Below are positions 1 to 64,000 of a stretch of DNA of 64,000 bases, piece after piece. This DNA comes from a bacterium SCSIO 12741 (GTDB lineage Bacteria; Bacteroidota; Bacteroidia; Flavobacteriales_G; Salibacteraceae), in contig CP073749.1 of assembly GCA_024398055.1 (NCBI GenBank), forward strand, positions 1,736,594-1,800,593, in the 5' to 3' direction. The translations under genes were made by a program, and so were the position numbers. Numbering within the stretch: the stretch's first letter is position 1; each line of letters opens with the position of its first letter. The notes beneath the pieces were generated by a model. The model was not told the origin of the DNA, did not search any database, and worked only from the letters and a program-made list of their open reading frames with translations.

Positions 1-1605
1 GGTAGCCGCGCAGCCGATGAGGTCAAAGAGAATTGGGGATTGAACGGAGGAACACCGATGTCTTCTTCCAACATTTTTAACGCGATTGCTGCAGATGATA
101 ATGGAAACCTGTACGTGATTGGAACCATTGAAGGCAATGCCCAATTTGGATCGATTAACGTATCCAGCGCATCCGGGCAAACAGCCATGGTCATTGGAAA
201 GATTAACCCTAACGGCCAATGGGCATGGGTAAGAGCTGCTACCGGTGGACCTTCTTCTGGATTGGATTTGACCATCCGCAACAATGAGATTGCCATCGTA
301 GGTCAGTTTCGTTCTTCCATCACTTTTGGTGGAAAAACCGGCTCAAGCAATGTGACCAATCAGGAAGAGGGCTTTGTGGCCAAAATGGACTTGAATGGAA
401 ACATCAGTTGGATCAACGTAATTAATGGGGCGGGAACCCAAAACACCGAATTTGTTGAATTTGGATCTGATGGAAGCATCTACATTGCTGGGGAATTCTT
501 CAACAATGTGATCCTGGGCAACGATGTGTACCAACGCCGTGGAAGTGGTGAGAAAGACATGTATGTGGCCAAGTTGTCAAACACCGGTTCCTGGACCTGG
601 TCAGCCGATTTTGGAAGTACCGGTCGTGACTTTCTGGACAACATGGCCATTTCAGCCAACGACGAGTTAATTCTTTGTGGATCTTTTACCGAAAGAATGA
701 CCTTGAGTGATGGTAACGACTTTTCTTCTGTCCACTCCAATCACATGGATGCCTACATCGTGTTGATGAATAGTCAGGGAGCATTTTCGGGCTACGGTGG
801 ATTTTCCGGAGATGAAGACATTCGTGCCGAGGCCGTGGCTTTCAATTCTGCAGGCTTTGCCTTTATCGCGATCAACTTTAAGGACAATGTTTACTTCTTT
901 GGAACAGAGTATGGATCCGTTGGAGGAGATTGGGGTTATTTGATGGTATCTCTGGCTCCGAACAACCAGATGGATGCCTTCTTTTCCTCCGAAGAGGATG
1001 AGTTTGTAGAAAGCATTGCGATCAACAAAGATGGCGACATGTACTTCGCTGGAGGTGAATTGGAAAGCGGTTCTTTTGGAGGCTGCGATATCAACCTTCG
1101 TAAAGTGGAATGGATTAGCCAAACCCAATTTACCCTAAGAAGCAATCGAGTGGGTAGTGCCTCAGGTTCCTGGGACCAGGCGGAAATGGTTTATGTGGAC
1201 AACAAAGACAATGTATACATTACCGGAGAGCACGAAGACAAACTGTACTTCGGAGGAGAAACCTTTAATTCTTCCGCTCGCCAAATGGCTTTGGTATTGG
1301 CTTTCACCGACAAGAGCGCAACCAATCCTGGAGACACCACAACATCCATTGTGGAGACTACCGCAGGACAAATGCTAAAGGTTTTTCCAAACCCGGCAAA
1401 CGGTCAATTGCATGTACAGACTTCTGGAGATAGCTTTGAGGCTTTCGACGCACAGATTAGAGGCGTAGATGGAAGACAATATGAAATCGAAATATTGGCT
1501 GAGCCAAGTTCAACTGAACGCGTTATCAATACGACTCATTTGGACCCAGGAGTGTATTTCCTACATGTAGAAGGAACCGCCATTCGATTTGCAGTGACCC
1601 ATTAA
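1..1605 (+). CDS. T9SS-sorted beta-propeller protein, 5'-partial
   Basis: Frame 1 is open from the first base, so this is the C-terminal part of a longer gene that starts outside the window; the TTG at 40 and ATG at 58 are internal codons. Bladed repeats of the type 'G.IYIAGEF....' and 'DNVYITGEH...' spaced about 60-70 residues apart indicate an SBBP-like beta-propeller. The last ~85 residues begin with KVFPNPANGQLHV and end PGVYFLHVEGTAIRFAVTH, the usual type A T9SS C-terminal sorting domain, so the mature protein should be exported across the outer membrane and attached or released at the cell surface. No catalytic motif is visible and the substrate is unknown. The signal peptide lies upstream and is not seen. 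A clear hairpin terminator follows 50 bases downstream. Confidence 0.88.
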   Translation, partial: GSRAADEVKENWGLNGGTPMSSSNIFNAIAADDNGNLYVIGTIEGNAQFGSINVSSASGQTAMVIGKINPNGQWAWVRAATGGPSSGLDLTIRNNEIAIVGQFRSSITFGGKTGSSNVTNQEEGFVAKMDLNGNISWINVINGAGTQNTEFVEFGSDGSIYIAGEFFNNVILGNDVYQRRGSGEKDMYVAKLSNTGSWTWSADFGSTGRDFLDNMAISANDELILCGSFTERMTLSDGNDFSSVHSNHMDAYIVLMNSQGAFSGYGGFSGDEDIRAEAVAFNSAGFAFIAINFKDNVYFFGTEYGSVGGDWGYLMVSLAPNNQMDAFFSSEEDEFVESIAINKDGDMYFAGGELESGSFGGCDINLRKVEWISQTQFTLRSNRVGSASGSWDQAEMVYVDNKDNVYITGEHEDKLYFGGETFNSSARQMALVLAFTDKSATNPGDTTTSIVETTAGQMLKVFPNPANGQLHVQTSGDSFEAFDAQIRGVDGRQYEIEILAEPSSTERVINTTHLDPGVYFLHVEGTAIRFAVTH

Positions 1606-1655
1606 TTTGGGGCAAAATAAAGCCCTCTTAAAGTGGTTTGAATAAGATTTTTAAG

Positions 1656-1686
1656 AACCCGTCCTCGCGACGGGTTTTTTGTTTTT
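1656..1686 (+). terminator. Rho-independent terminator
   Basis: A perfect 8-bp stem, AACCCGTC (1656-1663) with GACGGGTT (1669-1676), encloses a 5-base loop and is followed by a T-rich tail. It ends the T9SS propeller gene. Confidence 0.85.
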
Positions 1687-1894
1687 TCGATCGAATTCGG
1701 CTGTTTTGAGCAAAAAGGATTCATTCTTTTGAAACAACCGAATAAATATTCGTTCAGTATATCTATTTGATTGTCATTGCTATGAGGTAGATTTGGCCTT
1801 TGAGTGACTGTCCTTAATCAAATAATAATTTGGACCATGCCGTTTTTTTTGTATTCTACGGCCGTTGCAGAATAGAAAAGTGCCGCAGAAAAAT

Positions 1895-3262
1895 ATGATT
1901 CAAAACAAAAAGTACCAGGCCTATAGCCTTCACAATTTCCGCCAAATTCCTCAAATGAAAATGCTCTCTGAAGAGCAACTATTTACCATCGAAGTGGTGG
2001 GCCATGTGCTCCCGTTTAAGGTGAATAACTACATTCTGGACGAGCTCATCGACTGGAACAACTTTGAAACGGACCCCATGTTTTTGCTCACCTTTCCTCA
2101 ACGGGGAATGTTGAGTGACAAGCATTTTAATACCGTAGCTGAGTGGGTTAGAGCAGGAAGGACCAAAAAGGAGATGAAGAAGGATATAGACCAGATTCGT
2201 CTGGAACTCAATCCTCATCCGGCTGGACAGAAAACCCAAAACGTACCGAGTATTCATGGCATTGAGCTTTCCGGAGTTCAGCACAAGTACAAGGAAACCG
2301 TTTTGTTCTTTCCACGAAGAGGGCAAACCTGTCATGCCTACTGTACTTTTTGCTTCCGTTGGCCGCAGTTTGTGGGAATCGACGACTTGAAGTTTGCCAT
2401 GAACGAGACCCACCTGGTGGTAGAGTATCTCAAGGCTCATCCCGAGGTTACCGACCTCATTTTTACCGGAGGAGACCCGATGGTGATGGCGACCAAAGTA
2501 TTCAAGCCTTATTTGGAGGCTTTAATTGAAGCCGATATTCCGCATTTGCAAAACATCCGAATTGGAACGAAGTCGCTCACTTTTTGGCCCTACAAATACG
2601 TCAATGATCCGGAGACCGATGAACTACTTGATCTTTTCCGGAAGGTAAAAGCCAAGGGTAAGCACCTGACCATTATGGCCCACTTCAACAACCCGGTAGA
2701 GCTGTCTACTCCTGTGGTTCAAAAGGCCATTGAAAATATCCTGGAAACCGGCGTTCAGATTCGAACTCAAGCACCCATTATGAAGGGCATCAACGACAAT
2801 GCCGATTGGTGGGCCGCGATGTGGCGTCACCAGGTTAAATTGGGTTGTATTCCTTACTACATGTTCATCGCCCGGGATACGGGAGCACGTGATTTCTTCG
2901 CCGTTCCGCTGGAAAAATGCTACCAGATATTCCGTGATGCCTATAGCCAGGTTTCTGGAATTTGCCGAACGGTGAGAGGACCAAGCATGTCAGCAGCACC
3001 AGGTAAAGTTCAGGTATTAGGAATCGAAGAAATCAACGGTGAGAAAGTAATGGCGCTAAGCTTCCTTCAAGGAAGAAACCCCGATTGGGTGGGCCGCCCC
3101 TTCTTTGCTAAATATGATCCCGAAGCATTATGGTTGACTGATTTGAAGCCGGCCTTTGGCCAAACTCATTTCTTGTATGAAGATGGGCCCCAAATGGAAG
3201 ACTCCGTTGAGGAAACTGAATCTGCTTACGAGGTTAATTATGAGGAGTATACCCCGGCATAG
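1895..3262 (+). CDS. KamA-family radical SAM protein (lysine 2,3-aminomutase-like)
   Basis: A 455-residue protein with the radical SAM cluster motif C146-x3-C150-x2-C153 (TCHAYCTFC), a GGDP SAM-contacting motif at 192-195, and an AAPGK segment whose K371 sits where KamA proteins carry the PLP-binding lysine. Known relatives are 4Fe-4S/SAM/PLP enzymes that move an amino group between adjacent carbons of an amino acid (lysine, arginine or glutamate 2,3-aminomutases). The protein is somewhat longer than the roughly 416-residue clostridial KamA, with an acidic C-terminal tail rich in Glu. ATG at 1895 is chosen over a TTG at 1865 because an ATG is preferred and the family homology starts after it. 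No partner genes for lysine degradation lie nearby, so the substrate cannot be assigned. Family assignment is firm; substrate is open. Confidence 0.85.
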   Translation: MIQNKKYQAYSLHNFRQIPQMKMLSEEQLFTIEVVGHVLPFKVNNYILDELIDWNNFETDPMFLLTFPQRGMLSDKHFNTVAEWVRAGRTKKEMKKDIDQIRLELNPHPAGQKTQNVPSIHGIELSGVQHKYKETVLFFPRRGQTCHAYCTFCFRWPQFVGIDDLKFAMNETHLVVEYLKAHPEVTDLIFTGGDPMVMATKVFKPYLEALIEADIPHLQNIRIGTKSLTFWPYKYVNDPETDELLDLFRKVKAKGKHLTIMAHFNNPVELSTPVVQKAIENILETGVQIRTQAPIMKGINDNADWWAAMWRHQVKLGCIPYYMFIARDTGARDFFAVPLEKCYQIFRDAYSQVSGICRTVRGPSMSAAPGKVQVLGIEEINGEKVMALSFLQGRNPDWVGRPFFAKYDPEALWLTDLKPAFGQTHFLYEDGPQMEDSVEETESAYEVNYEEYTPA

Positions 3263-3290
3263 GTAACCCTCGTTCACTTTTAGATTTACG

Positions 3291-3298
3291 TATTTTTG
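3291..3298 (+). promoter_or_regulatory. TAnnTTTG promoter -7 box candidate
   Basis: TATTTTTG matches the Bacteroidota -7 consensus TAnnTTTG and lies 23 bases before the ATG of the TPR gene. No convincing -33 TTTG is seen at the usual distance. Confidence 0.35.
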
Positions 3299-3321
3299 AT
3301 AGGAATCATTCTCTGTTTCCT

Positions 3322-5034
3322 ATGCCTTGCCGAGTTATTTTCCTCAGTTTACTTGCCCTGTTGCTGAGGTTATCCGTGTATTCCAATATCGATAGCCTAA
3401 GACAGGTGCTTGAGCAACCCGGTCTTCACGACACCACTGTTGCCCAAACCAACTATTTCCTTGCCCAAGAGTATCTTCAGGAGGATGATGATTCCTGCAT
3501 TTACTTTTCCCAAAAGGCCCAGGATCAATACCAGCCCTTAGACCGGCCGGATAGGGTAGCACGATGTGGGTACTATATAATTACTAGCCATACCCGGTTG
3601 GGCAACTACGCTATTAGTGTTGAATTATCTTACCAGGCGTTGAAACAATTCCAGGCTTTAAAGGATACGTCTTTCCTGGCCAGTACGCTCAACAATCTGG
3701 GGTTATGTTATGATTTGATGGGCGAAGTGGATTCGGGAAAGCATTACTACGAGAAGACGCTTTTCTATGCTTTAGAGTCCAGGGATACCTCAACATTGGC
3801 CAATTGCTACATCAACTTGGGGATGGTTCAATATTCTCAGGGAAATCTGGACAGCGCAATTTATTATTTCGAGCAATCCTTGGATTTGAATCTGACCATT
3901 TCCAATATGCGCCAGGTGGCCATTACCCTCAACAATCTCGGAGGCATGCATAAACTCAAAGGGCAAATGGATGTGGGCCTGGAGTACTACCGGAAAAGTC
4001 TGGCCCTCAACGACAGCTTAAATGATTTAAGAGGAATAGGAACGGCTTACATGAACATTGGCCGTATTTATGAGGATTTAGGCTTTCCGGATCTGGCTGA
4101 GGAAAACTACCAAAATTCAGCAGAGTTTCGCGAAAAATCGGGGGATAACTACGGTCTTGGAATCGTTAATGGCCGATTGGGTAGCTTGTATGCTGATCAG
4201 GGTCGGGATTCATTGGCTCGGATTTACCTGGAGCTAGGTATGGCTATTCAAGAAAAAATCGGAGATCGACCAGGGTTGACAACCAGTCACATCAAACTGG
4301 CCAGTTTAGCCTATGAAAAGGAACATTTTGACGCAGCCCGACAACATCTTCAGAAAGCCCAAGAATTTGCTGGTGATCAACCTAGCCGTGCTCAGGAAGT
4401 AAATATGATTTGGCTTGAAGTTAGGCTTAACCTCGCTGAGGGAATTGAGGCAAACAATTTGGAGTCGGCTCTTCGGGCCTATGACTTAAGCCAACAAATG
4501 GGAACCCCCAAGCAAATCAGTTGGCTGGCCAAAGCCTTAAGCGATGTTTACGAAAGCCAAGGCAAAACCGACGAGGCCCTTAGCTATTACAAAGTCTACA
4601 AGCAAATGGATGATAGCCTTAAAGCCATTGAGCTCAACAAAACCACCAATCGCCAGCAGGCACGTATAGAATTTGAGCGAGATGCGCTCAAAAAGGAACA
4701 GGCTCAGCAAGAGCAGGAACGTTTGGCAGCTGAAGCTTTGTCCAGAAAGAACAACCTGGAATATTCAGCGATAGGAATTGGCGTATTCGTTCTTTTTGGC
4801 CTCGTTTTTCTCTTAGGGCGATTTAAACTTCCTGACTGGGGCATTGAGCTGGCTGTGTTTCTTCCATTCCTTATTCTTTTCGAATTTTTGCTGGTCTATA
4901 CCGATCCTTTTGTGGAGCAGTGGACCGGCGGGGCGCCTTTATTCAAGCTTTTAGTCAATGCGGCTATGGGTGGGCTCATTTTTCCCCTTCACGCCTTTTT
5001 TGAGGGCCTTTTAAAGCGTCGACTTTTTGGGTAA
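3322..5034 (+). CDS. TPR-repeat protein with C-terminal membrane segments
   Basis: A 570-residue protein. The start carries a hydrophobic signal (LLALLLRL), then roughly residues 40-440 are tandem tetratricopeptide repeats of the kind LNNLGLCYDLMGEVDSGKHY and YINLGMVQYSQGNLDSAIYY. A charged, probably coiled-coil stretch follows (about 440-480, rich in Glu, Gln, Lys), then about three hydrophobic segments to the end. This layout resembles Bacteroidota sensor proteins in which periplasmic TPRs, a coiled coil and a transmembrane helix lead to a histidine kinase, cyclase or helix-turn-helix output. Here the output domain is absent and further membrane helices replace it. The stop codon is genuine and a terminator shared with the opposite gene follows. 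TPRs suggest protein-protein interaction at the envelope; the function is unknown. Confidence 0.85.
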   Translation: MPCRVIFLSLLALLLRLSVYSNIDSLRQVLEQPGLHDTTVAQTNYFLAQEYLQEDDDSCIYFSQKAQDQYQPLDRPDRVARCGYYIITSHTRLGNYAISVELSYQALKQFQALKDTSFLASTLNNLGLCYDLMGEVDSGKHYYEKTLFYALESRDTSTLANCYINLGMVQYSQGNLDSAIYYFEQSLDLNLTISNMRQVAITLNNLGGMHKLKGQMDVGLEYYRKSLALNDSLNDLRGIGTAYMNIGRIYEDLGFPDLAEENYQNSAEFREKSGDNYGLGIVNGRLGSLYADQGRDSLARIYLELGMAIQEKIGDRPGLTTSHIKLASLAYEKEHFDAARQHLQKAQEFAGDQPSRAQEVNMIWLEVRLNLAEGIEANNLESALRAYDLSQQMGTPKQISWLAKALSDVYESQGKTDEALSYYKVYKQMDDSLKAIELNKTTNRQQARIEFERDALKKEQAQQEQERLAAEALSRKNNLEYSAIGIGVFVLFGLVFLLGRFKLPDWGIELAVFLPFLILFEFLLVYTDPFVEQWTGGAPLFKLLVNAAMGGLIFPLHAFFEGLLKRRLFG

Positions 5035-5067
5035 AAAAGAAAAGGGGCAATCCTTTCGAATCACCCC
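5035..5067 (-). terminator. Rho-independent terminator between convergent genes
   Basis: On the minus strand a 10-bp stem (three G-U wobbles) with a GAAA tetraloop is followed by TTTTCTTTTTT. It ends the giant repeat gene and probably also serves the convergent TPR gene. Confidence 0.82.
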
Positions 5068-5078
5068 CCTCTTGGGTT

Positions 5079-8000
5079 CTAATCCTGCTTCATAACGCGC
5101 ATTAGTGCCCGATTACCATCTTCCCGAATGATCTCTATGAGGTACATCCCTGACTCTCCAGACAGTTCCAATTCCGTTTGGTTCAGTGATTCAAAATATT
5201 CCCGATGGATGATTTGTCCGGTTGTATTCCGAATCACCACAGTGATGTTTTCAACCCCTTGACCAAATTCGAGTGTGACCAATCCGTTTGTTGGGTTGGG
5301 GTAGGCCGACCAATTAAATGTGGAGGGCACTTCCTTCCAACCCACGTTGGTCACCGCATAGCAATTGGACGTGTCCACGCAACCATTCGTTGTGATTTGA
5401 ACAGCGTAGGTTCCATTTGAGGTCGGGGTAAAACGTTGAGTGGTGTCATTCAAGGCACTAAAGTTGTCCTCGCAATCCAACCACATATAGGTGGAATTGA
5501 TATTGCTTGCATTGGCAATCAAGGAATGGACATCTTGAGTCACCATCGTATCTACCGTCTGAATCACCAGGTCAATGGTCAATACACTATCGCAACCCAT
5601 GGCATTTGGAATGGTGTCTTGATAGGTTCCGCTCATATTCCAGGTGGAGTTTCCACTCGGAGAGGTGTATTCAAAACAAGCGGTATCCATAAGTGTGGCT
5701 GAAGTGGAATGATTCACGGTTAGATTTATGGTGATCGTACTGTCGCAGTTGCTCACATTTGGAATGGTGTCTGTATAGGTTCCTGTTGCCGTAAAGGTTT
5801 TTCCACTCGGTGAAGTATAACTGTCGCAGGCCACCGGATGTATGGTGTCGAAGGTGGTGTAATTAATCGTCAAATGAATGGTTAGTACAGAATCACAACC
5901 GACGGCATTGGCACCCACGAGGGTATCCTGATAACTTCCAGAGGTGTTCCAGGTGTAGGTTCCACTGGGTGAGGTATACTCATTACAAGAGACCCAATTC
6001 AAGGTATCATAAGTCCTGTTGTTAATCGTCAAGTTAATGGTCATTATTGAATCACAACCGTGGGCATTGAGAATGGTGTCCTGATAAGTACCCGAGGTGG
6101 TCCAGGTATGCATTCCACTTGGTGAAGTGTAGCTATCGCACACCACTGGAGCAATCGTCGATTTGCTGCTGTAGAAGATCGTGAGATTGATGGTAACGAT
6201 CGAGTCACACCCTACTGCATTGGTGAGGGTGTCCCTATACGTTCCGGTTTGATTCCAGGTATACAATCCACTTGGGGAGACATAATTGTCACAAGCTGTT
6301 CCAGTCACGGTTGCGGTGCTGGTGTAATTCACTACCAGATTGATGGTAATCACCGAATCACAATTGTTGGCATTTGGAATGGTATCCATATGAGTGCCAG
6401 AGGTCGTAAAAATTTTCCCACTTGGAGACGTGTAGCTGTTACAAGCCGTATCATTTAGCGTGGAGGTAGTCTGGTAATTCACGGTCAAATTAATGGTGAG
6501 TATCGAATCACAATTAGCAGCGTTCGTGAGCGTGTCCATATAGGTTCCGGTTGTGGTCCAAACAAAGTTTCCACTTGGGGAAGTGTAACTGTCGCAAGTT
6601 GTTGCACTGATCGAGTTCGTTGTGCTGTTGTTAATCGTGAGGTTAATCGTAAGAATGGAGTCACAGTTAACCGCATTGGTCAAGGTATCCATATAGGTTC
6701 CGGATGTGGTCCAGGCGTACAATCCACTGGGTGAAGTATAGCTGTTACATGCCGTATCTGTGATGGTTTGAGTTGTACTGTTATTGATCGTCAAATTGAC
6801 CGTAATGATGGAATCGCAATTCACCGAATTGGTCAAGGTATCCAGATACTGACCACTACTTGTCCACGTGTACAATCCACTTGGTGAGGTGTAGCTGTTG
6901 CAAGCTGTATCCGTGATTGTATTGGAAGAACTGTTGTTGATGGTCAAATTAACGGTTATGATGGAGTCACAACCTGCGGCATTGGTTAGAGTGTCCATGT
7001 ACTGTCCGCTGGTCGTCCAGGTATGGTTTCCGCTTGGGGAAGAATAGCTGTTACAGGATGTATCCGTGATGGTGTGAGTTGTACTGTTTTTAATGACCAA
7101 ATTGATGGTAAGAATAGAATCACAATTCACTGCATTAGTCAAGGTATCCATGTAGGTTCCCGTAGCGGTCCAGGTGTGCAATCCACTGGGCGATGTGTAG
7201 CTATCACAGGCCGTATCACTGATTGTAGCAGTGGAACTGTTGTTCACGATCAAGTTAATCGTCAGAATAGAATCACATCCCGTGGCACTGGTCAATGTAT
7301 CCAGATACTGGCCATCGGTAGTCCAGGTATATTTTCCACTGGGGGATGAATAGCTGTTACAAGCGGTATCGCTAATCGTATTCTTGATTTCTGCCGGTTC
7401 GACAATACTTCCGGAAGCCGTATCGCTACATCCATTGGCATCGGTAATGGTTACGGTGTAACTACCCTGTGCCAGGTTATTTAAGGAGTTCACAGTATCT
7501 GATCTTCCGGCCCAAGCATAGCTGTGCGGTGCTGTTCCGGTGGTATCGGATGCAGATAATCCACCATTGGTTAATCCGTGGCAAGAAATGTTGGAGTCCA
7601 AAGTAACGATGGCTGAAGCGGCAGGGTTAACCGTAAAAGTATCGGTGGCCGTACAACCTGTTTGGTTGATGAACTTGGCCACATAGGTTCCGGCTTCAGT
7701 TGGGGTGTAACTGGCAATTGGCCCTGTTAAGGTTTTAATGCGGTGGTGATTGTAATCCGCAATCACGAGATCTCCTGCGGGATTAAGCGTTAATCCATAT
7801 GGCACATTTAGGTTTCCGGCTGTTCCGGGCAAGGTGGTTCCGTTGTCTCCACCCTTGGATCCCGCCGGCCACATTTTCAGCCCTCTTGTTCCACCGTTGG
7901 CGACAATCAGGTTTCCATTTCCGTCGATGATCACACCGCGCTGATCGAAGAGTTGATTGGCAGCATTTCCCCCTGAAGAGGTAACTCCTGCTACGACCAC

Positions 8001-11000
8001 TGGATTGGTGCTGCCCGGAGCGAATTTGACTACGCGCGACTTTCCAGGTTCAGAAGCAAAAACGGTGTCGTTGTGTACGGCAATACAAGCCGCTCCACTG
8101 GACGAAACCTGGGCAATGGAAGCTCCTGTTGCACTGTATTTTCTAATCTCGGTGTTTGAACTTACGTAAATTTCTCCTTTCGGAGTAATAACGATATCGG
8201 AAGGGTTGTTGGTGGAAATAAATACCGTACCACTGGTTGCCCCGGGGGCGTATTTCATCACCCGTTGATTAAAGTGATCGCAGACATAGATATTACCTGC
8301 AGCATCCAATGCAATACCCCAATTGGAGTGGAATTTGTTGAGGCTGTTTCCTTGGCCATTGCCGCCCGCTACTACAGTACCGCTGGTGGCCCCAGGAGCA
8401 TATTTCATCACCCGGTGGTTTCCACCATCGGATACATACATGTCTCCGTTGGGCGCAAACACCAAATCATAGGGATAGCGGAATTTATCCAGCGAATTCC
8501 CTAAAGAACTTCCTGCAATGGTAGTTAATGAAGTTCCGTAATTGAAGCTACTAACTGTGCTCAGAACATTACCACCTTTACTAAAAATCACACTATCGGG
8601 TTGAGGTGCGAGACTTACATTTAAGGGGGCACCGGTAAAGCAGTTTTCTCCGGTTAGATTGATTTTTACGGTATCCGGGGCAGCCACTGTGACTAGGGCA
8701 CCGGTCATACAACCAATGGAGTCTGTTGCGGTAACCGTATAATTTCCTGCGGGCAGGCCTTTCACGGTATCTGTCTTACTGGCCGAAGGGTCGTTCCACG
8801 AATAACTAACCGATCCAAACCCTCCGGAAGAGGTTACCATGACTTCGCCATCCTTGGAGTCGTAGCAGCTTGCATTTTTCACGGTGCTCGCTGAAGCGCT
8901 CAGGTTACACACTTTTTCTCCAAAAATTCGGAAGATGTAATTTCTACCTGTACCTTGGTAAGAGGTTGCCGTTGAGCTAACGACCAACAAACGACCGTCA
9001 GGGTATTCCAACAAAGGAGAAGAGCTGTTTCCTGTATTGAAACTCGTGCCAGGATTAAAAGAGTTGTCCAGGCTTCCATTATTGTTTATCCGGGCCAGGT
9101 AGCGAATTGGGGTGCCAGCGTAGCTCGTAAAATTTCCCCAGACCATGAATTTGCCATTGGGCATACGAATGATGTCGGCTACGGTATTGTTAGGCCCAGA
9201 TCCAATGGAGAAGGATGTATCCCGGGTTCCGTCGCTGTTCAAGCGTACGATTCGATTGGTCGAAGATCCGTTGAAAGTGGAAAAGCTACCAGCAACTATT
9301 ATTTTTCCATTGGGTTCAAGCAGCATTTCACTGGTAATGTTATTATTAAAACCTGTTCCGATATTGGTTAGGAAACCGTTGTCAATACTTCCGTTGCTAT
9401 TCAATCGGATTAGGCGGTTAGCGGCGGTTCCGTTGTAAGAAGTGAAGAGTCCTGCAACCAGGACTTTTCCATCGCTTTGAAGCTGAATTTCGTAGACTCC
9501 GTTGTTGAACCCAGTTCCGGTATTAAAACTGGCATCGGGCGTTCCATCCGCATTAATCCGGATGATGTACTTGGCACTTGCTCCGTTGTAGGTAGTGAAG
9601 TTCCCAACACAAATAATCTTGCCATCGGGTTGAATCACAAAGTTTTGTACCGTCGAGTTGAATCCCGTTCCTTTTGGAAAGCCGGGTTCCTTGTTTCCAT
9701 GAACGTCGAGTCGGAAGAAGTTTCGTGCCACAGAATCTCCATAGGTAGACATCCAGCCACCCACCAGTATCTTACCATCCGATTGTAAACCGAGCTTGTT
9801 CACCGTGTTGGAAAGGGTCAACCCTAAAGACTTAAATGAAGTGTCCATTTTTCCGGTGGCAGAATCGATCATCACCAGGTGTGGGGATACTTTCCCGTTG
9901 TAGGTGCTAAAGCTTCCACCCACTAAAATCTTTCCATTAGGCATCCACATCAAAGCATCGGCCGGGTTGCTTAATCCCATGAGAGTATTGTAGGTAAAGT
10001 CGACACTTCCGTCAGCATTCATTCGGGAAATGGCTCCTCGACGGTAGTCATCAATAAAACCATATTCACCGGCCAGCATCACCTTTCCCGTCGTGGGTTG
10101 TACGCCTATGGCATAAACCTGTTGCCCAGAAACGTAGGGTTTGTAGTTGGCGTCAATCACCCCATTGGAATCGATGCGACAAGCCTTTTGAACCGTTACG
10201 CCATTGTATTTCGTAAAGTACCCACCGGCTATATAACTCTTGTCAGCCAGTTGAATAATGTCGTGTACGGCTTGATTAAAACCGGTAGTTACGTTGGCAT
10301 TGAAAGCGGCGTCTAAGGTTCCATTGGAGCTGAGACGAGCCATCCCTTTAACGGATGTAGAACCGTAGGTAGCAAAAGCACCAATTACCAGGATGTTGCC
10401 ATCTTGCTGAGCGAGGATCGACTGAACCACCCAATTAAAACCACCGGAAGGCATGTGAAAAGAGGTGTCCACCGTTCCATTGGTATTCAAGCGGGCAAAG
10501 CGATTGATCGAGGTCGAACCGACTTGGGTAAAGAATCCACCAATCAAAATCTTGCCATCGGCCTGCATGTCCATAGCGTATACGTTGTTGTTGGTTCCGA
10601 GGGTATTGCTGTTGTAGCCGGTGTCCAGCGTTCCATCCGAGTTGAGGCGGGTGATTTTATTGGCAGTTGCTCCGTTGTATTGGTTAAACCATCCACCTAT
10701 TACGATTTTCCCATCGGCTTGAATCCGGATGTGAGTAACCCGATCGTTAAAGCCGGATCCGGTATGAAAGGAGGTGTCGATAGAACCATCCGTGTTGAGT
10801 CGAGCGATACGGGTGTGGGCTTTGTTGTCGAAGTTGGTAAACAAACCTCCGATTACGATTTTTCCATCTGATTGAACGGCTATGGCCGTCACCCAGCTAT
10901 TGGCTCCGGCACCGGCATTAAAGGATTTATCCAGGGTTCCATCTGCCTTCACCTTAGCTATCCGATTGGCCGTTTCGGTTTCGAATTTGGTAAAGTGTCC

Positions 11001-11183
11001 TCCTACCAGGGCTGAGCCGTCGGCATAGCTGTGCATCGAGGCGATTAGGGCATTGAATCCAAATCCGGACAAATTTCCCGGATCGTTAGCATTGAATGTG
11101 GTATCGAGTTCTCCTGCAAGCTGAGCTTGTACGTGGCCTCCGAAAAGGGTGAGAACAAAAAGGGTGATAATCAGTTTTTTCAT
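5079..11183 (-). CDS. Giant T9SS-secreted repeat protein (delta-60, SprB, NHL and Cys-pair repeats)
   Basis: A 2034-residue surface protein. Signal peptide at 1-20 (MKKLIITLFVLTLFGGHVQA). Residues ~24-740 hold about 14 delta-60 propeller repeats, each with GTLDTSF- and DGKIVIGG-like motifs. A SprB-type repeat follows (~757-850), then an NHL-type propeller (~880-1130, motifs DGGNHRVMKYAPG and DHFNQRVMKYAPG), a second SprB repeat (~1190-1262), and 12 tandem ~50-residue units (~1266-1874) with the signature C.SYTSPSG...W...GTY.DTL.NA..CDSI.TINL. The C-terminus (WSAYPNPTNGLVTLEF to the end) is a type A T9SS sorting domain. Expected to be a long extended adhesin-like stalk carrying two propeller heads on the cell surface. 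No enzyme motif is seen. The reading frame is uninterrupted over 6.1 kb. Confidence 0.92.
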   Translation of the reverse strand: MKKLIITLFVLTLFGGHVQAQLAGELDTTFNANDPGNLSGFGFNALIASMHSYADGSALVGGHFTKFETETANRIAKVKADGTLDKSFNAGAGANSWVTAIAVQSDGKIVIGGLFTNFDNKAHTRIARLNTDGSIDTSFHTGSGFNDRVTHIRIQADGKIVIGGWFNQYNGATANKITRLNSDGTLDTGYNSNTLGTNNNVYAMDMQADGKILIGGFFTQVGSTSINRFARLNTNGTVDTSFHMPSGGFNWVVQSILAQQDGNILVIGAFATYGSTSVKGMARLSSNGTLDAAFNANVTTGFNQAVHDIIQLADKSYIAGGYFTKYNGVTVQKACRIDSNGVIDANYKPYVSGQQVYAIGVQPTTGKVMLAGEYGFIDDYRRGAISRMNADGSVDFTYNTLMGLSNPADALMWMPNGKILVGGSFSTYNGKVSPHLVMIDSATGKMDTSFKSLGLTLSNTVNKLGLQSDGKILVGGWMSTYGDSVARNFFRLDVHGNKEPGFPKGTGFNSTVQNFVIQPDGKIICVGNFTTYNGASAKYIIRINADGTPDASFNTGTGFNNGVYEIQLQSDGKVLVAGLFTSYNGTAANRLIRLNSNGSIDNGFLTNIGTGFNNNITSEMLLEPNGKIIVAGSFSTFNGSSTNRIVRLNSDGTRDTSFSIGSGPNNTVADIIRMPNGKFMVWGNFTSYAGTPIRYLARINNNGSLDNSFNPGTSFNTGNSSSPLLEYPDGRLLVVSSTATSYQGTGRNYIFRIFGEKVCNLSASASTVKNASCYDSKDGEVMVTSSGGFGSVSYSWNDPSASKTDTVKGLPAGNYTVTATDSIGCMTGALVTVAAPDTVKINLTGENCFTGAPLNVSLAPQPDSVIFSKGGNVLSTVSSFNYGTSLTTIAGSSLGNSLDKFRYPYDLVFAPNGDMYVSDGGNHRVMKYAPGATSGTVVAGGNGQGNSLNKFHSNWGIALDAAGNIYVCDHFNQRVMKYAPGATSGTVFISTNNPSDIVITPKGEIYVSSNTEIRKYSATGASIAQVSSSGAACIAVHNDTVFASEPGKSRVVKFAPGSTNPVVVAGVTSSGGNAANQLFDQRGVIIDGNGNLIVANGGTRGLKMWPAGSKGGDNGTTLPGTAGNLNVPYGLTLNPAGDLVIADYNHHRIKTLTGPIASYTPTEAGTYVAKFINQTGCTATDTFTVNPAASAIVTLDSNISCHGLTNGGLSASDTTGTAPHSYAWAGRSDTVNSLNNLAQGSYTVTITDANGCSDTASGSIVEPAEIKNTISDTACNSYSSPSGKYTWTTDGQYLDTLTSATGCDSILTINLIVNNSSTATISDTACDSYTSPSGLHTWTATGTYMDTLTNAVNCDSILTINLVIKNSTTHTITDTSCNSYSSPSGNHTWTTSGQYMDTLTNAAGCDSIITVNLTINNSSSNTITDTACNSYTSPSGLYTWTSSGQYLDTLTNSVNCDSIITVNLTINNSTTQTITDTACNSYTSPSGLYAWTTSGTYMDTLTNAVNCDSILTINLTINNSTTNSISATTCDSYTSPSGNFVWTTTGTYMDTLTNAANCDSILTINLTVNYQTTSTLNDTACNSYTSPSGKIFTTSGTHMDTIPNANNCDSVITINLVVNYTSTATVTGTACDNYVSPSGLYTWNQTGTYRDTLTNAVGCDSIVTINLTIFYSSKSTIAPVVCDSYTSPSGMHTWTTSGTYQDTILNAHGCDSIMTINLTINNRTYDTLNWVSCNEYTSPSGTYTWNTSGSYQDTLVGANAVGCDSVLTIHLTINYTTFDTIHPVACDSYTSPSGKTFTATGTYTDTIPNVSNCDSTITINLTVNHSTSATLMDTACFEYTSPSGNSTWNMSGTYQDTIPNAMGCDSVLTIDLVIQTVDTMVTQDVHSLIANASNINSTYMWLDCEDNFSALNDTTQRFTPTSNGTYAVQITTNGCVDTSNCYAVTNVGWKEVPSTFNWSAYPNPTNGLVTLEFGQGVENITVVIRNTTGQIIHREYFESLNQTELELSGESGMYLIEIIREDGNRALMRVMKQD
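5560..7385 (-). repeat. 12 tandem ~150-bp coding repeats
   Basis: Twelve in-frame units of about 150-153 bp within the giant T9SS gene. Each encodes about 50 residues with two cysteines (one before Y.SPSG, one in CDSI). Units 4 and 5, counted from the N-terminal end, are nearly identical, while units 7-12 are more divergent, which fits expansion by unequal recombination. Confidence 0.9.
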
Positions 11184-11272
11184 CGGTCATGATTTGATAG
11201 CTACAAATGAATTCATTTACCGACCGCCTTCTCTCAATCAGCACATTACATTCAGATTACATTTTGGCACTT

Positions 11273-11306
11273 TTTGATTAGTATTCCAGAGAATAAGATT
11301 GATTTG
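11273..11306 (+). promoter_or_regulatory. Promoter candidate of the sensor kinase gene
   Basis: TTTTG at 11272-11276 and TTGATTTG at 11299-11306 (one mismatch to TAnnTTTG) are separated by 22 bases, close to the Bacteroidota -33/-7 layout, 48 bases before the kinase ATG. Confidence 0.35.
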
Positions 11307-11353
11307 TAGGCTTAAAGTCCTGAAATAACTATTAATTTCCAATTCTAAATTGG

Positions 11354-14300
11354 ATGAAAAGCAACCCTAATCTTATCCGCATTTCGGTATACATATCAGC
11401 AATTATTCTGGCCTGTATGGCCACGATTTCCGTGGCTGCCCAGCGGGTGGTTGACTTTAAAACCCTCAGTACATCCGATGGGTTATCACACAATATCGTT
11501 TTCGATATTCTACAGGATCGGGATGGTTTTCTTTGGCTCGCTACCCAAAATGGTTTGAACCGCTATGATGGATACCGGTTTCAAGTATACCAGTCCATTC
11601 CCGGCGATTCTTTTTCATTGATCAATCATTTTGTTCAATCCCTGGCCGAGGATGGTCAAGGTCGAATTTGGGTAGGGAGCAATGGTTCGGGCCTGAGTGT
11701 TTGGAGCCGGAAAACGGAACGCTTTCGGCATTATCCGGAAACGGAGGTGAGCGAGGATGATCATTTTTACCACAATAGCATTTGGGCCATTTTGGAATCG
11801 GATGCAGGTGAAATTTGGACGGGAACCTTTGGTGGAGGACTAAAAAAACTCGATCAAGCTTCGGGTAAATACCAAACCTTTTTGGCCAATAAATTAGACC
11901 CCAATTCCTTGTCTAATAATGATGTTCGCTGTTTGATCCAAGGGCGAGACGGTAATTTCTGGCTGGGCACGTTTGGCGGCGGACTCAATCGCTTCAACCC
12001 TAAAACAGAGCAGTTCACTCCCTATTATTGCCAGGATAAACGACTGATTCCACGAGTACACAATCAAATTCTTGATCTACTGGAAGACACGGTGAGAAAC
12101 GGAATTTGGGTAGCAACCTTCGGCGGCGGCTTAAAGTTTTTTGACCACGAAACCGAAGAAATGTCCACCTGGGCTGTACAACCTGAGGAAGGTAGAATTC
12201 GCTCCCTGTCTTTTGATCGGGATGAACCCGACGTTCTTTGGATGGCTACCTGGAAAGGTGGGTTGGTCAGTTTGAACCTGTCTACCGGAAAATTGCAAGC
12301 TTATCTGCCCCAATCTGGAAATCTGGAATCCCTTTCTGACGATAAATTAACCCGGGTCTACCAGGACCGAAGCGGAACCATGTGGACCGCGACTTACGGA
12401 GGTGGAGTAAGCGCCTTTGAGCCCTCTCCGTCCCGGGAATTTCATCGGATCTCCAAACCTGAGTACGATCTAAAAAGTGCCTACGCCTACAGTGTATGCG
12501 AAAAGGGTGATGCCATTTGGATTGGAACCCTTGGAGGAGGTTTGATTCAGGTAAACCCATCCACCGGGCAGACTCAGCATTTTTTCCATGAAGGCACTCC
12601 GGAAAAAACCATTTACTCCATTCTTCCAATAGGTGACGAGTTATGGCTTGGTACTGCCGGGCAAGGAGTGGTGCGTTGGAATCCGGAAACTGGGCAACAA
12701 AAGGCCTACCGCGACCTTCCCGATGCTGGAACCTCTTCTTCTGCCGATTATGTTTGGTGTTCCCTGATGGATAAACAAGGGAGACTCTGGCTCGGATCCT
12801 TTGGAGCGGGGCTCCGTCTTTTAGATACCGCAACGGGAGTCTTTACGGTTTACCAGAATCAACCGGGTGATAGTACATCTTTGGCTCACAATACAGCCTA
12901 TTCCCTGTTTGAGGATAGTCGCGGAAATTTCTGGGTGGGTACGGGTAGTGGCGGTTTGCATTTGATGGATCGGGACCAGGGTACCTTTCAACGTTTTCAA
13001 AACAACCCTTCTGATCCACATTCCCTATCCAACGATTTTGTTAACGTTATCACCGAAGATCAAAATGGAATTCTCTGGATTGGAACTTCCGGAGGGCTCA
13101 ATCGCCTCAATCTGGATTCACTGGATTACGCCCGGTTTCAACATTACCGGGTAAAGGATGGCTTACCAGGCGACGAAATCTCAGGCATCTTGGTTGATGA
13201 TCAAAATCGACTGTGGATTGCAGCCAACAATGGAATTGCCCGGATGGATGGTTCGGATGCGAAGCCTTCAATCACCGTGTTTGACCCAAGTGATGGTCTG
13301 CAAAAAGGAGAATTTACGGCGGGTGCAGTTCAACGTGGAAAAAGTGGCTGGTTCTACTTTGGAGGTATGGAAGGGGTTACCTATTTTCACCCGGACAGCA
13401 TTCAAAACAGCGGCTACCAACCGGAAGTGGTACTCACCGATTTTAAACTCTTCAACGAATCTGTGCCCTTGAATCCGGATGGAAGTAGCGATCAATCCTT
13501 GACTTCTGAGGAGAGCGGGTATTACCTTCATCAGCCAATTCAACAAGTGGAGGAAATGGTGCTTAGCTATCAGGAACGTGTCCTGACTTTTGATTTCGTC
13601 AGCCTTGATTTATTGCACCCCGATAAAAACCAATTTGCCTACCAGCTCGAGGGCTTTGATCAGGATTGGACCATGACGAACGGACACAGCGTGACCTACA
13701 CCAATCTTTCTCCCGGCGAATACACCTTTTTGGTCAAGGGGACCAATAACCATGGAATCTGGAGCCAGGAACCGCATCGATTGAAGTTAACCATCACCCC
13801 GCCTTGGTGGGAAACCTGGTGGTTTAGAACAACGGCACTCGTGGCCCTCATTTTATCCACCTACCTCTATTTCCGAGGACGGATCAACAAGTTGCGTAAG
13901 GAAAAGCAAATCCTGGAAGAAAAAGTAGCCGAGCGCACCCAAGAAATTCAGGCCAAAGCCCTTGCTCTGGCTGAGGCCAATGAACAGCTGGAGGAAATGG
14001 ATGCCTTTAAACAACGACTCACCAGCATGCTCGTTCACGACCTCAAAAATCCACTTACCAGCCTGCTTAGAACCACTGAATTGGGCTTGGATCAAAGCCA
14101 TCAAAAAACCATTGAACAAGCCGCCCATCAAATGCATCGCCTGGTGATGAATGTACTCGATGTTCAGAAATTAGAGGAGTCTTCCATCGCGCTCAATGCC
14201 CAAGATTTGGAGGTAGACCGACTGTTTCATAATGCCATTAACTACGTGGCATTAGCCGCCCGACAAAAGAACCTGAGCTGGACGATTAATCAGGAGGAGG

Positions 14301-14917
14301 CTCTATCCGTTCGTTGCGACCCCGCCTTAATAGAGCGGGTTTTGATTAACCTATTGGCCAATGCTATCGAAGTGTCTCCCCTCAATAGTAGCATTGAGCT
14401 TAAGGCGGTGGCACAAGGTCGTCAAGTCTCTATCTCAATCGAGGATCAAGGGCCTGGAATCTCTCAGAAAAAGTTGGATCAGTTGTTTGAAGAAAAAGAG
14501 TTGCTTCGGGCTGAGAATAAGTACTCCACAGGCTTAGGGTTAAAGTACTGCCAGTTGGCCTTAGGAGCTCATGGATCAGTGTTGCAGGCGGCTTCCGAAA
14601 AAGGAAGGGGAAGCCGTTTTTCCTTCTCTCTACCTCAGGGCCGAGAGGGAACACCGACCTCAAAGAATGCTCAAATAGCTCAAGACTCCATTTCCTTAAC
14701 CGCCGAAGAAAAAGTAACCCTAAGCGCAACTTATGAAGCCCTGCAACAAATGCAGGTTTACGAAGGAGGGAAAATATTGAGTGTTTTGGAAGGAATTGAT
14801 CCAATTGGCAATATTGGGGCCTGGAAAGAAGCGCTTCAAACCGCCGTTTTTTCCTGCAATCAGGAAGCCTATGATCAATGCCTTAAATTAGCAGAGCAGA
14901 ACCATGGACAACACTAA
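11354..14917 (+). CDS. Reg_prop/Y_Y_Y sensor histidine kinase
   Basis: 1187 residues. An N-terminal signal/anchor segment (~8-30) precedes about a dozen Reg_prop propeller repeats (motifs DRDGFLWLATQNGLNRYDG and EDQNGILWIGTSGGLNRL), then a Y_Y_Y domain (~680-800, ends LTITPPWWETWWFR), one transmembrane helix, a coiled coil, and a HisKA domain with phospho-acceptor H895 in VHDLKNPL. The HATPase has N box LINLLANAIE, G1 EDQGPGIS and G2 STGLGLKYC. Unlike full hybrid systems of this family there is no receiver or AraC domain in the same chain; a short extra C-terminal segment (~1090-1187) has no recognised fold. The stop codon overlaps the start of the response regulator gene by 14 bases, indicating translational coupling and a cognate pair. 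The ligand is unknown; relatives often sense glycans. Confidence 0.92.
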   Translation: MKSNPNLIRISVYISAIILACMATISVAAQRVVDFKTLSTSDGLSHNIVFDILQDRDGFLWLATQNGLNRYDGYRFQVYQSIPGDSFSLINHFVQSLAEDGQGRIWVGSNGSGLSVWSRKTERFRHYPETEVSEDDHFYHNSIWAILESDAGEIWTGTFGGGLKKLDQASGKYQTFLANKLDPNSLSNNDVRCLIQGRDGNFWLGTFGGGLNRFNPKTEQFTPYYCQDKRLIPRVHNQILDLLEDTVRNGIWVATFGGGLKFFDHETEEMSTWAVQPEEGRIRSLSFDRDEPDVLWMATWKGGLVSLNLSTGKLQAYLPQSGNLESLSDDKLTRVYQDRSGTMWTATYGGGVSAFEPSPSREFHRISKPEYDLKSAYAYSVCEKGDAIWIGTLGGGLIQVNPSTGQTQHFFHEGTPEKTIYSILPIGDELWLGTAGQGVVRWNPETGQQKAYRDLPDAGTSSSADYVWCSLMDKQGRLWLGSFGAGLRLLDTATGVFTVYQNQPGDSTSLAHNTAYSLFEDSRGNFWVGTGSGGLHLMDRDQGTFQRFQNNPSDPHSLSNDFVNVITEDQNGILWIGTSGGLNRLNLDSLDYARFQHYRVKDGLPGDEISGILVDDQNRLWIAANNGIARMDGSDAKPSITVFDPSDGLQKGEFTAGAVQRGKSGWFYFGGMEGVTYFHPDSIQNSGYQPEVVLTDFKLFNESVPLNPDGSSDQSLTSEESGYYLHQPIQQVEEMVLSYQERVLTFDFVSLDLLHPDKNQFAYQLEGFDQDWTMTNGHSVTYTNLSPGEYTFLVKGTNNHGIWSQEPHRLKLTITPPWWETWWFRTTALVALILSTYLYFRGRINKLRKEKQILEEKVAERTQEIQAKALALAEANEQLEEMDAFKQRLTSMLVHDLKNPLTSLLRTTELGLDQSHQKTIEQAAHQMHRLVMNVLDVQKLEESSIALNAQDLEVDRLFHNAINYVALAARQKNLSWTINQEEALSVRCDPALIERVLINLLANAIEVSPLNSSIELKAVAQGRQVSISIEDQGPGISQKKLDQLFEEKELLRAENKYSTGLGLKYCQLALGAHGSVLQAASEKGRGSRFSFSLPQGREGTPTSKNAQIAQDSISLTAEEKVTLSATYEALQQMQVYEGGKILSVLEGIDPIGNIGAWKEALQTAVFSCNQEAYDQCLKLAEQNHGQH

Positions 14918-16187
14918 GGCCTATACTATTCTGGTAGTGGATGATGACCCCAACAACATTCGGGTGATCAACGAATATTTACTCGAGCAACGCCCGGCCC
15001 GCGAAGTGCTCAATGCAACCAGTGGAAAGTTGGCTTTGAAACTGGCTGAAACGGTTCATCCCGATCTTATCGTCATGGACTGGGAGATGCCCGAAATGAG
15101 TGGAATCGAGGTTATCAAGCGACTGAAAAGTCAGGACTCCACTCGGAGTATTCCCGTAATTATGGCCACAGGGGTAATGACCTCTTCGCAGGATTTGGAT
15201 ACAGCTCTGGCGGCTGGAGCGGTAGATTATATCCGCAAACCCATCGATAAAGTGGAACTCGCAGCCCGAATTCGAACCGTGTTGGACCTTGCTGAGGGCA
15301 TCAATCAAATCAGGAGGCAGAAGAGTGAATTGGAGGTTCGAAACGCGTTCATTCATCAACTGCTCAATGCAAGTCCTAATCCCCAGTTTTACCAGGATAA
15401 GGAAGGTGTGCTTATCGATTGCAATCACAGTTTTAGCCAATTTATCGGTTTGCCTCAAGAAGAAATTGTGGGCAAAACCCTGGCTCATATTTTCCCCGAA
15501 AATGTGGTGTCGCTATTTGTCGAGAACATAGCCAAAAGCCGAAAACAAAGTGATTTGGTCACTTTTGAGTATTCCTTACATAAAGAAGATCAGGAAACAC
15601 GTCATCTGATGGCCTCCTTATCCACCTACCAAAATAATTCGGGCGAAGAAGGTGGTATTATTGGAGCGTTCACCGACATTTCCGAACGAATCAAAAAGGA
15701 TCAGCTAATCCAGGAGCAACAGGCCCTAATCAATGCCAATTTGCAATCTGAATTGGATTTTAAGCGACGTGAATTAGCTTCCCAAATAAGTATGCTTCTG
15801 CAGCAGGCGACTCGCAAGGAAAAACTGGTAGACGAAATCGAAGCACTAAAAGATCATCTGAATGCAGAGGGGCAGCGAAAACTAAAGAAACTCATCAATC
15901 TTTTTCAGCTCGAGGAAAAGAATGAAAATTCCCTGGTTTTCGAAAACAAGTTCGATCAGCTGAACCTGGCTTTCTTTGATGCTCTGCGCAAATCCTGCCC
16001 TGAGTTAACCAAAAACGAAACTCGTTTGTGTGCCTATTTCACCATGAACCTCACCCCATCTGACATTGCTTCGTTGACCCAGAAAAGCCTCAATAGCATC
16101 AACGTAGCCTTTGCCCGATTGCGCACCAAGCTGGATTTGGCTACGAATCGGGAACTATCCAATTTTTTGAAATCGATAGAATACTAG
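14904..16187 (+). CDS. Response regulator with receiver, PAS and C-terminal HTH
   Basis: 427 residues. The receiver domain (1-125) has acidic pocket D13-D15, phospho-acceptor D59 in DLIVMDWEMP, T89 and K112 (RKPIDK). A PAS domain follows (~145-265, INASPNP-like start and GAFTDISERIKK end), then a coiled coil (~270-345) and a C-terminal helix-turn-helix (~365-425, LTKNETRLCAYFTMNLTPSDIASLTQ split into two helices) of the LuxR-like type found at the end of Bacteroidota TPR/HTH regulators. It should bind DNA once phosphorylated by the overlapping kinase. A PAS domain between receiver and HTH would allow a second input. Targets are unknown; the flanking T9SS genes are plausible by proximity only. 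Confidence 0.9.
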   Translation: MDNTKAYTILVVDDDPNNIRVINEYLLEQRPAREVLNATSGKLALKLAETVHPDLIVMDWEMPEMSGIEVIKRLKSQDSTRSIPVIMATGVMTSSQDLDTALAAGAVDYIRKPIDKVELAARIRTVLDLAEGINQIRRQKSELEVRNAFIHQLLNASPNPQFYQDKEGVLIDCNHSFSQFIGLPQEEIVGKTLAHIFPENVVSLFVENIAKSRKQSDLVTFEYSLHKEDQETRHLMASLSTYQNNSGEEGGIIGAFTDISERIKKDQLIQEQQALINANLQSELDFKRRELASQISMLLQQATRKEKLVDEIEALKDHLNAEGQRKLKKLINLFQLEEKNENSLVFENKFDQLNLAFFDALRKSCPELTKNETRLCAYFTMNLTPSDIASLTQKSLNSINVAFARLRTKLDLATNRELSNFLKSIEY

Positions 16188-16290
16188 CCCTATCGGACAA
16201 TCTTAAACTCCGAACGAAGTGATCTCCGAAGGCAATTTCCAATATTGGAGTGATCTCCGTCGAGGATTCGGATTCTTGGAATTTTGAGCC

Positions 16291-16320
16291 AAAAAAGCCC
16301 CGCTCCGAGTGAAGCAGGGC
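16291..16320 (-). terminator. Rho-independent terminator
   Basis: On the minus strand GCCCTGCT pairs with AGCGGGGC (one U-G wobble) around an 8-base loop, then TTTTTT. It ends the duplicated-module gene and faces the response regulator gene. Confidence 0.75.
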
Positions 16321-16343
16321 CCTGAAGTAACTATTGTGTCACC

Positions 16344-16907
16344 TTAAGCAGACAACACACACATCACATTATCCGAGGGTGCATGATTCGGAGTGCTGTT
16401 GAAGTTACCAATACCGGCACCATTGTTTGTTCCGTTAAACACAGTGGCCAAGAGAATGTCTCCATCTGGATACATCAGGTAGACATCTGGATTTGTTCCA
16501 TTGCTTCCATTACCCATGGGTGGTGCTGGTGCAGGGCCTACCGGTTTCCAGCTGTTGCCGTTGCCTGTGGCACCTACGTTGAGCACAAAGCAGGAATGAG
16601 AGGCAATAATCTGGTCCAGGCTTTGACCGTCTGGAATGGGCACTACCACCGCAGTTCCAGGGGCATGGTTAGGCGTTTCGTTGAAGTTCCCGGTAAAATC
16701 AGGGTTGTCTGTTCCGTTGTAAATTGTGGCTTCCAAAATGGCACCATCTTCATAAAACAAGGCAACCCTTGGTCGTGGACCATTCGGATCTGCGGTGCTG
16801 TTTCCAAAAGAAGGATTCGGGCTACCGGGGGCTGGAGTCCAGCTGTTCCCATTGTGCATTAGACCAATACGTAGCGTGTAAGCAGTTTCGTTAAGAAAGG
16901 CGTTCAT
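16344..16907 (-). CDS. Small protein with two copies of an unrecognised ~80-residue module
   Basis: 187 residues, not recognised. It consists of an internal duplication: module 1 (~12-95) and module 2 (~105-186) share the ordered motifs GNSW.P, then FYEDGAILEATIYNGT / MYPDGDILLATVFNGT, then GNFN.TPNHAP. The start (MNAFLNETAYTLRIGLM) has no signal peptide, and there is no T9SS tail or membrane helix, so it may be cytoplasmic or exported without a classical leader. Composition is rich in Gly, Asn, Pro and Thr, suggesting beta structure. It has its own terminator and sits alone between a two-component system and a T9SS gene. The only cysteines are in and after module 2 (SHSCFVL and VMCVL). Coding is well supported by the conserved duplication. 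Confidence 0.8.
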   Translation of the reverse strand: MNAFLNETAYTLRIGLMHNGNSWTPAPGSPNPSFGNSTADPNGPRPRVALFYEDGAILEATIYNGTDNPDFTGNFNETPNHAPGTAVVVPIPDGQSLDQIIASHSCFVLNVGATGNGNSWKPVGPAPAPPMGNGSNGTNPDVYLMYPDGDILLATVFNGTNNGAGIGNFNSTPNHAPSDNVMCVLSA

Positions 16908-17041
16908 AATTAGTAAAAGTTTAGATGAATAATGGGAGTGAAAGTAGGACTTTGAATTAATGTAACTGTCACGTTATCAGTTGATGTAATGTGATTGTAA
17001 GGTTTTGTTGCCGGATTGTATTCCTCACTCCTTAAGGAATG

Positions 17042-17076
17042 AAAAAAAGGCCCAAAATCATGTGGATTCCGGGCCT
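17042..17076 (-). terminator. Rho-independent terminator
   Basis: Minus-strand stem of 12 bp (AGGCCCGGAATC with GATTTTGGGCCT, two G-U wobbles), a short loop, then seven T. It ends the Ig/LRR T9SS gene. Confidence 0.87.
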
Positions 17077-17102
17077 AAATCTAATTGTATGAAGCAAGTA
17101 GT

Positions 17103-19291
17103 TTAATCCTCTACCGAAATGCGGAAGGCACTTACCTCATCATTGATCATAAGTTGAATCAGATAGAATCCTTCCTTTTTCACCTCAATAGGAATTTGGA
17201 TGGAGGAGTCATTGGCCGTAACCTGATTCGGGTCAATAGTTTGTACAGTAGATCCATTCAGGCTGACCAATTGGATGCTTACTTGGTCCGTCGATGAAAA
17301 GGTAATGTTCTCAATAATCACATTGTCCTTTTTATGAACCGGATTTGGGTAAACCCGCCGTTGATCTACAGATGTTCCGCCTGTGTGGTACATGAGGTTG
17401 CTTGAATTTGCATCCACCGGTGAGGGAGTTGGTGGAGCTGCTGGAGGAGCCACATAATTTTCAGAGTACAAAGTCAGGGCCGGAGCCAGGCTGTTGTTCA
17501 TTTCACAGTAGTAGGTGGCTGGGGCAGAGTAATTAAAAATTCTGTTGGCAGACAATACTGGTGTTTGCCCTTGTTCACGCCATTCGTAAGACGTTCCGGT
17601 AAAATCGGCGGCAACGGAAACACTATTTAAACCTGGAATAACAGGAACTTTAGCCTGTGGACTATAGGTAATGGTTCCTGAAAAATTGGCCAGGTTAGGA
17701 ATGATGTCATTAAAAATCAAATTGTTGTTTGAAATGTTTACCGTCATATTGGTGGAAACGTAAGTGCCAGATTGGAGCGTAGTTAGGTCGTTGTGTTCGG
17801 CGAACAAATAAACCAAGTTGGGTTTGTTTCGGACATCCAATTGAACGAGATCGTTGTAGGCGACGTTCACATAATTAAGCGGATAGTTTGCACCCGTGTA
17901 GAAAATGAAATCGCTGTAGGAGCAGCTACTTGCTCTAAACCATTGCATAACTGGGGCATTCGAGATGTCTAAGGTGCCGGTAAGCAAAGGACTGTTTAAT
18001 AACCCCAGATGGGTGAGGCTCGGATAATTGGGGGTGCCCAAGGTAAACTGACTGAGCAAGTTGTTGTGCTGCAGGTACAAAATTCGCAGGGTAGCAGCCA
18101 TCGGAGTAGGGTCAAAACTACTCAGTTGATTTGAGCTTAATCGCACGTCCTCTAGAATCATGGTTGAGAGCATATTTACGGCACCAAGCCCGGCAGATTC
18201 CGCGAAAAGTAACTTCAAGTTGGGAGCACCGCTCACATCCAAAGCACCACCCACAAAACTGTTGCTCGATAAAATCAAATCTCTCAAGTCGTTGTTTCCT
18301 CCGGTTCGGGTTACAAATCCTGAGAGCTGGTTTACGTTAGCCTGTAATCTTACCAGCACAGGCATGGCAGAGATATCAAAAGAGCCAGCCAAGTTGTTGT
18401 TATTGGCAGAGATCTCATTTAGGGAGCCATAGTAATCAACCTCCGAAGTTTCGGTGTGTAAATCGAGGCCTGAAAATCCGCACTGATACATGGATAGAAA
18501 GTAGAGCTTGGGCATTCCTTTTATATTGAGGGTGGTGCCTGTACACTGGTTGTCACTTACGTTGAAGTAGGTAAGCGCCTCGTAATAATCCTTGCTTCCG
18601 TTGGTTATGATTTGGTTGATTTGATTGTACTGAAGGTTTACCCATTGGAGGTTTTTAAGTTGATCCATAGTAAAAGTTGAGGTCAACTGATTGCTGGGGA
18701 GGTTTAGGGTACGAAGTTCGGTTAGGTTTTGAAAGGAGGTCGGAAAGGTACCATCAATGTTGTTGCCTGGTAAATCGATTTTGGTTACCCGGCAGTTTTG
18801 AACGAGTACGCCTTCCCAGGTGTCTATCGTAGCAGTGGTAGACAGCCAATTAGCCTGGTAGGTCCAACCGGTACCATTGGTACTATTGTAGAAGTCCACC
18901 AGGGCCAGTGAATCCGCCCTTCTTTGGTTAGAGCTGTTGTTAAATACCGTCACCACCAGATCAACGGCTTCCATAACGCCATCCACCATGCAGTTGTAGG
19001 AACCTTCGTCTCCTACCTGAATATTGGTGATGGTAAAGGAAGGGCTGGTGGCCCCTGTAATGATGGAAAGCGAACTCGAGGAAGTGCTTTTAAAGTACCA
19101 TTGATAGCCCGGCGACCCAGAACTTTGGCTGGGGCATGTAAAGTGAGGTCGCTACCGAGAACCACTTGTACCCGGGTAGTTTTGGCTGATTCCACACCAA
19201 TTCCAGGGTTGCCAGCGCAAATGCCCTGGGCTATGGATTGGTGAGCAAAAAAGAGAAAAGCCAAGAGGAATAGAAATGTTGATTTTTTCAT
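17103..19291 (-). CDS. Ig-like/LRR T9SS-secreted protein, interrupted by a -1 frameshift
   Basis: One gene split over two frames. The 5' part (from 19291) encodes a signal peptide (MKKSTFLFLLAFLFFAHQSIAQ) and the start of an Ig-like domain, then reads out of frame from about 19137. The other frame continues from the same place with a typical Ig-like sequence (CPSQSSGSPGYQWYF ... VGDEGSYNC), then leucine-rich repeats (~LTELRTLNLPSNQLTSTF, FNVSDNQ, LFAEHNDL), a second Ig-like segment (SYEWREQGQTPVL) and a type A T9SS sorting domain (RVYPNPVHKKDNVIIENI to the end). Adding one T to the TTT at 19134-19136 (read on the minus strand) restores DLTFTC, a normal Ig strand. Full length would be about 729 residues. 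The ATG at 18987-18989 is internal. Either a sequencing indel or a real inactivating mutation. Confidence 0.85.
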
Positions 19292-19512
19292 TGTTATTCG
19301 GTTTTGTTAATGAATGTCTATTTGTCTTATAAAGTGACAGACAGTGAGTTACCAACAATTTCGCGAATATTCCTCTGGGCAACTCATTATTTTTTGTGAG
19401 GCGCCTGGTCTTTTTTGTGAAGTGGTTTCGGTTAGGTTTTAATTAAGGAAATTTGGAGAAAAGGAGGTCTGAAACGGGAAAACAGAATCCTATTGCCCAT
19501 TCACTATCGGCA

Positions 19513-19920
19513 CTATTTTTTGCTCGATGCCAGGTAAACGCCAATGAGCATTCCCGCTCCCAGAAAAAATTCAAAAAGCCCAAACAGGCTGATCACCTGA
19601 TGCCAGAACAAGCTCCCTATTTGAGTGCAGGTTCCAACTCCGAGCATCAACCATCCCCAAAATTGAAATTGGGTGAGTACATCCTTGCGACTCCATTCCC
19701 AGCTATTCCAGTGGGCCCAGGTTTCTGTTGAGCTATAGAATTTCCGAGCCGAATACCTACTGAAAAAGACCAATACGATTCCCCAGAAAAGGGAAAATAG
19801 AGGAGTGAAAATCCAATCCGTTGCAGGAGCTGGTCCCAATGGATCCGATAAGTTGATAATGCTCAACACGAGAATGATGGTGAGTTTGGTTTTGGCTGTG
19901 GAGTTCCAGTTTTTGAGCAT
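19513..19920 (-). CDS. Small membrane protein, unknown function
   Basis: 135 residues from the ATG at 19920 (MLKNWNSTAKTKL), preferred over an upstream ATG at 20058 because the added N-terminus looks like untranslated sequence and would run into the opposite gene's promoter. About three to four hydrophobic helices: LTIILVLSIINL, WIFTPLFSLFWGIVLVFF, WGWLMLGVGTC and ISLFGLFEFFLGAGMLIGVY. It ends with a short Lys tail. No family recognised. It is divergent from the barrel gene at 20080. Confidence 0.6.
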   Translation of the reverse strand: MLKNWNSTAKTKLTIILVLSIINLSDPLGPAPATDWIFTPLFSLFWGIVLVFFSRYSARKFYSSTETWAHWNSWEWSRKDVLTQFQFWGWLMLGVGTCTQIGSLFWHQVISLFGLFEFFLGAGMLIGVYLASSKK

Positions 19921-20079
19921 TTGGTGTGAGGTGGGATTTTGGTAAAGATAGTGGGTTTTGGTGGGGCTTATGGCACTCAAAGGGTGTATTTGTAGTACTT
20001 TTTCCGCTCCTTTAATCAGGCAACCCTTTAATAACCAGTGCGATGAACTCCGAGGCAATTGTTCAATTTTTGAACCATC

Positions 20080-20724
20080 ATGCTTTGCCTTAAATTCAAG
20101 CTTCTCCTTGGTTTACTTCTTCTTGCCACCCTTTCAGGCGAGGCTCAAAATCAACACCATCAATTCACATTAGGCCGCGTTGGGGTGAATGACTATGATG
20201 ATCAAGGAGTTCAACTTTCACAGTCCCTATATGGGATTGTCTCCACGTTGGCTTACACCTATACCTGGCCCAGTAAGAAGCACCACCTTCGAGTTGCATT
20301 TACCGATTATAGGTACAGACCAGATTTCAATTGGAGGCACCAGGAATATAAGGTTAACCAGGTCTACCAAAAACACACCAGTTTCATTGATGTTGATTAT
20401 GGTTATAGCATGATTCATCAAGAATCATTTGGCCTTCAACCTTATGTCGGCTACAAAGTCCGATCCGGGAGTTACGGTTTTGGCGTCAAAAATCAGTATA
20501 AGTCTGACCGTAATACCACCTATAGCTATCATTCCGAAAGCATCGGTGTACAATGCGGATTGAGGCCTACTTTTTACTTCGGAAAATCACTGGTGTTTCA
20601 GTTGGACCTAAGTTATGCCCAATACTTCCTGATTGAATACAGCGACGCCTTCGATACCGGATTCAAAATGCCCGATCATGGGTTGTATTTTGGATATCAT
20701 TTTGGGGTTCAGTTTGGGAGGTGA
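20080..20724 (+). CDS. Probable outer-membrane beta-barrel protein
   Basis: 214 residues. Signal peptide at about 1-22 (LKFKLLLGLLLLATLSGEAQ), then alternating polar/aromatic strands typical of small barrels: LAYTYTWPSKKHHLRVAF, SFIDVDYGYSMI, LQPYVGYKVRSGSYGFGV, SIGVQCGLRPTFYF, LVFQLDLSYAQYFL, with a final GLYFGYHFGVQFGR strand ending close to an aromatic residue. No specific family or ligand can be named. Monocistronic by appearance, 110 bases before a T9SS propeller gene on the same strand. Confidence 0.7.
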   Translation: MLCLKFKLLLGLLLLATLSGEAQNQHHQFTLGRVGVNDYDDQGVQLSQSLYGIVSTLAYTYTWPSKKHHLRVAFTDYRYRPDFNWRHQEYKVNQVYQKHTSFIDVDYGYSMIHQESFGLQPYVGYKVRSGSYGFGVKNQYKSDRNTTYSYHSESIGVQCGLRPTFYFGKSLVFQLDLSYAQYFLIEYSDAFDTGFKMPDHGLYFGYHFGVQFGR

Positions 20725-20802
20725 GTCCGTTTTTGTTTCGGAGTTTCTATTTTGAAATTATCCGGAATGCGCTCTCATTCAAACGGATAAATTTTAAAGT
20801 GC

Positions 20803-20810
20803 TAAATTTG
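20803..20810 (+). promoter_or_regulatory. TAnnTTTG promoter -7 box candidate
   Basis: TAAATTTG matches TAnnTTTG exactly, 23 bases before the ATG at 20834. An imperfect hairpin (about 20755-20793), which may end the preceding barrel gene, lies just upstream. No -33 box seen. Confidence 0.4.
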
Positions 20811-20833
20811 GATTATCAACAATCCTTTAAGCT

Positions 20834-23389
20834 ATGAAAACCTTCAAACTAATCCTTCCGGTACTTTTTATTTGTTGTTCTCTCCCAGGCTTTAGCCAAT
20901 CTCCGTATCTCCCTAATGACGTTTACGATGAGGAAAAGCACCCCAGTTTTGTCTATGTCGAAAATGGAGGGCAATTGCATGATATCAACAACCAACTGAT
21001 TAACCACATCAAGTATTACAACGACGAACGTTTACCCAGAATCTATTTGGGTGAAAATGACTTCTACTTTGTATCCGTATCAAAAGACACATCTGGACTT
21101 GATTCCTTATTCCGGATCCGAATGCAATTTGAAGACGAAGCCGGTTATCCCACTATTGTTCCAACCGCTTTGGGTGACGACGAAATTCCGAGAAACTATT
21201 ATTTACCCCATTGTGGTAACGGAGTAGAGGACCAACATGGGTTTGAGCGAATTGTGTATGAAGAGGTCTATCCCTCCATAGATTTTCACTATTACAGTAA
21301 TCGAATTGGCCCTAAAACCTATACCGTTATCCATCCCGGAGGTGATCCTGAAGATATTCTGATGCATTTTACTGGACAGGATTCCATCAATGATTCTACT
21401 AATGGGAGTATAGCGATGTACATCCAACGGCATGCCTTTGTTTTTGAAGAAATGATCGCCTATGAAATCGATGACAATGGAAATACCAATCTGTTGAATT
21501 GGAAACCGACCTACAATAATCAAGGCAATGGTCGGGTATCTATCACTTGTGGAACTTATGATACCGACAAAGTGTTGGTTTTGATGAACGCCATGCCCGT
21601 TCCACAGTGGGCACAATCTAATCCACCCATTCAGAATATGATGTGGAGTACTCACTTACCCAGTTTTTCTGGATATGACCTGGACATTAAGACCGATGTG
21701 GATGACAATGTTTTTGTTGCCAGCGAAATTGAGGATAAAGTATTTCCAGGTGCATCCTTTCACCATGGATATAAAACCTCATATGATGCTGCAGTAGTAG
21801 GTTTTGATGACGACCACAAAAAAATGTTTTTGTGCTATTGGGGTAGTTCGAAGAACGATACCTACATTAAAATTGCCGTAGACCATAACGATCACGTCTA
21901 TATAGGTGGCACTTCAGAGGGTTCGGGATTGATTGTTAAAGGTCCTTCTGGGTCTTATCAAGATAACATTAATCCGGATGCTGTTACAGACTGGATGATC
22001 GGTAAAATCTACTATGGGCAGAACAACGGTACGTTGTTTCGAGGTCAGTTAATATGGTCCACTTACCTGGGAGGAAATGGTGGTTTTGACCAATTTGCGG
22101 ATCTTACCACAGATGATAATGGGAACCTCTATGTCATTGGAAAAGGCAATTCGAATATGCCTATCCAAACCTTATCCGGTGCTTATAACAGTACTTCAGG
22201 TGATGGCGTGATTTACAAATTCAATAGCACTGGGGCTATGCTATGGGGAACCCGATTCGGCAATGTAGCTGTGCCCACTTTTCGTTTCCGTGATATTCAG
22301 GTTGATTCACAAGGTAGAGTTATTGTTTGCGGTTCAGTTCCCAATGCCGGTACGTTTCCATTGGTGGATCCTGGAGGAGGGGCGCATCACCCGACCTATG
22401 CAGGAGGAAGTTATGACGCTTTTCTAACCATTTTTAATCCCAATCATAGCATTTTTATGAGTAGTTATTTAGGTGGGACTGGATTGGATATTGGCTACAA
22501 TTTGGCTATTGATGCTTCTGACAATATATTCCTTACCGGGATGGTAGACAACACTGGATTTACTACTCTTGATGCGGGTAATGGGGCTTATTTTGACAAT
22601 TCCTACAATGGTACAGGAACACAATCTTTGATTATCGGAGATGCATTTATTAGCAAGTTTGACAAAGATGGAGTATTGCTTCATTCCACCTATTACGGTG
22701 GTCGGGCAGATGAAAACGGCTGGGATGTAGAAGTGGATATTAATGATAACCTTTATGTTTTTGGTTCGACCACCAGTGATAACCTCCCTTTAAAACCCTT
22801 GGCCCTGGCCTACCAGGAAAATGCCCAATCGAATGGTAATGACGATGACGAGAATTCATTCCTTACCGTATTTGACCCTGATTTTAAACACAAATGGGCT
22901 ACCTATTTGGCCAATGCCGACCCCACTGTGTCGCCATCAACAAATAACGTCCTAAGTTATGGTTATAGCATGGCCACATCATCTAACGAGCGACTTTATT
23001 GTGTTGGGTTTTATGGACCTCCTAATGCACCAGGGGCCTTCCCTTTAGTCGAGTACCCTGGAGGTTTTTTCGATAATACTCCAAACGGAACCTACCTAAC
23101 AGCATTTAATGTTAATTATCAAACCCTCTCCGCTTTGAATTACGATAAAACAAAGATGCCATTTAGGGTCTACCCTAATCCGGCGAGCACATCGATAATC
23201 ATCGAGGCATTAGGGTCAATGGAAGGAGTTCGAAAGATTCGTGTGTATAATAGTTTGGGTGCGATAATTCACGTTGGTGAGAGTGATTTGAATTCGAGTT
23301 ATAGAATTGATACGCGAATCTGGGATTCCGGAATCTACTTTGTCCATGTTGGAGCGGAATCCCAAAAAATTGTGATCTTCAGAGATTAA
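20834..23389 (+). CDS. T9SS-secreted SBBP-type beta-propeller protein
   Basis: 851 residues. Signal peptide (MKTFKLILPVLFICCSLPGFSQ), then an N-terminal domain (~35-220) beginning F.YVENGGQLHDIN and containing YPSIDFHYYSN, the module that precedes SBBP propellers in Bacteroidota (DUF7948-like). Propeller blades with WSTYLGGNGGFDQ / DDNGNLYVIGKGNS and STYYGGRADENGWDVEVD-type motifs follow (~250-745). The C-terminal ~80 residues (RVYPNPASTSIIIEAL ... GIYFVHVGAESQKIVIFRD) form a type A T9SS sorting domain. Expected at the cell surface or released; no catalytic residues recognised. It is followed after 14 bases by another T9SS propeller gene, so the two are likely co-transcribed. Confidence 0.9.
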   Translation: MKTFKLILPVLFICCSLPGFSQSPYLPNDVYDEEKHPSFVYVENGGQLHDINNQLINHIKYYNDERLPRIYLGENDFYFVSVSKDTSGLDSLFRIRMQFEDEAGYPTIVPTALGDDEIPRNYYLPHCGNGVEDQHGFERIVYEEVYPSIDFHYYSNRIGPKTYTVIHPGGDPEDILMHFTGQDSINDSTNGSIAMYIQRHAFVFEEMIAYEIDDNGNTNLLNWKPTYNNQGNGRVSITCGTYDTDKVLVLMNAMPVPQWAQSNPPIQNMMWSTHLPSFSGYDLDIKTDVDDNVFVASEIEDKVFPGASFHHGYKTSYDAAVVGFDDDHKKMFLCYWGSSKNDTYIKIAVDHNDHVYIGGTSEGSGLIVKGPSGSYQDNINPDAVTDWMIGKIYYGQNNGTLFRGQLIWSTYLGGNGGFDQFADLTTDDNGNLYVIGKGNSNMPIQTLSGAYNSTSGDGVIYKFNSTGAMLWGTRFGNVAVPTFRFRDIQVDSQGRVIVCGSVPNAGTFPLVDPGGGAHHPTYAGGSYDAFLTIFNPNHSIFMSSYLGGTGLDIGYNLAIDASDNIFLTGMVDNTGFTTLDAGNGAYFDNSYNGTGTQSLIIGDAFISKFDKDGVLLHSTYYGGRADENGWDVEVDINDNLYVFGSTTSDNLPLKPLALAYQENAQSNGNDDDENSFLTVFDPDFKHKWATYLANADPTVSPSTNNVLSYGYSMATSSNERLYCVGFYGPPNAPGAFPLVEYPGGFFDNTPNGTYLTAFNVNYQTLSALNYDKTKMPFRVYPNPASTSIIIEALGSMEGVRKIRVYNSLGAIIHVGESDLNSSYRIDTRIWDSGIYFVHVGAESQKIVIFRD

Positions 23390-23403
23390 TAAGGATATCA
23401 AAA

Positions 23404-24837
23404 TTGAATAAGCATAAAACATACCTGCTCATATTTTTTGCGTGCTTGAATTTCCTTTCATTGAATGCTCAGAAATGGGCACCCGTAGGAGTAGGATTTG
23501 ATCGTCCACCGGTCCTATACACAGATACATTTAACGACTTGCTTTATGCAGGTGGTCAACCTAAGTACTCAGCTGATTCTATATTGTTAAGAGGAATAGC
23601 TTCGTACGATGGGAATCAGCTAAAGCCTCTAAACAAAGCAAGCTCCACCTGTGGCTTTAATTTTTGTTCGTTTGCTCAGGTTATGCAATTTTATAAAGGT
23701 GCATTGTTTGTAAAGGCTTTTAATGAGACACTCGAGGACACTATAAATGCCTTGGGCCTTGCCAGCTGGAACGGAAATCAATGGTCAAGTGTAGGAGGAG
23801 GAGTGCGTTATGATGATACTGGCTCTGGAGATATTAGAGAAATGGTTGTTCACAACAACAGACTTCACGTAGCAGGCAGTTTTCGCTATGCAGGAAATGT
23901 TTTGGCTAATAAGGTGGCTGCCTGGGATGGGAACAAATGGACTTCCGTAGACAGCGATACTTCCTTCTGGACCAAACAGTCCTGGATTGAAACCTTAGCC
24001 TTTTATCGGGATGAGCTATACATAGGAGGCACCTTTAGAACCGAAGACAAATCAATCCACGATGTGGCGCGCTGGGATGGTAGCACATGGCAACCAGTAG
24101 GAACAACCTATACCATGTTTGATGAAGGACTGATCACTGATATGATTGTCTATAAAGATGAACTCTATATTGGTGGGTTCTTCCTTGAGCCTAACTCTCC
24201 GGGGAATTTTGTAGCGCGTTGGAATGGTACGAATTGGAATCGGGTAGGTGATGGCCTTAGACATAGCAGTGGTGGCGGTTTTGTGTCCAAAATGGAAATT
24301 GTCAATGACAAGCTATTGATTACAGGAATGTTTGACCAGGCCGGAGATATTCCGGTGGACAATATTGTTACTTGGGATGGACTGCGTTGGTGCACATTTG
24401 ATACCACTAATAGTTTTGGGTCACAAATCCCGGTTGATCACTTTACCTATTTCAGGGATACATTTTACATTGAGACGGCCGAATACCTGAATGGTGATAC
24501 CATGAACTATTTCGCCAAATGGAATGGATCTTTGGACCCGGTTAGTTGTAGTAAGGAGTATCCTTTGTCCATTTACGATAACGAGGGTATTGTCACTACC
24601 AATGAATTCAGAATTTACCCCAATCCGGCGAATCAGGAGCTTAGAATCATTCTGTCTCAAGAAGGCACTGAAAGATTGAGTTGGCAAGTAACAGACATGA
24701 ACGGAAAACAATACGACCGTTCCGTTCTTCACCAATCCAGGAACACAGAAGCAATTCTGAACACAGCAGAATTGCCTCCGGGAATTTACTTTCTCAATAT
24801 CAATGGGAAGTATGCTCGGTTTGGAGTAGTGAGGTGA
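23404..24837 (+). CDS. T9SS-secreted W-D-G repeat beta-propeller protein
   Basis: 477 residues. Initiation is probably at TTG (23404): it is directly followed by a good signal peptide (NKHKTYLLIFFACLNFLSLNAQ) and there is no in-frame ATG close upstream. Five or so blades share the pattern [LV]A.W[DN]G..W..VG, for example WNGNQWSSVGGGV, WDGNKWTSVDSD, WDGSTWQPVGTTY and WNGTNWNRVGDGL, alternating with NNRLHVAGSFRYAG / KDELYIGGFF-type strands. The tail (FRIYPNPANQELRII ... PPGIYFLNINGKYARFGVVR) is a type A T9SS sorting domain. The gene lies 14 bases after the previous T9SS gene on the same strand. Confidence 0.85.
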   Translation: MNKHKTYLLIFFACLNFLSLNAQKWAPVGVGFDRPPVLYTDTFNDLLYAGGQPKYSADSILLRGIASYDGNQLKPLNKASSTCGFNFCSFAQVMQFYKGALFVKAFNETLEDTINALGLASWNGNQWSSVGGGVRYDDTGSGDIREMVVHNNRLHVAGSFRYAGNVLANKVAAWDGNKWTSVDSDTSFWTKQSWIETLAFYRDELYIGGTFRTEDKSIHDVARWDGSTWQPVGTTYTMFDEGLITDMIVYKDELYIGGFFLEPNSPGNFVARWNGTNWNRVGDGLRHSSGGGFVSKMEIVNDKLLITGMFDQAGDIPVDNIVTWDGLRWCTFDTTNSFGSQIPVDHFTYFRDTFYIETAEYLNGDTMNYFAKWNGSLDPVSCSKEYPLSIYDNEGIVTTNEFRIYPNPANQELRIILSQEGTERLSWQVTDMNGKQYDRSVLHQSRNTEAILNTAELPPGIYFLNINGKYARFGVVR

Positions 24838-24850
24838 GATTATTTGTATT

Positions 24851-24880
24851 CCTCCTCGGGAGGTTACTTTCTGTTTTTAA
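24851..24880 (+). terminator. Possible terminator
   Basis: CCTCC (24851-24855) pairs with GGAGG (24859-24863) over a 3-base loop, followed by TTACTTTCTGTTTTT. It lies just after the T9SS gene pair; the stem is short. Confidence 0.4.
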
Positions 24881-25028
24881 AGTGACAACTCGAAATCGTA
24901 GGGTCCTATAATTCTTCTTATGTTAAACAACCCCTTATTTTAACAAGATAACTCCATCCATATCAATCACCCCCAAAAATTCCAATACCTTCGCGCCGCC
25001 AAATAAAGGCAACTCGTAAACAAGTTAA

Positions 25029-26656
<1,628 letters not shown>

Positions 26657-26657
<1 letters not shown>

Positions 26658-26730
26658 TTTTAAATGATCAGGGTCAATTTTAAATTTTCAAGGAATTTAA
26701 AATTTAGAGTTTAACTTGATCATTTAAAAT
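26657..26730. repeat. Long AT-rich nested inverted repeat
   Basis: A perfect 14-bp outer pair (ATTTTAAATGATCA at 26657-26670, its complement at 26717-26730) encloses an inner perfect 11-bp pair (AATTTTAAATT at 26676-26686, complement at 26694-26704). The whole can fold into one hairpin of about 74 bases beginning at the ABC-F stop codon. No T-run follows, so it may be a 3' RNA structure or a protein-binding palindrome. Confidence 0.7.
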
Positions 26731-26793
26731 TCAATCAAAGCACACACGATTTTCCGGTTTCCACAGTTCTAAAGAGGTAAGCCCTATACCCGT

Positions 26794-29700
26794 TTGAAAA
26801 ACCTCTCCACCGTCCTCGTTCTCATCTTCGTCCTCGCCCTGACACCCCAAGCGTCGGCTCAGGAACAAGAATTCAAGGTTAAGGAACTAACACGGACTCC
26901 ATTCGTCGGGCAATCGCTCGAGTTTGCCATCATCAGTTACCACTGCGAAAAGCCTTTCATAGGGTTAGCCACGCAGCAGGGAAAAGAACTTTTGGCGCCC
27001 ATTTATTATAACCTCAAGCAGGTTACCATTCAGCATGAGGAATTCTACTTAGTCATAGATTCTGCCGATGCTTTTCTCCTCGATATGGACGGCAATCGGT
27101 TGGATATTCCGGCTCAAGTTCCCGTTTTGCCTGTATCTGATGACTTACAAGCGAACTCTTACAATTATCCTTACTACGGTTTTCAGGAAGGAGGAGCAGG
27201 AGATTTTTACTACAGCCAATTATGGGAGTATCCGGATGGGGCTTTGGCGGATCGCTATTTAAAGGAATTGGCCAACCTTCGTTCTAAAAAGGTGTTGGTT
27301 TTTGACAAGCCACTCAAGGCTTGGAATCGGCATTTTAAATCGGGTAGGCTGTGGGTAGAAACGGAAGCCTACAACTACGTTTTTGATTCCACTTTCCAGT
27401 TGCTATACCAGACGGATCAGAAGATCATTGACGTGTTTGAGCACCACCTATCGGTCATGGATCCTGAGCTCTATGATGAGCGCCTTTGGCATAGCTTTTT
27501 GCGCAGTGAACATCCACATCATCGAGCGTTTCTAATAGGCTACGATACCCGGCCCAATAAAGCCTTGATTGACTTTGATGGAAATCCCATTCTTCCACCG
27601 GAGTATGAAGCGTTTTCGGTTTTCTACGAAGAATCTGGAGAGCCTGTTATTTGGGCTAAAAAAGGTGAAGGCCATTGGGTAATGGATAAGCAGGGCAATA
27701 CCAAGGCGGGACCATTTATTTTGGGTAATGCTCCTCGACCAGAGGCCTATATGGACTTTATAAAGCGCAAAAAGAAGTACAAGCCGGAGTACCTGTTTAC
27801 GGATTATAAATACAAAGAAATCCGCTGCCTGTCTTCCTTGGACCACCCACTAAGCGGCTCTCTTGTTTTTCAGGATCCGGAATCGGGGAAGTTAGGATTT
27901 GTCAGCAAGCATGGTGAGGTACAGTTAGACCCCACTTACGACAGCTTTTATCATTTCCGCTACCCGTATCGAAAAATGCCGGCTAACTACGGCGTCAGCG
28001 AAGTGACTTATACCGGGTACTACCATAGCCCCTGGCTTTTTACACCACTCCCTGATATACCTATCAAAGTGGTCATTGGGGATACTCTATTTGGAGTTTG
28101 GTCGGGCACCACTCCAAATCCACCCATGTATCGAGCTATGGACATCGAGCAATTGAAGTCGAAGGGTGGAGGGCTTTATGCTTTGGGCAGGTATCCGAAG
28201 GTGTTTATTGATCAACAAGGAAGGCCTTTTAAGAATAAACCGGAAGCCGGGATGACTCTTTTAAACGACAGCTTAATCAAACTCCATTGGGAAGATCGTG
28301 AGGAGATCTACTTACACGTCGATACGGGTTGGGCCATGTTGGTTGAGGCGGATCAATTGAGTTACTTAACCTCCAGAATTCAAATCAGGCAACTAAGACC
28401 TGGGCGTCATGTTTTTCAGTCCGGGATAAACCGCATATTGGTGGAAGATTCGGGCCGGGTAAAGTTGTTTGATATCCCGACTAAAAACTATGTCAATCCT
28501 GCCTTTCCCATTCACCGGATACCGGGTGATCTCGACGTGGTTTATGCTATTGAATTGGTTCAGAATGCAGGGTTTTATGGGTACAACGTGGCTGCCAAAA
28601 TGCTGGTGGATAGCGGTTTCACTATTCTCAAAAATCAGGTTCGATCGGTGATGGCTTTGAAGCATGGATACTTGATTCAAACCTGGGGGGATACGGGACC
28701 AAAATTGTATGACGCTGATTTCAATCTTCGTACCGATGTCCCTCAATTGTTTGGAAGGAGGAGTGGAAATTTAATAGTAGTATACAAGGACAGTTATTCA
28801 GGGGTTTTCGACCTGAGTACGGAAAAGGTAGTCGTAGCGGCAAATCGAAGCGAAGCGATCCATTTTTACAGCAATAAATACTTCGGTCAGGCTAATATTC
28901 TCTATGATGATCAGGGTACCCGAATCATGCAAGGAGTGCAGGACGCCAAGGTTTACGGAACGGGTTTACTCATTCAAAAAGCAGGCCGTTGGGGCTATTA
29001 TCAGGATGGTGTATTTCGAATTCCTGTGAGCTATACTAACATCCGGGATCAAGGCAGTTTTTTGGCCTTAGAAAACCAGGATTCGATCGAGGTCTATTCT
29101 TATCCGGAAAAACGCATTACTACATCAGGAGAGGAGCTCATCCCTATTCAATTTGGGCACCGTACTTACATCAAGAATTACCTGCTAGGACGAGATTCTT
29201 TGTACCGGGTTTTGGATTACAAAGGTGTTCCGAGATGTGGTTGGCTGACTGAAGATACCTTGATCAACAATAGTGCTTGGCTGCAGATCGTGATGGAAGA
29301 GTACAGAAGGCCTCAAAACTTACCCGAAATCAGCTATATCGCGAAGTCTCATTTTTTTGCCAATTACCTGTTTCGGGGATCCATGATTTCAAGTGGATTT
29401 CAAAAGGGGAAAGAATCTCTGGTAAGCTTTACCGATGTAAAAAAGCACGGGCGAAGGCTGTACGAAACCCAGCGGATTTGGGAAGGAGGAATGCAAATCA
29501 TTAAGCTGGATGATGTTTTGAAAGTGGACACCAACCTGCAACAGCAACTGATTACTCGTTTGCAAGCCCATACACGGCGAAATGGCCGGCAAGAGATGGT
29601 CTGCTTCCCCAAAGAACAAATGGACCTCATTTTGAACAGTTTTTCGGTAAACGAAAAGGGGCTTTATTTCCATTACGATGATAGTGATCGCTGGTCGGCT

Positions 29701-29817
29701 AATCAACTTTCGGTAAGGCTTCAGGTAGATTTTGCCGACCTTCAGGAATGGATCCGGGACGATAGCATTATCTGGCAATTTTTGGATCGCTCGAAAAGTC
29801 TTCATTCAAATCATTGA
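26794..29817 (+). CDS. Secreted WG-repeat-like protein
   Basis: 1007 residues with a likely TTG start at 26794, preceded by AAAGAGGTAAG and followed at once by a clean signal peptide (KNLSTVLVLIFVLALTPQASAQ). The rest is built of degenerate WG-type repeats: GKELLAPIYYN, GNPILPPEYEAF, GKLGFVSKHGEVQLDPTYD, GRWGYYQDGVFRIPVSY. These resemble the WG (KWG) repeats of Bacteroidota, which pair a 'G.WG....G....P.Y' strand pattern, though most copies here have lost the WG itself. No T9SS tail, lipobox or transmembrane helix, so it is probably periplasmic. A C-terminal ~100 residues with acidic and basic clusters (WIRDDSIIWQFLDR near the end) has no recognised domain. Function unknown. Confidence 0.75.
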   Translation: MKNLSTVLVLIFVLALTPQASAQEQEFKVKELTRTPFVGQSLEFAIISYHCEKPFIGLATQQGKELLAPIYYNLKQVTIQHEEFYLVIDSADAFLLDMDGNRLDIPAQVPVLPVSDDLQANSYNYPYYGFQEGGAGDFYYSQLWEYPDGALADRYLKELANLRSKKVLVFDKPLKAWNRHFKSGRLWVETEAYNYVFDSTFQLLYQTDQKIIDVFEHHLSVMDPELYDERLWHSFLRSEHPHHRAFLIGYDTRPNKALIDFDGNPILPPEYEAFSVFYEESGEPVIWAKKGEGHWVMDKQGNTKAGPFILGNAPRPEAYMDFIKRKKKYKPEYLFTDYKYKEIRCLSSLDHPLSGSLVFQDPESGKLGFVSKHGEVQLDPTYDSFYHFRYPYRKMPANYGVSEVTYTGYYHSPWLFTPLPDIPIKVVIGDTLFGVWSGTTPNPPMYRAMDIEQLKSKGGGLYALGRYPKVFIDQQGRPFKNKPEAGMTLLNDSLIKLHWEDREEIYLHVDTGWAMLVEADQLSYLTSRIQIRQLRPGRHVFQSGINRILVEDSGRVKLFDIPTKNYVNPAFPIHRIPGDLDVVYAIELVQNAGFYGYNVAAKMLVDSGFTILKNQVRSVMALKHGYLIQTWGDTGPKLYDADFNLRTDVPQLFGRRSGNLIVVYKDSYSGVFDLSTEKVVVAANRSEAIHFYSNKYFGQANILYDDQGTRIMQGVQDAKVYGTGLLIQKAGRWGYYQDGVFRIPVSYTNIRDQGSFLALENQDSIEVYSYPEKRITTSGEELIPIQFGHRTYIKNYLLGRDSLYRVLDYKGVPRCGWLTEDTLINNSAWLQIVMEEYRRPQNLPEISYIAKSHFFANYLFRGSMISSGFQKGKESLVSFTDVKKHGRRLYETQRIWEGGMQIIKLDDVLKVDTNLQQQLITRLQAHTRRNGRQEMVCFPKEQMDLILNSFSVNEKGLYFHYDDSDRWSANQLSVRLQVDFADLQEWIRDDSIIWQFLDRSKSLHSNH

Positions 29818-29867
29818 CCACTTAATCAAGGCCTAAAAGCTTAACACTCAGTTCACGAAAAGTCATT

Positions 29868-29875
29868 TAACTTTG
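29868..29875 (+). promoter_or_regulatory. TAnnTTTG promoter -7 box candidate
   Basis: TAACTTTG matches the consensus exactly but ends only 8 bases before the ATG at 29884, so transcription from it would give a nearly leaderless message. Confidence 0.35.
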
Positions 29876-29883
29876 GGCGTATC

Positions 29884-30462
29884 ATGTTCAAGCTCAAGAT
29901 ATACGCTGTTCTATCACTGGTTTTTCTGGTCTTTTTCGCAGGAAGGTGTCAATACGGGTGCACTGATCCTGAAGCTATGAACTACGAAAGTCGGGCCGTT
30001 AGAGACGATGGTTCTTGTGTTTTTGAGTACGAATATGGCTGTACCGATCACAACGCTAACAATTACGATATCCAGGCGCTTTATGATGATGGAAGCTGCC
30101 GGTTTGATGTGGATCAATTTGAAGGTAGTTACTATGTATCTGATACTGTGGTCGGCATCCAAAGCTCGGACACCTCCATCTTTTCCTACCAGATGAGGAT
30201 TGTAAAAGATGGTGACAACACCAAGCGTATGGTCTTTTGGGGCCTTAGTGGATTGGTGCCCAGAGAGGCCGTTTGCCGGGCGGATGTGAATGACACCACG
30301 TTCTCCGTTAGAGGCCAGGTTGCGGGTGGCGACAGATCCTGGGGTCGATTTGAATACCTTTTGGGATCAGGCGAGCTTAAGAAAGACACGCTCCGTTTCG
30401 AATACAAAATAAGAAACGATCAGAACGAAGAATACTTTGGGTTTGGTAAAGCTGTTCGCTAA
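29884..30462 (+). CDS. Secreted protein with two CTD..A.NY...DDGSC repeats
   Basis: 192 residues. A signal peptide (~1-20, VLSLVFLVFFAGRC) is followed by two copies of a short Cys-bounded repeat: GCTDPEAMNYESRAVRDDGSC and GCTDHNANNYDIQALYDDGSC, each read here without its first or last residues as needed. This unit is known from many Bacteroidota and marine surface proteins, often in long tandem arrays, and its acidic DDGSC end suggests cation binding (inference). The remaining ~130 residues (from FEGSYYVSDTV) look like a lipocalin- or DUF4377-like beta fold but cannot be assigned. The cysteine after the hydrophobic segment is preceded by Arg, so it is a poor lipobox. It is convergent with the PBP1A gene, with abutting stop codons. 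Confidence 0.75.
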   Translation: MFKLKIYAVLSLVFLVFFAGRCQYGCTDPEAMNYESRAVRDDGSCVFEYEYGCTDHNANNYDIQALYDDGSCRFDVDQFEGSYYVSDTVVGIQSSDTSIFSYQMRIVKDGDNTKRMVFWGLSGLVPREAVCRADVNDTTFSVRGQVAGGDRSWGRFEYLLGSGELKKDTLRFEYKIRNDQNEEYFGFGKAVR

Positions 30463-32808
30463 TTAGCGGGACCAATCCGGTTCATCAGAGAAGTCCGGAG
30501 TGCTATTACCATCTCCTCCACCATCACAATTCAAGTCCAGATTAATCGGCTCCTCAGGCTTTTCGAAATCGCCTTGGCTAATTTTCAAACTTTCGTCCTC
30601 GTAAGTTTTGTTCATGTAGTAGCCCCAGATCGGAAGCGCCATATTGGTTCCAGACCCCTTGCTCAAGTTAGAGAAGTGGATATCCCGATCGTCAGCCCCT
30701 ACCCAAACTCCAGTTACCAAATCCGGTGTAATTCCGATGAACCATCCATCCGAGTGGTCCTGAGTGGTTCCCGTTTTTCCAGCAATGGGCACATCAAATG
30801 GAATACCTCCGTAAGGGCGAATGGACTTGTCAAAACGCAATCGAATGGCGGTTCCACCTTTCTTCTTACCCAGGTCTGCACAGTAGTTGTATTGGGACAC
30901 ACCCTTCATCAACTCAAGCATTACATAGGCATTGCGTTCGCTCATCACGGTGTTTGATTTGCGATTAACCAGGTTGTTATAAATCTCGTTGCCGTCTTTG
31001 TCCACAATTCGGGTCACAAAAATGGGCTCCTGCCACTGACCTTTATTGGCCAGGGAAGAGTAGGCGCCAACCATTTCATAAAGCGATACCGTTGGAACTC
31101 CCAGGCACAAGGATGGCACAGGCTCCATTTCACTTTCAATACCCGCTTTTTTTACAAAATCGACCACCGCTTGTGGGCTTACCTGCTTCATAACCCAGGC
31201 AGTAATGGTGTTCATGGAATTGGCCAGTCCGTATTTTAAAGTAACGTCGTAGCCGTATTCTCTACCCGGGTTGTGAGGCGTCCAATCCTTCAACAGTTCG
31301 TATTCACCCTTCTCAAAAGTGTAGGGTACATTGGGTACTTCGTAGCAAGGGGAAAGTCCTTTGTCGATGATGGCCAGGGCGTAAACAAAGGGCTTGATCG
31401 TAGAGCCAATCTGTCTTTTTCCCTGCTGAACGTGATCGTAGGCAAAGTGCTTGTAGTTAATTCCGCCAACCCAAGCCTTAATGTAGCCCGTATGCGGATC
31501 CACGGACATCATACCGGCTTTAAGGAAGAATTTGTTGTAGCGAATATGCTCCCTTGGACTCATCACAGTATCAATTTCACCGCCCCAGGAAAAGACCTTC
31601 ATGGGCACTTTTGTATTGAATACTTTGTTGATTGAGTCTTGGGAAAGACCTTCTGCCTTTAGCTCTCGGTACAGGTCCGATCGTTTTACCGCACGGTTAA
31701 TTATGCGATCTATTCGAGCCTTGTCCACATCCCGAGCGAAGGGAGCATTGGGGCTTCTTTTTACATTGCTGGTAAAATCCTTTTGAAGTTCCGTGCCAAG
31801 GTGTTGGGTAACGGCATATTCTCCATAGCGCTGTAATCGTGAATCGAGGGTGGTAAATACCTTAAGTCCATCTCGGTATATGTTGTACGGATCACCATTC
31901 GGTTTGGCTATTTTGTAGTTGCCGTCAGCGTCTTTTTCTCGGAATATTTTCCCAAGATAGGCTCTAAGCGTTTCGCGGAAATAAGGAGCCATTCCTTCTT
32001 TGTGGTCCACCCGGCGATAATCCAGAATGATGGGTAATTGTTTCAACGAATCGTATTCCTGCTCGGTCAATTTTTCGTTTCGCACCATTTGCTTGAGCAC
32101 CACATTTCTGCGCTGGGTGGTCATCTCCAATCGTCTTCTGGGGTTGAATAGCGAAGGGTTCTTCGCCATACCCACCAGCATAGCTGATTCCTGGATGTTC
32201 AGTGAATCACAAGAAGTATTGAAATAGACCTGTGCTGCCGATTTAATACCTACCGCATTATTGATAAAGTCAAAGCGGTTGAGGTACATGGCCAGAATTT
32301 CGTCTTTGGTATAGTGGCGCTCCAGGCGAATGGCAATAATCCATTCCTTCAGTTTCTGAATCACAACTTTAAAGATGTTGCCCTTTTCCCGTTTGTGAAA
32401 CAGCATTTTGGCCAACTGCTGGGTAACCGTACTTGCACCACCCTTAGACCCCATGTAGGCGACAGCTCGGGTCAAACCACGAACGTCGATTCCCGAGTGG
32501 TCGTAATAGCGCTCATCCTCCGTAGCCACCAAGGCATCAATTACATAAGGTGAAATGTCTTTGTAGCTTACCTGTGAACGATTTTCCACAAAGTATTTTC
32601 CCAAAAGTCGACCATCGGCAGTGTACACTTCTGTAGCTTGGTTTGATTTGGGATTCTCCAATTGATCAAAAGTGGGGAGCTCGCCAAATACACCTAAAGA
32701 GATGAGGTAGAGAAATACAGCAAAAAAAATGATCGGGCTGATCAATAGGACCCAGAGGGTAATCAGTTGTTTTTTAAACGACTTTTTCTTCTCCTTTTTC
32801 ATAGGCAT
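30463..32808 (-). CDS. mrcA: Penicillin-binding protein 1A (bifunctional glycosyltransferase/transpeptidase)
   Basis: 781 residues. One N-terminal transmembrane helix (~17-40) anchors a periplasmic protein. The glycosyltransferase 51 domain has catalytic E97 in EDERYYDHSG and the GGASTVTQQLAK motif. The transpeptidase domain has the active-site S469 in STIK (469-472), SMN (531-533) and KTG (678-680). Together these polymerise and cross-link peptidoglycan from lipid II. Length and order are typical for class A PBPs. The C-terminal tail is acidic and poor in structure (GGGDGNSTPDFSDEPDW). Met1 (32808) or Met3 (32802) are equally possible starts. It stands alone; upstream lies the inverted-repeat region. 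Confidence 0.95.
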   Translation of the reverse strand: MPMKKEKKKSFKKQLITLWVLLISPIIFFAVFLYLISLGVFGELPTFDQLENPKSNQATEVYTADGRLLGKYFVENRSQVSYKDISPYVIDALVATEDERYYDHSGIDVRGLTRAVAYMGSKGGASTVTQQLAKMLFHKREKGNIFKVVIQKLKEWIIAIRLERHYTKDEILAMYLNRFDFINNAVGIKSAAQVYFNTSCDSLNIQESAMLVGMAKNPSLFNPRRRLEMTTQRRNVVLKQMVRNEKLTEQEYDSLKQLPIILDYRRVDHKEGMAPYFRETLRAYLGKIFREKDADGNYKIAKPNGDPYNIYRDGLKVFTTLDSRLQRYGEYAVTQHLGTELQKDFTSNVKRSPNAPFARDVDKARIDRIINRAVKRSDLYRELKAEGLSQDSINKVFNTKVPMKVFSWGGEIDTVMSPREHIRYNKFFLKAGMMSVDPHTGYIKAWVGGINYKHFAYDHVQQGKRQIGSTIKPFVYALAIIDKGLSPCYEVPNVPYTFEKGEYELLKDWTPHNPGREYGYDVTLKYGLANSMNTITAWVMKQVSPQAVVDFVKKAGIESEMEPVPSLCLGVPTVSLYEMVGAYSSLANKGQWQEPIFVTRIVDKDGNEIYNNLVNRKSNTVMSERNAYVMLELMKGVSQYNYCADLGKKKGGTAIRLRFDKSIRPYGGIPFDVPIAGKTGTTQDHSDGWFIGITPDLVTGVWVGADDRDIHFSNLSKGSGTNMALPIWGYYMNKTYEDESLKISQGDFEKPEEPINLDLNCDGGGDGNSTPDFSDEPDWSR

Positions 32809-32880
32809 AAATGACGGGGTAAAAGTAACTATTATGCCTGCCTGACACGAAACTAACTAAGAGGGTTATGAAATATGCGA

Positions 32881-33105
32881 TGTCAATACCGAAAAAAAGT
32901 TAAAACAGAGGCGAAATGTGAGATGCGAGGAACGAGAAGCGAGATGCGCGATAAATTCTGAATTCCGAATTTTGAAGGTTGATGATTCAAGATTATCCGC
33001 GGTGATCGCTTCGCTCTGAGTTGAAAATTCAAAACCCTCGCATCTCGTCTCTCTACTCCCGTCCCTGAAACAAATCTCGCTTCTCGCCTCTCGCTTCTGA
33101 GAAAT
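32881..33105. repeat. Intergenic element with reiterated GAGATGCGAG / CTCGCTTCTC inverted motifs
   Basis: In the 410-base gap between mrcA and the next gene. GAGATGCGAGG (32920-32930) has its exact complement at 33036-33046, and CGAGAAGCGAGA (32933-32944) has its complement at 33075-33086. Further related pieces (GAGGCGAAA, CTCGCCTCTCGCTTCTGAG) surround them, with an AT-rich TTCTGAATTCCGAATTTTGAAG core. No ORF is credible here. It looks like a small non-coding interspersed palindromic element; single AGATGCGAGG-like pieces recur at 59869-59878 and near 63360. Confidence 0.6.
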
Positions 33106-33193
33106 AAGTCACCCAGCAGACCAAACCCTTCGCTTGCCAAGTTGTTAAGTACGTGGTTATGACTCATTCCAAGGTAGTTTGCTCTTCGGAATA

Positions 33194-33201
33194 TATATTT
33201 G
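33194..33201 (+). promoter_or_regulatory. TAnnTTTG promoter -7 box candidate
   Basis: TATATTTG, an exact match to TAnnTTTG, lies 17 bases before the ATG at 33219. Confidence 0.4.
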
Positions 33202-33218
33202 ACCACTAATTTTTAAGT

Positions 33219-36200
33219 ATGACATATAGGGGGATTAAATTGGCGACTCTATGCCTTTTAGCATGGGGAATCGCCTGGGGACAATCAGCGCAAAACGATA
33301 CAGCAACTACACCTTACTGGGTGGATATGATGCAAGATGCTAATGGTAATTTCTACCAGACGCAGCGAGCATTTTACCAGTATTGGGATGGCCGCAGCCG
33401 GGATAAGGCTGATGGTTTTAAGCCGTTTAAGCGCTGGGAATGGTTTATGCAATATGAAATCAATCCCGATGGGTCCTATATCTCCGCAGATCAAACAGCA
33501 CGCGAAGTACGTGCGTTTAGAAAAAAATATGGTCAGCCTTCGGTAAGCAAATTTGCTGCGGTTTCAGGTCCTTCTACCTGGGAAGCGTTAGGCCCATTGG
33601 TTTTGCCAGTGGCCAGCTCGGGTCAGCCAAATGGAATGGGACGGGTAAATTGCATCGCAGTGCACCCTCAACATGATTCCACTTTGTTCATTGGATCCCC
33701 TAACGGTGGTATCTGGCGTTCATACGACTTAGGGAAAACCTGGGCCAGTAACACCGATACCAATTTCATCATGCAGGTGTCTTCTATTGTTTTTGATACC
33801 AAATCTCCCAACACGGTTTATGCCGGAACTGGAGATAGAGATGCCGGAGCTCGTTCTCCTCGCGGAGTGATGAAGAGTACCGACGGCGGATTGCACTGGA
33901 CGCTTTCCAATACCGGAATGGGTAATAAGGTTGTGGGTATGATGATTATGGATCCTAATCACCCGGATACGATCGTTGCGGCTACCAGTGGTGGAATTTA
34001 TAAAACCACAAATGGTGGCGCCAATTGGTCTCGTCGTTCAAGCGGCGGTCACTTCAAAGACATTGTAAGCCAGCCTGGAAACTTTCAGGTTCAGTACGCC
34101 ACCAGTTCTGGAGTGTTTTTCCGCTCTACCGATGGTGGTGATTCCTGGCAATCCGTTACCAGTGGACTGCCTGGAGGTGTTCGAGGAGCCATTGCCGTAA
34201 CTCCTGCTGATAGCAATTACGTGTATTTCATTCTAACGAATCAGCGTAGCTTCAAAGGACTTTACTTCTCTCAAGATGCCGGACAAACCTTTGTAAACCA
34301 TTCTACCTCTCCCAACATTATGGACTACAGTACTACCGGAAGTGGTACAGGAGGTCAGGCCTGGTACGATTTGGATATTGCTGCTGACCCTAAAAATGCC
34401 AATACCATTTACGTGGGTGGGGTAAACATCTTTAAATCCACTAACCAGGGAAGAAACTGGCAAATAAACGCCCACTGGACAGGAAGCGGTGGAGCACCAG
34501 CTGTTCATGCAGATCAGCACTTTTTGGAATTTAATCCGAATGGGGATCGCTTACTCGTTGGAAACGATGGGGAGTGTACTACACCGAAAATGGCGGAAAC
34601 AATTACACCAACATCAGTAGTGGTTTGGTGATTTCCGAAATCTATAAAATTGGACAGGCGACTTTCCGTGAGAACCGTGCTATGTGTGGTTATCAGGACA
34701 ACGGTTCTACCGTGTATCGGGGACCTGGAGACTGGGCTACCGAAATTGGTGGTGATGGAATGGAGTGTGCGGTAGATCCAACTGACGCCAACTACATGTA
34801 TGGTGAATTGTACTACGGAGCTATTCGTCGTTCGACCAATGGGGGAAGAACCTTTGGATCCATTACCAATGGTATTTCCGATCAAGGTGCCTGGGTTACT
34901 CCTTTTATGATTGATGAGGACAATCCCAACATCATGTTTGTAGGTATGGGAAGCGTTTGGAGAACAACGAACTTAAAGGCTTCCAGTCGTAACTCCATTT
35001 CTTGGAGAGATATTGGAGGAAACATCGGCTCCAGCAACAGTACCTTTAGTGTATTGGAGCAGAGTGAAGCAGATCCCAACGTGGTTTATGCCGCTCGTGG
35101 TGATGGCCGTTTGTTCCGCACAGATAATGCTCGGGCCTCCAGTCCAACTTGGACGGACTTGACTTCCGGAATGCCTTCTTCAGGTGCTCCATCCGATTTG
35201 GAAGCTCACCCATGGGATCCAGACGTTATTTACATGACCAAATCTACTCGTGTATATGTATCGACCAACAAAGGTCAAAGTTGGACCAATATTTCGGGCA
35301 ACTTGCCAGGAGTAGCGCTTCGAACCATTGTTTACGATCGTTTTAGCCAGGGAGGCCTATTTGTAGGTGGAACCCCTGGAGTTTATTACATCGACTCATC
35401 TATGACTCAATGGACAGGATATTCCGATGGTCTTCCGGGAGATGTTTCCGTGACCGAATTGGAGATATTCTACGATACCATTGCTCCGGCCAACAGCCGA
35501 TTGAGAGCTGGAACCTACGGACGCGGAATGTGGAGTGCACCTCTATTTGATATTGGATCTCGTGCTCCAGAAGTGAAACTCTATGGTGATACGGGATACC
35601 ACTGTATGCAAAACCCATTGAAGTTTTTTGCGGATTCTTCCGAAAATGCAACTTCCTGGAATTGGAGCTTTAGCCCCGCTTCTGTGAATTTTGTTTCCGG
35701 AACCACGGCAGCTTCTGAAAACATTGAAGTAAACTTTACTCAGCCTGGATTCTACAGCGTTACCTTGATTGTGTCTAACTACTACGGAGAGGACACCATT
35801 ACTTACCAAAATGCAGTTCATGTAGATTCAGGATACCTGGCAAACTGTGTAACAACCACACAAGCAACCTCAGCTACTCAGCGAGGCATCAGCAATGTGT
35901 CGTTAGCAGGTATGATGAATATGACCGCGACCTTCGATGGCACCAATTCAAATCACGACTACAGCTGTAATAAGGTAGCTCACCTCGAGCCATCCACTCA
36001 GTATACTTTGAGTGTGACAACCAGTTCTCAGGCTGAATTCGTAGAAGTATACATCGACTACAACGGTGATGGAGATTTTACGGATGCTGGTGAAAACATT
36101 TTGTCCCTGACTCAGGGTGTAGGAATGCGTTCTGGAAGCTTTACCACTCCATCGAGTCCTATGACAAACAAAGCTTTGAGAATGCGGGTAATTTCAGATC

Positions 36201-37525
36201 CTGCAGCTATTTCTCAACCTTGCCAGGCCCTTACCCAGGGAGAGTCTGAAGACTATGGCATTTTCTTTAATGAGCCAAGTGGAACAGTGGTTATGAGTGA
36301 CACATTGGTTTGTCCAAAAACGCCAGTATGGATCTCTTTGGACCCGGATGGAAAAACGGACGGCGTAACCTGGAACTTTGGTGCTGATGCTCAGCCTCAA
36401 ACCGGTATGGGCATCGATCCGATTGAAGTGTCCTACGGTAGATATGGAACCAAGTACATCACAGCCACCATCAACGGTGTGGTTACGGTAGTGGATTCCA
36501 TCGAAATCGTAAGAGCACCTACAGCTGACTTGATGATCGATTCGACTCAGAGCAGCTTGTGTGACGGAGGCCATATGTTGTTGACCGTTCCGGGTAACAC
36601 TGGAATTCCAACGACCTACACCTGGTTCCGCAACGGAATCGTTCAGACTTCAGCCACCGATTCTTTCTGGTTGGAAAGCAACTTGAATTTCTTCCTTACC
36701 AATGAATACCGGGTAGTGGCCAACGGAAATGGATGTATCGATACTTCCGATATCATCACCACCAAGCCATTTGCAAGCCCTGTAAGCTGGGTCAACGTAC
36801 CGATGAAAGCCATGTGTTTAGCCGGAAACGAATTTGAATTTGAAGATATCAGTCTTTTGTCAGAAGGCACCTTGAGCCGTACTTGGTACTTGGGAGATGG
36901 GTCCACTTCCACACAAGAGGATGTGAAACACAGCTATTCATCGTCAGGCGTTTATACCGTTAAATTGGTTTCCTCCTCAGAAAAAGGGTGTATGGATTCA
37001 ACTACGGTTACCGTGACGGTTCAACCTTCTCCTGATGCTGGATTCAGCTTCGTTCAAAAGAGTCGAAACAAGTACGATTTCGCACCACATGACGTAACGC
37101 TTAAATCGTATTACTGGGAGTTTGGAGATGGAGATACCTCTACTCGAATGACTCCAACGCATGAGTACGCCACAGCTGGATCGTTCAACGTTAAGCTTAC
37201 CGTAGAAAACCTGGAAAATTGTGATGACACGCTTTCTCAAAAAGTGGATGTGGAGCAGGAATTGGGTCTTGAAGAAGGCTCCGTAGCTGGACTGTTCCGG
37301 GTATTCCCTAATCCGTCTCACGGCAACTTCAACTTGTCATTCGACCTATCTGGTGACTACGAGTTGTCCTTGTACAACGCTTTAGGTCAAGTGGAATGGC
37401 AGGAAAGTGTATCCGTAATTTCGGGAGAAGTAATTCAGAAAACCTGGACTGTTCCTGGATGGTATGTACTTCGAGTAGTAGATGCTGAAGGCAATGGACA
37501 GCAGGTTAGATTGGAAATCCAATAA
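33219..37525 (+). CDS. VPS10-type propeller/PKD/GEVED T9SS-secreted protein, interrupted by a -1 frameshift
   Basis: Two overlapping frames form one protein of about 1435 residues. The first runs from ATG 33219 (signal peptide GIKLATLCLLAWGIAWGQ) and ends out of frame at 34631; the second carries on to 37525. The switch lies at the GGGG run 34569-34572: a fifth G joins LLVGNDGG directly to VYYTENGGNNYTN. Domains: sortilin/VPS10-like ten-bladed propeller with Asp-box motifs (STDGGLHWTLS, TTNGGANWSRR, STDGGDSWQSV), a PKD-like domain (~SWNWSFSPASVNF), a GEVED domain (EVYIDYNGDGDFTDAGEN to GESEDYGIFF), two further PKD domains (TWYLGDGSTSTQEDVKHSYS; YYWEFGDGDTSTRMTPTHEY) and a type A T9SS tail (FRVFPNPSHGNFNLSF). 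A paralogue is at 47287. The function is likely surface binding; sialidase activity is not implied by Asp boxes alone. Confidence 0.87.
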
Positions 37526-37542
37526 AAAATAAGAATGTCTAT

Positions 37543-37588
37543 CCACCGCTCAGGGTGCTGCTTTCAAACGGCACTCTGAGTTAGGTGG
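37543..37588 (+). terminator. Strong hairpin after the VPS10 gene, possible terminator
   Basis: CTCAGGGTGC (37549-37558) pairs with GCACTCTGAG (37571-37580, one G-U wobble), extended by CCACC/GGTGG. No T-run follows, so it may act as an RNA 3' end stabiliser or a weak terminator. Confidence 0.5.
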
Positions 37589-37700
37589 CATGACAAAAGA
37601 TTCTCTTCTCAACCCTTATCATCACCAACCAAATTCTTACCCTTACATGTCACATTTTGTCGCCGACAACCAACGAAATATCCTGAAAATCTAACAGTTA

Positions 37701-37733
37701 TTGAAAAATCATAATAGAATTCCATTATATTTG
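37701..37733 (+). promoter_or_regulatory. marR promoter (-33 TTG, -7 TATATTTG)
   Basis: TATATTTG (37726-37733) matches TAnnTTTG, with TTG at 37701-37703 about 22 bases upstream. The predicted start of transcription falls near 37740, directly in front of the palindromic operator that covers the marR start codon. Confidence 0.55.
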
Positions 37734-37743
37734 TACATTAATT

Positions 37744-37757
37744 ATTGACATATCAAT
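37744..37757. promoter_or_regulatory. Palindromic MarR operator overlapping the marR start codon
   Basis: ATTGACATATCAAT, a near-perfect 14-bp palindrome (one central-pair mismatch). It lies downstream of the promoter box and its last two bases are the first two of the ATG, an arrangement expected for autorepression. The same site recurs at 38210-38223. Confidence 0.7.
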
Positions 37758-38193
37758 GAATAAAGAGCCCGAGTTAGAAGGAGTCATCTATTTTTTAATG
37801 GATAAAGCGCTGAGACGTTCCAAGCGTTTCTCATTGAGGTTCTTCGAAGAGCATGGCATTACCATGACCATTGATCAATGGGTAGCTTTGCGAAAGATAA
37901 ACGAGAGCGATCAAATTAGTCAGATTGAATTGGCTCAGGCGATTGATAAGGATGCGGCTTCGCTGACCCGTATCCTGGATATTCTGGAGAAGCGAAATTG
38001 GGTGCAGCGCCTTCGAAATCCGGGCGATCGGCGTCGATTCGACCTGGCCCTTACCCGAGAAGGAGAAAAGGTGGCAAAACAAGCCTATGAAGTAGTTAAG
38101 CAAATTCGGGAAATTGGGGTAAAGGGCGTTTCATCGTCCGATTTGGAGGCTGCCATGCGGGTGATGCGGGCTATCGATAAAAACATGGAATAA
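37756..38193 (+). CDS. MarR-family transcriptional regulator
   Basis: 145 residues, the usual MarR length. Winged helix-turn-helix at ~40-105: IDQWVALRKI, then SQIELAQAIDKDAASLTRIL (recognition helix) and the wing RLRNPGDRRRFDLALTREG, which carries the family's conserved D-R-R wing. The flanking helices (1-35, 110-145) make the dimer interface. MarR proteins are homodimeric repressors released by small phenolic ligands or oxidation; there is no cysteine in this protein, so a ligand-binding rather than thiol-redox mechanism is more likely. It probably regulates itself and the DOMON gene through the matching palindromes at 37744 and 38210. Confidence 0.92.
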   Translation: MNKEPELEGVIYFLMDKALRRSKRFSLRFFEEHGITMTIDQWVALRKINESDQISQIELAQAIDKDAASLTRILDILEKRNWVQRLRNPGDRRRFDLALTREGEKVAKQAYEVVKQIREIGVKGVSSSDLEAAMRVMRAIDKNME

Positions 38194-38209
38194 AAAATTT
38201 ACCCAAATC

Positions 38210-38223
38210 ATTGATATATCAAT
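38210..38223. promoter_or_regulatory. Second MarR operator, upstream of the DOMON gene
   Basis: ATTGATATATCAAT, a perfect 14-bp palindrome differing by one base from the site at the marR start. It lies 12 bases before the ATG at 38236. Confidence 0.7.
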
Positions 38224-38235
38224 TAAATAAAAACG

Positions 38236-38763
38236 ATGAAAGCAACAGGCATTTTGGTTCTGTTTTGTTCCGTCATCTTCGGTTGGCAAATGCATGAGCA
38301 GGATCTTCATAAAGAGTACCAACAGGTCATCTCCAGCGGCATGGTTTTTCGCTGGAAAGTAGAGAACGATTCGCTCCGGGTAAAATTGAGGGCACCCACT
38401 TCGGGTTGGCTGGCGGTTGGCTTCAATCGGCAATCTGGAATAGTGGGGAGTGCCTTGATCATGGGGGCCAATCGAGATGGGGTATCTCAGGTAGAAGAGC
38501 AGTTTGTGATCGGTCCGCAACAGCACCCTCCAGTATCCAAATTGGGAAGTGCAACCAGCATCGCCGAGGCAATATGCGTGGAAAAAAATGGCGTTTCCGA
38601 AATGACTTTTTGCTTACCCCTTCAAGCCCAGGACAAATGGCATTGTGACCTTCAATCTTCAGGCCCCATTTACGTGGCCTTGGCCTACAGCCGAGAAGAC
38701 GATTTCGACCATCATTCGGCGGTTAGAACCGAAGTTAAAATCACACTTAAGAAAGAAGATTAA
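38236..38763 (+). CDS. Secreted DOMON-domain-like protein
   Basis: 175 residues. Signal peptide ~1-17 (MKATGILVLFCSVIFGW). The body resembles a DOMON domain: GMVFRWKVENDSLRVKLRAPTS is followed by GWLAVGFN, the hallmark W.A.GF strand, then ALIMGANRDG, the GPQQHPPV segment and a final YVALAYSREDDFDHHS. Eukaryotic and bacterial DOMON domains bind heme or sugars; the heme-ligand Met and His cannot be assigned reliably here, although IMG and DHHS are candidates. It sits 42 bases after marR on the same strand with its own operator copy, so it is the likely MarR target. Convergent with the AsmA-like gene. Confidence 0.75.
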   Translation: MKATGILVLFCSVIFGWQMHEQDLHKEYQQVISSGMVFRWKVENDSLRVKLRAPTSGWLAVGFNRQSGIVGSALIMGANRDGVSQVEEQFVIGPQQHPPVSKLGSATSIAEAICVEKNGVSEMTFCLPLQAQDKWHCDLQSSGPIYVALAYSREDDFDHHSAVRTEVKITLKKED

Positions 38764-38769
38764 TGGAGG

Positions 38770-41700
38770 CTATTCAGGAGTAGTGGGTGAAGCCTCTCCA
38801 GATTCCTCCTCTTCTTCATCCTCTCGTCGGCGAATGGCTCTTTCGCGGCGTAACTGTTCCTTTTTAACCTTGCGGATGTACTTGCGGTTACTACGCACTC
38901 CCACACTACTAACCACGCCACTCATGGCACTTTTGGTGAGGTAGTCAAAAATGACCCGGGTGGTATCTCGAACGTAGTAAATGTCCCCTTTTTTAGTGAT
39001 GAAGAGGTGCGGGTTTTTGGTGTTTACAATCTGATTGGCAAGGAAGGATTTCATGGCCAATCCCATCCCTTTGTGTTCCGGATTTTTGCGGTTAAGGAAT
39101 TCCACATGTAGGTTTTCATACAACAGCCGCATGTTGCCAATACTGTATTCATCGTTGGACCGGAAAGAAGCTTCAGATTCATTCACCTGACCCGATTTGA
39201 TGCGGATAAATGCCGTGTGCTCCGTAAACGGATTGAGCGAAGTGGCATCAAAGGCTCCAATGGTGGCGTCGGTAGTATAGGTGCCCATGGAATCGCTGAG
39301 GTCAAATCGAATGACGGCTTCAATCAGCCCTTCTCCCATGAGTTTAGTCGAGGCCACGGCTTGCATGGTTCCATTTTTTTCGATGAGCTTAGGGTCATTG
39401 GTGATGTTGGATACCGTTCCTTTCAAATCGGTCAAGATGATTTTACCAGGTTTCACGCCATTCTTACTTAGCTGCATGTGGGTAACAACCCCTCCTTTAA
39501 GTTCGGCAGAGTCTACCTGAACGGTTAAAGGAAGTCGCTGTAATCCGGGTACAGGAAGCGCCATATTTCGCTCGATCATACCGAGGCGCTTGTCCTTAAA
39601 GTTTCGAATCCAAAGGCTGTCTGCTGAAACGAGTTCGGCCCTGAATTCTTGATCATACAAGAGCTTTTTGGTTTGCAGTCCGCTTACCTTAACCCGGTTG
39701 AGGTACATTTCCAATCGACTCTTTTCCCATCCGGCTACCTGCCCAAATTCAAAAATTCCGTAGTTCGGATCTAAACGGATTCCTTCGAGTAGCAATTCCT
39801 CACTTCGGGTGTTTAGGTTAAAGCTGTCCAGGTGAAGGTTGAAGTAGTCCTTAAGTACATCATGGCGGAAGTCACCGAAGCTGATTTTCAAGGCATCGAA
39901 TTGCGGCAATTTTGACTCGCCACTGGGGTCCAGGGCCAGGTCGTTTCCATCTACATGCAAGTGGTTGATTCGAATGGCATCCCGGGTGGTGTCGTCGAAG
40001 TGCCAGGTGATGAATCCTTTTTCCAGTTTCAGCTCTTGCAGCAATAGCTTATCCACGGCCAGGGAGTCTTGTTCGAAACCGCGATCCACGTCCAACTCCC
40101 GGCTAACGGTTTCCGAATTACGGTGAAATTGGGTAATATCCAATATGGGGTTGGTCAAATGCAGACGATCCAATTTTAGGCGACCATTTTTTCGAGCCTC
40201 ATAGAGTCGGAGACCTTCCATTTCAAGCCCGGGCACTGTAGTTTCTACATAAAATCTTCGTTCACCCGATTTTCCATCCTTCACCAGGTACCCAAAGCGG
40301 GTGTTGCTCAATTTGAGGTAATGGTTTTCTGTGGAGTAGAAGAGTTCATCCAAATTCAAGTAATCGGTGCTATCCGGAAAAACTTGTTGGATTCCATAGG
40401 CCCGCATGGTAAAATCCTTGGCATAAAACAGGTTTTTGTCGCTGTGATTGATGTTTCGATTCACCTCAAATCCCTGGGAGGTAATGTCGTATTGGTCAAT
40501 GGTGAGCAACCAGTTTTTCTTGGGATCTTTTTGGCTGTGAATACGGGCCTTCAAATTGGCATTTTCAAGACTTAGGGCATCATAACTCAGGCGTTCAATC
40601 CCGGTTACATCCTCCAGCCATTGGTGCAGTTCAAACAGGTTTTTACCCCCCTGAGCTTTCCCTCCGGTAAACAGATCGACTTCTAAATCGGCTTCGCAAA
40701 AATGGATTTCCCCGGATTGAATGGTATCCAGAGCGGTATTGGTTCCGGCAAATAGCGTTTCGAAGTTGGCATAACCGATTCGGGCTTTCACCAAAGGATG
40801 GGAGGAGTCTCCCCGAATTCCCCGCAAGGGATTAATACGGATGTTATCGAGGTAAAAAAGAGAATCCTGTTTGGAGTAAGTACATCTTCCTGTTCGCAAG
40901 CGATGCCGTCGGTTGTCGATCAAGATATTCGACTGATCAAAGGAAATGCCGAGGTTGTGAATGGACCAGTCGAGTGGCTTTCCATCTTCTTTGGCAAACT
41001 GAGTTACTCCCGACTCAATGTCCACGCCCTTTATGAACTGTTCCACCCGGTTTCGATAGGTCCGTTTGTAGTAGCCATCAATCACTTCCAGGCTATCGGT
41101 GGAGAGGGCCAAAAAGGGTAATTCAAGGGATCCGGATTTCTTTTGTCGGATGGAATCCCGAATTTCTAAACGCGGTTCTACCAACCGAATGGAGCCGAAT
41201 TTTTTGGTTGAATCCCGAAGGAGTCCTGCCGGATTTTCCACTTTAATTTGTACCTCAGGAAAGTTCAAATTCAGCGAACGGTATTTGTCCTCAACAGCGT
41301 ATTGAAGACCATAGGTATAAAACTGCTCTTTGTTTTTGTCATACCCTACCTGGCCCCAGGAGAGTCCTTCGATAACTCCTGGAATGGTAAGTTCGGCTTT
41401 CCCTGCATCCAGGCTCGTTTTCTGCAACCAATATTCCGGTTTTACCTGATTGGAAAGGAAGTCGTTGAGCGACAAATCTTCAAGCCATAAATTCAACTTG
41501 TTCAATTCACCAAATTTCTCGCTCGGCACTCGGGCATTGCGTACCTCCAACTTTCCCCGATCTACCTGTAGCATGCGGCAGAGCAACGTGTCAATGGGCA
41601 AAAATTCGGTGGAAGGTCGTCGCTTTTTACGAACGCTATCGGGCAGATTAAAGAAGCTGGTGTCTATGGCCATCCGTACCCAGGGTTGGTCTAGCTTGAT

Positions 41701-43191
41701 TCGGTTCAGCTGGATTTTGTCCTTGCGGCCAATGTCTCGAATATTGAGGTTGTCCACCTGAAGATTCCCGATAAAGAGGCTATCGAGTAGAACGGGTGTA
41801 ACCCGACGAGCCATCAACTTTCGGTTTTGGTTGTTACCGGGTTTAATTTCAAAGGCATTACAGCTCAGTACCTTGGTGATGCTTGAATAGTTTAAGCTTC
41901 CGGTTTTTACGTGGTAGTTTTCCTGAGGAATCTCGTAGTGAAACTCATCAATACCCACTCGGATGTTTCGTTGAATTTTGGACAAATCGGGAGCATTAAA
42001 CAGCTGACTATCCAGCATAAGCTCGGTAACCTGAAGGTCAATTCCCTTAAACAGGTAGTTCTTTTCCTGTCCTTTGGCTTTATGATCCAGGGCCACTGTA
42101 CCGTCTTCAAGTTTCAAGCGATGGATGACCAACTCCTCCAGAGTATTCTTCAGCAGTGTATTAACCACCATTCTCGCCGTTTTTTCGGTAAGAGAGTCCT
42201 GGGCGGTGGTGTCCTTTGGAGTTTGGGTCAATTGAATTTTGAGCGCTGGCCGGTTGATCAGAAGCTCATTTACTTCTACCACATTTTCCAGATAGGCTTG
42301 TACAAAGTCAATTTTATCCAGCTTAAACTCGGGAACATACAAGTTGATCTGCCGAATGGAATCGGGAAGTGAGTCGACAACGGGCTCAATTTTGAAATTG
42401 TAGAATTCCAGTTTTCTATCCGTGGTGGACAGGAAAAAACGGGAAAACGACATTTGGTGAATTGAATCGGGAAGAAGGAAGGTTTGTCCCTTGGAGTTGA
42501 GCTCAAAATCTTCAGTAAACATGAGCTTTTCGTCCTCATCCATGATATTCTCCGAAACTTCAAAATCCCGAATTCGGAAGGAAAACGAATTGAACCGAAA
42601 GACTTTGTGAAAATCTTTGGTCTGCAGGTAGTAGGCCATTTTTGCATCCTCTACCGCCACATCCCGTAGCTTAAATACATTGAGGTACTGCGTGACCACC
42701 CGATAGAGATCCCCAGACATCTTGGCGATTTTGATCTCCGTTTTTTTCACCCGCTTGTTGAGCACCTTAATCGTCGGCTGCTTAATCGTAGCTGACTTGA
42801 TATCAAGCTGATTGTTGAGGAAGATTTCCCATTCGCGATCCAGCTTGAGTTCCAATTCTTCCACCGAAATACCATAGTGAAATTGGTTTTTTACCAGTGA
42901 AGTATCAAAGTCTACCAGGGAGGTTGTATCCTTGGGATAGTAGTGGAAATCGTAGAGACGGAGGGTCTGGGTAAAAATGTTGAAGCGTAATTTTTTATAC
43001 CTCAAGTGGTATTTTCCTTGCGTTTGCTCATCCACCATGTCGGTTAAAATCTCCCGAACCAATTGGTCGGTGTAGTGGTGGAAAACCCGCTGTAAGGGTA
43101 GGATTAATGCGGCACACAGGATTAATATGGCTCCTGTAAGAATGATCCAGTATCGTTTTTTGAGCTTGGGAAACTTGGGGATACGCGCCAC
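38770..43191 (-). CDS. Very large AsmA-like membrane-anchored protein
   Basis: 1473 residues. One N-terminal transmembrane helix (~14-34, YWIILTGAILILCAALILP) follows a basic cytoplasmic start. The rest is repetitive beta-strand sequence with recurring 'LxLxDLxLxxxx' and 'RLxLxxPxLDI' patterns such as VEELELKLDREWEIF, GLRLYEARKNGRLKLDRLHL and IMRLLYENLHVEF, as in AsmA/TamB/DUF748-type repeating beta-groove proteins that span the periplasm and are thought to carry lipids between membranes. The C-terminus is a short highly charged Arg/Glu tail (~1435-1473). Localisation: inner membrane anchored, periplasmic. No enzymatic motif. It is divergent from aroA with a 78-base gap. The AsmA-like assignment is by architecture and pattern, not by a named domain. 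Confidence 0.72.
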   Translation of the reverse strand: MARIPKFPKLKKRYWIILTGAILILCAALILPLQRVFHHYTDQLVREILTDMVDEQTQGKYHLRYKKLRFNIFTQTLRLYDFHYYPKDTTSLVDFDTSLVKNQFHYGISVEELELKLDREWEIFLNNQLDIKSATIKQPTIKVLNKRVKKTEIKIAKMSGDLYRVVTQYLNVFKLRDVAVEDAKMAYYLQTKDFHKVFRFNSFSFRIRDFEVSENIMDEDEKLMFTEDFELNSKGQTFLLPDSIHQMSFSRFFLSTTDRKLEFYNFKIEPVVDSLPDSIRQINLYVPEFKLDKIDFVQAYLENVVEVNELLINRPALKIQLTQTPKDTTAQDSLTEKTARMVVNTLLKNTLEELVIHRLKLEDGTVALDHKAKGQEKNYLFKGIDLQVTELMLDSQLFNAPDLSKIQRNIRVGIDEFHYEIPQENYHVKTGSLNYSSITKVLSCNAFEIKPGNNQNRKLMARRVTPVLLDSLFIGNLQVDNLNIRDIGRKDKIQLNRIKLDQPWVRMAIDTSFFNLPDSVRKKRRPSTEFLPIDTLLCRMLQVDRGKLEVRNARVPSEKFGELNKLNLWLEDLSLNDFLSNQVKPEYWLQKTSLDAGKAELTIPGVIEGLSWGQVGYDKNKEQFYTYGLQYAVEDKYRSLNLNFPEVQIKVENPAGLLRDSTKKFGSIRLVEPRLEIRDSIRQKKSGSLELPFLALSTDSLEVIDGYYKRTYRNRVEQFIKGVDIESGVTQFAKEDGKPLDWSIHNLGISFDQSNILIDNRRHRLRTGRCTYSKQDSLFYLDNIRINPLRGIRGDSSHPLVKARIGYANFETLFAGTNTALDTIQSGEIHFCEADLEVDLFTGGKAQGGKNLFELHQWLEDVTGIERLSYDALSLENANLKARIHSQKDPKKNWLLTIDQYDITSQGFEVNRNINHSDKNLFYAKDFTMRAYGIQQVFPDSTDYLNLDELFYSTENHYLKLSNTRFGYLVKDGKSGERRFYVETTVPGLEMEGLRLYEARKNGRLKLDRLHLTNPILDITQFHRNSETVSRELDVDRGFEQDSLAVDKLLLQELKLEKGFITWHFDDTTRDAIRINHLHVDGNDLALDPSGESKLPQFDALKISFGDFRHDVLKDYFNLHLDSFNLNTRSEELLLEGIRLDPNYGIFEFGQVAGWEKSRLEMYLNRVKVSGLQTKKLLYDQEFRAELVSADSLWIRNFKDKRLGMIERNMALPVPGLQRLPLTVQVDSAELKGGVVTHMQLSKNGVKPGKIILTDLKGTVSNITNDPKLIEKNGTMQAVASTKLMGEGLIEAVIRFDLSDSMGTYTTDATIGAFDATSLNPFTEHTAFIRIKSGQVNESEASFRSNDEYSIGNMRLLYENLHVEFLNRKNPEHKGMGLAMKSFLANQIVNTKNPHLFITKKGDIYYVRDTTRVIFDYLTKSAMSGVVSSVGVRSNRKYIRKVKKEQLRRERAIRRREDEEEEESGEASPTTPE

Positions 43192-43269
43192 TATACGAAT
43201 GTAAAGTATACACTAAAACGGGGAATAGTTGTCTTTTGGTTTTATTGCATAGCTAATTCTTAATAATAT

Positions 43270-44517
43270 TTGCTGTCCGAAGAATCGAATCCAAGCGTGA
43301 AAATAGTAGCTCCCATATCCCCTTTTGAAGCTGAAATTCAACTTCCGGTTTCCAAGAGTCTGATGAACCGAGCCCTGGTGATTCAGTCCTTGAGCGGAGG
43401 ACGGGTAAAAGTGGCACAGCTACCCGATTCTGACGATACGCAAAAGATGCAGGAAGCCCTCCAAAATGCAAGTGATCATATTCACTGCGGAGATGCAGGA
43501 ACGGTTGCTCGATTTGTATTGGCGGCAGCCTGTACTTGGAACCGCGAAGTGACTCTGGCAGGAACGGAGGCTTTGCAAAAACGGCCTATGGGTCCTTTGG
43601 TAAATGCTCTCCGCCAATTGGGGTTTTCATTGGACTATTTGGGAAAAGAGGGATGCCTGCCAATTCGGATAAATCCCCAAAAAGCAAACGAAATTCGACC
43701 CACTGTCAGTATTCAGGCTGACGTCAGTAGTCAATTTATTACGGCCCTATTACTCATTGCGCCAACGCTTAGCCAAGGCCTTACCCTGCACTTGGAGGGC
43801 GAGCCAGCTTCCCGATCTTACCTGGAAATGACCCTGAATCTGTTGCGTAAAACCGGAATTCAGGTAGAGTGGAAGGGATCCATCATTCGAGTGGAACCGG
43901 GAGCATTTAAAGCTCAAACTTTGACCGTGGAGCGTGATTGGAGCTCGGCTGGTTACGGATTTGAAATGGTGGCTTTATGGCCTGGTAGCAAAATTCAGTT
44001 CCCGGATTTGTCGCTGGATTCCCTGCAAGGAGACACGAAAATGGTTCCCTTATTTCAGCGTTTTGGGGTTATCGTTACTGAAAATGAGAAAGGAGTGCAC
44101 ATTTTCTCCAAAGGCAACGAAACTGCGCAAGTATTCGATTGGGACTTTTCCCTCATTCCAGACCAAGCCCAAACTCTAATGGCCACGCTATGTGGGTTGT
44201 ATCAGGAAGGTTTTTTTAGAGGCCTGCAAACCTTGCCTTTAAAAGAGACCAATCGGATTTCAGCCATGCAAATTGAACTGGCGAAAATTGGAGCTCGTTT
44301 GCGAGAGGAAGGTCAGGGTTGGAAGTTATATCCGGGGCCGGTAACTGATCACACTCCCCATTTTAAGACCTACAACGACCACCGCATGGCCATGAGTCTG
44401 GCCCCATTGGCCTTAACTTTTGGAGAGGTGGAAATAGAAAACCCCGAGGTGGTTCATAAATCCTATCCCGATTACTGGAGGCACTTACAACAAATTGGAT
44501 TCAAGCTTATTTCATGA
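43270..44517 (+). CDS. aroA: 3-phosphoshikimate 1-carboxyvinyltransferase (EPSP synthase)
   Basis: About 415 residues from TTG 43270; GTG 43297, 10 residues later, is an alternative start and no ATG is suitable. Transfers enolpyruvate from PEP to shikimate-3-phosphate, the sixth step to chorismate. Motifs: PVSKSLMNRAL (K29 binding phosphate), GDAGTVARF (PEP site), RPMGPLVNAL, SSQFITALLL, LKETNRISAMQIELAKIGA and YNDHRMAMSLAPLAL. All core residues of the family are visible. The stop overlaps the next start (ATGA at 44514-44517), so translation is coupled to the glutamine amidotransferase that uses chorismate. It is the first gene of an overlapping three-gene operon. Confidence 0.95.
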   Translation: MLSEESNPSVKIVAPISPFEAEIQLPVSKSLMNRALVIQSLSGGRVKVAQLPDSDDTQKMQEALQNASDHIHCGDAGTVARFVLAAACTWNREVTLAGTEALQKRPMGPLVNALRQLGFSLDYLGKEGCLPIRINPQKANEIRPTVSIQADVSSQFITALLLIAPTLSQGLTLHLEGEPASRSYLEMTLNLLRKTGIQVEWKGSIIRVEPGAFKAQTLTVERDWSSAGYGFEMVALWPGSKIQFPDLSLDSLQGDTKMVPLFQRFGVIVTENEKGVHIFSKGNETAQVFDWDFSLIPDQAQTLMATLCGLYQEGFFRGLQTLPLKETNRISAMQIELAKIGARLREEGQGWKLYPGPVTDHTPHFKTYNDHRMAMSLAPLALTFGEVEIENPEVVHKSYPDYWRHLQQIGFKLIS

Positions 44518-45089
44518 AGATACTTCTGCTGGATAACTACGATTCTTTCACCTACAACTTGGTGGACTACCTTGAACAAAATCAGGGCGTATCGGTTACG
44601 GTTATACGCAACGATGAATTAAACCTGGATCAACTGGCTGATTTTGATCGCTTAGTGATTTCTCCTGGGCCCGGATTACCTGAGGAATCTGGAATGCTGA
44701 TGGAGGTGATTGAAAAAGCCCACCAAAGCATGCCCATTTTTGGCGTGTGTTTAGGCCTTCAAGCTTTAGGTATGTTTTTTGGAGCACAATTAGAAAATTT
44801 AGACCAAGTCATTCACGGTGAAAGCTTGCCGATGGAAATATTGGACCACGAGGATCCTTTGTACAAATCCATTCCATCACCTTGCTGGGTAGGTCATTAT
44901 CATTCTTGGGCGTTGGCATCACATACGATTCCAGATGATTTGATCGTTACTGGTAGATCGGAGTCGGGGGTGGTTATGTCTTTCAGGCATCGGGAGCTCC
45001 CTATTTGGGCCGTGCAATTTCATCCCGAGTCGGTGTTGACGCCGCATGGCTTGCAGATGATAAAAAATTGGATTGAAGGGACATCATAA
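44514..45089 (+). CDS. trpG/pabA: Anthranilate/aminodeoxychorismate synthase glutamine amidotransferase subunit
   Basis: 191 residues, class I glutamine amidotransferase. LLLDNYDSFTYNLVDYL at the start, ISPGPGLPEESG, nucleophile C79 in GVCLGLQALG, and the H170/E172 dyad in QFHPES. It supplies ammonia to a TrpE- or PabB-type chorismate-using partner, making anthranilate (tryptophan) or aminodeoxychorismate (folate); sequence alone does not separate the two and no TrpE or PabB is in the window. It overlaps aroA by 4 bases (ATGA) and the next gene by 1 base (TAATG). Chorismate pathway supply and use are thus linked. Confidence 0.93.
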   Translation: MKILLLDNYDSFTYNLVDYLEQNQGVSVTVIRNDELNLDQLADFDRLVISPGPGLPEESGMLMEVIEKAHQSMPIFGVCLGLQALGMFFGAQLENLDQVIHGESLPMEILDHEDPLYKSIPSPCWVGHYHSWALASHTIPDDLIVTGRSESGVVMSFRHRELPIWAVQFHPESVLTPHGLQMIKNWIEGTS

Positions 45090-46420
45090 TGGGAACGGTT
45101 AGGCAAATGATTGGAATTTTTGCCCTGGTGCTGCTGGGGTTAAATTCACTAATTGCCCAATCCGATTCGACTTTTACCCTCTACGGACAAGTGCTCGATA
45201 GCCTTTCCGGGCAAGCCATTCCCTACAGCAACGTGTATGTAAAAAACACGCTAAAAGGAACCCTTACCAATGAGCATGGCCACTTTTACCTCAAAATGAC
45301 CCAGGGGGATAAGAAGGATACACTTCAATTCTCGCTAATGGGTTTTGAACCTTTGGAGATTCCCTTAACTGCCTCAACACCTCAGCCCTTAATGGTTTAC
45401 CTTACACCCTCTCCGGTGCAGCTGAAGGAGGCGATTGTACTTCCCTTGGAGCCCGAAGACTACGTAAAAAAGGCCATTATCAAAATGGCAGAAAACTTCC
45501 CAGATACAGCTTACAATTCAACGCTGTATTACCGCGAAATTTTAAAAGAAAACGAGCATTACAATCAATATACGGAGGCTTTATTGGATGTGTACAACCT
45601 GCCCTATTCAGGAACTCCGAGTGATACGACTCAAATCCGAATAAAGGCGGGTAAGGAATACGACGATCTCAGTGAGATTGAATTTATGCAAGGTTTTGCT
45701 GAGAAGCAGAAAAAGAAGTATTACAAAAAGCAAAAGAAGAAGGGAAACGAGGTGGTGAAGTCTGACGTAAAGGGCTTTACTCCGGAGTTTATCAACCCCT
45801 ATTGGATTTTGGATTCTAATCTGGTGAGAAAACGTCAAATGTTTTTAGACACCAATGATTTTAAGCTGTACGACTACAAGTTTAGCCACATTTCTAAGCT
45901 GGATGATAAACGGGTGATGTGCATCGAGTTTGATCAAAAAGACAAAGTACGAGACCCGCTCTTTGCGGGTACCATTTACCTGGAAGAAGAGTCCTTGGCC
46001 ATTGTTGCCCTGGAATTTCACTTGAGCGAAAAAGGGAAGAAATACCTGATTCCCGGATATGCCAAGCCCGTGATGTGGGCCATGCGGCTAAAAGTTTCCC
46101 CACCGCTGTTTGGTGCCTTTATTCGGAACCGGGAAATCAATGGAAAGTGGTACCTCGAGTACATCAAGTTTACCATGGACGCAGAGCTCACCAAGAAATA
46201 CTACTTCGACGATGATCACCATAGTCGATTTACCGGGGAGCAGATTTTAGTAGTTGTAGATCGTGATTTGGGTGGTGCTGAAACCTTTCCTGCTGAGGAA
46301 ATAGCCTTGAAAACGAAACCGATACGGAAGCAGCTAAAAAAAGACTCCGCCCAAGTAAATTGGACGGAGTATAGCAGGATTCAACCTCCTAAAAACCTGG
46401 AGGAGGGTCAAAAACAATAA
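45089..46420 (+). CDS. Secreted CarboxypepD_reg-like protein
   Basis: 443 residues. Signal peptide ~1-24 (IGIFALVLLGLNSLIAQ), then a carboxypeptidase-regulatory-like beta-sandwich (~30-110): LYGQVLDSLSGQAIPYSNVYVKNT with KGTLTNEHGHFYLKM and LQFSLMGFEP, the form common at the N-terminus of TonB-dependent receptors. The remaining ~330 residues have no barrel or plug; they include a Lys-rich stretch (~200-225, KQKKKYYKKQKKKGNEVV) and a beta-rich region with aromatic strands such as WMKLKVSPPLFGAF-like sequence. Relatives exist as short stand-alone proteins of unknown function in Bacteroidota. It starts inside the stop codon of trpG/pabA, a tight coupling with a metabolic gene that is unexpected for an envelope protein. 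Confidence 0.75.
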   Translation: MGTVRQMIGIFALVLLGLNSLIAQSDSTFTLYGQVLDSLSGQAIPYSNVYVKNTLKGTLTNEHGHFYLKMTQGDKKDTLQFSLMGFEPLEIPLTASTPQPLMVYLTPSPVQLKEAIVLPLEPEDYVKKAIIKMAENFPDTAYNSTLYYREILKENEHYNQYTEALLDVYNLPYSGTPSDTTQIRIKAGKEYDDLSEIEFMQGFAEKQKKKYYKKQKKKGNEVVKSDVKGFTPEFINPYWILDSNLVRKRQMFLDTNDFKLYDYKFSHISKLDDKRVMCIEFDQKDKVRDPLFAGTIYLEEESLAIVALEFHLSEKGKKYLIPGYAKPVMWAMRLKVSPPLFGAFIRNREINGKWYLEYIKFTMDAELTKKYYFDDDHHSRFTGEQILVVVDRDLGGAETFPAEEIALKTKPIRKQLKKDSAQVNWTEYSRIQPPKNLEEGQKQ

Positions 46421-46478
46421 AAATTTATGAGGGTTATTCAACACCCTATGATCGTCTCCGATCTTCGCACACCCAAAA

Positions 46479-46492
46479 CTATGCATGCATAG
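46479..46492. repeat. Perfect 14-bp palindrome between convergent genes
   Basis: CTATGCATGCATAG is fully self-complementary. It lies between the CarboxypepD_reg-like gene and the convergent barrel gene. No promoter is expected here. Confidence 0.5.
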
Positions 46493-46567
46493 CAAAGTGA
46501 GGGTTAAGAAACGGTTATCTCGCCCTTTTTTGCGATCAAATGCAAATACGATGTTTTCGAGGTTTGC

Positions 46568-47164
46568 TTAAAACTGGATGGCAGCTCCCAATTGTACAGC
46601 ACTCATACGTTCGTATCCCACTTCGAGGAAAACGCCAAAATTGGAGTTGAGTTTATACTTGGCTCCAGCGTGAAGTCCAGCAAGAAGACCAAAGTCAGCA
46701 GAGGTTTCCACGATACCTGGAAAAGAGGTTGTTTCATGCAGCTTTTCGGTACGAATTCGCCAGCCCAATGAAAAGCGTCCATAAAGATCCACCTCATCTG
46801 GCACAGGCAAGTAACGGCCCCAGTGAAAAGAAGTGCGAGCTCCGAAATAGTAGTAGCTGTATCTCCAGAAATAGTTGGCATTGACGCCTACATATTTTTG
46901 CGATTGAGACATTCCGTAGCCTACAAAACCACCCACGCTAAGCATGTCGTGAAAGCCAAATTCGGCATTCATAATAAGGGGAGGAACCAAGGTAGATCCC
47001 ACCATTTCATCTCCCAGCCCAACGGAGGGCATCAAATAAATTTCTCCTTTGTTGTGTCCTTTGCTTCGCTGGGCTTTTTGGGTTTCATCCAAGGCATCTG
47101 AGAGCTGAGCCTGTGCGGATAGACCACCAAAAAGGATAAGAATTAATAGACCATAAGTTTTCAT
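46568..47164 (-). CDS. Probable outer-membrane beta-barrel protein
   Basis: 198 residues from ATG 47164 (MKTYGLLILILFGGLSAQAQ is the signal peptide); an ATG 9 bases upstream is possible. After a short polar segment (KAQRSKGHNKGEIYLMPSVG) come alternating strands with glycines and aromatics: FGFHDMLSVGGFVGYGM, VGVNANYFWRYSYYYFGART, YGRFSLGWRI, ADFGLLAGLHAGAKYKL, FGVFLEVGYERM, VQLGAAIQF. The terminal Phe is the classic BamA recognition residue. Family resembles small porin-like or OmpW/outer membrane beta-barrel proteins of Bacteroidota; no substrate can be named. Confidence 0.78.
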   Translation of the reverse strand: MKTYGLLILILFGGLSAQAQLSDALDETQKAQRSKGHNKGEIYLMPSVGLGDEMVGSTLVPPLIMNAEFGFHDMLSVGGFVGYGMSQSQKYVGVNANYFWRYSYYYFGARTSFHWGRYLPVPDEVDLYGRFSLGWRIRTEKLHETTSFPGIVETSADFGLLAGLHAGAKYKLNSNFGVFLEVGYERMSAVQLGAAIQF

Positions 47165-47286
47165 TCCTGTCATTTTTAGGTACTTAAATATCCGCGCGAA
47201 ATCAAGGCAAACTTACAGCAATTGCCTTGGATGAAGGGTACGAAATTTTCCGGATTGCCCGTCTTTTTTACCGGGAAAAACGGAGC

Positions 47287-50200
47287 TTATTCCTTAATCA
47301 AACGAAGGGTTTTTAACTCACCGTCAGACAGGACCTTAAGGGTGTAAGTTCCATTTGCCAGATGCTGAACATTCCACTCCAATCGATCAACTCCACCGGT
47401 TTTGTGCTCCGCAACAACTTTGCCAGAAACGTCTAACAGGGTCAAACTAATCTCTGATTTGGGTGCGCTAAACACTAAGGTGTAAAGGCCGTCTCCCGGG
47501 TTCGGGTAAATGATCAGGTCACCGGCATCAGATTGATCTTCAATCGACAGGAAAGATGTTTTACAAGCTGAGGTGTCTACGCAATTTCCAGCAGTTACTT
47601 CCACAGCATAGCTTCCTCCTTGAGTTGGAGTATACTGTTTGCTTGTTGCGCCGGAAATGGGCGCCCATTGTTGATCGCAGTTCAACCATTGATATTGGGC
47701 AGAGGCTTCCGCTACTTCCATCGTTCCGGATTGTTCGGTTAGGCTTACATCGATTTTCTTCACCTGAACGGTTACCTGGTCCGAACCTACACATTGATTT
47801 ACATCGCGACCTGTTACCGTATAGGTTTGGGTTTCTGTAGGGAAGAAGGGAACGCCATCCTGTACGCCCGAATCCCAGGTGTAGGAAAGGGCTCCAGATC
47901 CGGTGAAAATCACGGACTCGCCTTCGCAAATTTGAGTTTTGTTTACCTGGGCGCTAACCGTCGGTTTAGAAGTACATTCACGGAAAGCATAGGTATATCG
48001 GTAAGTTTCGGTAGTGTCATTGTGGTCGCCAATGGCATAAACCTTAAAAAAGATCCGAGTACCTTCAGGATATCCAGGAATGGCCTGATCACTTTTCCAG
48101 GTGCTATCTTGCTGCAAAGTGAAGCTTATGGTTTTATCCAGTTGAGTGCTGTCTTTCGACCATTTTAGGTAAACCTTACTGAGGTTGCCGGAATAAGAAA
48201 TCATACTTTCCACATCCATAGGCAGGCCTTCAACAGGTTGAAGATCGGTTGGCTTTTCGGTAGGAATAACGGTTAAAATTTTGGGGTAATCCACGCGGTT
48301 TACCAGGGAGGCTTCCCACAATCCTCTTCCCCAGGTTGCGGCTCTTAGGGTGTTGCTTCCGTATTGAATTTCCAGGTCTCTTACCGTTACGCTGGGCAAT
48401 CCTTCGCCAAGCAATTGCCACACGGTGTCTTTCATGGCCTTGTAGTAAACACCAATTTCGCCACCAGCATAGATGTAGTTTTCCGGTGAATGATCGATGA
48501 TCAATGACGAAACAGGAATAGGCGACAAGTTGTAGCTGATGTTTTGCCAGGTTTGCCCCAGGTCGGTAGACATATATACACGGCGGTTGTTATCGTCATG
48601 TCGATCATAGGCGATAAACAGGGTGCTGTCGCGATCGGGGTGGAAGGTGATGGCGGAAATGGAGTAAAAGGTGGGAACGTTGTTGGAAACGTCGGTCATG
48701 GTTTTTCCGCCGTCCATAGAAATCGCTAATTCATCATTTCTAACAAAGGCGAGAATTTGCGTGTTGTTGCTGGCTATGGCGGCCAGTTTTGGAGTTCCCA
48801 CGGCAGATTTGCTAATGATTTGCCAATTGGTTCCAAATTCAGTGGTTTTGTAAACATCGTATCCGATGGAATATACCGTAAATGGATCGTTGGGGTCAAA
48901 AAGCAGTGGAGCGACCCAATCCATGGTTCCCGGGTGGTACCCATTCTCGTAGGACCAGCCTCCATCTTTGGCCCAGTAGCGACGACCATTTTGTACACTT
49001 CCCATTACCCAGTCGGCATTAAGCGGATGAACGAAACATTCCATTCCATCGCCGCCGTACCATTCGACCCATCCGGTGTCGGTACGAACGCTGGTTCCGT
49101 TGTCCTGTGATCCGCAAACGGTATAATCGGCCTGCGATTGGCTTACTCCGGCGCGGTAGTTTTCACGAATTCCCGTACCGTCACTGATCCGTGTCCAGGT
49201 TTTTCCATTGTCGGCACTTTTGGCCAAATAGCCATCCGATCCCACGTAAAAAACGCCATTGATGCAATCCGCAACGCGGGCATCGGCATGGATGTAATTG
49301 GTTTGTCGATTACTGCCCGGACTTCCTGTATTCCAATAGGTAGCTTGAGTAAGCGTTCGTCCACCATCGCTGCTTCTAAACAGGTCTTCGAAACCATAAA
49401 TTATCTTTGAAGTATCTACGTCTGATACGGCGAAACCGCCTCCACCTTCATAGTAAGAAGGTTTACCAATAAACGTATAGCTAACTCCGGCATCTTCCGA
49501 TTTCCACATTCCGCTATGGGAGGCAAACCAAACGCAATCGGGGCACTGGGGGCGGGTAACAAGGGCTACGTCCCGTTGTCCTTTGTTCAGGAGGGTAGTA
49601 GAGCGATTAAAGTTTTGCCCGCCATCCAAAGAGCGGTAAACCCGGTTGTAGCTACTTAAATTGAAGCCTAAACCTCCATAAGCGTAGACAATTTGATCAT
49701 CCGTAGGGTGAAAAGCCAATCGGTTAACAAAGCGTGTGGTGATCTGCGTACGTGTTTGCATTCTATCCGTTGAGCGGTACAAGCCGCCGGAAGTTGCTAC
49801 AAACATGAGGTTAGCGCTATGTGGGCTAAAAACGATGGTGCTCACTCGATCTGATTCCTGAAATCCACCAAAGCTGTTGGATGGATTAAACCAGGTCGTG
49901 TTCCAGGTCATACCACCGTCGGCGGAAAGGTAAACTCCATGAGAATATCCGTTATCCGCATTTCTAACATTGATCCAAACCGAGTCTGGGTTGGTGGGTG
50001 ATACACAAATAACGTCCACCCCACTTGCAGGCAGTGTATCCGTCGTGTTCTGCCAGTTTGTTCCTCCGTCTGTGGTGCGCCAAAAGCCACCACTTCTTGA
50101 TCCAATGTAAATTCTCTGGTCATTTTTAGGGTCTACATAAAAGCACTCCACGCGTCCAATACCAGCGGCGTAATGCAAGGAAATGTTATTGGCATCATAA

Positions 50201-50532
50201 GGGCCTAAATCTTTCCAGGTATTGTTTTGCGAAGATCTACTGGCAGAAGCCGGAAACTCCGATTGGAACTTATGGTAGCCTTTGGAAACGAAGTGAGGAG
50301 ATATTTTAGAACGATCACCTGAAGGAAAGAAGTGACCTTCCTGGCGATATTTCCAGCGTTGATAGGTTTTCCATCCCGATACTTGACCCTGTTCGTCAAA
50401 GTACTTTTCAGCGGAATCTACCACTTCATAAAAGTTGTATCGGTAATCGTTCATCATGTCCTGGTAAGTCTGGGCCAGGGAAACGGTTGACATCAAAAGT
50501 GCCAAGGTTGCAGTAAGCAGAGTAATTTTCAT
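47287..50532 (-). CDS. VPS10-type propeller T9SS-secreted protein
   Basis: 1081 residues and intact, a paralogue of the frameshifted gene at 33219. Signal peptide ~1-20 (MKITLLTATLALLMSTVSLA), then a sortilin-like propeller with Asp boxes (TTDGGTNWQNT, SADGGMTWNTT, SLDGGQNFNRS, SADNGKTWTRI, STDLGQTWQNI) and the conserved GSQDNGTSVRTDTGWVEWYG / GGDGMECFVHP pair, also present in the paralogue (CGYQDNGSTVYRG, GGDGMECAVDP). Around 880-960 an Ig/PKD-like domain (CEGESVIFTGSGALSYTW) and a further small domain (MEVAEASAQYQWLNCDQ) precede the type A T9SS tail (LIIYPNPGDGLYTLVF). Compared with the paralogue it lacks the GEVED and extra PKD domains. Surface function unknown. Confidence 0.9.
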   Translation of the reverse strand: MKITLLTATLALLMSTVSLAQTYQDMMNDYRYNFYEVVDSAEKYFDEQGQVSGWKTYQRWKYRQEGHFFPSGDRSKISPHFVSKGYHKFQSEFPASASRSSQNNTWKDLGPYDANNISLHYAAGIGRVECFYVDPKNDQRIYIGSRSGGFWRTTDGGTNWQNTTDTLPASGVDVICVSPTNPDSVWINVRNADNGYSHGVYLSADGGMTWNTTWFNPSNSFGGFQESDRVSTIVFSPHSANLMFVATSGGLYRSTDRMQTRTQITTRFVNRLAFHPTDDQIVYAYGGLGFNLSSYNRVYRSLDGGQNFNRSTTLLNKGQRDVALVTRPQCPDCVWFASHSGMWKSEDAGVSYTFIGKPSYYEGGGGFAVSDVDTSKIIYGFEDLFRSSDGGRTLTQATYWNTGSPGSNRQTNYIHADARVADCINGVFYVGSDGYLAKSADNGKTWTRISDGTGIRENYRAGVSQSQADYTVCGSQDNGTSVRTDTGWVEWYGGDGMECFVHPLNADWVMGSVQNGRRYWAKDGGWSYENGYHPGTMDWVAPLLFDPNDPFTVYSIGYDVYKTTEFGTNWQIISKSAVGTPKLAAIASNNTQILAFVRNDELAISMDGGKTMTDVSNNVPTFYSISAITFHPDRDSTLFIAYDRHDDNNRRVYMSTDLGQTWQNISYNLSPIPVSSLIIDHSPENYIYAGGEIGVYYKAMKDTVWQLLGEGLPSVTVRDLEIQYGSNTLRAATWGRGLWEASLVNRVDYPKILTVIPTEKPTDLQPVEGLPMDVESMISYSGNLSKVYLKWSKDSTQLDKTISFTLQQDSTWKSDQAIPGYPEGTRIFFKVYAIGDHNDTTETYRYTYAFRECTSKPTVSAQVNKTQICEGESVIFTGSGALSYTWDSGVQDGVPFFPTETQTYTVTGRDVNQCVGSDQVTVQVKKIDVSLTEQSGTMEVAEASAQYQWLNCDQQWAPISGATSKQYTPTQGGSYAVEVTAGNCVDTSACKTSFLSIEDQSDAGDLIIYPNPGDGLYTLVFSAPKSEISLTLLDVSGKVVAEHKTGGVDRLEWNVQHLANGTYTLKVLSDGELKTLRLIKE

Positions 50533-50712
50533 CGTAGCGTCTTAGGGGCATGCAATATAGCCGCCAATAGAACTTCAGAAAGACTGGTTTTAGGAACTCC
50601 CCTTTTCGATTTGCCGACCCTGAATTAGAAAAAGCTAAAGTCACTTTTCCTCATGATTTTAAAAAGAAAGATGAATTGATTTATGCATTAATTTTGTTGA
50701 AATTAAACCGTT

Positions 50713-51594
50713 ATGAAATCCACATTTCAGGTAGGAGGGGTACCGGAACATTTTAATTACCCCTGGCAAGTGGCGATCGAACGTGGAAAATTCAAACCCG
50801 CTGGATTAACCGTTAAATGGTCAGATTATCCGGGTGGAACTGGAGCCATGTGTTCGGCGTTACGTGAAGGAAAGCTGGATATCGCTATCCTCCTTACCGA
50901 GGGTATCACCACAGATATTATCAAGGGCAATTCGTCTAAAATTGTTCAATTCTACGTCAATTCTCCATTGCGATGGGGCATTCATGTGGGAGCTCAATCA
51001 TCCATTCAGCATCTTGATGAGTTGAAAGGGAAGAAGTATGCCATCAGTCGATTTAAGTCGGGTTCGCACCTCATGTCTTTTGTGCACGCATCTCAGTATG
51101 GTTGGCAGATTCAGGAAGACGATTTTGAATTGGTAAAGGATTTGACCGGAGCCCGGGAAGCACTCTCTACCAATGGAGACCTGGCCTTCTTATGGGAGAA
51201 GTTTACTACCCGCCCCTTTGTGGATAACGGAGAGCTTAGATATTTGGGAGAATGCAAAACTCCCTGGCCATGTTTCGTAGTTGCCGTTCGGGAGGAGGTG
51301 TTGGAAAACAACGCCGATCAGGTTCGTCAAATCCTTCGGCTGGTCAATGAAACTTGCCGGGAAGTGAAAAACGACTCTCGGGTTCCCGAAATTTTGGCTT
51401 GGCGCTACAACCTTAAATTGGGCGATGCCCGAGAATGGTTCAACGAGGTAGAATGGACCGGAGCCCCGGACTTGAAGCTCGATTCCCTGGAAAAAGTATT
51501 GAATACCCTTTGCGATCTTCGTATTATTGAACAACCTGTTCCTGTTGAGGAGTTAACTCACCCCATAGATGAACAGGATTTGATTTGTCAATAA
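50713..51594 (+). CDS. Periplasmic-binding-protein-like (type 2), no signal peptide
   Basis: 293 residues with the NMT1/THI5-type substrate-binding fold: FQVGGVPEHFNYPWQVAIERGKF, a ligand-hinge segment GGTGAMCSALREGKLDIAILLTEG, LRWGIHVGA, and ELKGKKYAISRFKSGSHLMSF. It lacks any signal peptide or lipobox, so it is predicted to stay in the cytoplasm, unlike ABC-transporter binding proteins. It resembles the Ca3427-like subgroup of binding-protein-fold proteins found also in fungi (recalled family trait, not searched). No ABC permease or ATPase is nearby. Its stop is 7 bases before the start of the LytS-type sensor kinase gene, so the two are likely co-transcribed and this protein may be a soluble ligand receptor or regulator. 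Confidence 0.8.
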   Translation: MKSTFQVGGVPEHFNYPWQVAIERGKFKPAGLTVKWSDYPGGTGAMCSALREGKLDIAILLTEGITTDIIKGNSSKIVQFYVNSPLRWGIHVGAQSSIQHLDELKGKKYAISRFKSGSHLMSFVHASQYGWQIQEDDFELVKDLTGAREALSTNGDLAFLWEKFTTRPFVDNGELRYLGECKTPWPCFVVAVREEVLENNADQVRQILRLVNETCREVKNDSRVPEILAWRYNLKLGDAREWFNEVEWTGAPDLKLDSLEKVLNTLCDLRIIEQPVPVEELTHPIDEQDLICQ

Positions 51595-51601
51595 TTCGAA
51601 T

Positions 51602-54567
51602 TTGGAGCGAACCCATTTCTTAAACCACCTCAATCTCTTTTTGACCTTTTTGGGGCTTGTCCTGTCCGTGTTGACCGGGAAGGCTCAGGAATATCAATAC
51701 GAGCATTTTTCTTCGGAAGACGGTCTTCCCAGCCTGGAGTGCCACTACATCATTCAGGATCAAAAAGGCTATATCTGGATCGCCACAGACCAAGGCATAG
51801 CACGTTACGACGGGCAAGACTTCAAGGTTTTTTCATCCAAAGACGGACTTAAAAACAACTTTACTTTTCGATTATTTGAAGATGGTCAAGGGCGAATATG
51901 GTTTATGACCTACGACCAAATGATCTACTACATTGAGAATGACTCTTTACATGCCTGGCCCCATAATGATAAAGTAGAGCAGGTGTTTGCAGGTGGAATT
52001 GGATTAATTAATGCTCGGTTTCACGATGGCATATTAGACCTTTATTTGAGAAGCTCAGAAGACCCTTGGACTATTTCTCAACTGGATTTGCAAACCGGTG
52101 AAATAAGTCAGTTTAGCCTTGATCACGATAACATCACTATGTTTCTGAAGGACTCCTTCACCTATGACGTGGGAGTCATGCAGCTTGAGGATATAGCTCG
52201 GGACGATACAACTATTCGAGAGACTGTTTTTCTGGAGCATCCTGAGCCTTTAAGGTTTGATCTTCCTGAGTTTGGGCAAGTGGCTTATGATCAAATGCGA
52301 GTTAGTGGGATCATCAATAAAAAGGGACAGACCATTCTGCACATCCTGGATAATCTGATTGTTATTGAGGATGGAGAAGTCATCTTTAGAAAGCCATTAA
52401 AAGGTTTTTTCGTAGGAACTTTATTTCTGGAAAATGACTCTACCTTTTGGGAAGGGCAGGAAAGCACGAACCCCATTCGGGTTCAGTTTTCTTTGACCGC
52501 AGGGACCGTAAAGGTGGAGGAGATTAATTTACCGATTCCGGGCGCGGTTCATTTTTTGAAAGATCGAGATGGTGGAGTTTGGATTAATTCGGTAAAAAAA
52601 GGGGTGTTTTATCTCCCACAACCGGCGGTTAGAAAACTCGATTTAGGCCCATTTTCAAATGATGTTGTAAGTTCTATCGAAGTATTTGGAGATCGGGTTT
52701 TTGTAAGCACTCATTCGGGCCTACTTCTTCAGCTGGATAAGGAGAGCTTTTCCTTAATTGAACAAGAAAAGATATCAGAACGAATTTCAGATATAATACA
52801 ATTCAAGGGCGTCCTTCATATTGCTGGAAATCCAACCATATCTTCTTGGAAGCCAAGGGCAGATTTTCACTATCAAGTAGGCCTTACTGGCTTTTCTAAC
52901 GTTGGAGAAAATCTCTACACCTACAACCAAGCCGGGTATTTCGAATATTCTATTGACGATCGCGAATGGATCGATGTGCGAAATACATTGGGCGAAATGG
53001 GAAGAGTTACTGCTGTTGCGGAATACATGGACACCTTATTCATAGGTGGAATCTATGGCATTCGTACCGTTAAAGACAACCAGATTTTTCCCACCTCTAC
53101 CATTGGCCCATCCTTTACCATTAGAGATTTAAAAACCACCTCACAGGGCTTAGTTATGGCCACTGCTGGCGGAGGATTAGTCGTATACGACCAAGGGCAA
53201 TATGAAATATTCAATACGGAAAATAGCGCGGTAATCTCGGATTTTATCAATCACATTTTGTTGGATGGGGAATCCATTTGGTTGTCAACGGGCGCCGGAA
53301 TCCAACAAGTTCAGTTGAGTGCAGCGAAGGATAGTCTGATTAGCTTGAGACAATATTCTCGATACAATGGCCTACCAAGTGGTGAGGTGCTGCGCGCCAA
53401 GCGAGTAAACAACCAAATGTTAGTGGCTACTAAGAAAGGGTTATGTTCTATTTCGCTCAATAGTAAACAGCGTAGAAGTACGCCACCTATTTACTTGAAG
53501 TCGGTAAAAATTAATGGTGAGCCGGCATTGCTGGACAAAGCACTGAATCTTACCTACAAACAAAACAACCTGGAGATTGCCTACAGCAGCCCCTCTTTTG
53601 CTTCCAAGGGCAAAACCGAATACCAATACCGACTGTTGGGAGCTGATGATCGATTCTTGACTTCCTCTCTGCCCAAAGCAACCTTGCTGGGTTTGCCTGC
53701 TGGTGAGTACACTTTTGAGGTTTACGCTATCAATCGATATGGCTTGAGAAGTGAACAACCGGCTACTTTTCAGTTTCGGATTTATCCCGTTTTCTGGGAA
53801 ACCTGGTGGTTTCGGATTGGCGCTTCGGTGGTACTCATTCTACTGGTGGCGGGTTTTGTCAAAATGCGTTTGAATCAAGAGAAGAAAAACAATGAGATGC
53901 TGCTGTCGCTCAATGAATTGAAGCAGAAAGCACTCAATGCGCAAATGAATCCTCATTTCATATTCAATTCCTTGGGCAGTATTCAAAACCTCATTTTGGA
54001 TAATCGAAACGATGAAGCTGAATTCTACCTCACTCGATTTTCCAGGTTGATGCGAAAAATGTTGAATGTTTCAGAGCGGTTGTACAATCCTCTCAAGGAC
54101 GAATTAAGCATTCTGGAAGAATACGTCACGTTGGAAAACCTCCGGTTTAATCAGGCCATTGAGGTCAAAATTGAAATTGAACCGGGGTGGATAGCGGAAA
54201 GTGCCAGGTGCCTACTATGTTGTTTCAAACCTTGGTGGAAAACGCAGTTATTCACGGCATTTTGCCTGCTCAACGCAAGGGACTTATTTGGGTGCGTGTA
54301 CGTCGAATTGGTGAAGACATGTTTGAGGTCACCATCGAGGACAACGGTATCGGAATCAAGAAATCAACCGAACGAAAACGAGAGAAAAAGAAAGCCTATC
54401 AATCAAAAGGTACCCGCATTATTGAGGCTCGCCTTCATGCCCTGTCAGAACTGGGGAGAAAGAATTACCAAATCAATTTTAGCGACCTCAGCGATACGGG
54501 TGCAGAAGGCACGCGAGTCACCTTGATTATTCCCGTTCTCGGTGAAGAAGGGTTGAATGACGATTAG
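51602..54567 (+). CDS. Reg_prop/Y_Y_Y LytS-type sensor kinase, interrupted by a -1 frameshift
   Basis: About 988 residues in full. It starts at TTG 51602, 7 bases after the previous stop, with a signal segment (FLTFLGLVLSVLTGKAQ). A Reg_prop-type propeller (DQKGYIWIATDQGIARYDG, EDGQGRIWFMTYDQM), a Y_Y_Y domain (~NLEIAYSSPSFASKG, ending PVFWETWWFR), a transmembrane helix, and a His_kinase domain with H785 in QMNPHFIFNSLGSIQNL follow. After IEIEPG the main frame turns to noise; the frame beginning at 54187 carries the missing ATPase part (VPTMLFQTLVENAVIHGI, VTIEDNGIGI, KGTRIIEARLHAL). One more G in the GGGG run 54184-54187 joins them. No LytTR response regulator lies next to it, so it is an orphan kinase in this window. 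Confidence 0.85.
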
Positions 54568-54568
54568 T

Positions 54569-55921
54569 TTAAGATTGGGTGACGCGGTAAAAGCTGCCCT
54601 TTTCCAGTTTGTAAGTAAACCCGCCCAGCTCGATAGTTTCTCCGTCATTTAGTTCAATCAGATTTTTTAGGTCTTCTTCCATGGTATGAATCGAACCACC
54701 GGTTTCCCGGGCAATTTTCAAGTAATCGGGATGAACACTACCCCAGCCTCCACAGATCACTACGCGCACCGGACTTTTGATTTGATTCAACAAACGAATG
54801 TCTTTAACAGGTGCCCAGCTATCCGCAATGAGAACCACTTCCTGGTAATACTCTTGTCCCTTCATACCTTCGATCAAGGCTTCGATGTTGTTTTCAGGAC
54901 CGTCTCCACCGCCTCCGTTTCGCATGGTTTCCTGTGCCAAAGCTTTTACATCTGGATAGCTCGAAAAATTGCCTTGATAAATCCCACCGGTGCTTCCAAT
55001 TACTTTTTCGCGATCAGGCGTCCAATTCCCATCATTGAAGAAGACAAAGGATTTTACCCGGTCGTCGTTGCTATTGAGTTGCAACCAGGTTAAAATCTGA
55101 GCTACGTAAGGGTACATGCTTCCAGTCAGATCCGCTGTAATTAACATGTCCTTCCACTCCGGGTGACGGCCCATAATCTTAAAAATGGTAGAATCAATTT
55201 GATAATCCCGACGAACGATGGGAACGGGTAGTTCGGCAAAAGTTGAGGTGTGGTAAACGGTTGTTGAGCTCCCAATAACTACCCGAATTCCTCCGGAAAC
55301 AGTATCTACAATAGCATCTTTGGGAAGGGTTTTTAAAAGGTCTTCCATGAATTCCGTGTACATCGGTGCCACTACCGCTGATGTATCATCGGATGGGACA
55401 TCTTCTATCATGGATAGTTCGGATGTAGAAGGACTCGGTGTTGGAATAATCGCTTCTGGAACTTTTCCGCTGAGCAAGGATTCTAATTTTTTCCATTCCT
55501 CCTTTCGGGTTTCCGGGGTGGGAGTTGGTCTGTAGGTAATCACCAAGCCGTGAAACAGATCCCTGGCCTCTTGTTCCGAAGGACAGTTCATTTGCCGAAT
55601 CACCCGGGTAAATACCTGAGATAGATCCAATTCAGGCTTAGCTGTTTCGAGTGCTTTCAGCCGTCTTCCATTCAAAGATTTTAGGTTGATGCCTTTGGGG
55701 TAATCGGTACATACGATTTCAATTTTGAGAATGCTGGATGCGTCCAGAGCTCTGAGTTCTTCGGTAATCGAAAAAGAGGATTTCCCAAATTCCATGGGAA
55801 GGTAGAGTTGCTCACCAGACTCAAGTACTGGTCGATAGGTCGGTTGTTCAAATTCGGGAATCGAGGCCAACAGGGAAACCTGGGCCAGAAGAATGAAAGC
55901 TGCTAACAAAACTTTTTTCAT
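54569..55921 (-). CDS. Secreted von Willebrand factor A-like protein
   Basis: 450 residues from ATG 55921 (signal peptide MKKVLLAAFILLAQVSLLAS). An N-terminal beta domain (~25-150) includes NLKSLNGRRLKALETAKPEL, followed by a Pro/Ser/Thr linker and a vWA-like domain (~245-430). The MIDAS is D-x-T-G-S in ITADLTGSMYPYVAQIL, with the later NGGGGDGPENNIEALIEGM segment, a GGxDGPE motif seen in other vWA families, and LIADSWAPVKDIRLL near the third metal position. It should bind a divalent cation and a protein partner at the envelope. It is divergently transcribed from the ECF sigma gene across a 130-base region that holds a perfect inverted repeat. No catalytic domain is seen. Confidence 0.75.
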   Translation of the reverse strand: MKKVLLAAFILLAQVSLLASIPEFEQPTYRPVLESGEQLYLPMEFGKSSFSITEELRALDASSILKIEIVCTDYPKGINLKSLNGRRLKALETAKPELDLSQVFTRVIRQMNCPSEQEARDLFHGLVITYRPTPTPETRKEEWKKLESLLSGKVPEAIIPTPSPSTSELSMIEDVPSDDTSAVVAPMYTEFMEDLLKTLPKDAIVDTVSGGIRVVIGSSTTVYHTSTFAELPVPIVRRDYQIDSTIFKIMGRHPEWKDMLITADLTGSMYPYVAQILTWLQLNSNDDRVKSFVFFNDGNWTPDREKVIGSTGGIYQGNFSSYPDVKALAQETMRNGGGGDGPENNIEALIEGMKGQEYYQEVVLIADSWAPVKDIRLLNQIKSPVRVVICGGWGSVHPDYLKIARETGGSIHTMEEDLKNLIELNDGETIELGGFTYKLEKGSFYRVTQS

Positions 55922-55977
55922 GGTAGTCATTTTTATGTGGTTATGGTGTATTTTGCAGCTTTATACCCATCCAGGCC

Positions 55978-56024
55978 AAAAGGTAAACCGGCAATCAAAA
56001 AAAATTTTTCTCAGTTTACCTTTT
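55978..56024. promoter_or_regulatory. Perfect 11-bp inverted repeat in the vWA / ECF sigma intergenic region
   Basis: AAAAGGTAAAC (55978-55988) has its exact complement at 56014-56024, with a 25-base AT-rich spacer. It lies 28 bases before the likely GTG start of the sigma factor and 57 bases from the vWA start. A second pair, CCAAAAGG (55976-55983) and CCTTTTGG (56029-56036), surrounds it. A candidate operator or paired promoter region. Confidence 0.55.
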
Positions 56025-56051
56025 CGATCCTTTTGGTATGAACCTAAAACC

Positions 56052-56594
56052 GTGAGCAAGGAAGATAAAATACGGGCCAAGCTAATTCAGGGAGATTCCC
56101 GTGTGTTTGCCTACTTGTATCGCGAATACTACACAATGGTTCAATACCTGGTAACTCAAAATAGCGGAGACGATGCGGCGGCTCAGGATCTCTTTCAGGA
56201 GGTAATGGTCGTGCTTTACGAAAAGGCAAGGGACGAAAAATTACACCTGACGGCAACCATTAAGACCTTTATTTATTCCATTGCTCGCAACCTTTGGTTG
56301 AAGGAATTAAGAAAGCGAAAGTCGGAGTTGAATTTTAAGGACTATGAACGCTATCTGGAGGAAGAGCAAACCGACGATGAAGAAGAAGAGGTGGAAGGCC
56401 TACAACAAAAGTTAGATGCCTGCCTCGAAAAGTTGGGCGATCCTTGTAAGACTTTACTCATTCGCTTCTATTACTTTAAGAAGAGCGTCAAAGAATTAGC
56501 AAAAGAACTGAAATACGCCAATCCCGAAACGGTAAAGGCTCAGAAATACAAATGCATGAAACGTCTCCGTAGCCTGGCTGCCGGGACTTTGTAA
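56052..56594 (+). CDS. ECF-family RNA polymerase sigma factor
   Basis: 180 residues from GTG 56052; the frame is open to 55893 but that would overlap the divergent gene and add an unrelated N-terminus. Region 2: FAYLYREYYTMVQYLV, DLFQEVMVVLYEK and IYSIARNLWLKELRKRK. Region 4: LEKLGDPCKTLLIRFYYFKKSVKELAKEL with KAQKYKCMKRLRSL as the DNA-contacting helix. A very acidic linker (EEEQTDDEEEEVEG) joins them. ECF sigma factors are released by stimulus-dependent loss of an anti-sigma partner; the next gene, 3 bases downstream, encodes a likely anti-sigma factor. Promoter specificity cannot be read from sequence. Confidence 0.93.
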   Translation: MSKEDKIRAKLIQGDSRVFAYLYREYYTMVQYLVTQNSGDDAAAQDLFQEVMVVLYEKARDEKLHLTATIKTFIYSIARNLWLKELRKRKSELNFKDYERYLEEEQTDDEEEEVEGLQQKLDACLEKLGDPCKTLLIRFYYFKKSVKELAKELKYANPETVKAQKYKCMKRLRSLAAGTL

Positions 56595-56597
56595 ACG

Positions 56598-57215
56598 ATG
56601 GAACTCAACGATCAGGACATAGCGCAAATAGAGGCTTACCTACTAGGTGAGTGCAGCTCCGAAGAGCGGGCCGCCTTGGAGCAGCGTGTGCAATCTGATC
56701 CCGAGTTTGCCGCTGAATTCCAAGCCTATCAGCAACTGCATAAGGGAATTAAAGAGCATGCTCGTCAAGCATTTAAAGCAAACATTGCCGCTGTAGGAGC
56801 CAAAGTGATCGCCAAAGGAGATATGAACTCCTACAAGCCGAAGCTGAAGCCCGGTGGTGGTGGCGGAATTGGTAACGGTATTTTCACCATTATGGCGATA
56901 GGCCTTGTGCTTGCGGTAGGTGGTTATTGGGCCGGTTCTCAATACCTGTTCCCTGAAGGATTACCTCCTTTGATCGAACAAGAAGTAATTCAGGATACTG
57001 TGGAAGTGATTGAGCCCGCTCCTTTCCAACAGCCAGAGCCTCAAGTGAAGTACGATACTCAGGAGGTAACCATCGTTCATCGACGTACGCTCATGATTAC
57101 TCCCGATGGTGACACCGTGGAAGTTACCGGGTCGGCTCAGGATGCCATTGATGAGATTAATGCTTCCGAAGGAGTTACTGTAGATTCGGTATACACCATT
57201 GAACGCCTTCCTTGA
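56598..57215 (+). CDS. Probable membrane anti-sigma factor
   Basis: 205 residues. The N-terminal cytoplasmic part (~1-85) begins with IEAYLLGECSSEERAALEQR, the 'YLLGELSxEExxxLE' pattern typical of Bacteroidota anti-sigma N-terminal helices; it has no HxxxCxxC zinc motif. One transmembrane helix follows a Gly-rich stretch (~95-120, IMAIGLVLAVGGYWAG), and the periplasmic C-terminus (~125-205) is Pro/Glu-rich and then beta-like. Such layouts relay an envelope signal to the sigma factor. It starts 3 bases after the ECF sigma stop, so they are translated together. The assignment rests on the N-terminal pattern, topology and context. Confidence 0.8.
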   Translation: MELNDQDIAQIEAYLLGECSSEERAALEQRVQSDPEFAAEFQAYQQLHKGIKEHARQAFKANIAAVGAKVIAKGDMNSYKPKLKPGGGGGIGNGIFTIMAIGLVLAVGGYWAGSQYLFPEGLPPLIEQEVIQDTVEVIEPAPFQQPEPQVKYDTQEVTIVHRRTLMITPDGDTVEVTGSAQDAIDEINASEGVTVDSVYTIERLP

Positions 57216-57303
57216 TCGATCGTCGATAATTCCCAGGCTTAACATACGAATAGGGCTCCTTTAGCGTGAATTGGATAATTTTAATCCCTCAAATTTGGAA
57301 AGT

Positions 57304-58146
57304 ATGAAGCGTTCAGCCCTTATCGTATCCTTAACCGTTTTGTCGGCATCCTTGTTTTTCAGCTCTTGCGAAAAAGCCAAACAAAATAGATCCACGGACA
57401 CCTCTGAAGATTACTCGCTTTCGCAGGCCATGTCCGATGATCTCTACAAGGTTATCGACCAAGCTTCATCAGAGGAAGCAGGGGTCCGCTCTTCGGGATC
57501 TTTATCCTGTGCCACCATTACTTTATCTCCCGCATTACCGGATAGTACCTTTCCAAAAACACTGACTATCGACTTCGGGTCATCGAATTGCACGGGCAAT
57601 GACGGCATTAGAAGACGGGGTATTGTTCAAGTGGAGTATACCGGACGCTATCGGGATGAAGGAACGCAAATTACCGCGACCACGACCAATTACTATGTCA
57701 ATGACCATCAGGTTATAGCCAATAAGAAAGTAAAAAATGCAGGCCGAAATTCTTCAGGTAACCTGCATTTCGCAATTGAGGTTGATGGAAAAGTGATCAC
57801 TTCCGATGGGAATGAAATTGTATGGCATTCAGCTCGCTCGAGAGAATGGATTGCAGGTGAAAACACCACCTGGTGGTCCCACGGATGGGCTGGCGTAACG
57901 GATGATGTTTATTCCATAAACGGGCAGGCCACAGGAACCAACAGAAACGGAAAAAATTACTCTGCCATCATTACCAAAGCACTGATTTATCAGGTAGGAT
58001 GCCGCTGGATTAAAGAAGGTACACTTGAAATTCAGCCAGATGATTTGACCTTGCGAAAAGTGGACTTTGGAAGCCGCTCAGAAGGGTGTAATAACCAGGC
58101 CACGGTGGAAATAGGTAATCGCAGCTACGATATCGAAATGAGATAA
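57304..58146 (+). CDS. Lipoprotein of unknown function
   Basis: 280 residues from ATG 57304 (MKRSALIVSLTVLSASLFFSSC), a clear lipoprotein signal with the lipidated Cys in FSSC. After a Ser/Thr/Asp-rich linker, the mature part looks like an all-beta domain with four cysteines beyond the lipid one in pairs (SCATITL / SNCTG and VGCRW / GCNNQ), suggesting disulfides. Motifs such as LTIDFGSSNCTGNDGIRRRG recall conserved Bacteroidota secreted proteins of unknown function, with charged VDGKVITSDGNEIVW repeats. It follows the anti-sigma gene by 88 bases on the same strand, so it may belong to the same regulon or operon. A hairpin terminator closes the group. Confidence 0.8.
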   Translation: MKRSALIVSLTVLSASLFFSSCEKAKQNRSTDTSEDYSLSQAMSDDLYKVIDQASSEEAGVRSSGSLSCATITLSPALPDSTFPKTLTIDFGSSNCTGNDGIRRRGIVQVEYTGRYRDEGTQITATTTNYYVNDHQVIANKKVKNAGRNSSGNLHFAIEVDGKVITSDGNEIVWHSARSREWIAGENTTWWSHGWAGVTDDVYSINGQATGTNRNGKNYSAIITKALIYQVGCRWIKEGTLEIQPDDLTLRKVDFGSRSEGCNNQATVEIGNRSYDIEMR

Positions 58147-58170
58147 AAAAAACGCACCCCGAAGGATGCG
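58144..58170 (-). terminator. Rho-independent terminator (bidirectional)
   Basis: Minus strand: CGCATCC, UUCG loop, GGGTGCG (one G-U), then eight T. It ends the T9SS gene to the right; the plus strand has CTCTTTTCTG after the stem and could also end the lipoprotein gene. Confidence 0.87.
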
Positions 58171-58203
58171 CTCTTTTCTGTTGGATGGTTTGATGCTAAT
58201 CAA

Positions 58204-59721
58204 CTATTCCACAACCACCTTTCTAATTGCGGAACGTCCGTTTGATTGGATTCTTACGGTATAAACACCAGTTCTTAAGTTCTCCGTTGACACTTCATGC
58301 AACCGTTCATTTACGTCGATGGATGATTGAATAACTCGACCGTTTTGGTCAATAAGGTGGTAGGAGTATTCCATGCCATCTGGAGATTCAATGGTAAATT
58401 GTCCATGTGCCGGATTGGGGTACACCTGGAATTCTTCTCCCTCAAAAGTCTGATCAGAAATGCTGGTGGTTCCCGGTGCTGCGGGTGCTCCTTGGTTTGG
58501 GGATCCTCCATTGTTGGTTGATGGTGGAGCCACGGGAGGAGGAGGAGGGGTACAGTGCGGGTGAGGAATGTATACTTCCTCGGTAAGGGAGTCGGATGGT
58601 AGGTAACAACTGCCCATATCAATTTCGAATTCAACGGTTCCAGTCGCCATCCCTCCAGCATGAGAATGACAGCTAACGCTCAGCACGTTGTTGGTTGTTC
58701 GGTAGCTTACACCGTTTACTTCCCAGTTGTAGTAAGAAATGTCATAACCATTCCATCCATCATGTGGAGCTACAAAGTGTACAATTCCTGCATTAGAATG
58801 CTCGTGCAAAGTGGAGAGGTAGTTACAGTCTACAGTACCTCCACATGGGGGCAAAATAATTTTCCAATCGAAGTCGCCATAAGGACTATTCAATATGGAT
58901 ACATCGAGGATGGTACCGTCATATTTCTGTACGGTGAGCAAAATTCCATCGGCGTAGTTCTTTACTCCATAATTGCCTTGAAGCGTCATTCGATTGCTTC
59001 CGTTACCGCAGTTTACACAGCTCGTTGGCAAGTCGGAAGGTTGGGCTACCATACCATAACTAATAATATCTTGGATCTCGGTCCAGGGAACATTGTTTCC
59101 GTTCATGTCATAAAGCCATAGGTTGTAGGAATGATTGTAAGGCTTATAGGAGCAGGAGGCATTTCTCAAAGGGGAATTGTGGTGACCAACTGGTGCCAAG
59201 GGAGCAGTCATACCGCCGCCGCCAAAATAGTAGTTGAAGGCATCCAAATATCCTCCACAGCAGGTTTGGTTAGTGGGGTGGTGAGGGTCGTAGCTCCAAA
59301 TCAAACGGCAGTAGCTCGGCTCTGCATAGGTGGATGAAGCTGAGGTTTTTTTCCAACGACCCACAGCTAAGGTAAAGTTGGATAAGCTGGAAATAAGACC
59401 ATCGCATGGAGCTCCAAACGATCCTTGGTTGGCCAATCTCCAATCTCGGTGATCAACGGTGTACATGTCTGCATAGGCCACCTGACTGGTGAAATCTTTT
59501 CCGCTACCTTGAGAACGGCCCACTTCTACCGTAGCGTTGATGCTTCCTTGATTGTTAACAATGGTGGTTCCATTTGGCTGGGTTCCCGTGTTGACCATTC
59601 GATCCAGGGCTTCAATGATTTCCACAGCGCTCTGTGTCATTTTGATGTGTGGCGTTCCCTGGCTGAACCCTGAGGTGCCAACCAATAGAGAAAACCCGAC
59701 GGCGAGTAATGATTTTTTCAT
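58204..59721 (-). CDS. T9SS-secreted protein of unknown function
   Basis: 505 residues. Signal peptide ~1-21 (MKKSLLAVGFSLLVGTSGFSQ). The central part (~22-380) has no recognised domain; it is rich in Asn, Gly, Tyr and Cys (CGGYLDAFNYYFGGGGM, SCVNCGNGSN, CHSHAGGMATG) with nine or more cysteines, probably disulfide-bonded. A Pro-rich linker (~395-425, PPPPPVAPPSTNNGG) leads to a type A T9SS sorting domain (FQVYPNPAHGQFTIES ... GVYTVRIQSNGRSAIRKVVVE). The upstream region carries CACTTCACAAAAAA about 120 bases before the ATG, the same word as before the Ig/LRR T9SS gene. Function unknown. Confidence 0.85.
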   Translation of the reverse strand: MKKSLLAVGFSLLVGTSGFSQGTPHIKMTQSAVEIIEALDRMVNTGTQPNGTTIVNNQGSINATVEVGRSQGSGKDFTSQVAYADMYTVDHRDWRLANQGSFGAPCDGLISSLSNFTLAVGRWKKTSASSTYAEPSYCRLIWSYDPHHPTNQTCCGGYLDAFNYYFGGGGMTAPLAPVGHHNSPLRNASCSYKPYNHSYNLWLYDMNGNNVPWTEIQDIISYGMVAQPSDLPTSCVNCGNGSNRMTLQGNYGVKNYADGILLTVQKYDGTILDVSILNSPYGDFDWKIILPPCGGTVDCNYLSTLHEHSNAGIVHFVAPHDGWNGYDISYYNWEVNGVSYRTTNNVLSVSCHSHAGGMATGTVEFEIDMGSCYLPSDSLTEEVYIPHPHCTPPPPPVAPPSTNNGGSPNQGAPAAPGTTSISDQTFEGEEFQVYPNPAHGQFTIESPDGMEYSYHLIDQNGRVIQSSIDVNERLHEVSTENLRTGVYTVRIQSNGRSAIRKVVVE

Positions 59722-59884
59722 AGTGATAGTTGTTGAATTTATTAGGACTTGGTTTATTTATCCAATTCTAAATTAAAGCAACTGAATACCAGTGTTTTGG
59801 GTTGTTTTGCGGGTTGCGATGAATCCTTTGTGGAAACCGTCAAATTTTTTGTGAAGTGCTAAAAAGGAAGATGCGAGGTGAGCA

Positions 59885-60115
59885 TTACCGGGTTATGTGC
59901 CGAATAAAAATGGCTAAAGCCAGCAAAATCGGAATGCCCAAAATGGAGTAGACGGGAAACCACGAGATTGCGGTTAAAGCCAAAATTCCCAAGCCGATGA
60001 AGGCCAGAATGTGGTATAACCCTTTTTTGAGGTCGTTCTGATAATACCCATCCACCAAATAGAGGAGCAGGGGAACCAAGGAAAGATAAAGAAGAGACCA
60101 GGCCAGGAGGGTCAT
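59885..60115 (-). CDS. Small three-helix membrane protein
   Basis: 76 residues, three hydrophobic segments (LAWSLLYLSLVPLLLYLV, ILAFIGLGILALTAISWF, ILGIPILLALAIFI) ending in a short basic tail. Not recognised. It is the last of three membrane-protein genes on the minus strand; the overlapping longer frame at 59859-60125 is a shadow. Confidence 0.55.
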   Translation of the reverse strand: MTLLAWSLLYLSLVPLLLYLVDGYYQNDLKKGLYHILAFIGLGILALTAISWFPVYSILGIPILLALAIFIRHITR

Positions 60116-60168
60116 GGGAAGGCATTATTTTCCCTAAAAATACAGTTTATCAAGTAGTTTGGCCAGGC

Positions 60169-60654
60169 CTATTCCTTGAAGTAAAGGTTAAACAGTTTTT
60201 TAGGTCCCACATGCATTCTCAAGATCCAAAAACTGTTGAAAATGAGAAAGGTGATGAAAAGGATTAAGAGTGTCGCCAAGCCTTGGATCGAGCTTAGGTT
60301 ATGAAAGTTGTGTTTCAAGGCTTCTCCCGCCAATTCACCCGTGAAGAGCGCCTTTATACCATGTTCTAAAAAAGTAAACAACACATAGCCGACCAAATAA
60401 ATCAAACTGCGAAAAAGGATCCGGCTTCGGTTTTTGACGTCATACCTTTTGGTTACCGCCAGTTTGTCTAGCAAAACGACCACCTTGCCCAATACCAGCG
60501 AGGATACAATCACATTGATAAACCCGGAATAGTGAATTTCATATTGGGCTAAAAAGGCCTTTTTCATCACCAAAAAAACGAGGAAACAGAAAAAGAAGAA
60601 TAGGGTAATGGATAGCACTTCCTTGAGCTCTTCCACAATTGCTGATTTGTTCAT
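60169..60654 (-). CDS. Four-helix membrane protein, unknown
   Basis: 161 residues with about four transmembrane helices: VLSITLFFFFCFLVFLVM, FINVIVSSLVLGKVVVLLD, ILFRSLIYLVGYVLFTFL, LATLLILFITFLIFNSFWIL. The N-terminus is charged and cytoplasmic-looking. No family recognised. It lies 53 bases upstream of the 76-residue membrane protein on the same strand. Confidence 0.72.
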   Translation of the reverse strand: MNKSAIVEELKEVLSITLFFFFCFLVFLVMKKAFLAQYEIHYSGFINVIVSSLVLGKVVVLLDKLAVTKRYDVKNRSRILFRSLIYLVGYVLFTFLEHGIKALFTGELAGEALKHNFHNLSSIQGLATLLILFITFLIFNSFWILRMHVGPKKLFNLYFKE

Positions 60655-60782
60655 AGCGATAAAAGTATCAACTCTGGGCGATGCGGGTGCAGGTAATTGA
60701 TGAGAACATGCTAATCGAGCTTAGGCAAGATTCGATCAATCTATAGGGGAGGAGGGGTGGAAAGGATAGCGAACGAATGCAA

Positions 60783-61304
60783 TTATTCCGACGCTGGATC
60801 AACCTTTTCCTGCTCTTTCGTTAATTCCTGATGATAAGCCGCCATACGTGCATGAGCAGTACCGTCGATTAACAGAATAACGACTAACATAGCAATGGCC
60901 GTGATCATACTTGCACGCCAGATAGGAGTATTGACGAAAAAGATCACCAAAGCACAGGCTGCAATAATTAATGGAATACCTGTGAAAACAATGTTTTGAT
61001 ACTCCTTGAGTGTGCTTTGAGCCCTTACCAGCTCTGCTTCAACAAAGGTTTCCGCATGGCTGTTGTAGGCTTCCTCAAACTTGGACATCCGTGATACATT
61101 GGTAAAATACAAGCCAAGTCCAATGACCGTTAATAATACACCTGCTACCAAAGTGGGAATAATATAGGCCCTTGCCATTTCGGTTTTTCCCAATTGCCAA
61201 AAGCCCAGACTGGCTAAAAGGAAGGCGACACCAAAAAGAACAAAAAAGGGAGTTGAAAATAACTCAGCTTTGACCCATTCGGTAGATGCTTTTAGGATTT
61301 CCAT
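60783..61304 (-). CDS. Four-helix membrane protein, unknown
   Basis: 173 residues. Helices FFVLFGVAFLLASLGFWQL, IIPTLVAGVLLTVIGLGLYF, then a soluble helical segment (~75-100, FEEAYNSHAETFVEAELVRA) and helices NIVFTGIPLIIAACALVIFFV and SMITAIAMLVVILLIDGTAHA. An acidic C-terminal tail follows. The pattern (two helices, periplasmic or cytoplasmic loop, two helices) is not diagnostic of a known family. Separated from the neighbouring decarboxylase gene by 86 bases. Confidence 0.78.
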   Translation of the reverse strand: MEILKASTEWVKAELFSTPFFVLFGVAFLLASLGFWQLGKTEMARAYIIPTLVAGVLLTVIGLGLYFTNVSRMSKFEEAYNSHAETFVEAELVRAQSTLKEYQNIVFTGIPLIIAACALVIFFVNTPIWRASMITAIAMLVVILLIDGTAHARMAAYHQELTKEQEKVDPASE

Positions 61305-61390
61305 AGTAGTATTTTTTGATTTAACTCAAGTAATAACGAATGTATTTCATCTCATTTAGACGAGGCAAAAGTTCCCAGAATAAAGATAAT

Positions 61391-62821
61391 TTACTTTGTT
61401 TTATGCCTTGCATAAGATGTAACTTCCTGGTTTAGTTCATCAATCAATTCATCTATTTCCGTTTCGGTGGTGTTGTAGTTTGTTATACAGGCTCTAAAGG
61501 TCGGAGCACCTTTTATCGGATAAATGGATAACCACGATTTACCATTAGATAGGATATTATCCAGAATCGTTTTTGTAAAAATGGGATCAGTTTCAAATTC
61601 ACCTTTTGTAAAACAGACAACTGGCAAATCGGTATTGTTTTTAATGTCCCAACCATTCTTTATTAGTTGACTCTTTAGGTATCTCCCTATTGCTGCCTGA
61701 TGATCGATGGTTTGTTCATACCCTTGCCAACCGTAAAAAAGAAGAGAGAGGTAAACCCTTAACCCAATGAACCTTCTTGACCATTGAATGGAATGCGCAA
61801 ATGGTTCGGTAACGGTAAGCTTGTCGGCTTCTTTGGGCATGTATTCAGTTGTAATCCTGAATGTCTTCCCGAGGATATCATTTCTTGTAGTTAAAAAGAT
61901 GCTTGTCCCCATGGGGACAGACATCCATTTATGAGCATCAAAAGTGATTGAATCAGACTTTTCAATACCAGATAATTGGTGCTTCAGATCCTGACTTAAA
62001 ATGGCTCCACCTCCATACGCGGCATCCACATGGAACCAAATATAATTCTCACGGCAAATGGAACTTAACTGATTCAGCTCGTCAACTGTACCAGTCCCTG
62101 TAGTTCCTGCTGTTCCAATGATCATCAATGGTGAATAGTGAGATGTGTCAAGTTGTTTTAGTTCTTGCCGTAGAATATCCACGTCCAGTTTTAATTCGTC
62201 TGTAGTTGGAATGGATTTTACAAGATTATATCCCAGCCCTACAACTTTTGCCGCTTTTTGAATGGAATGGTGGGCTTCTTCAGAACAAAACACAACAGGT
62301 TTTCTGTCCAACCCAAAGATTCCTTCTTTAGCAAAGTTTGGGTATTTATGGTTCAAAGCACAAAGCATGGCAGTAAGGTTCGCTTCAGCTCCCCCCGTCG
62401 TAAAAACACCATCTGCATATCTATGGTAACCAAATTTATTGGCAAACTCCTTTATCATTAGTTCCTCTACTTCAACGGCAAAAGGGGCATGGCTCCAAGC
62501 CGCCAATTGAGGATTATAGGTAGCTGTGATGAGGTCAGCGATAATACCGGCGTAATTAGAACGTGGATTAAACAGTCCAAAATACTTAGGGTGTGGTGTG
62601 TGAACCGAAAAGGATTCAAGCCCTTTTATTACATGCTCGATTGCTTTATCTGGGTTAATGCCTTTAGCTAGTTCTTTGGTAAGTATAGATGCTCTGATTT
62701 CTTTAATATTCAAATCAGGACTGGTTTTAAATTCCTTTGTTGAGCTATAATAGCTCTCGAGCTTTTCAAAGACGGTATCGAGTATTTCCTTCCTTTGATT
62801 AGGGTCAAAATCAAATGGCAT
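61391..62821 (-). CDS. Group II PLP-dependent amino acid decarboxylase
   Basis: 476 residues, fold-type I PLP enzyme of the aromatic-L-amino-acid/glutamate decarboxylase group. The PLP lysine is K298 in FDAHKWM; D266 in HVDAAYGG binds the pyridine nitrogen; H185 in SEEAHHSIQKA stacks on the ring; the TTGGAEANLTAM and TAGTTGTGTVDELN motifs are conserved. It removes the alpha-carboxyl group of an amino acid to give an amine; the substrate (tryptophan, tyrosine, DOPA, glutamate, aspartate, diaminobutyrate) cannot be decided here. Cytoplasmic. The gene is more AT-rich than its neighbours (a hand count of 61561-61620 gives 19 G+C of 60, versus 34 of 60 in the ABC-F gene at 25381-25440), which hints at horizontal transfer. 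Monocistronic. Confidence 0.9.
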   Translation of the reverse strand: MPFDFDPNQRKEILDTVFEKLESYYSSTKEFKTSPDLNIKEIRASILTKELAKGINPDKAIEHVIKGLESFSVHTPHPKYFGLFNPRSNYAGIIADLITATYNPQLAAWSHAPFAVEVEELMIKEFANKFGYHRYADGVFTTGGAEANLTAMLCALNHKYPNFAKEGIFGLDRKPVVFCSEEAHHSIQKAAKVVGLGYNLVKSIPTTDELKLDVDILRQELKQLDTSHYSPLMIIGTAGTTGTGTVDELNQLSSICRENYIWFHVDAAYGGGAILSQDLKHQLSGIEKSDSITFDAHKWMSVPMGTSIFLTTRNDILGKTFRITTEYMPKEADKLTVTEPFAHSIQWSRRFIGLRVYLSLLFYGWQGYEQTIDHQAAIGRYLKSQLIKNGWDIKNNTDLPVVCFTKGEFETDPIFTKTILDNILSNGKSWLSIYPIKGAPTFRACITNYNTTETEIDELIDELNQEVTSYARHKTK

Positions 62822-62948
62822 ATTGATTCTTTTAATGTTTTGACAAAATGCTCAATTCTCAGAATGTAATAAAACCCGATTCTTGCGGTTTTGGATAAGG
62901 ACCGTCACAATCACGTTTTATCAAAATCAAATAGCTCCAACTCTCACT

Positions 62949-63290
62949 TTACCCGTATTTCGAATAGTCGTTGTTAGTGGCTGTCGTTTTACTAAAACCG
63001 CCCTTTTTCTTCTCCCAATTTCCAAACCTCATCTCTGGGAACTTTGCTAAATTTCTTATGTACACTCTACTCTTCATTCGTTTAATATGTTGTTCTATTC
63101 TTCGGGCATGTGATATGGATTGAGCAGGAAGAGTTAGAAAAATCTTCCAGTCACTAGCGATACTGGTGTATGAGTTGCATCCGTAAAAATTTGAGTTATG
63201 TTTATCCAATCGGTCGATCGGGTTGGTGGAGGTCATTCCCGTATAGAATCTATCAATAGAAGGACTATAAATGATATAGCAAAAAGGCAT
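62949..63290 (-). CDS. GIY-YIG domain protein
   Basis: 113 residues. The start YIIYSPSIDRFYTGMTS matches the GIY-YIG core (Y-I-I-Y ... F-Y-T-G) and is followed by a conserved Arg/His region (RLDKHNS) as in the YhbQ/UPF0213-like stand-alone family. The later ARRIEQHIKRMKSR carries the usual E and helix. Family members are small nuclease-fold proteins, often DNA nickases or repair-associated, but many have unclear activity. The C-terminal ~20 residues (KKGGFSKTTATNNDYSKYG) are a variable tail. AT-rich like the decarboxylase next to it, so it may have come along with it. Confidence 0.87.
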   Translation of the reverse strand: MPFCYIIYSPSIDRFYTGMTSTNPIDRLDKHNSNFYGCNSYTSIASDWKIFLTLPAQSISHARRIEQHIKRMKSRVYIRNLAKFPEMRFGNWEKKKGGFSKTTATNNDYSKYG

Positions 63291-63339
63291 CAGGTTGGTT
63301 TTTGGTTGTTAAGGTTGATTTAAAAGAACAAGGTTGAAG

Positions 63340-63399
63340 AATCAGGTTTGAGTTCAGCTTCGCATCTCTTCCGATGAAAATCGGAACTCAAACCTGATT
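63340..63399. repeat. Perfect 16-bp inverted repeat with nested GAAA hairpin
   Basis: AATCAGGTTTGAGTTC (63340-63355) has its exact complement at 63384-63399. Inside lies CCGAT-GAAA-ATCGG (63371-63384), a perfect tetraloop hairpin. It sits immediately 3' of the tRNA gene (tRNA on the minus strand) and could be its terminator or processing structure, although no T-run is adjacent. Confidence 0.7.
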
Positions 63400-63401
63400 T
63401 G

Positions 63402-63475
63402 TGGGCCCTCGCGGGCTCGAACCGCGGACCACCTGATTATGAGTCAGGTGCTCTAACCAACTGAGCTAAGGGCCC
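63402..63475 (-). tRNA. tRNA with anticodon CAT (tRNA-Met or lysidine tRNA-Ile2)
   Basis: A 74-base cloverleaf with A73: acceptor GGGCCCT/AGGGCCC, D-arm GCTC/GAGC, anticodon stem CCTGA/TCAGG with loop CTCATAA (anticodon CAT), T-arm CGCGG/CCGCG. CCA is not encoded. It is not the initiator type, because the anticodon stem lacks the three G-C pairs. The acceptor has C4-G69 and C5-G68, as in E. coli tRNA-Ile2, which TilS lysidinylates, so it may decode AUA rather than AUG; sequence alone does not settle this. Confidence 0.93.
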
Positions 63476-63600
63476 TCAGTCACCCGTGGGTGCTGATTGA
63501 AGGGCAGCAAATTTAGCTTTTTCTCCGTAACGAACGATCAAGAAATTGACGGCATAACAATTCTTCACTACAGGGGCTGCAATTGATATTCGCAGCCGAC

Positions 63601-63608
63601 TATCTTTG
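63601..63608 (+). promoter_or_regulatory. TAnnTTTG promoter -7 box candidate
   Basis: TATCTTTG is an exact TAnnTTTG match, 20 bases before the Smr ATG at 63629. Confidence 0.45.
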
Positions 63609-63628
63609 AATACAAATCCAGAAGCAAC

Positions 63629-63883
63629 ATGGCAAAGCTAAAACTCGACCTTCATGATATTTACAACAAAGGCACTAAGATTGAAGAAGCCTTAAATGAG
63701 GTAATCGAAGAGGCCGTTGAGCGACGTATTCCGTTGGTGGAAATTATTCCTGGGAAAGGTTCAGGGCAATTGAAGAAAACGGTTCTACGCTTTCTGCAGC
63801 GGAAAGAAATCAAAGCCAAGTACCACCGGATTGATAAGGATTCCAAAAATTTCGGTCGGCTCTTCGTGCGGTTTAAGCATTGA
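63629..63883 (+). CDS. Stand-alone Smr domain protein
   Basis: 84 residues, essentially only a Smr domain (the C-terminal nicking domain of MutS2). LDLHDIYNKG corresponds to the LDLHG motif, here with Asp in place of the usual Gly, and IIPGKGSGQLKKTVLRFL is the conserved GxGxG motif. Family Smr domains nick DNA or cut RNA (collided-ribosome endonucleases such as SmrB). With no extra domain this is one of the shortest forms. A terminator serving the opposite strand begins 10 bases after its stop. Confidence 0.88.
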   Translation: MAKLKLDLHDIYNKGTKIEEALNEVIEEAVERRIPLVEIIPGKGSGQLKKTVLRFLQRKEIKAKYHRIDKDSKNFGRLFVRFKH

Positions 63884-63892
63884 GCTAAGAGC

Positions 63893-63927
63893 AAAAAAAA
63901 TCCCGCACATCCAAGATGACGGGATTT
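63893..63927 (-). terminator. Rho-independent terminator of the right-edge gene
   Basis: Minus strand: AAATCCCG pairs perfectly with CGGGATTT over a 14-base loop, followed by a T-run (eight A at 63893-63900 on the plus strand). Confidence 0.85.
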
Positions 63928-63949
63928 CCAAAAGGTGTTTGTGATGATT

Positions 63950-64000
63950 TTAATTGTTCGCTTCGTAGCGAGCTTTGTGATCATCAATAAATGCTTTCAA
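63950..64000 (-). CDS. 3'-partial CDS at the right window edge
   Basis: The last 51 bases, read on the minus strand, encode LKAFIDDHKARYEANN and a stop, a protein-like C-terminus followed by a good terminator 23 bases on. The rest of the gene lies outside the window. Too short to identify. Confidence 0.6.
   Translation of the reverse strand: MKAFIDDHKARYEANN

Follow-up and report, generated by a model that had tools for sequence, protein, structure and literature searches.

A conserved divergent unit of a vWA protein, an ECF sigma factor and an anti-sigma factor in Bacteroidota, and the probable promoter nature of its inverted repeat

Genes and features of the locus

The window, that is, the whole stretch of 64,000 nucleotides analysed here, corresponds to positions 1736594-1800593 of contig C1 of the bacterium SCSIO 12741 (G000), whose genome is a single 5.10-Mb contig. 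It carries, on the minus strand, a gene for a secreted vWA-domain protein of 453 aa with a MIDAS-type motif (54569..55930), and, on the plus strand, genes for an ECF sigma factor of 180 aa with a GTG start (56052..56594), a zinc-less single-helix membrane anti-sigma factor of 205 aa (56598..57215) and an adjoining 280-aa lipoprotein (57304..58146). The original prediction had described these four genes, and all of them were confirmed, as was the perfect 11-bp inverted repeat that it placed between the divergent starts, which proved exact, with the left arm AAAAGGTAAAC at 55978-55988 and the right arm GTTTACCTTTT at 56014-56024.

The start of the sigma factor was taken as the GTG at 56052, the start of the longer open reading frame at 55893 being set aside. 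The protein scores above the cut-offs of PF04542 (sigma-70 region 2; 40.0 bits, cut-off 24) and TIGR02937 (79.1 bits, cut-off 42.9), and its region 4 reaches 15.0 bits with PF08281, under the cut-off of 25.7. The anti-sigma factor (P0003) gives weak scores with anti-sigma profiles, under their cut-offs, has one hydrophobic stretch near residue 90 and lacks the HxxxCxxC motif of ZAS proteins; its assignment draws on homologues beside an ECF in two other genomes, G011 and G071. The lipoprotein gene follows on the same strand after a gap of 88 nt, in which no terminator-like site was found, and its product contains the lipobox Cys 22 together with Cys 69, 96, 233 and 262. A Cas5f match to this lipoprotein (15.2 bits) was dismissed, and searches for defence and plasmid functions returned no usable match.

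The vWA protein begins with a hydrophobic stretch, and no lipobox was seen in it by eye. The residues D267-x-T269-x-S271 and D370, which we take to be those of the MIDAS, are invariant across five aligned vWA sequences, the window's included. A structural model of the protein has a pLDDT of 62.5, and vWA domains rank first in a PDB search, where the best match has E 2.4e-3 and no match reaches E <= 0.001; the Pfam vWA profile PF25106 gives 14.5 bits, under its cut-off of 27. The vWA assignment draws on the motif alignment, the fold search and the orthologue in G071; the protein probably works as a metal-dependent binding protein of the periplasm or cell surface.

The inverted repeat as a probable pair of outward promoters

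Taken alone, the repeat is only mildly unlikely, since 2000 first-order Markov sequences modelled on the 121-nt gap included 16 with a perfect inverted repeat of at least 11 bp; its significance comes from conservation. The corresponding intergenic region of G071 contains a repeat AAAGGTAAAC/GTTTACCTTT whose arms lie 42 nt apart, compared with 25 in the window, whereas GGTATNAA occurs outward from each of the four arms at a near-fixed distance (1 nt shorter in one case), indicating that the spacing between arms is free and that within each promoter constrained. In the window, conservation and a pattern scan delimit two promoter-like composites, each including one arm: GTTTACC (56014-56020), a spacer and TATGAA (56037-56042) precede the ECF-anti-sigma operon on the plus strand (56014..56042), and GTTTACC (55988-55982), a spacer and TATAAA (55965-55960) precede the vWA gene on the minus strand (55960..55988). 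The leader of the sigma gene would be very short, with 9 nt from TATGAA to the GTG. Upstream regions of related ECF genes show a sister form, GGTTACCTTT...GTATTAA, accompanied in several of them by an inverted copy.

These regions were surveyed at the best 71 of 82 homologous places, the 11 weakest being left out, using the pattern G[GT]TTAC-N-TAT[TAG]AA with an allowed spacer of 14-20 nt, the forward composite being sought within 150 nt and the mirror copy within 400 nt. A forward composite lies upstream of the ECF at 49 of the 71 loci and its -35-like part at 63; a mirror copy is present at 28, both composites at 24, and the full composite is missing at 22. All 52 forward composites have a spacer of 16 nt (39) or 17 nt (13), nothing else, and the spacers of the 28 mirror composites are 16 or 17 nt throughout. 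Among 552 other open reading frames of the same loci, the composite lies upstream of four, two of which are vWA genes (that of the window and the second one in G071), the mirror copy of nine, and both of one, the window vWA gene itself. The Fisher test, computed on 49/71 against 2/550, excluded those two presumed targets (with all kept, the control is 4/552), and the loci compared are best matches, not random picks, which holds for the vWA loci below as well.

The inverted repeat is thus most likely a pair of outward -35 elements belonging to promoters of the form GTTTACCTTTT-N10-GGTATRAA. Two other assignments of the arms were abandoned: as facing -35 elements, with AAAAGGTAAAC read inward, because the outward GTTTACC...TATNAA is the conserved reading, and as -7 boxes of the primary sigma factor (TAnnTTTG), since they match that box only in part and GTTTACC with TATNAA accounts for more. 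Conservation ties the promoter to the sigma gene, and we infer that the window ECF reads it.

Distribution and evolution of the unit

The original prediction had proposed co-occurrence in other genomes as a test of the module, and such co-occurrence was found, although it is rare. In G071, which belongs to another family, a vWA gene (38.5% identity over nearly the full length, E 1e-103) diverges from an ECF (50%) and an anti-sigma gene (35%), with both promoter composites and without the lipoprotein gene. The window and G071 sequences are sisters in the ECF tree (SH-aLRT 91) and in the vWA tree (SH-aLRT 92), both being quick trees with SH-aLRT support alone and the ECF tree having an outgroup that is not cleanly apart; the agreement suggests that the vWA and ECF genes were probably inherited together. 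Sequence comparison thus supports a conserved divergent unit of vWA, ECF and anti-sigma genes in G000 and G071. The closest pair of ECF and anti-sigma factor within the same family (G011, 52-53%) has neither a composite nor an adjoining vWA gene, which limits how old or how stable the association between the vWA protein and the sigma factor can be. A phylum search for further units gave, at E <= 1e-36, no genome beyond three others that had been found before, and one of the two genomes searched in the order of G071 has an ECF at E <= 1e-35.

In the 42 genomes of the order (its own included), the vWA family occurs in 20, a close ECF (E <= 1e-12) in five and the anti-sigma factor (E <= 0.01) in three. 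Across the class, at least 111 of 395 genomes contain the vWA protein (E <= 1e-20) and at least 80 of 395 the ECF (E <= 1e-28), both being lower bounds, as scoring was limited to the top 4 or 8 candidates in each genome. A same-strand open reading frame lies downstream of the ECF at 69 of the 71 loci and has a hydrophobic stretch in 68, the homology of these frames not having been checked one by one, and HxxxCxxC occurs in none of the 69. The 28 vWA loci of the order that were then examined contained no match to P0002-P0004 at E <= 0.01. A vWA gene stands beside an ECF of the window kind in two of 73 vWA rows and beside any ECF in three, the third being that of G003 with another kind of ECF. 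This divergent vWA/ECF arrangement in G003 (L039) was not accepted as a third instance and is suggestive only, the ECF having no match to P0002 and lying near a second ECF.

The composite also occurs near vWA genes far from the sigma gene. Four of 74 vWA rows have it near the start, namely those of the window, G071, G149 and G324, compared with none of 840 other open reading frames in vWA loci; the Fisher p of 0.006 was computed on 2/70 against 0/840, the proper count being 2/72 (the 74 rows less those of the module in the window and in G071, a number that retains one duplicate locus and fragments). In G149 (GGTTACCTTTTACCCTCTTCCGGTATTAA) and G324, the vWA gene lies on a different contig from the ECF and the composite 18-19 nt before its start; the second vWA gene of G071 likewise carries a single composite copy. 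Both G149 and G324 possess the ECF lineage, the ECF of G149 with the -35-like part alone and that of G324 with neither part. Since another ECF is located about 6 kb from the composite-bearing vWA gene of G324, this is a weaker case than G149.

What stands behind the mirror promoter varies along the lineage. Of the 28 loci with a mirror copy, 26, spanning nine families, have behind it a lipoprotein of 60-89 aa, recognised by the lipobox-like motif and the low-complexity tail of the open reading frame, and two (the window and G071) have a vWA gene; a small lipoprotein is also found at several loci counted without a mirror copy (e.g., L192, L195 and L180). In the ECF tree, the vWA-bearing ECFs form a sister lineage to the main lipoprotein-bearing clade and are not nested inside it, so the tree is compatible with either a vWA protein or a lipoprotein as the ancestral partner.

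A candidate regulon beyond the locus

The pattern GTTTACCTTTTN10GGTATRAA, written from the sites that match it, was used to scan G000, the scan covering the GTTTACC form. Four sites match without mismatch, two at the window locus and two upstream of lipoprotein genes. The next-best site has two mismatches and lies in a coding region (window 49907-49935), and seven more have three, which makes 12 within three mismatches, as many as the reversed control pattern gives. A count less dependent on the full pattern is that of exact GTTTACCTTTT, which occurs at no fewer than six sites of the genome, the right arm of the repeat included. Four of the known sites are not part of the repeat: two stand immediately before lipoprotein genes and have GGTAT at exactly N14, and the other two are in coding sequence and lack GGTAT. 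The looser TTTACC-N13-15-GGTAT gives 28 sites in G000 versus 20 for its control, implying that most of these loose matches are due to chance.

Of the two perfect sites away from the window, one lies 22 nt before P0006 and the other 17 nt before the open reading frame of P0005, or about 107 nt before a Met that is more plausible as a lipoprotein start. These two proteins are mutually related (E 2e-8), and neither reaches the cut-off of any family in Pfam or NCBIfam. A domain present in both recurs in proteins encoded in the G003 cluster (E 4e-24 and 2e-12), which contains a vWA homologue and two ECFs, and the same domain is found in proteins with an anti-sigma-like N-terminus encoded directly after an ECF in G324 and at loci L114 and L113 of G004 (judged by eye in the last). 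This fusion links the P0005/P0006 domain to sigma signalling independently of the promoter, and the vWA protein may possibly act together with these lipoproteins. Genes of the P0005/P0006 family are also seen near vWA genes (twice at L039, at L041 and L274, and two at locus edges); these counts were set aside, since weighing them would require a background rate. A one-sequence fold of the shared lipoprotein domain had a pLDDT of 42 and was not used.

Membership of the unit and alternative explanations

The notion of a divergent module, as originally proposed, holds for the vWA, ECF and anti-sigma genes and for the repeat as shared regulatory DNA, and is not supported for the membership of the lipoprotein. 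In a self-contained four-gene unit, the vWA protein or the adjoining lipoprotein would present the signal, a reading that draws on the gene order of the window, with the lipoprotein on the same strand, shortly past the anti-sigma gene and with no terminator-like site between them. Nevertheless, the lipoprotein is missing from the G071 unit, no composite was found before its gene, and its family is common without the sigma factor, being present in 31 of the order's 42 genomes (its own included) and standing beside a window-type sigma gene at one of 12 loci viewed, the window itself; at L120, a different ECF lies three genes from a lipoprotein of the family. On these grounds the 280-aa lipoprotein was set aside as a member and is probably not part of the unit, and the term 'self-contained' is probably wrong as well, given that two distant lipoprotein genes have the same promoter string; the four-gene reading as a whole is very improbable. 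Most improbable is that the vWA gene is a chance neighbour with no functional tie to the sigma factor: vWA genes have other neighbours in most rows, yet the unit and its promoters are kept in G071, and the composite recurs at the distant vWA genes of G149 and G324.

Other explanations concern the repeat itself. Being perfect and lying between divergent genes, it could serve both genes as the operator of some separate transcription factor or as an RNA hairpin; this appears quite improbable, as the arm spacing varies (25 versus 42 nt) while the spacing within each composite is nearly constant, and single non-palindromic copies on the coding strand precede P0005, P0006, the vWA genes of G149 and G324 and the second vWA gene of G071. 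It is somewhat easier to imagine, though still unlikely, that the housekeeping sigma factor or another alternative one reads the composites, so that their presence at the ECF operon would reflect ordinary transcription: TATNAA resembles a general -10 element, and in G324 the composite precedes the vWA gene while the lineage ECF lacks it. Against this, the flavobacterial primary consensus TAnnTTTG, as given in the excerpts of PMC9723704, differs, and the element occurs at 49 of 71 ECFs versus 4 of 552 other open reading frames and 0 of 840.

Proposed mechanism and relation to known systems

We consider it likely, from the arrangement and conservation of these sites, that the ECF/anti-sigma pair drives its own operon and the divergent vWA gene via mirror promoters, along with P0005 and P0006. 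In this scheme, the membrane anti-sigma factor would release the sigma factor, presumably upon an envelope signal, and the freed sigma factor would fire both outward promoters, that of the ECF-anti-sigma operon and that of the vWA gene, as well as the two unlinked promoters of the related lipoproteins P0005 and P0006. The promoter arrangement suggests that the vWA protein would be primarily an output of the sigma factor; it may act back on the anti-sigma factor or may just strengthen the envelope. More tentatively, and less likely than not, the lineage may represent a class-wide, undescribed envelope-homeostasis circuit, in which one Bacteroidia ECF lineage is mirror-coupled to an envelope protein that exerts feedback, in most cases a very small lipoprotein of low complexity, and in the window lineage a MIDAS vWA protein and two co-regulated lipoproteins would feed back on the anti-sigma factor.

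Bacteroidota possess numerous ECF sigma factors, for few of which promoters or targets are known, according to the parts of PMC12596196 consulted; here, sequence alone yields a putative fixed-spacing -35/-10 pair for a whole ECF lineage and a candidate list of four promoters in G000, with the coupled envelope protein (a small lipoprotein or a vWA protein) varying behind a constant promoter. The named systems of the phylum include SigP, EcfO, which is tied to oxidative stress, and Das1, tied with its anti-sigma factor Dma1 to vesicle formation, as far as the passages seen of PMC7712824 and PMC12596196 describe them. As in the window, these are ECF sigma factors with anti-sigma genes usually downstream; the window differs from SigP, EcfO and Das1, as portrayed in those passages, in that a mirror copy of the ECF promoter precedes a divergent secreted vWA gene. 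Within the open-licence literature reached by full-text search, no vWA or small lipoprotein gene was found to be coupled by a mirror promoter to an ECF in Bacteroidota. The SM6 promoters of Flavobacterium psychrophilum, whose reported targets include T9SS and band-7 genes, are described in the available text of PMC9723704 with a CGT box, and a number of composites of the ECF loci read CGTATTAA; the SM6 element and the composite, compared by the description of that box alone, may be the same, which would make part of the motif known.

With NF050142, the family of PG1828, the small lipoproteins found at related ECF loci give weak scores that stay under the cut-off; PG1828 itself is a lipoprotein of Porphyromonas gingivalis to which PMC7352132, in the portion seen, ascribes strong immunostimulation. 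Five of the small lipoproteins gave 34.4, 32.8, 23.4, 19.6 and 16.4 bits against a cut-off of 50, three of the five tested standing behind a full mirror copy (best of those 32.8, best overall 34.4). In the window, the slot of these PG1828-type small lipoproteins is occupied by the vWA gene.

Small lipoproteins and related loci

At 26 ECF loci, mirror copies of the composite promoter-like element, i.e., the -35/-10 pair facing the opposite way, precede genes for small lipoproteins of 60-89 aa, and these proteins carry low-complexity tails rich in A/T/D/E. The loci come from nine bacterial families of the class Bacteroidia.

SCSIO 12741 itself encodes a second vWA homologue of 727 aa (G000:C1:3408043-3409146 = L041:8733-10916, -), the C-terminal part of which matched leucine-rich-repeat models with scores under their cut-offs; a protein related to the lipoprotein P0005 is encoded four genes away. 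In G071, a genome of another family, the first vWA gene is followed by a second, canonical one with a T9SS sorting tail and its own upstream composite (L182:11241-11268, +). The G003 cluster (L039:9771-18571) contains a vWA homologue and an ECF gene in divergent arrangement, along with a second ECF gene, a membrane protein bearing the domain of the lipoprotein P0006, and an OmpA protein bearing that of P0005. At locus L343 of G248, the gene of an ECF homologue without the full composite stands in divergent orientation to that of a 196-aa protein with DQSGSM, judged vWA-like by eye.

Neighboring histidine kinase gene

Next to the unit in the window lies a sensor histidine kinase gene (51602-54567, +) with matches to Reg_prop, Y_Y_Y, and His_kinase. 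By eye, its ATPase part shifts frame and resumes in an ORF at 54187-54567; this would be a frameshift, either of the gene or of the assembly.
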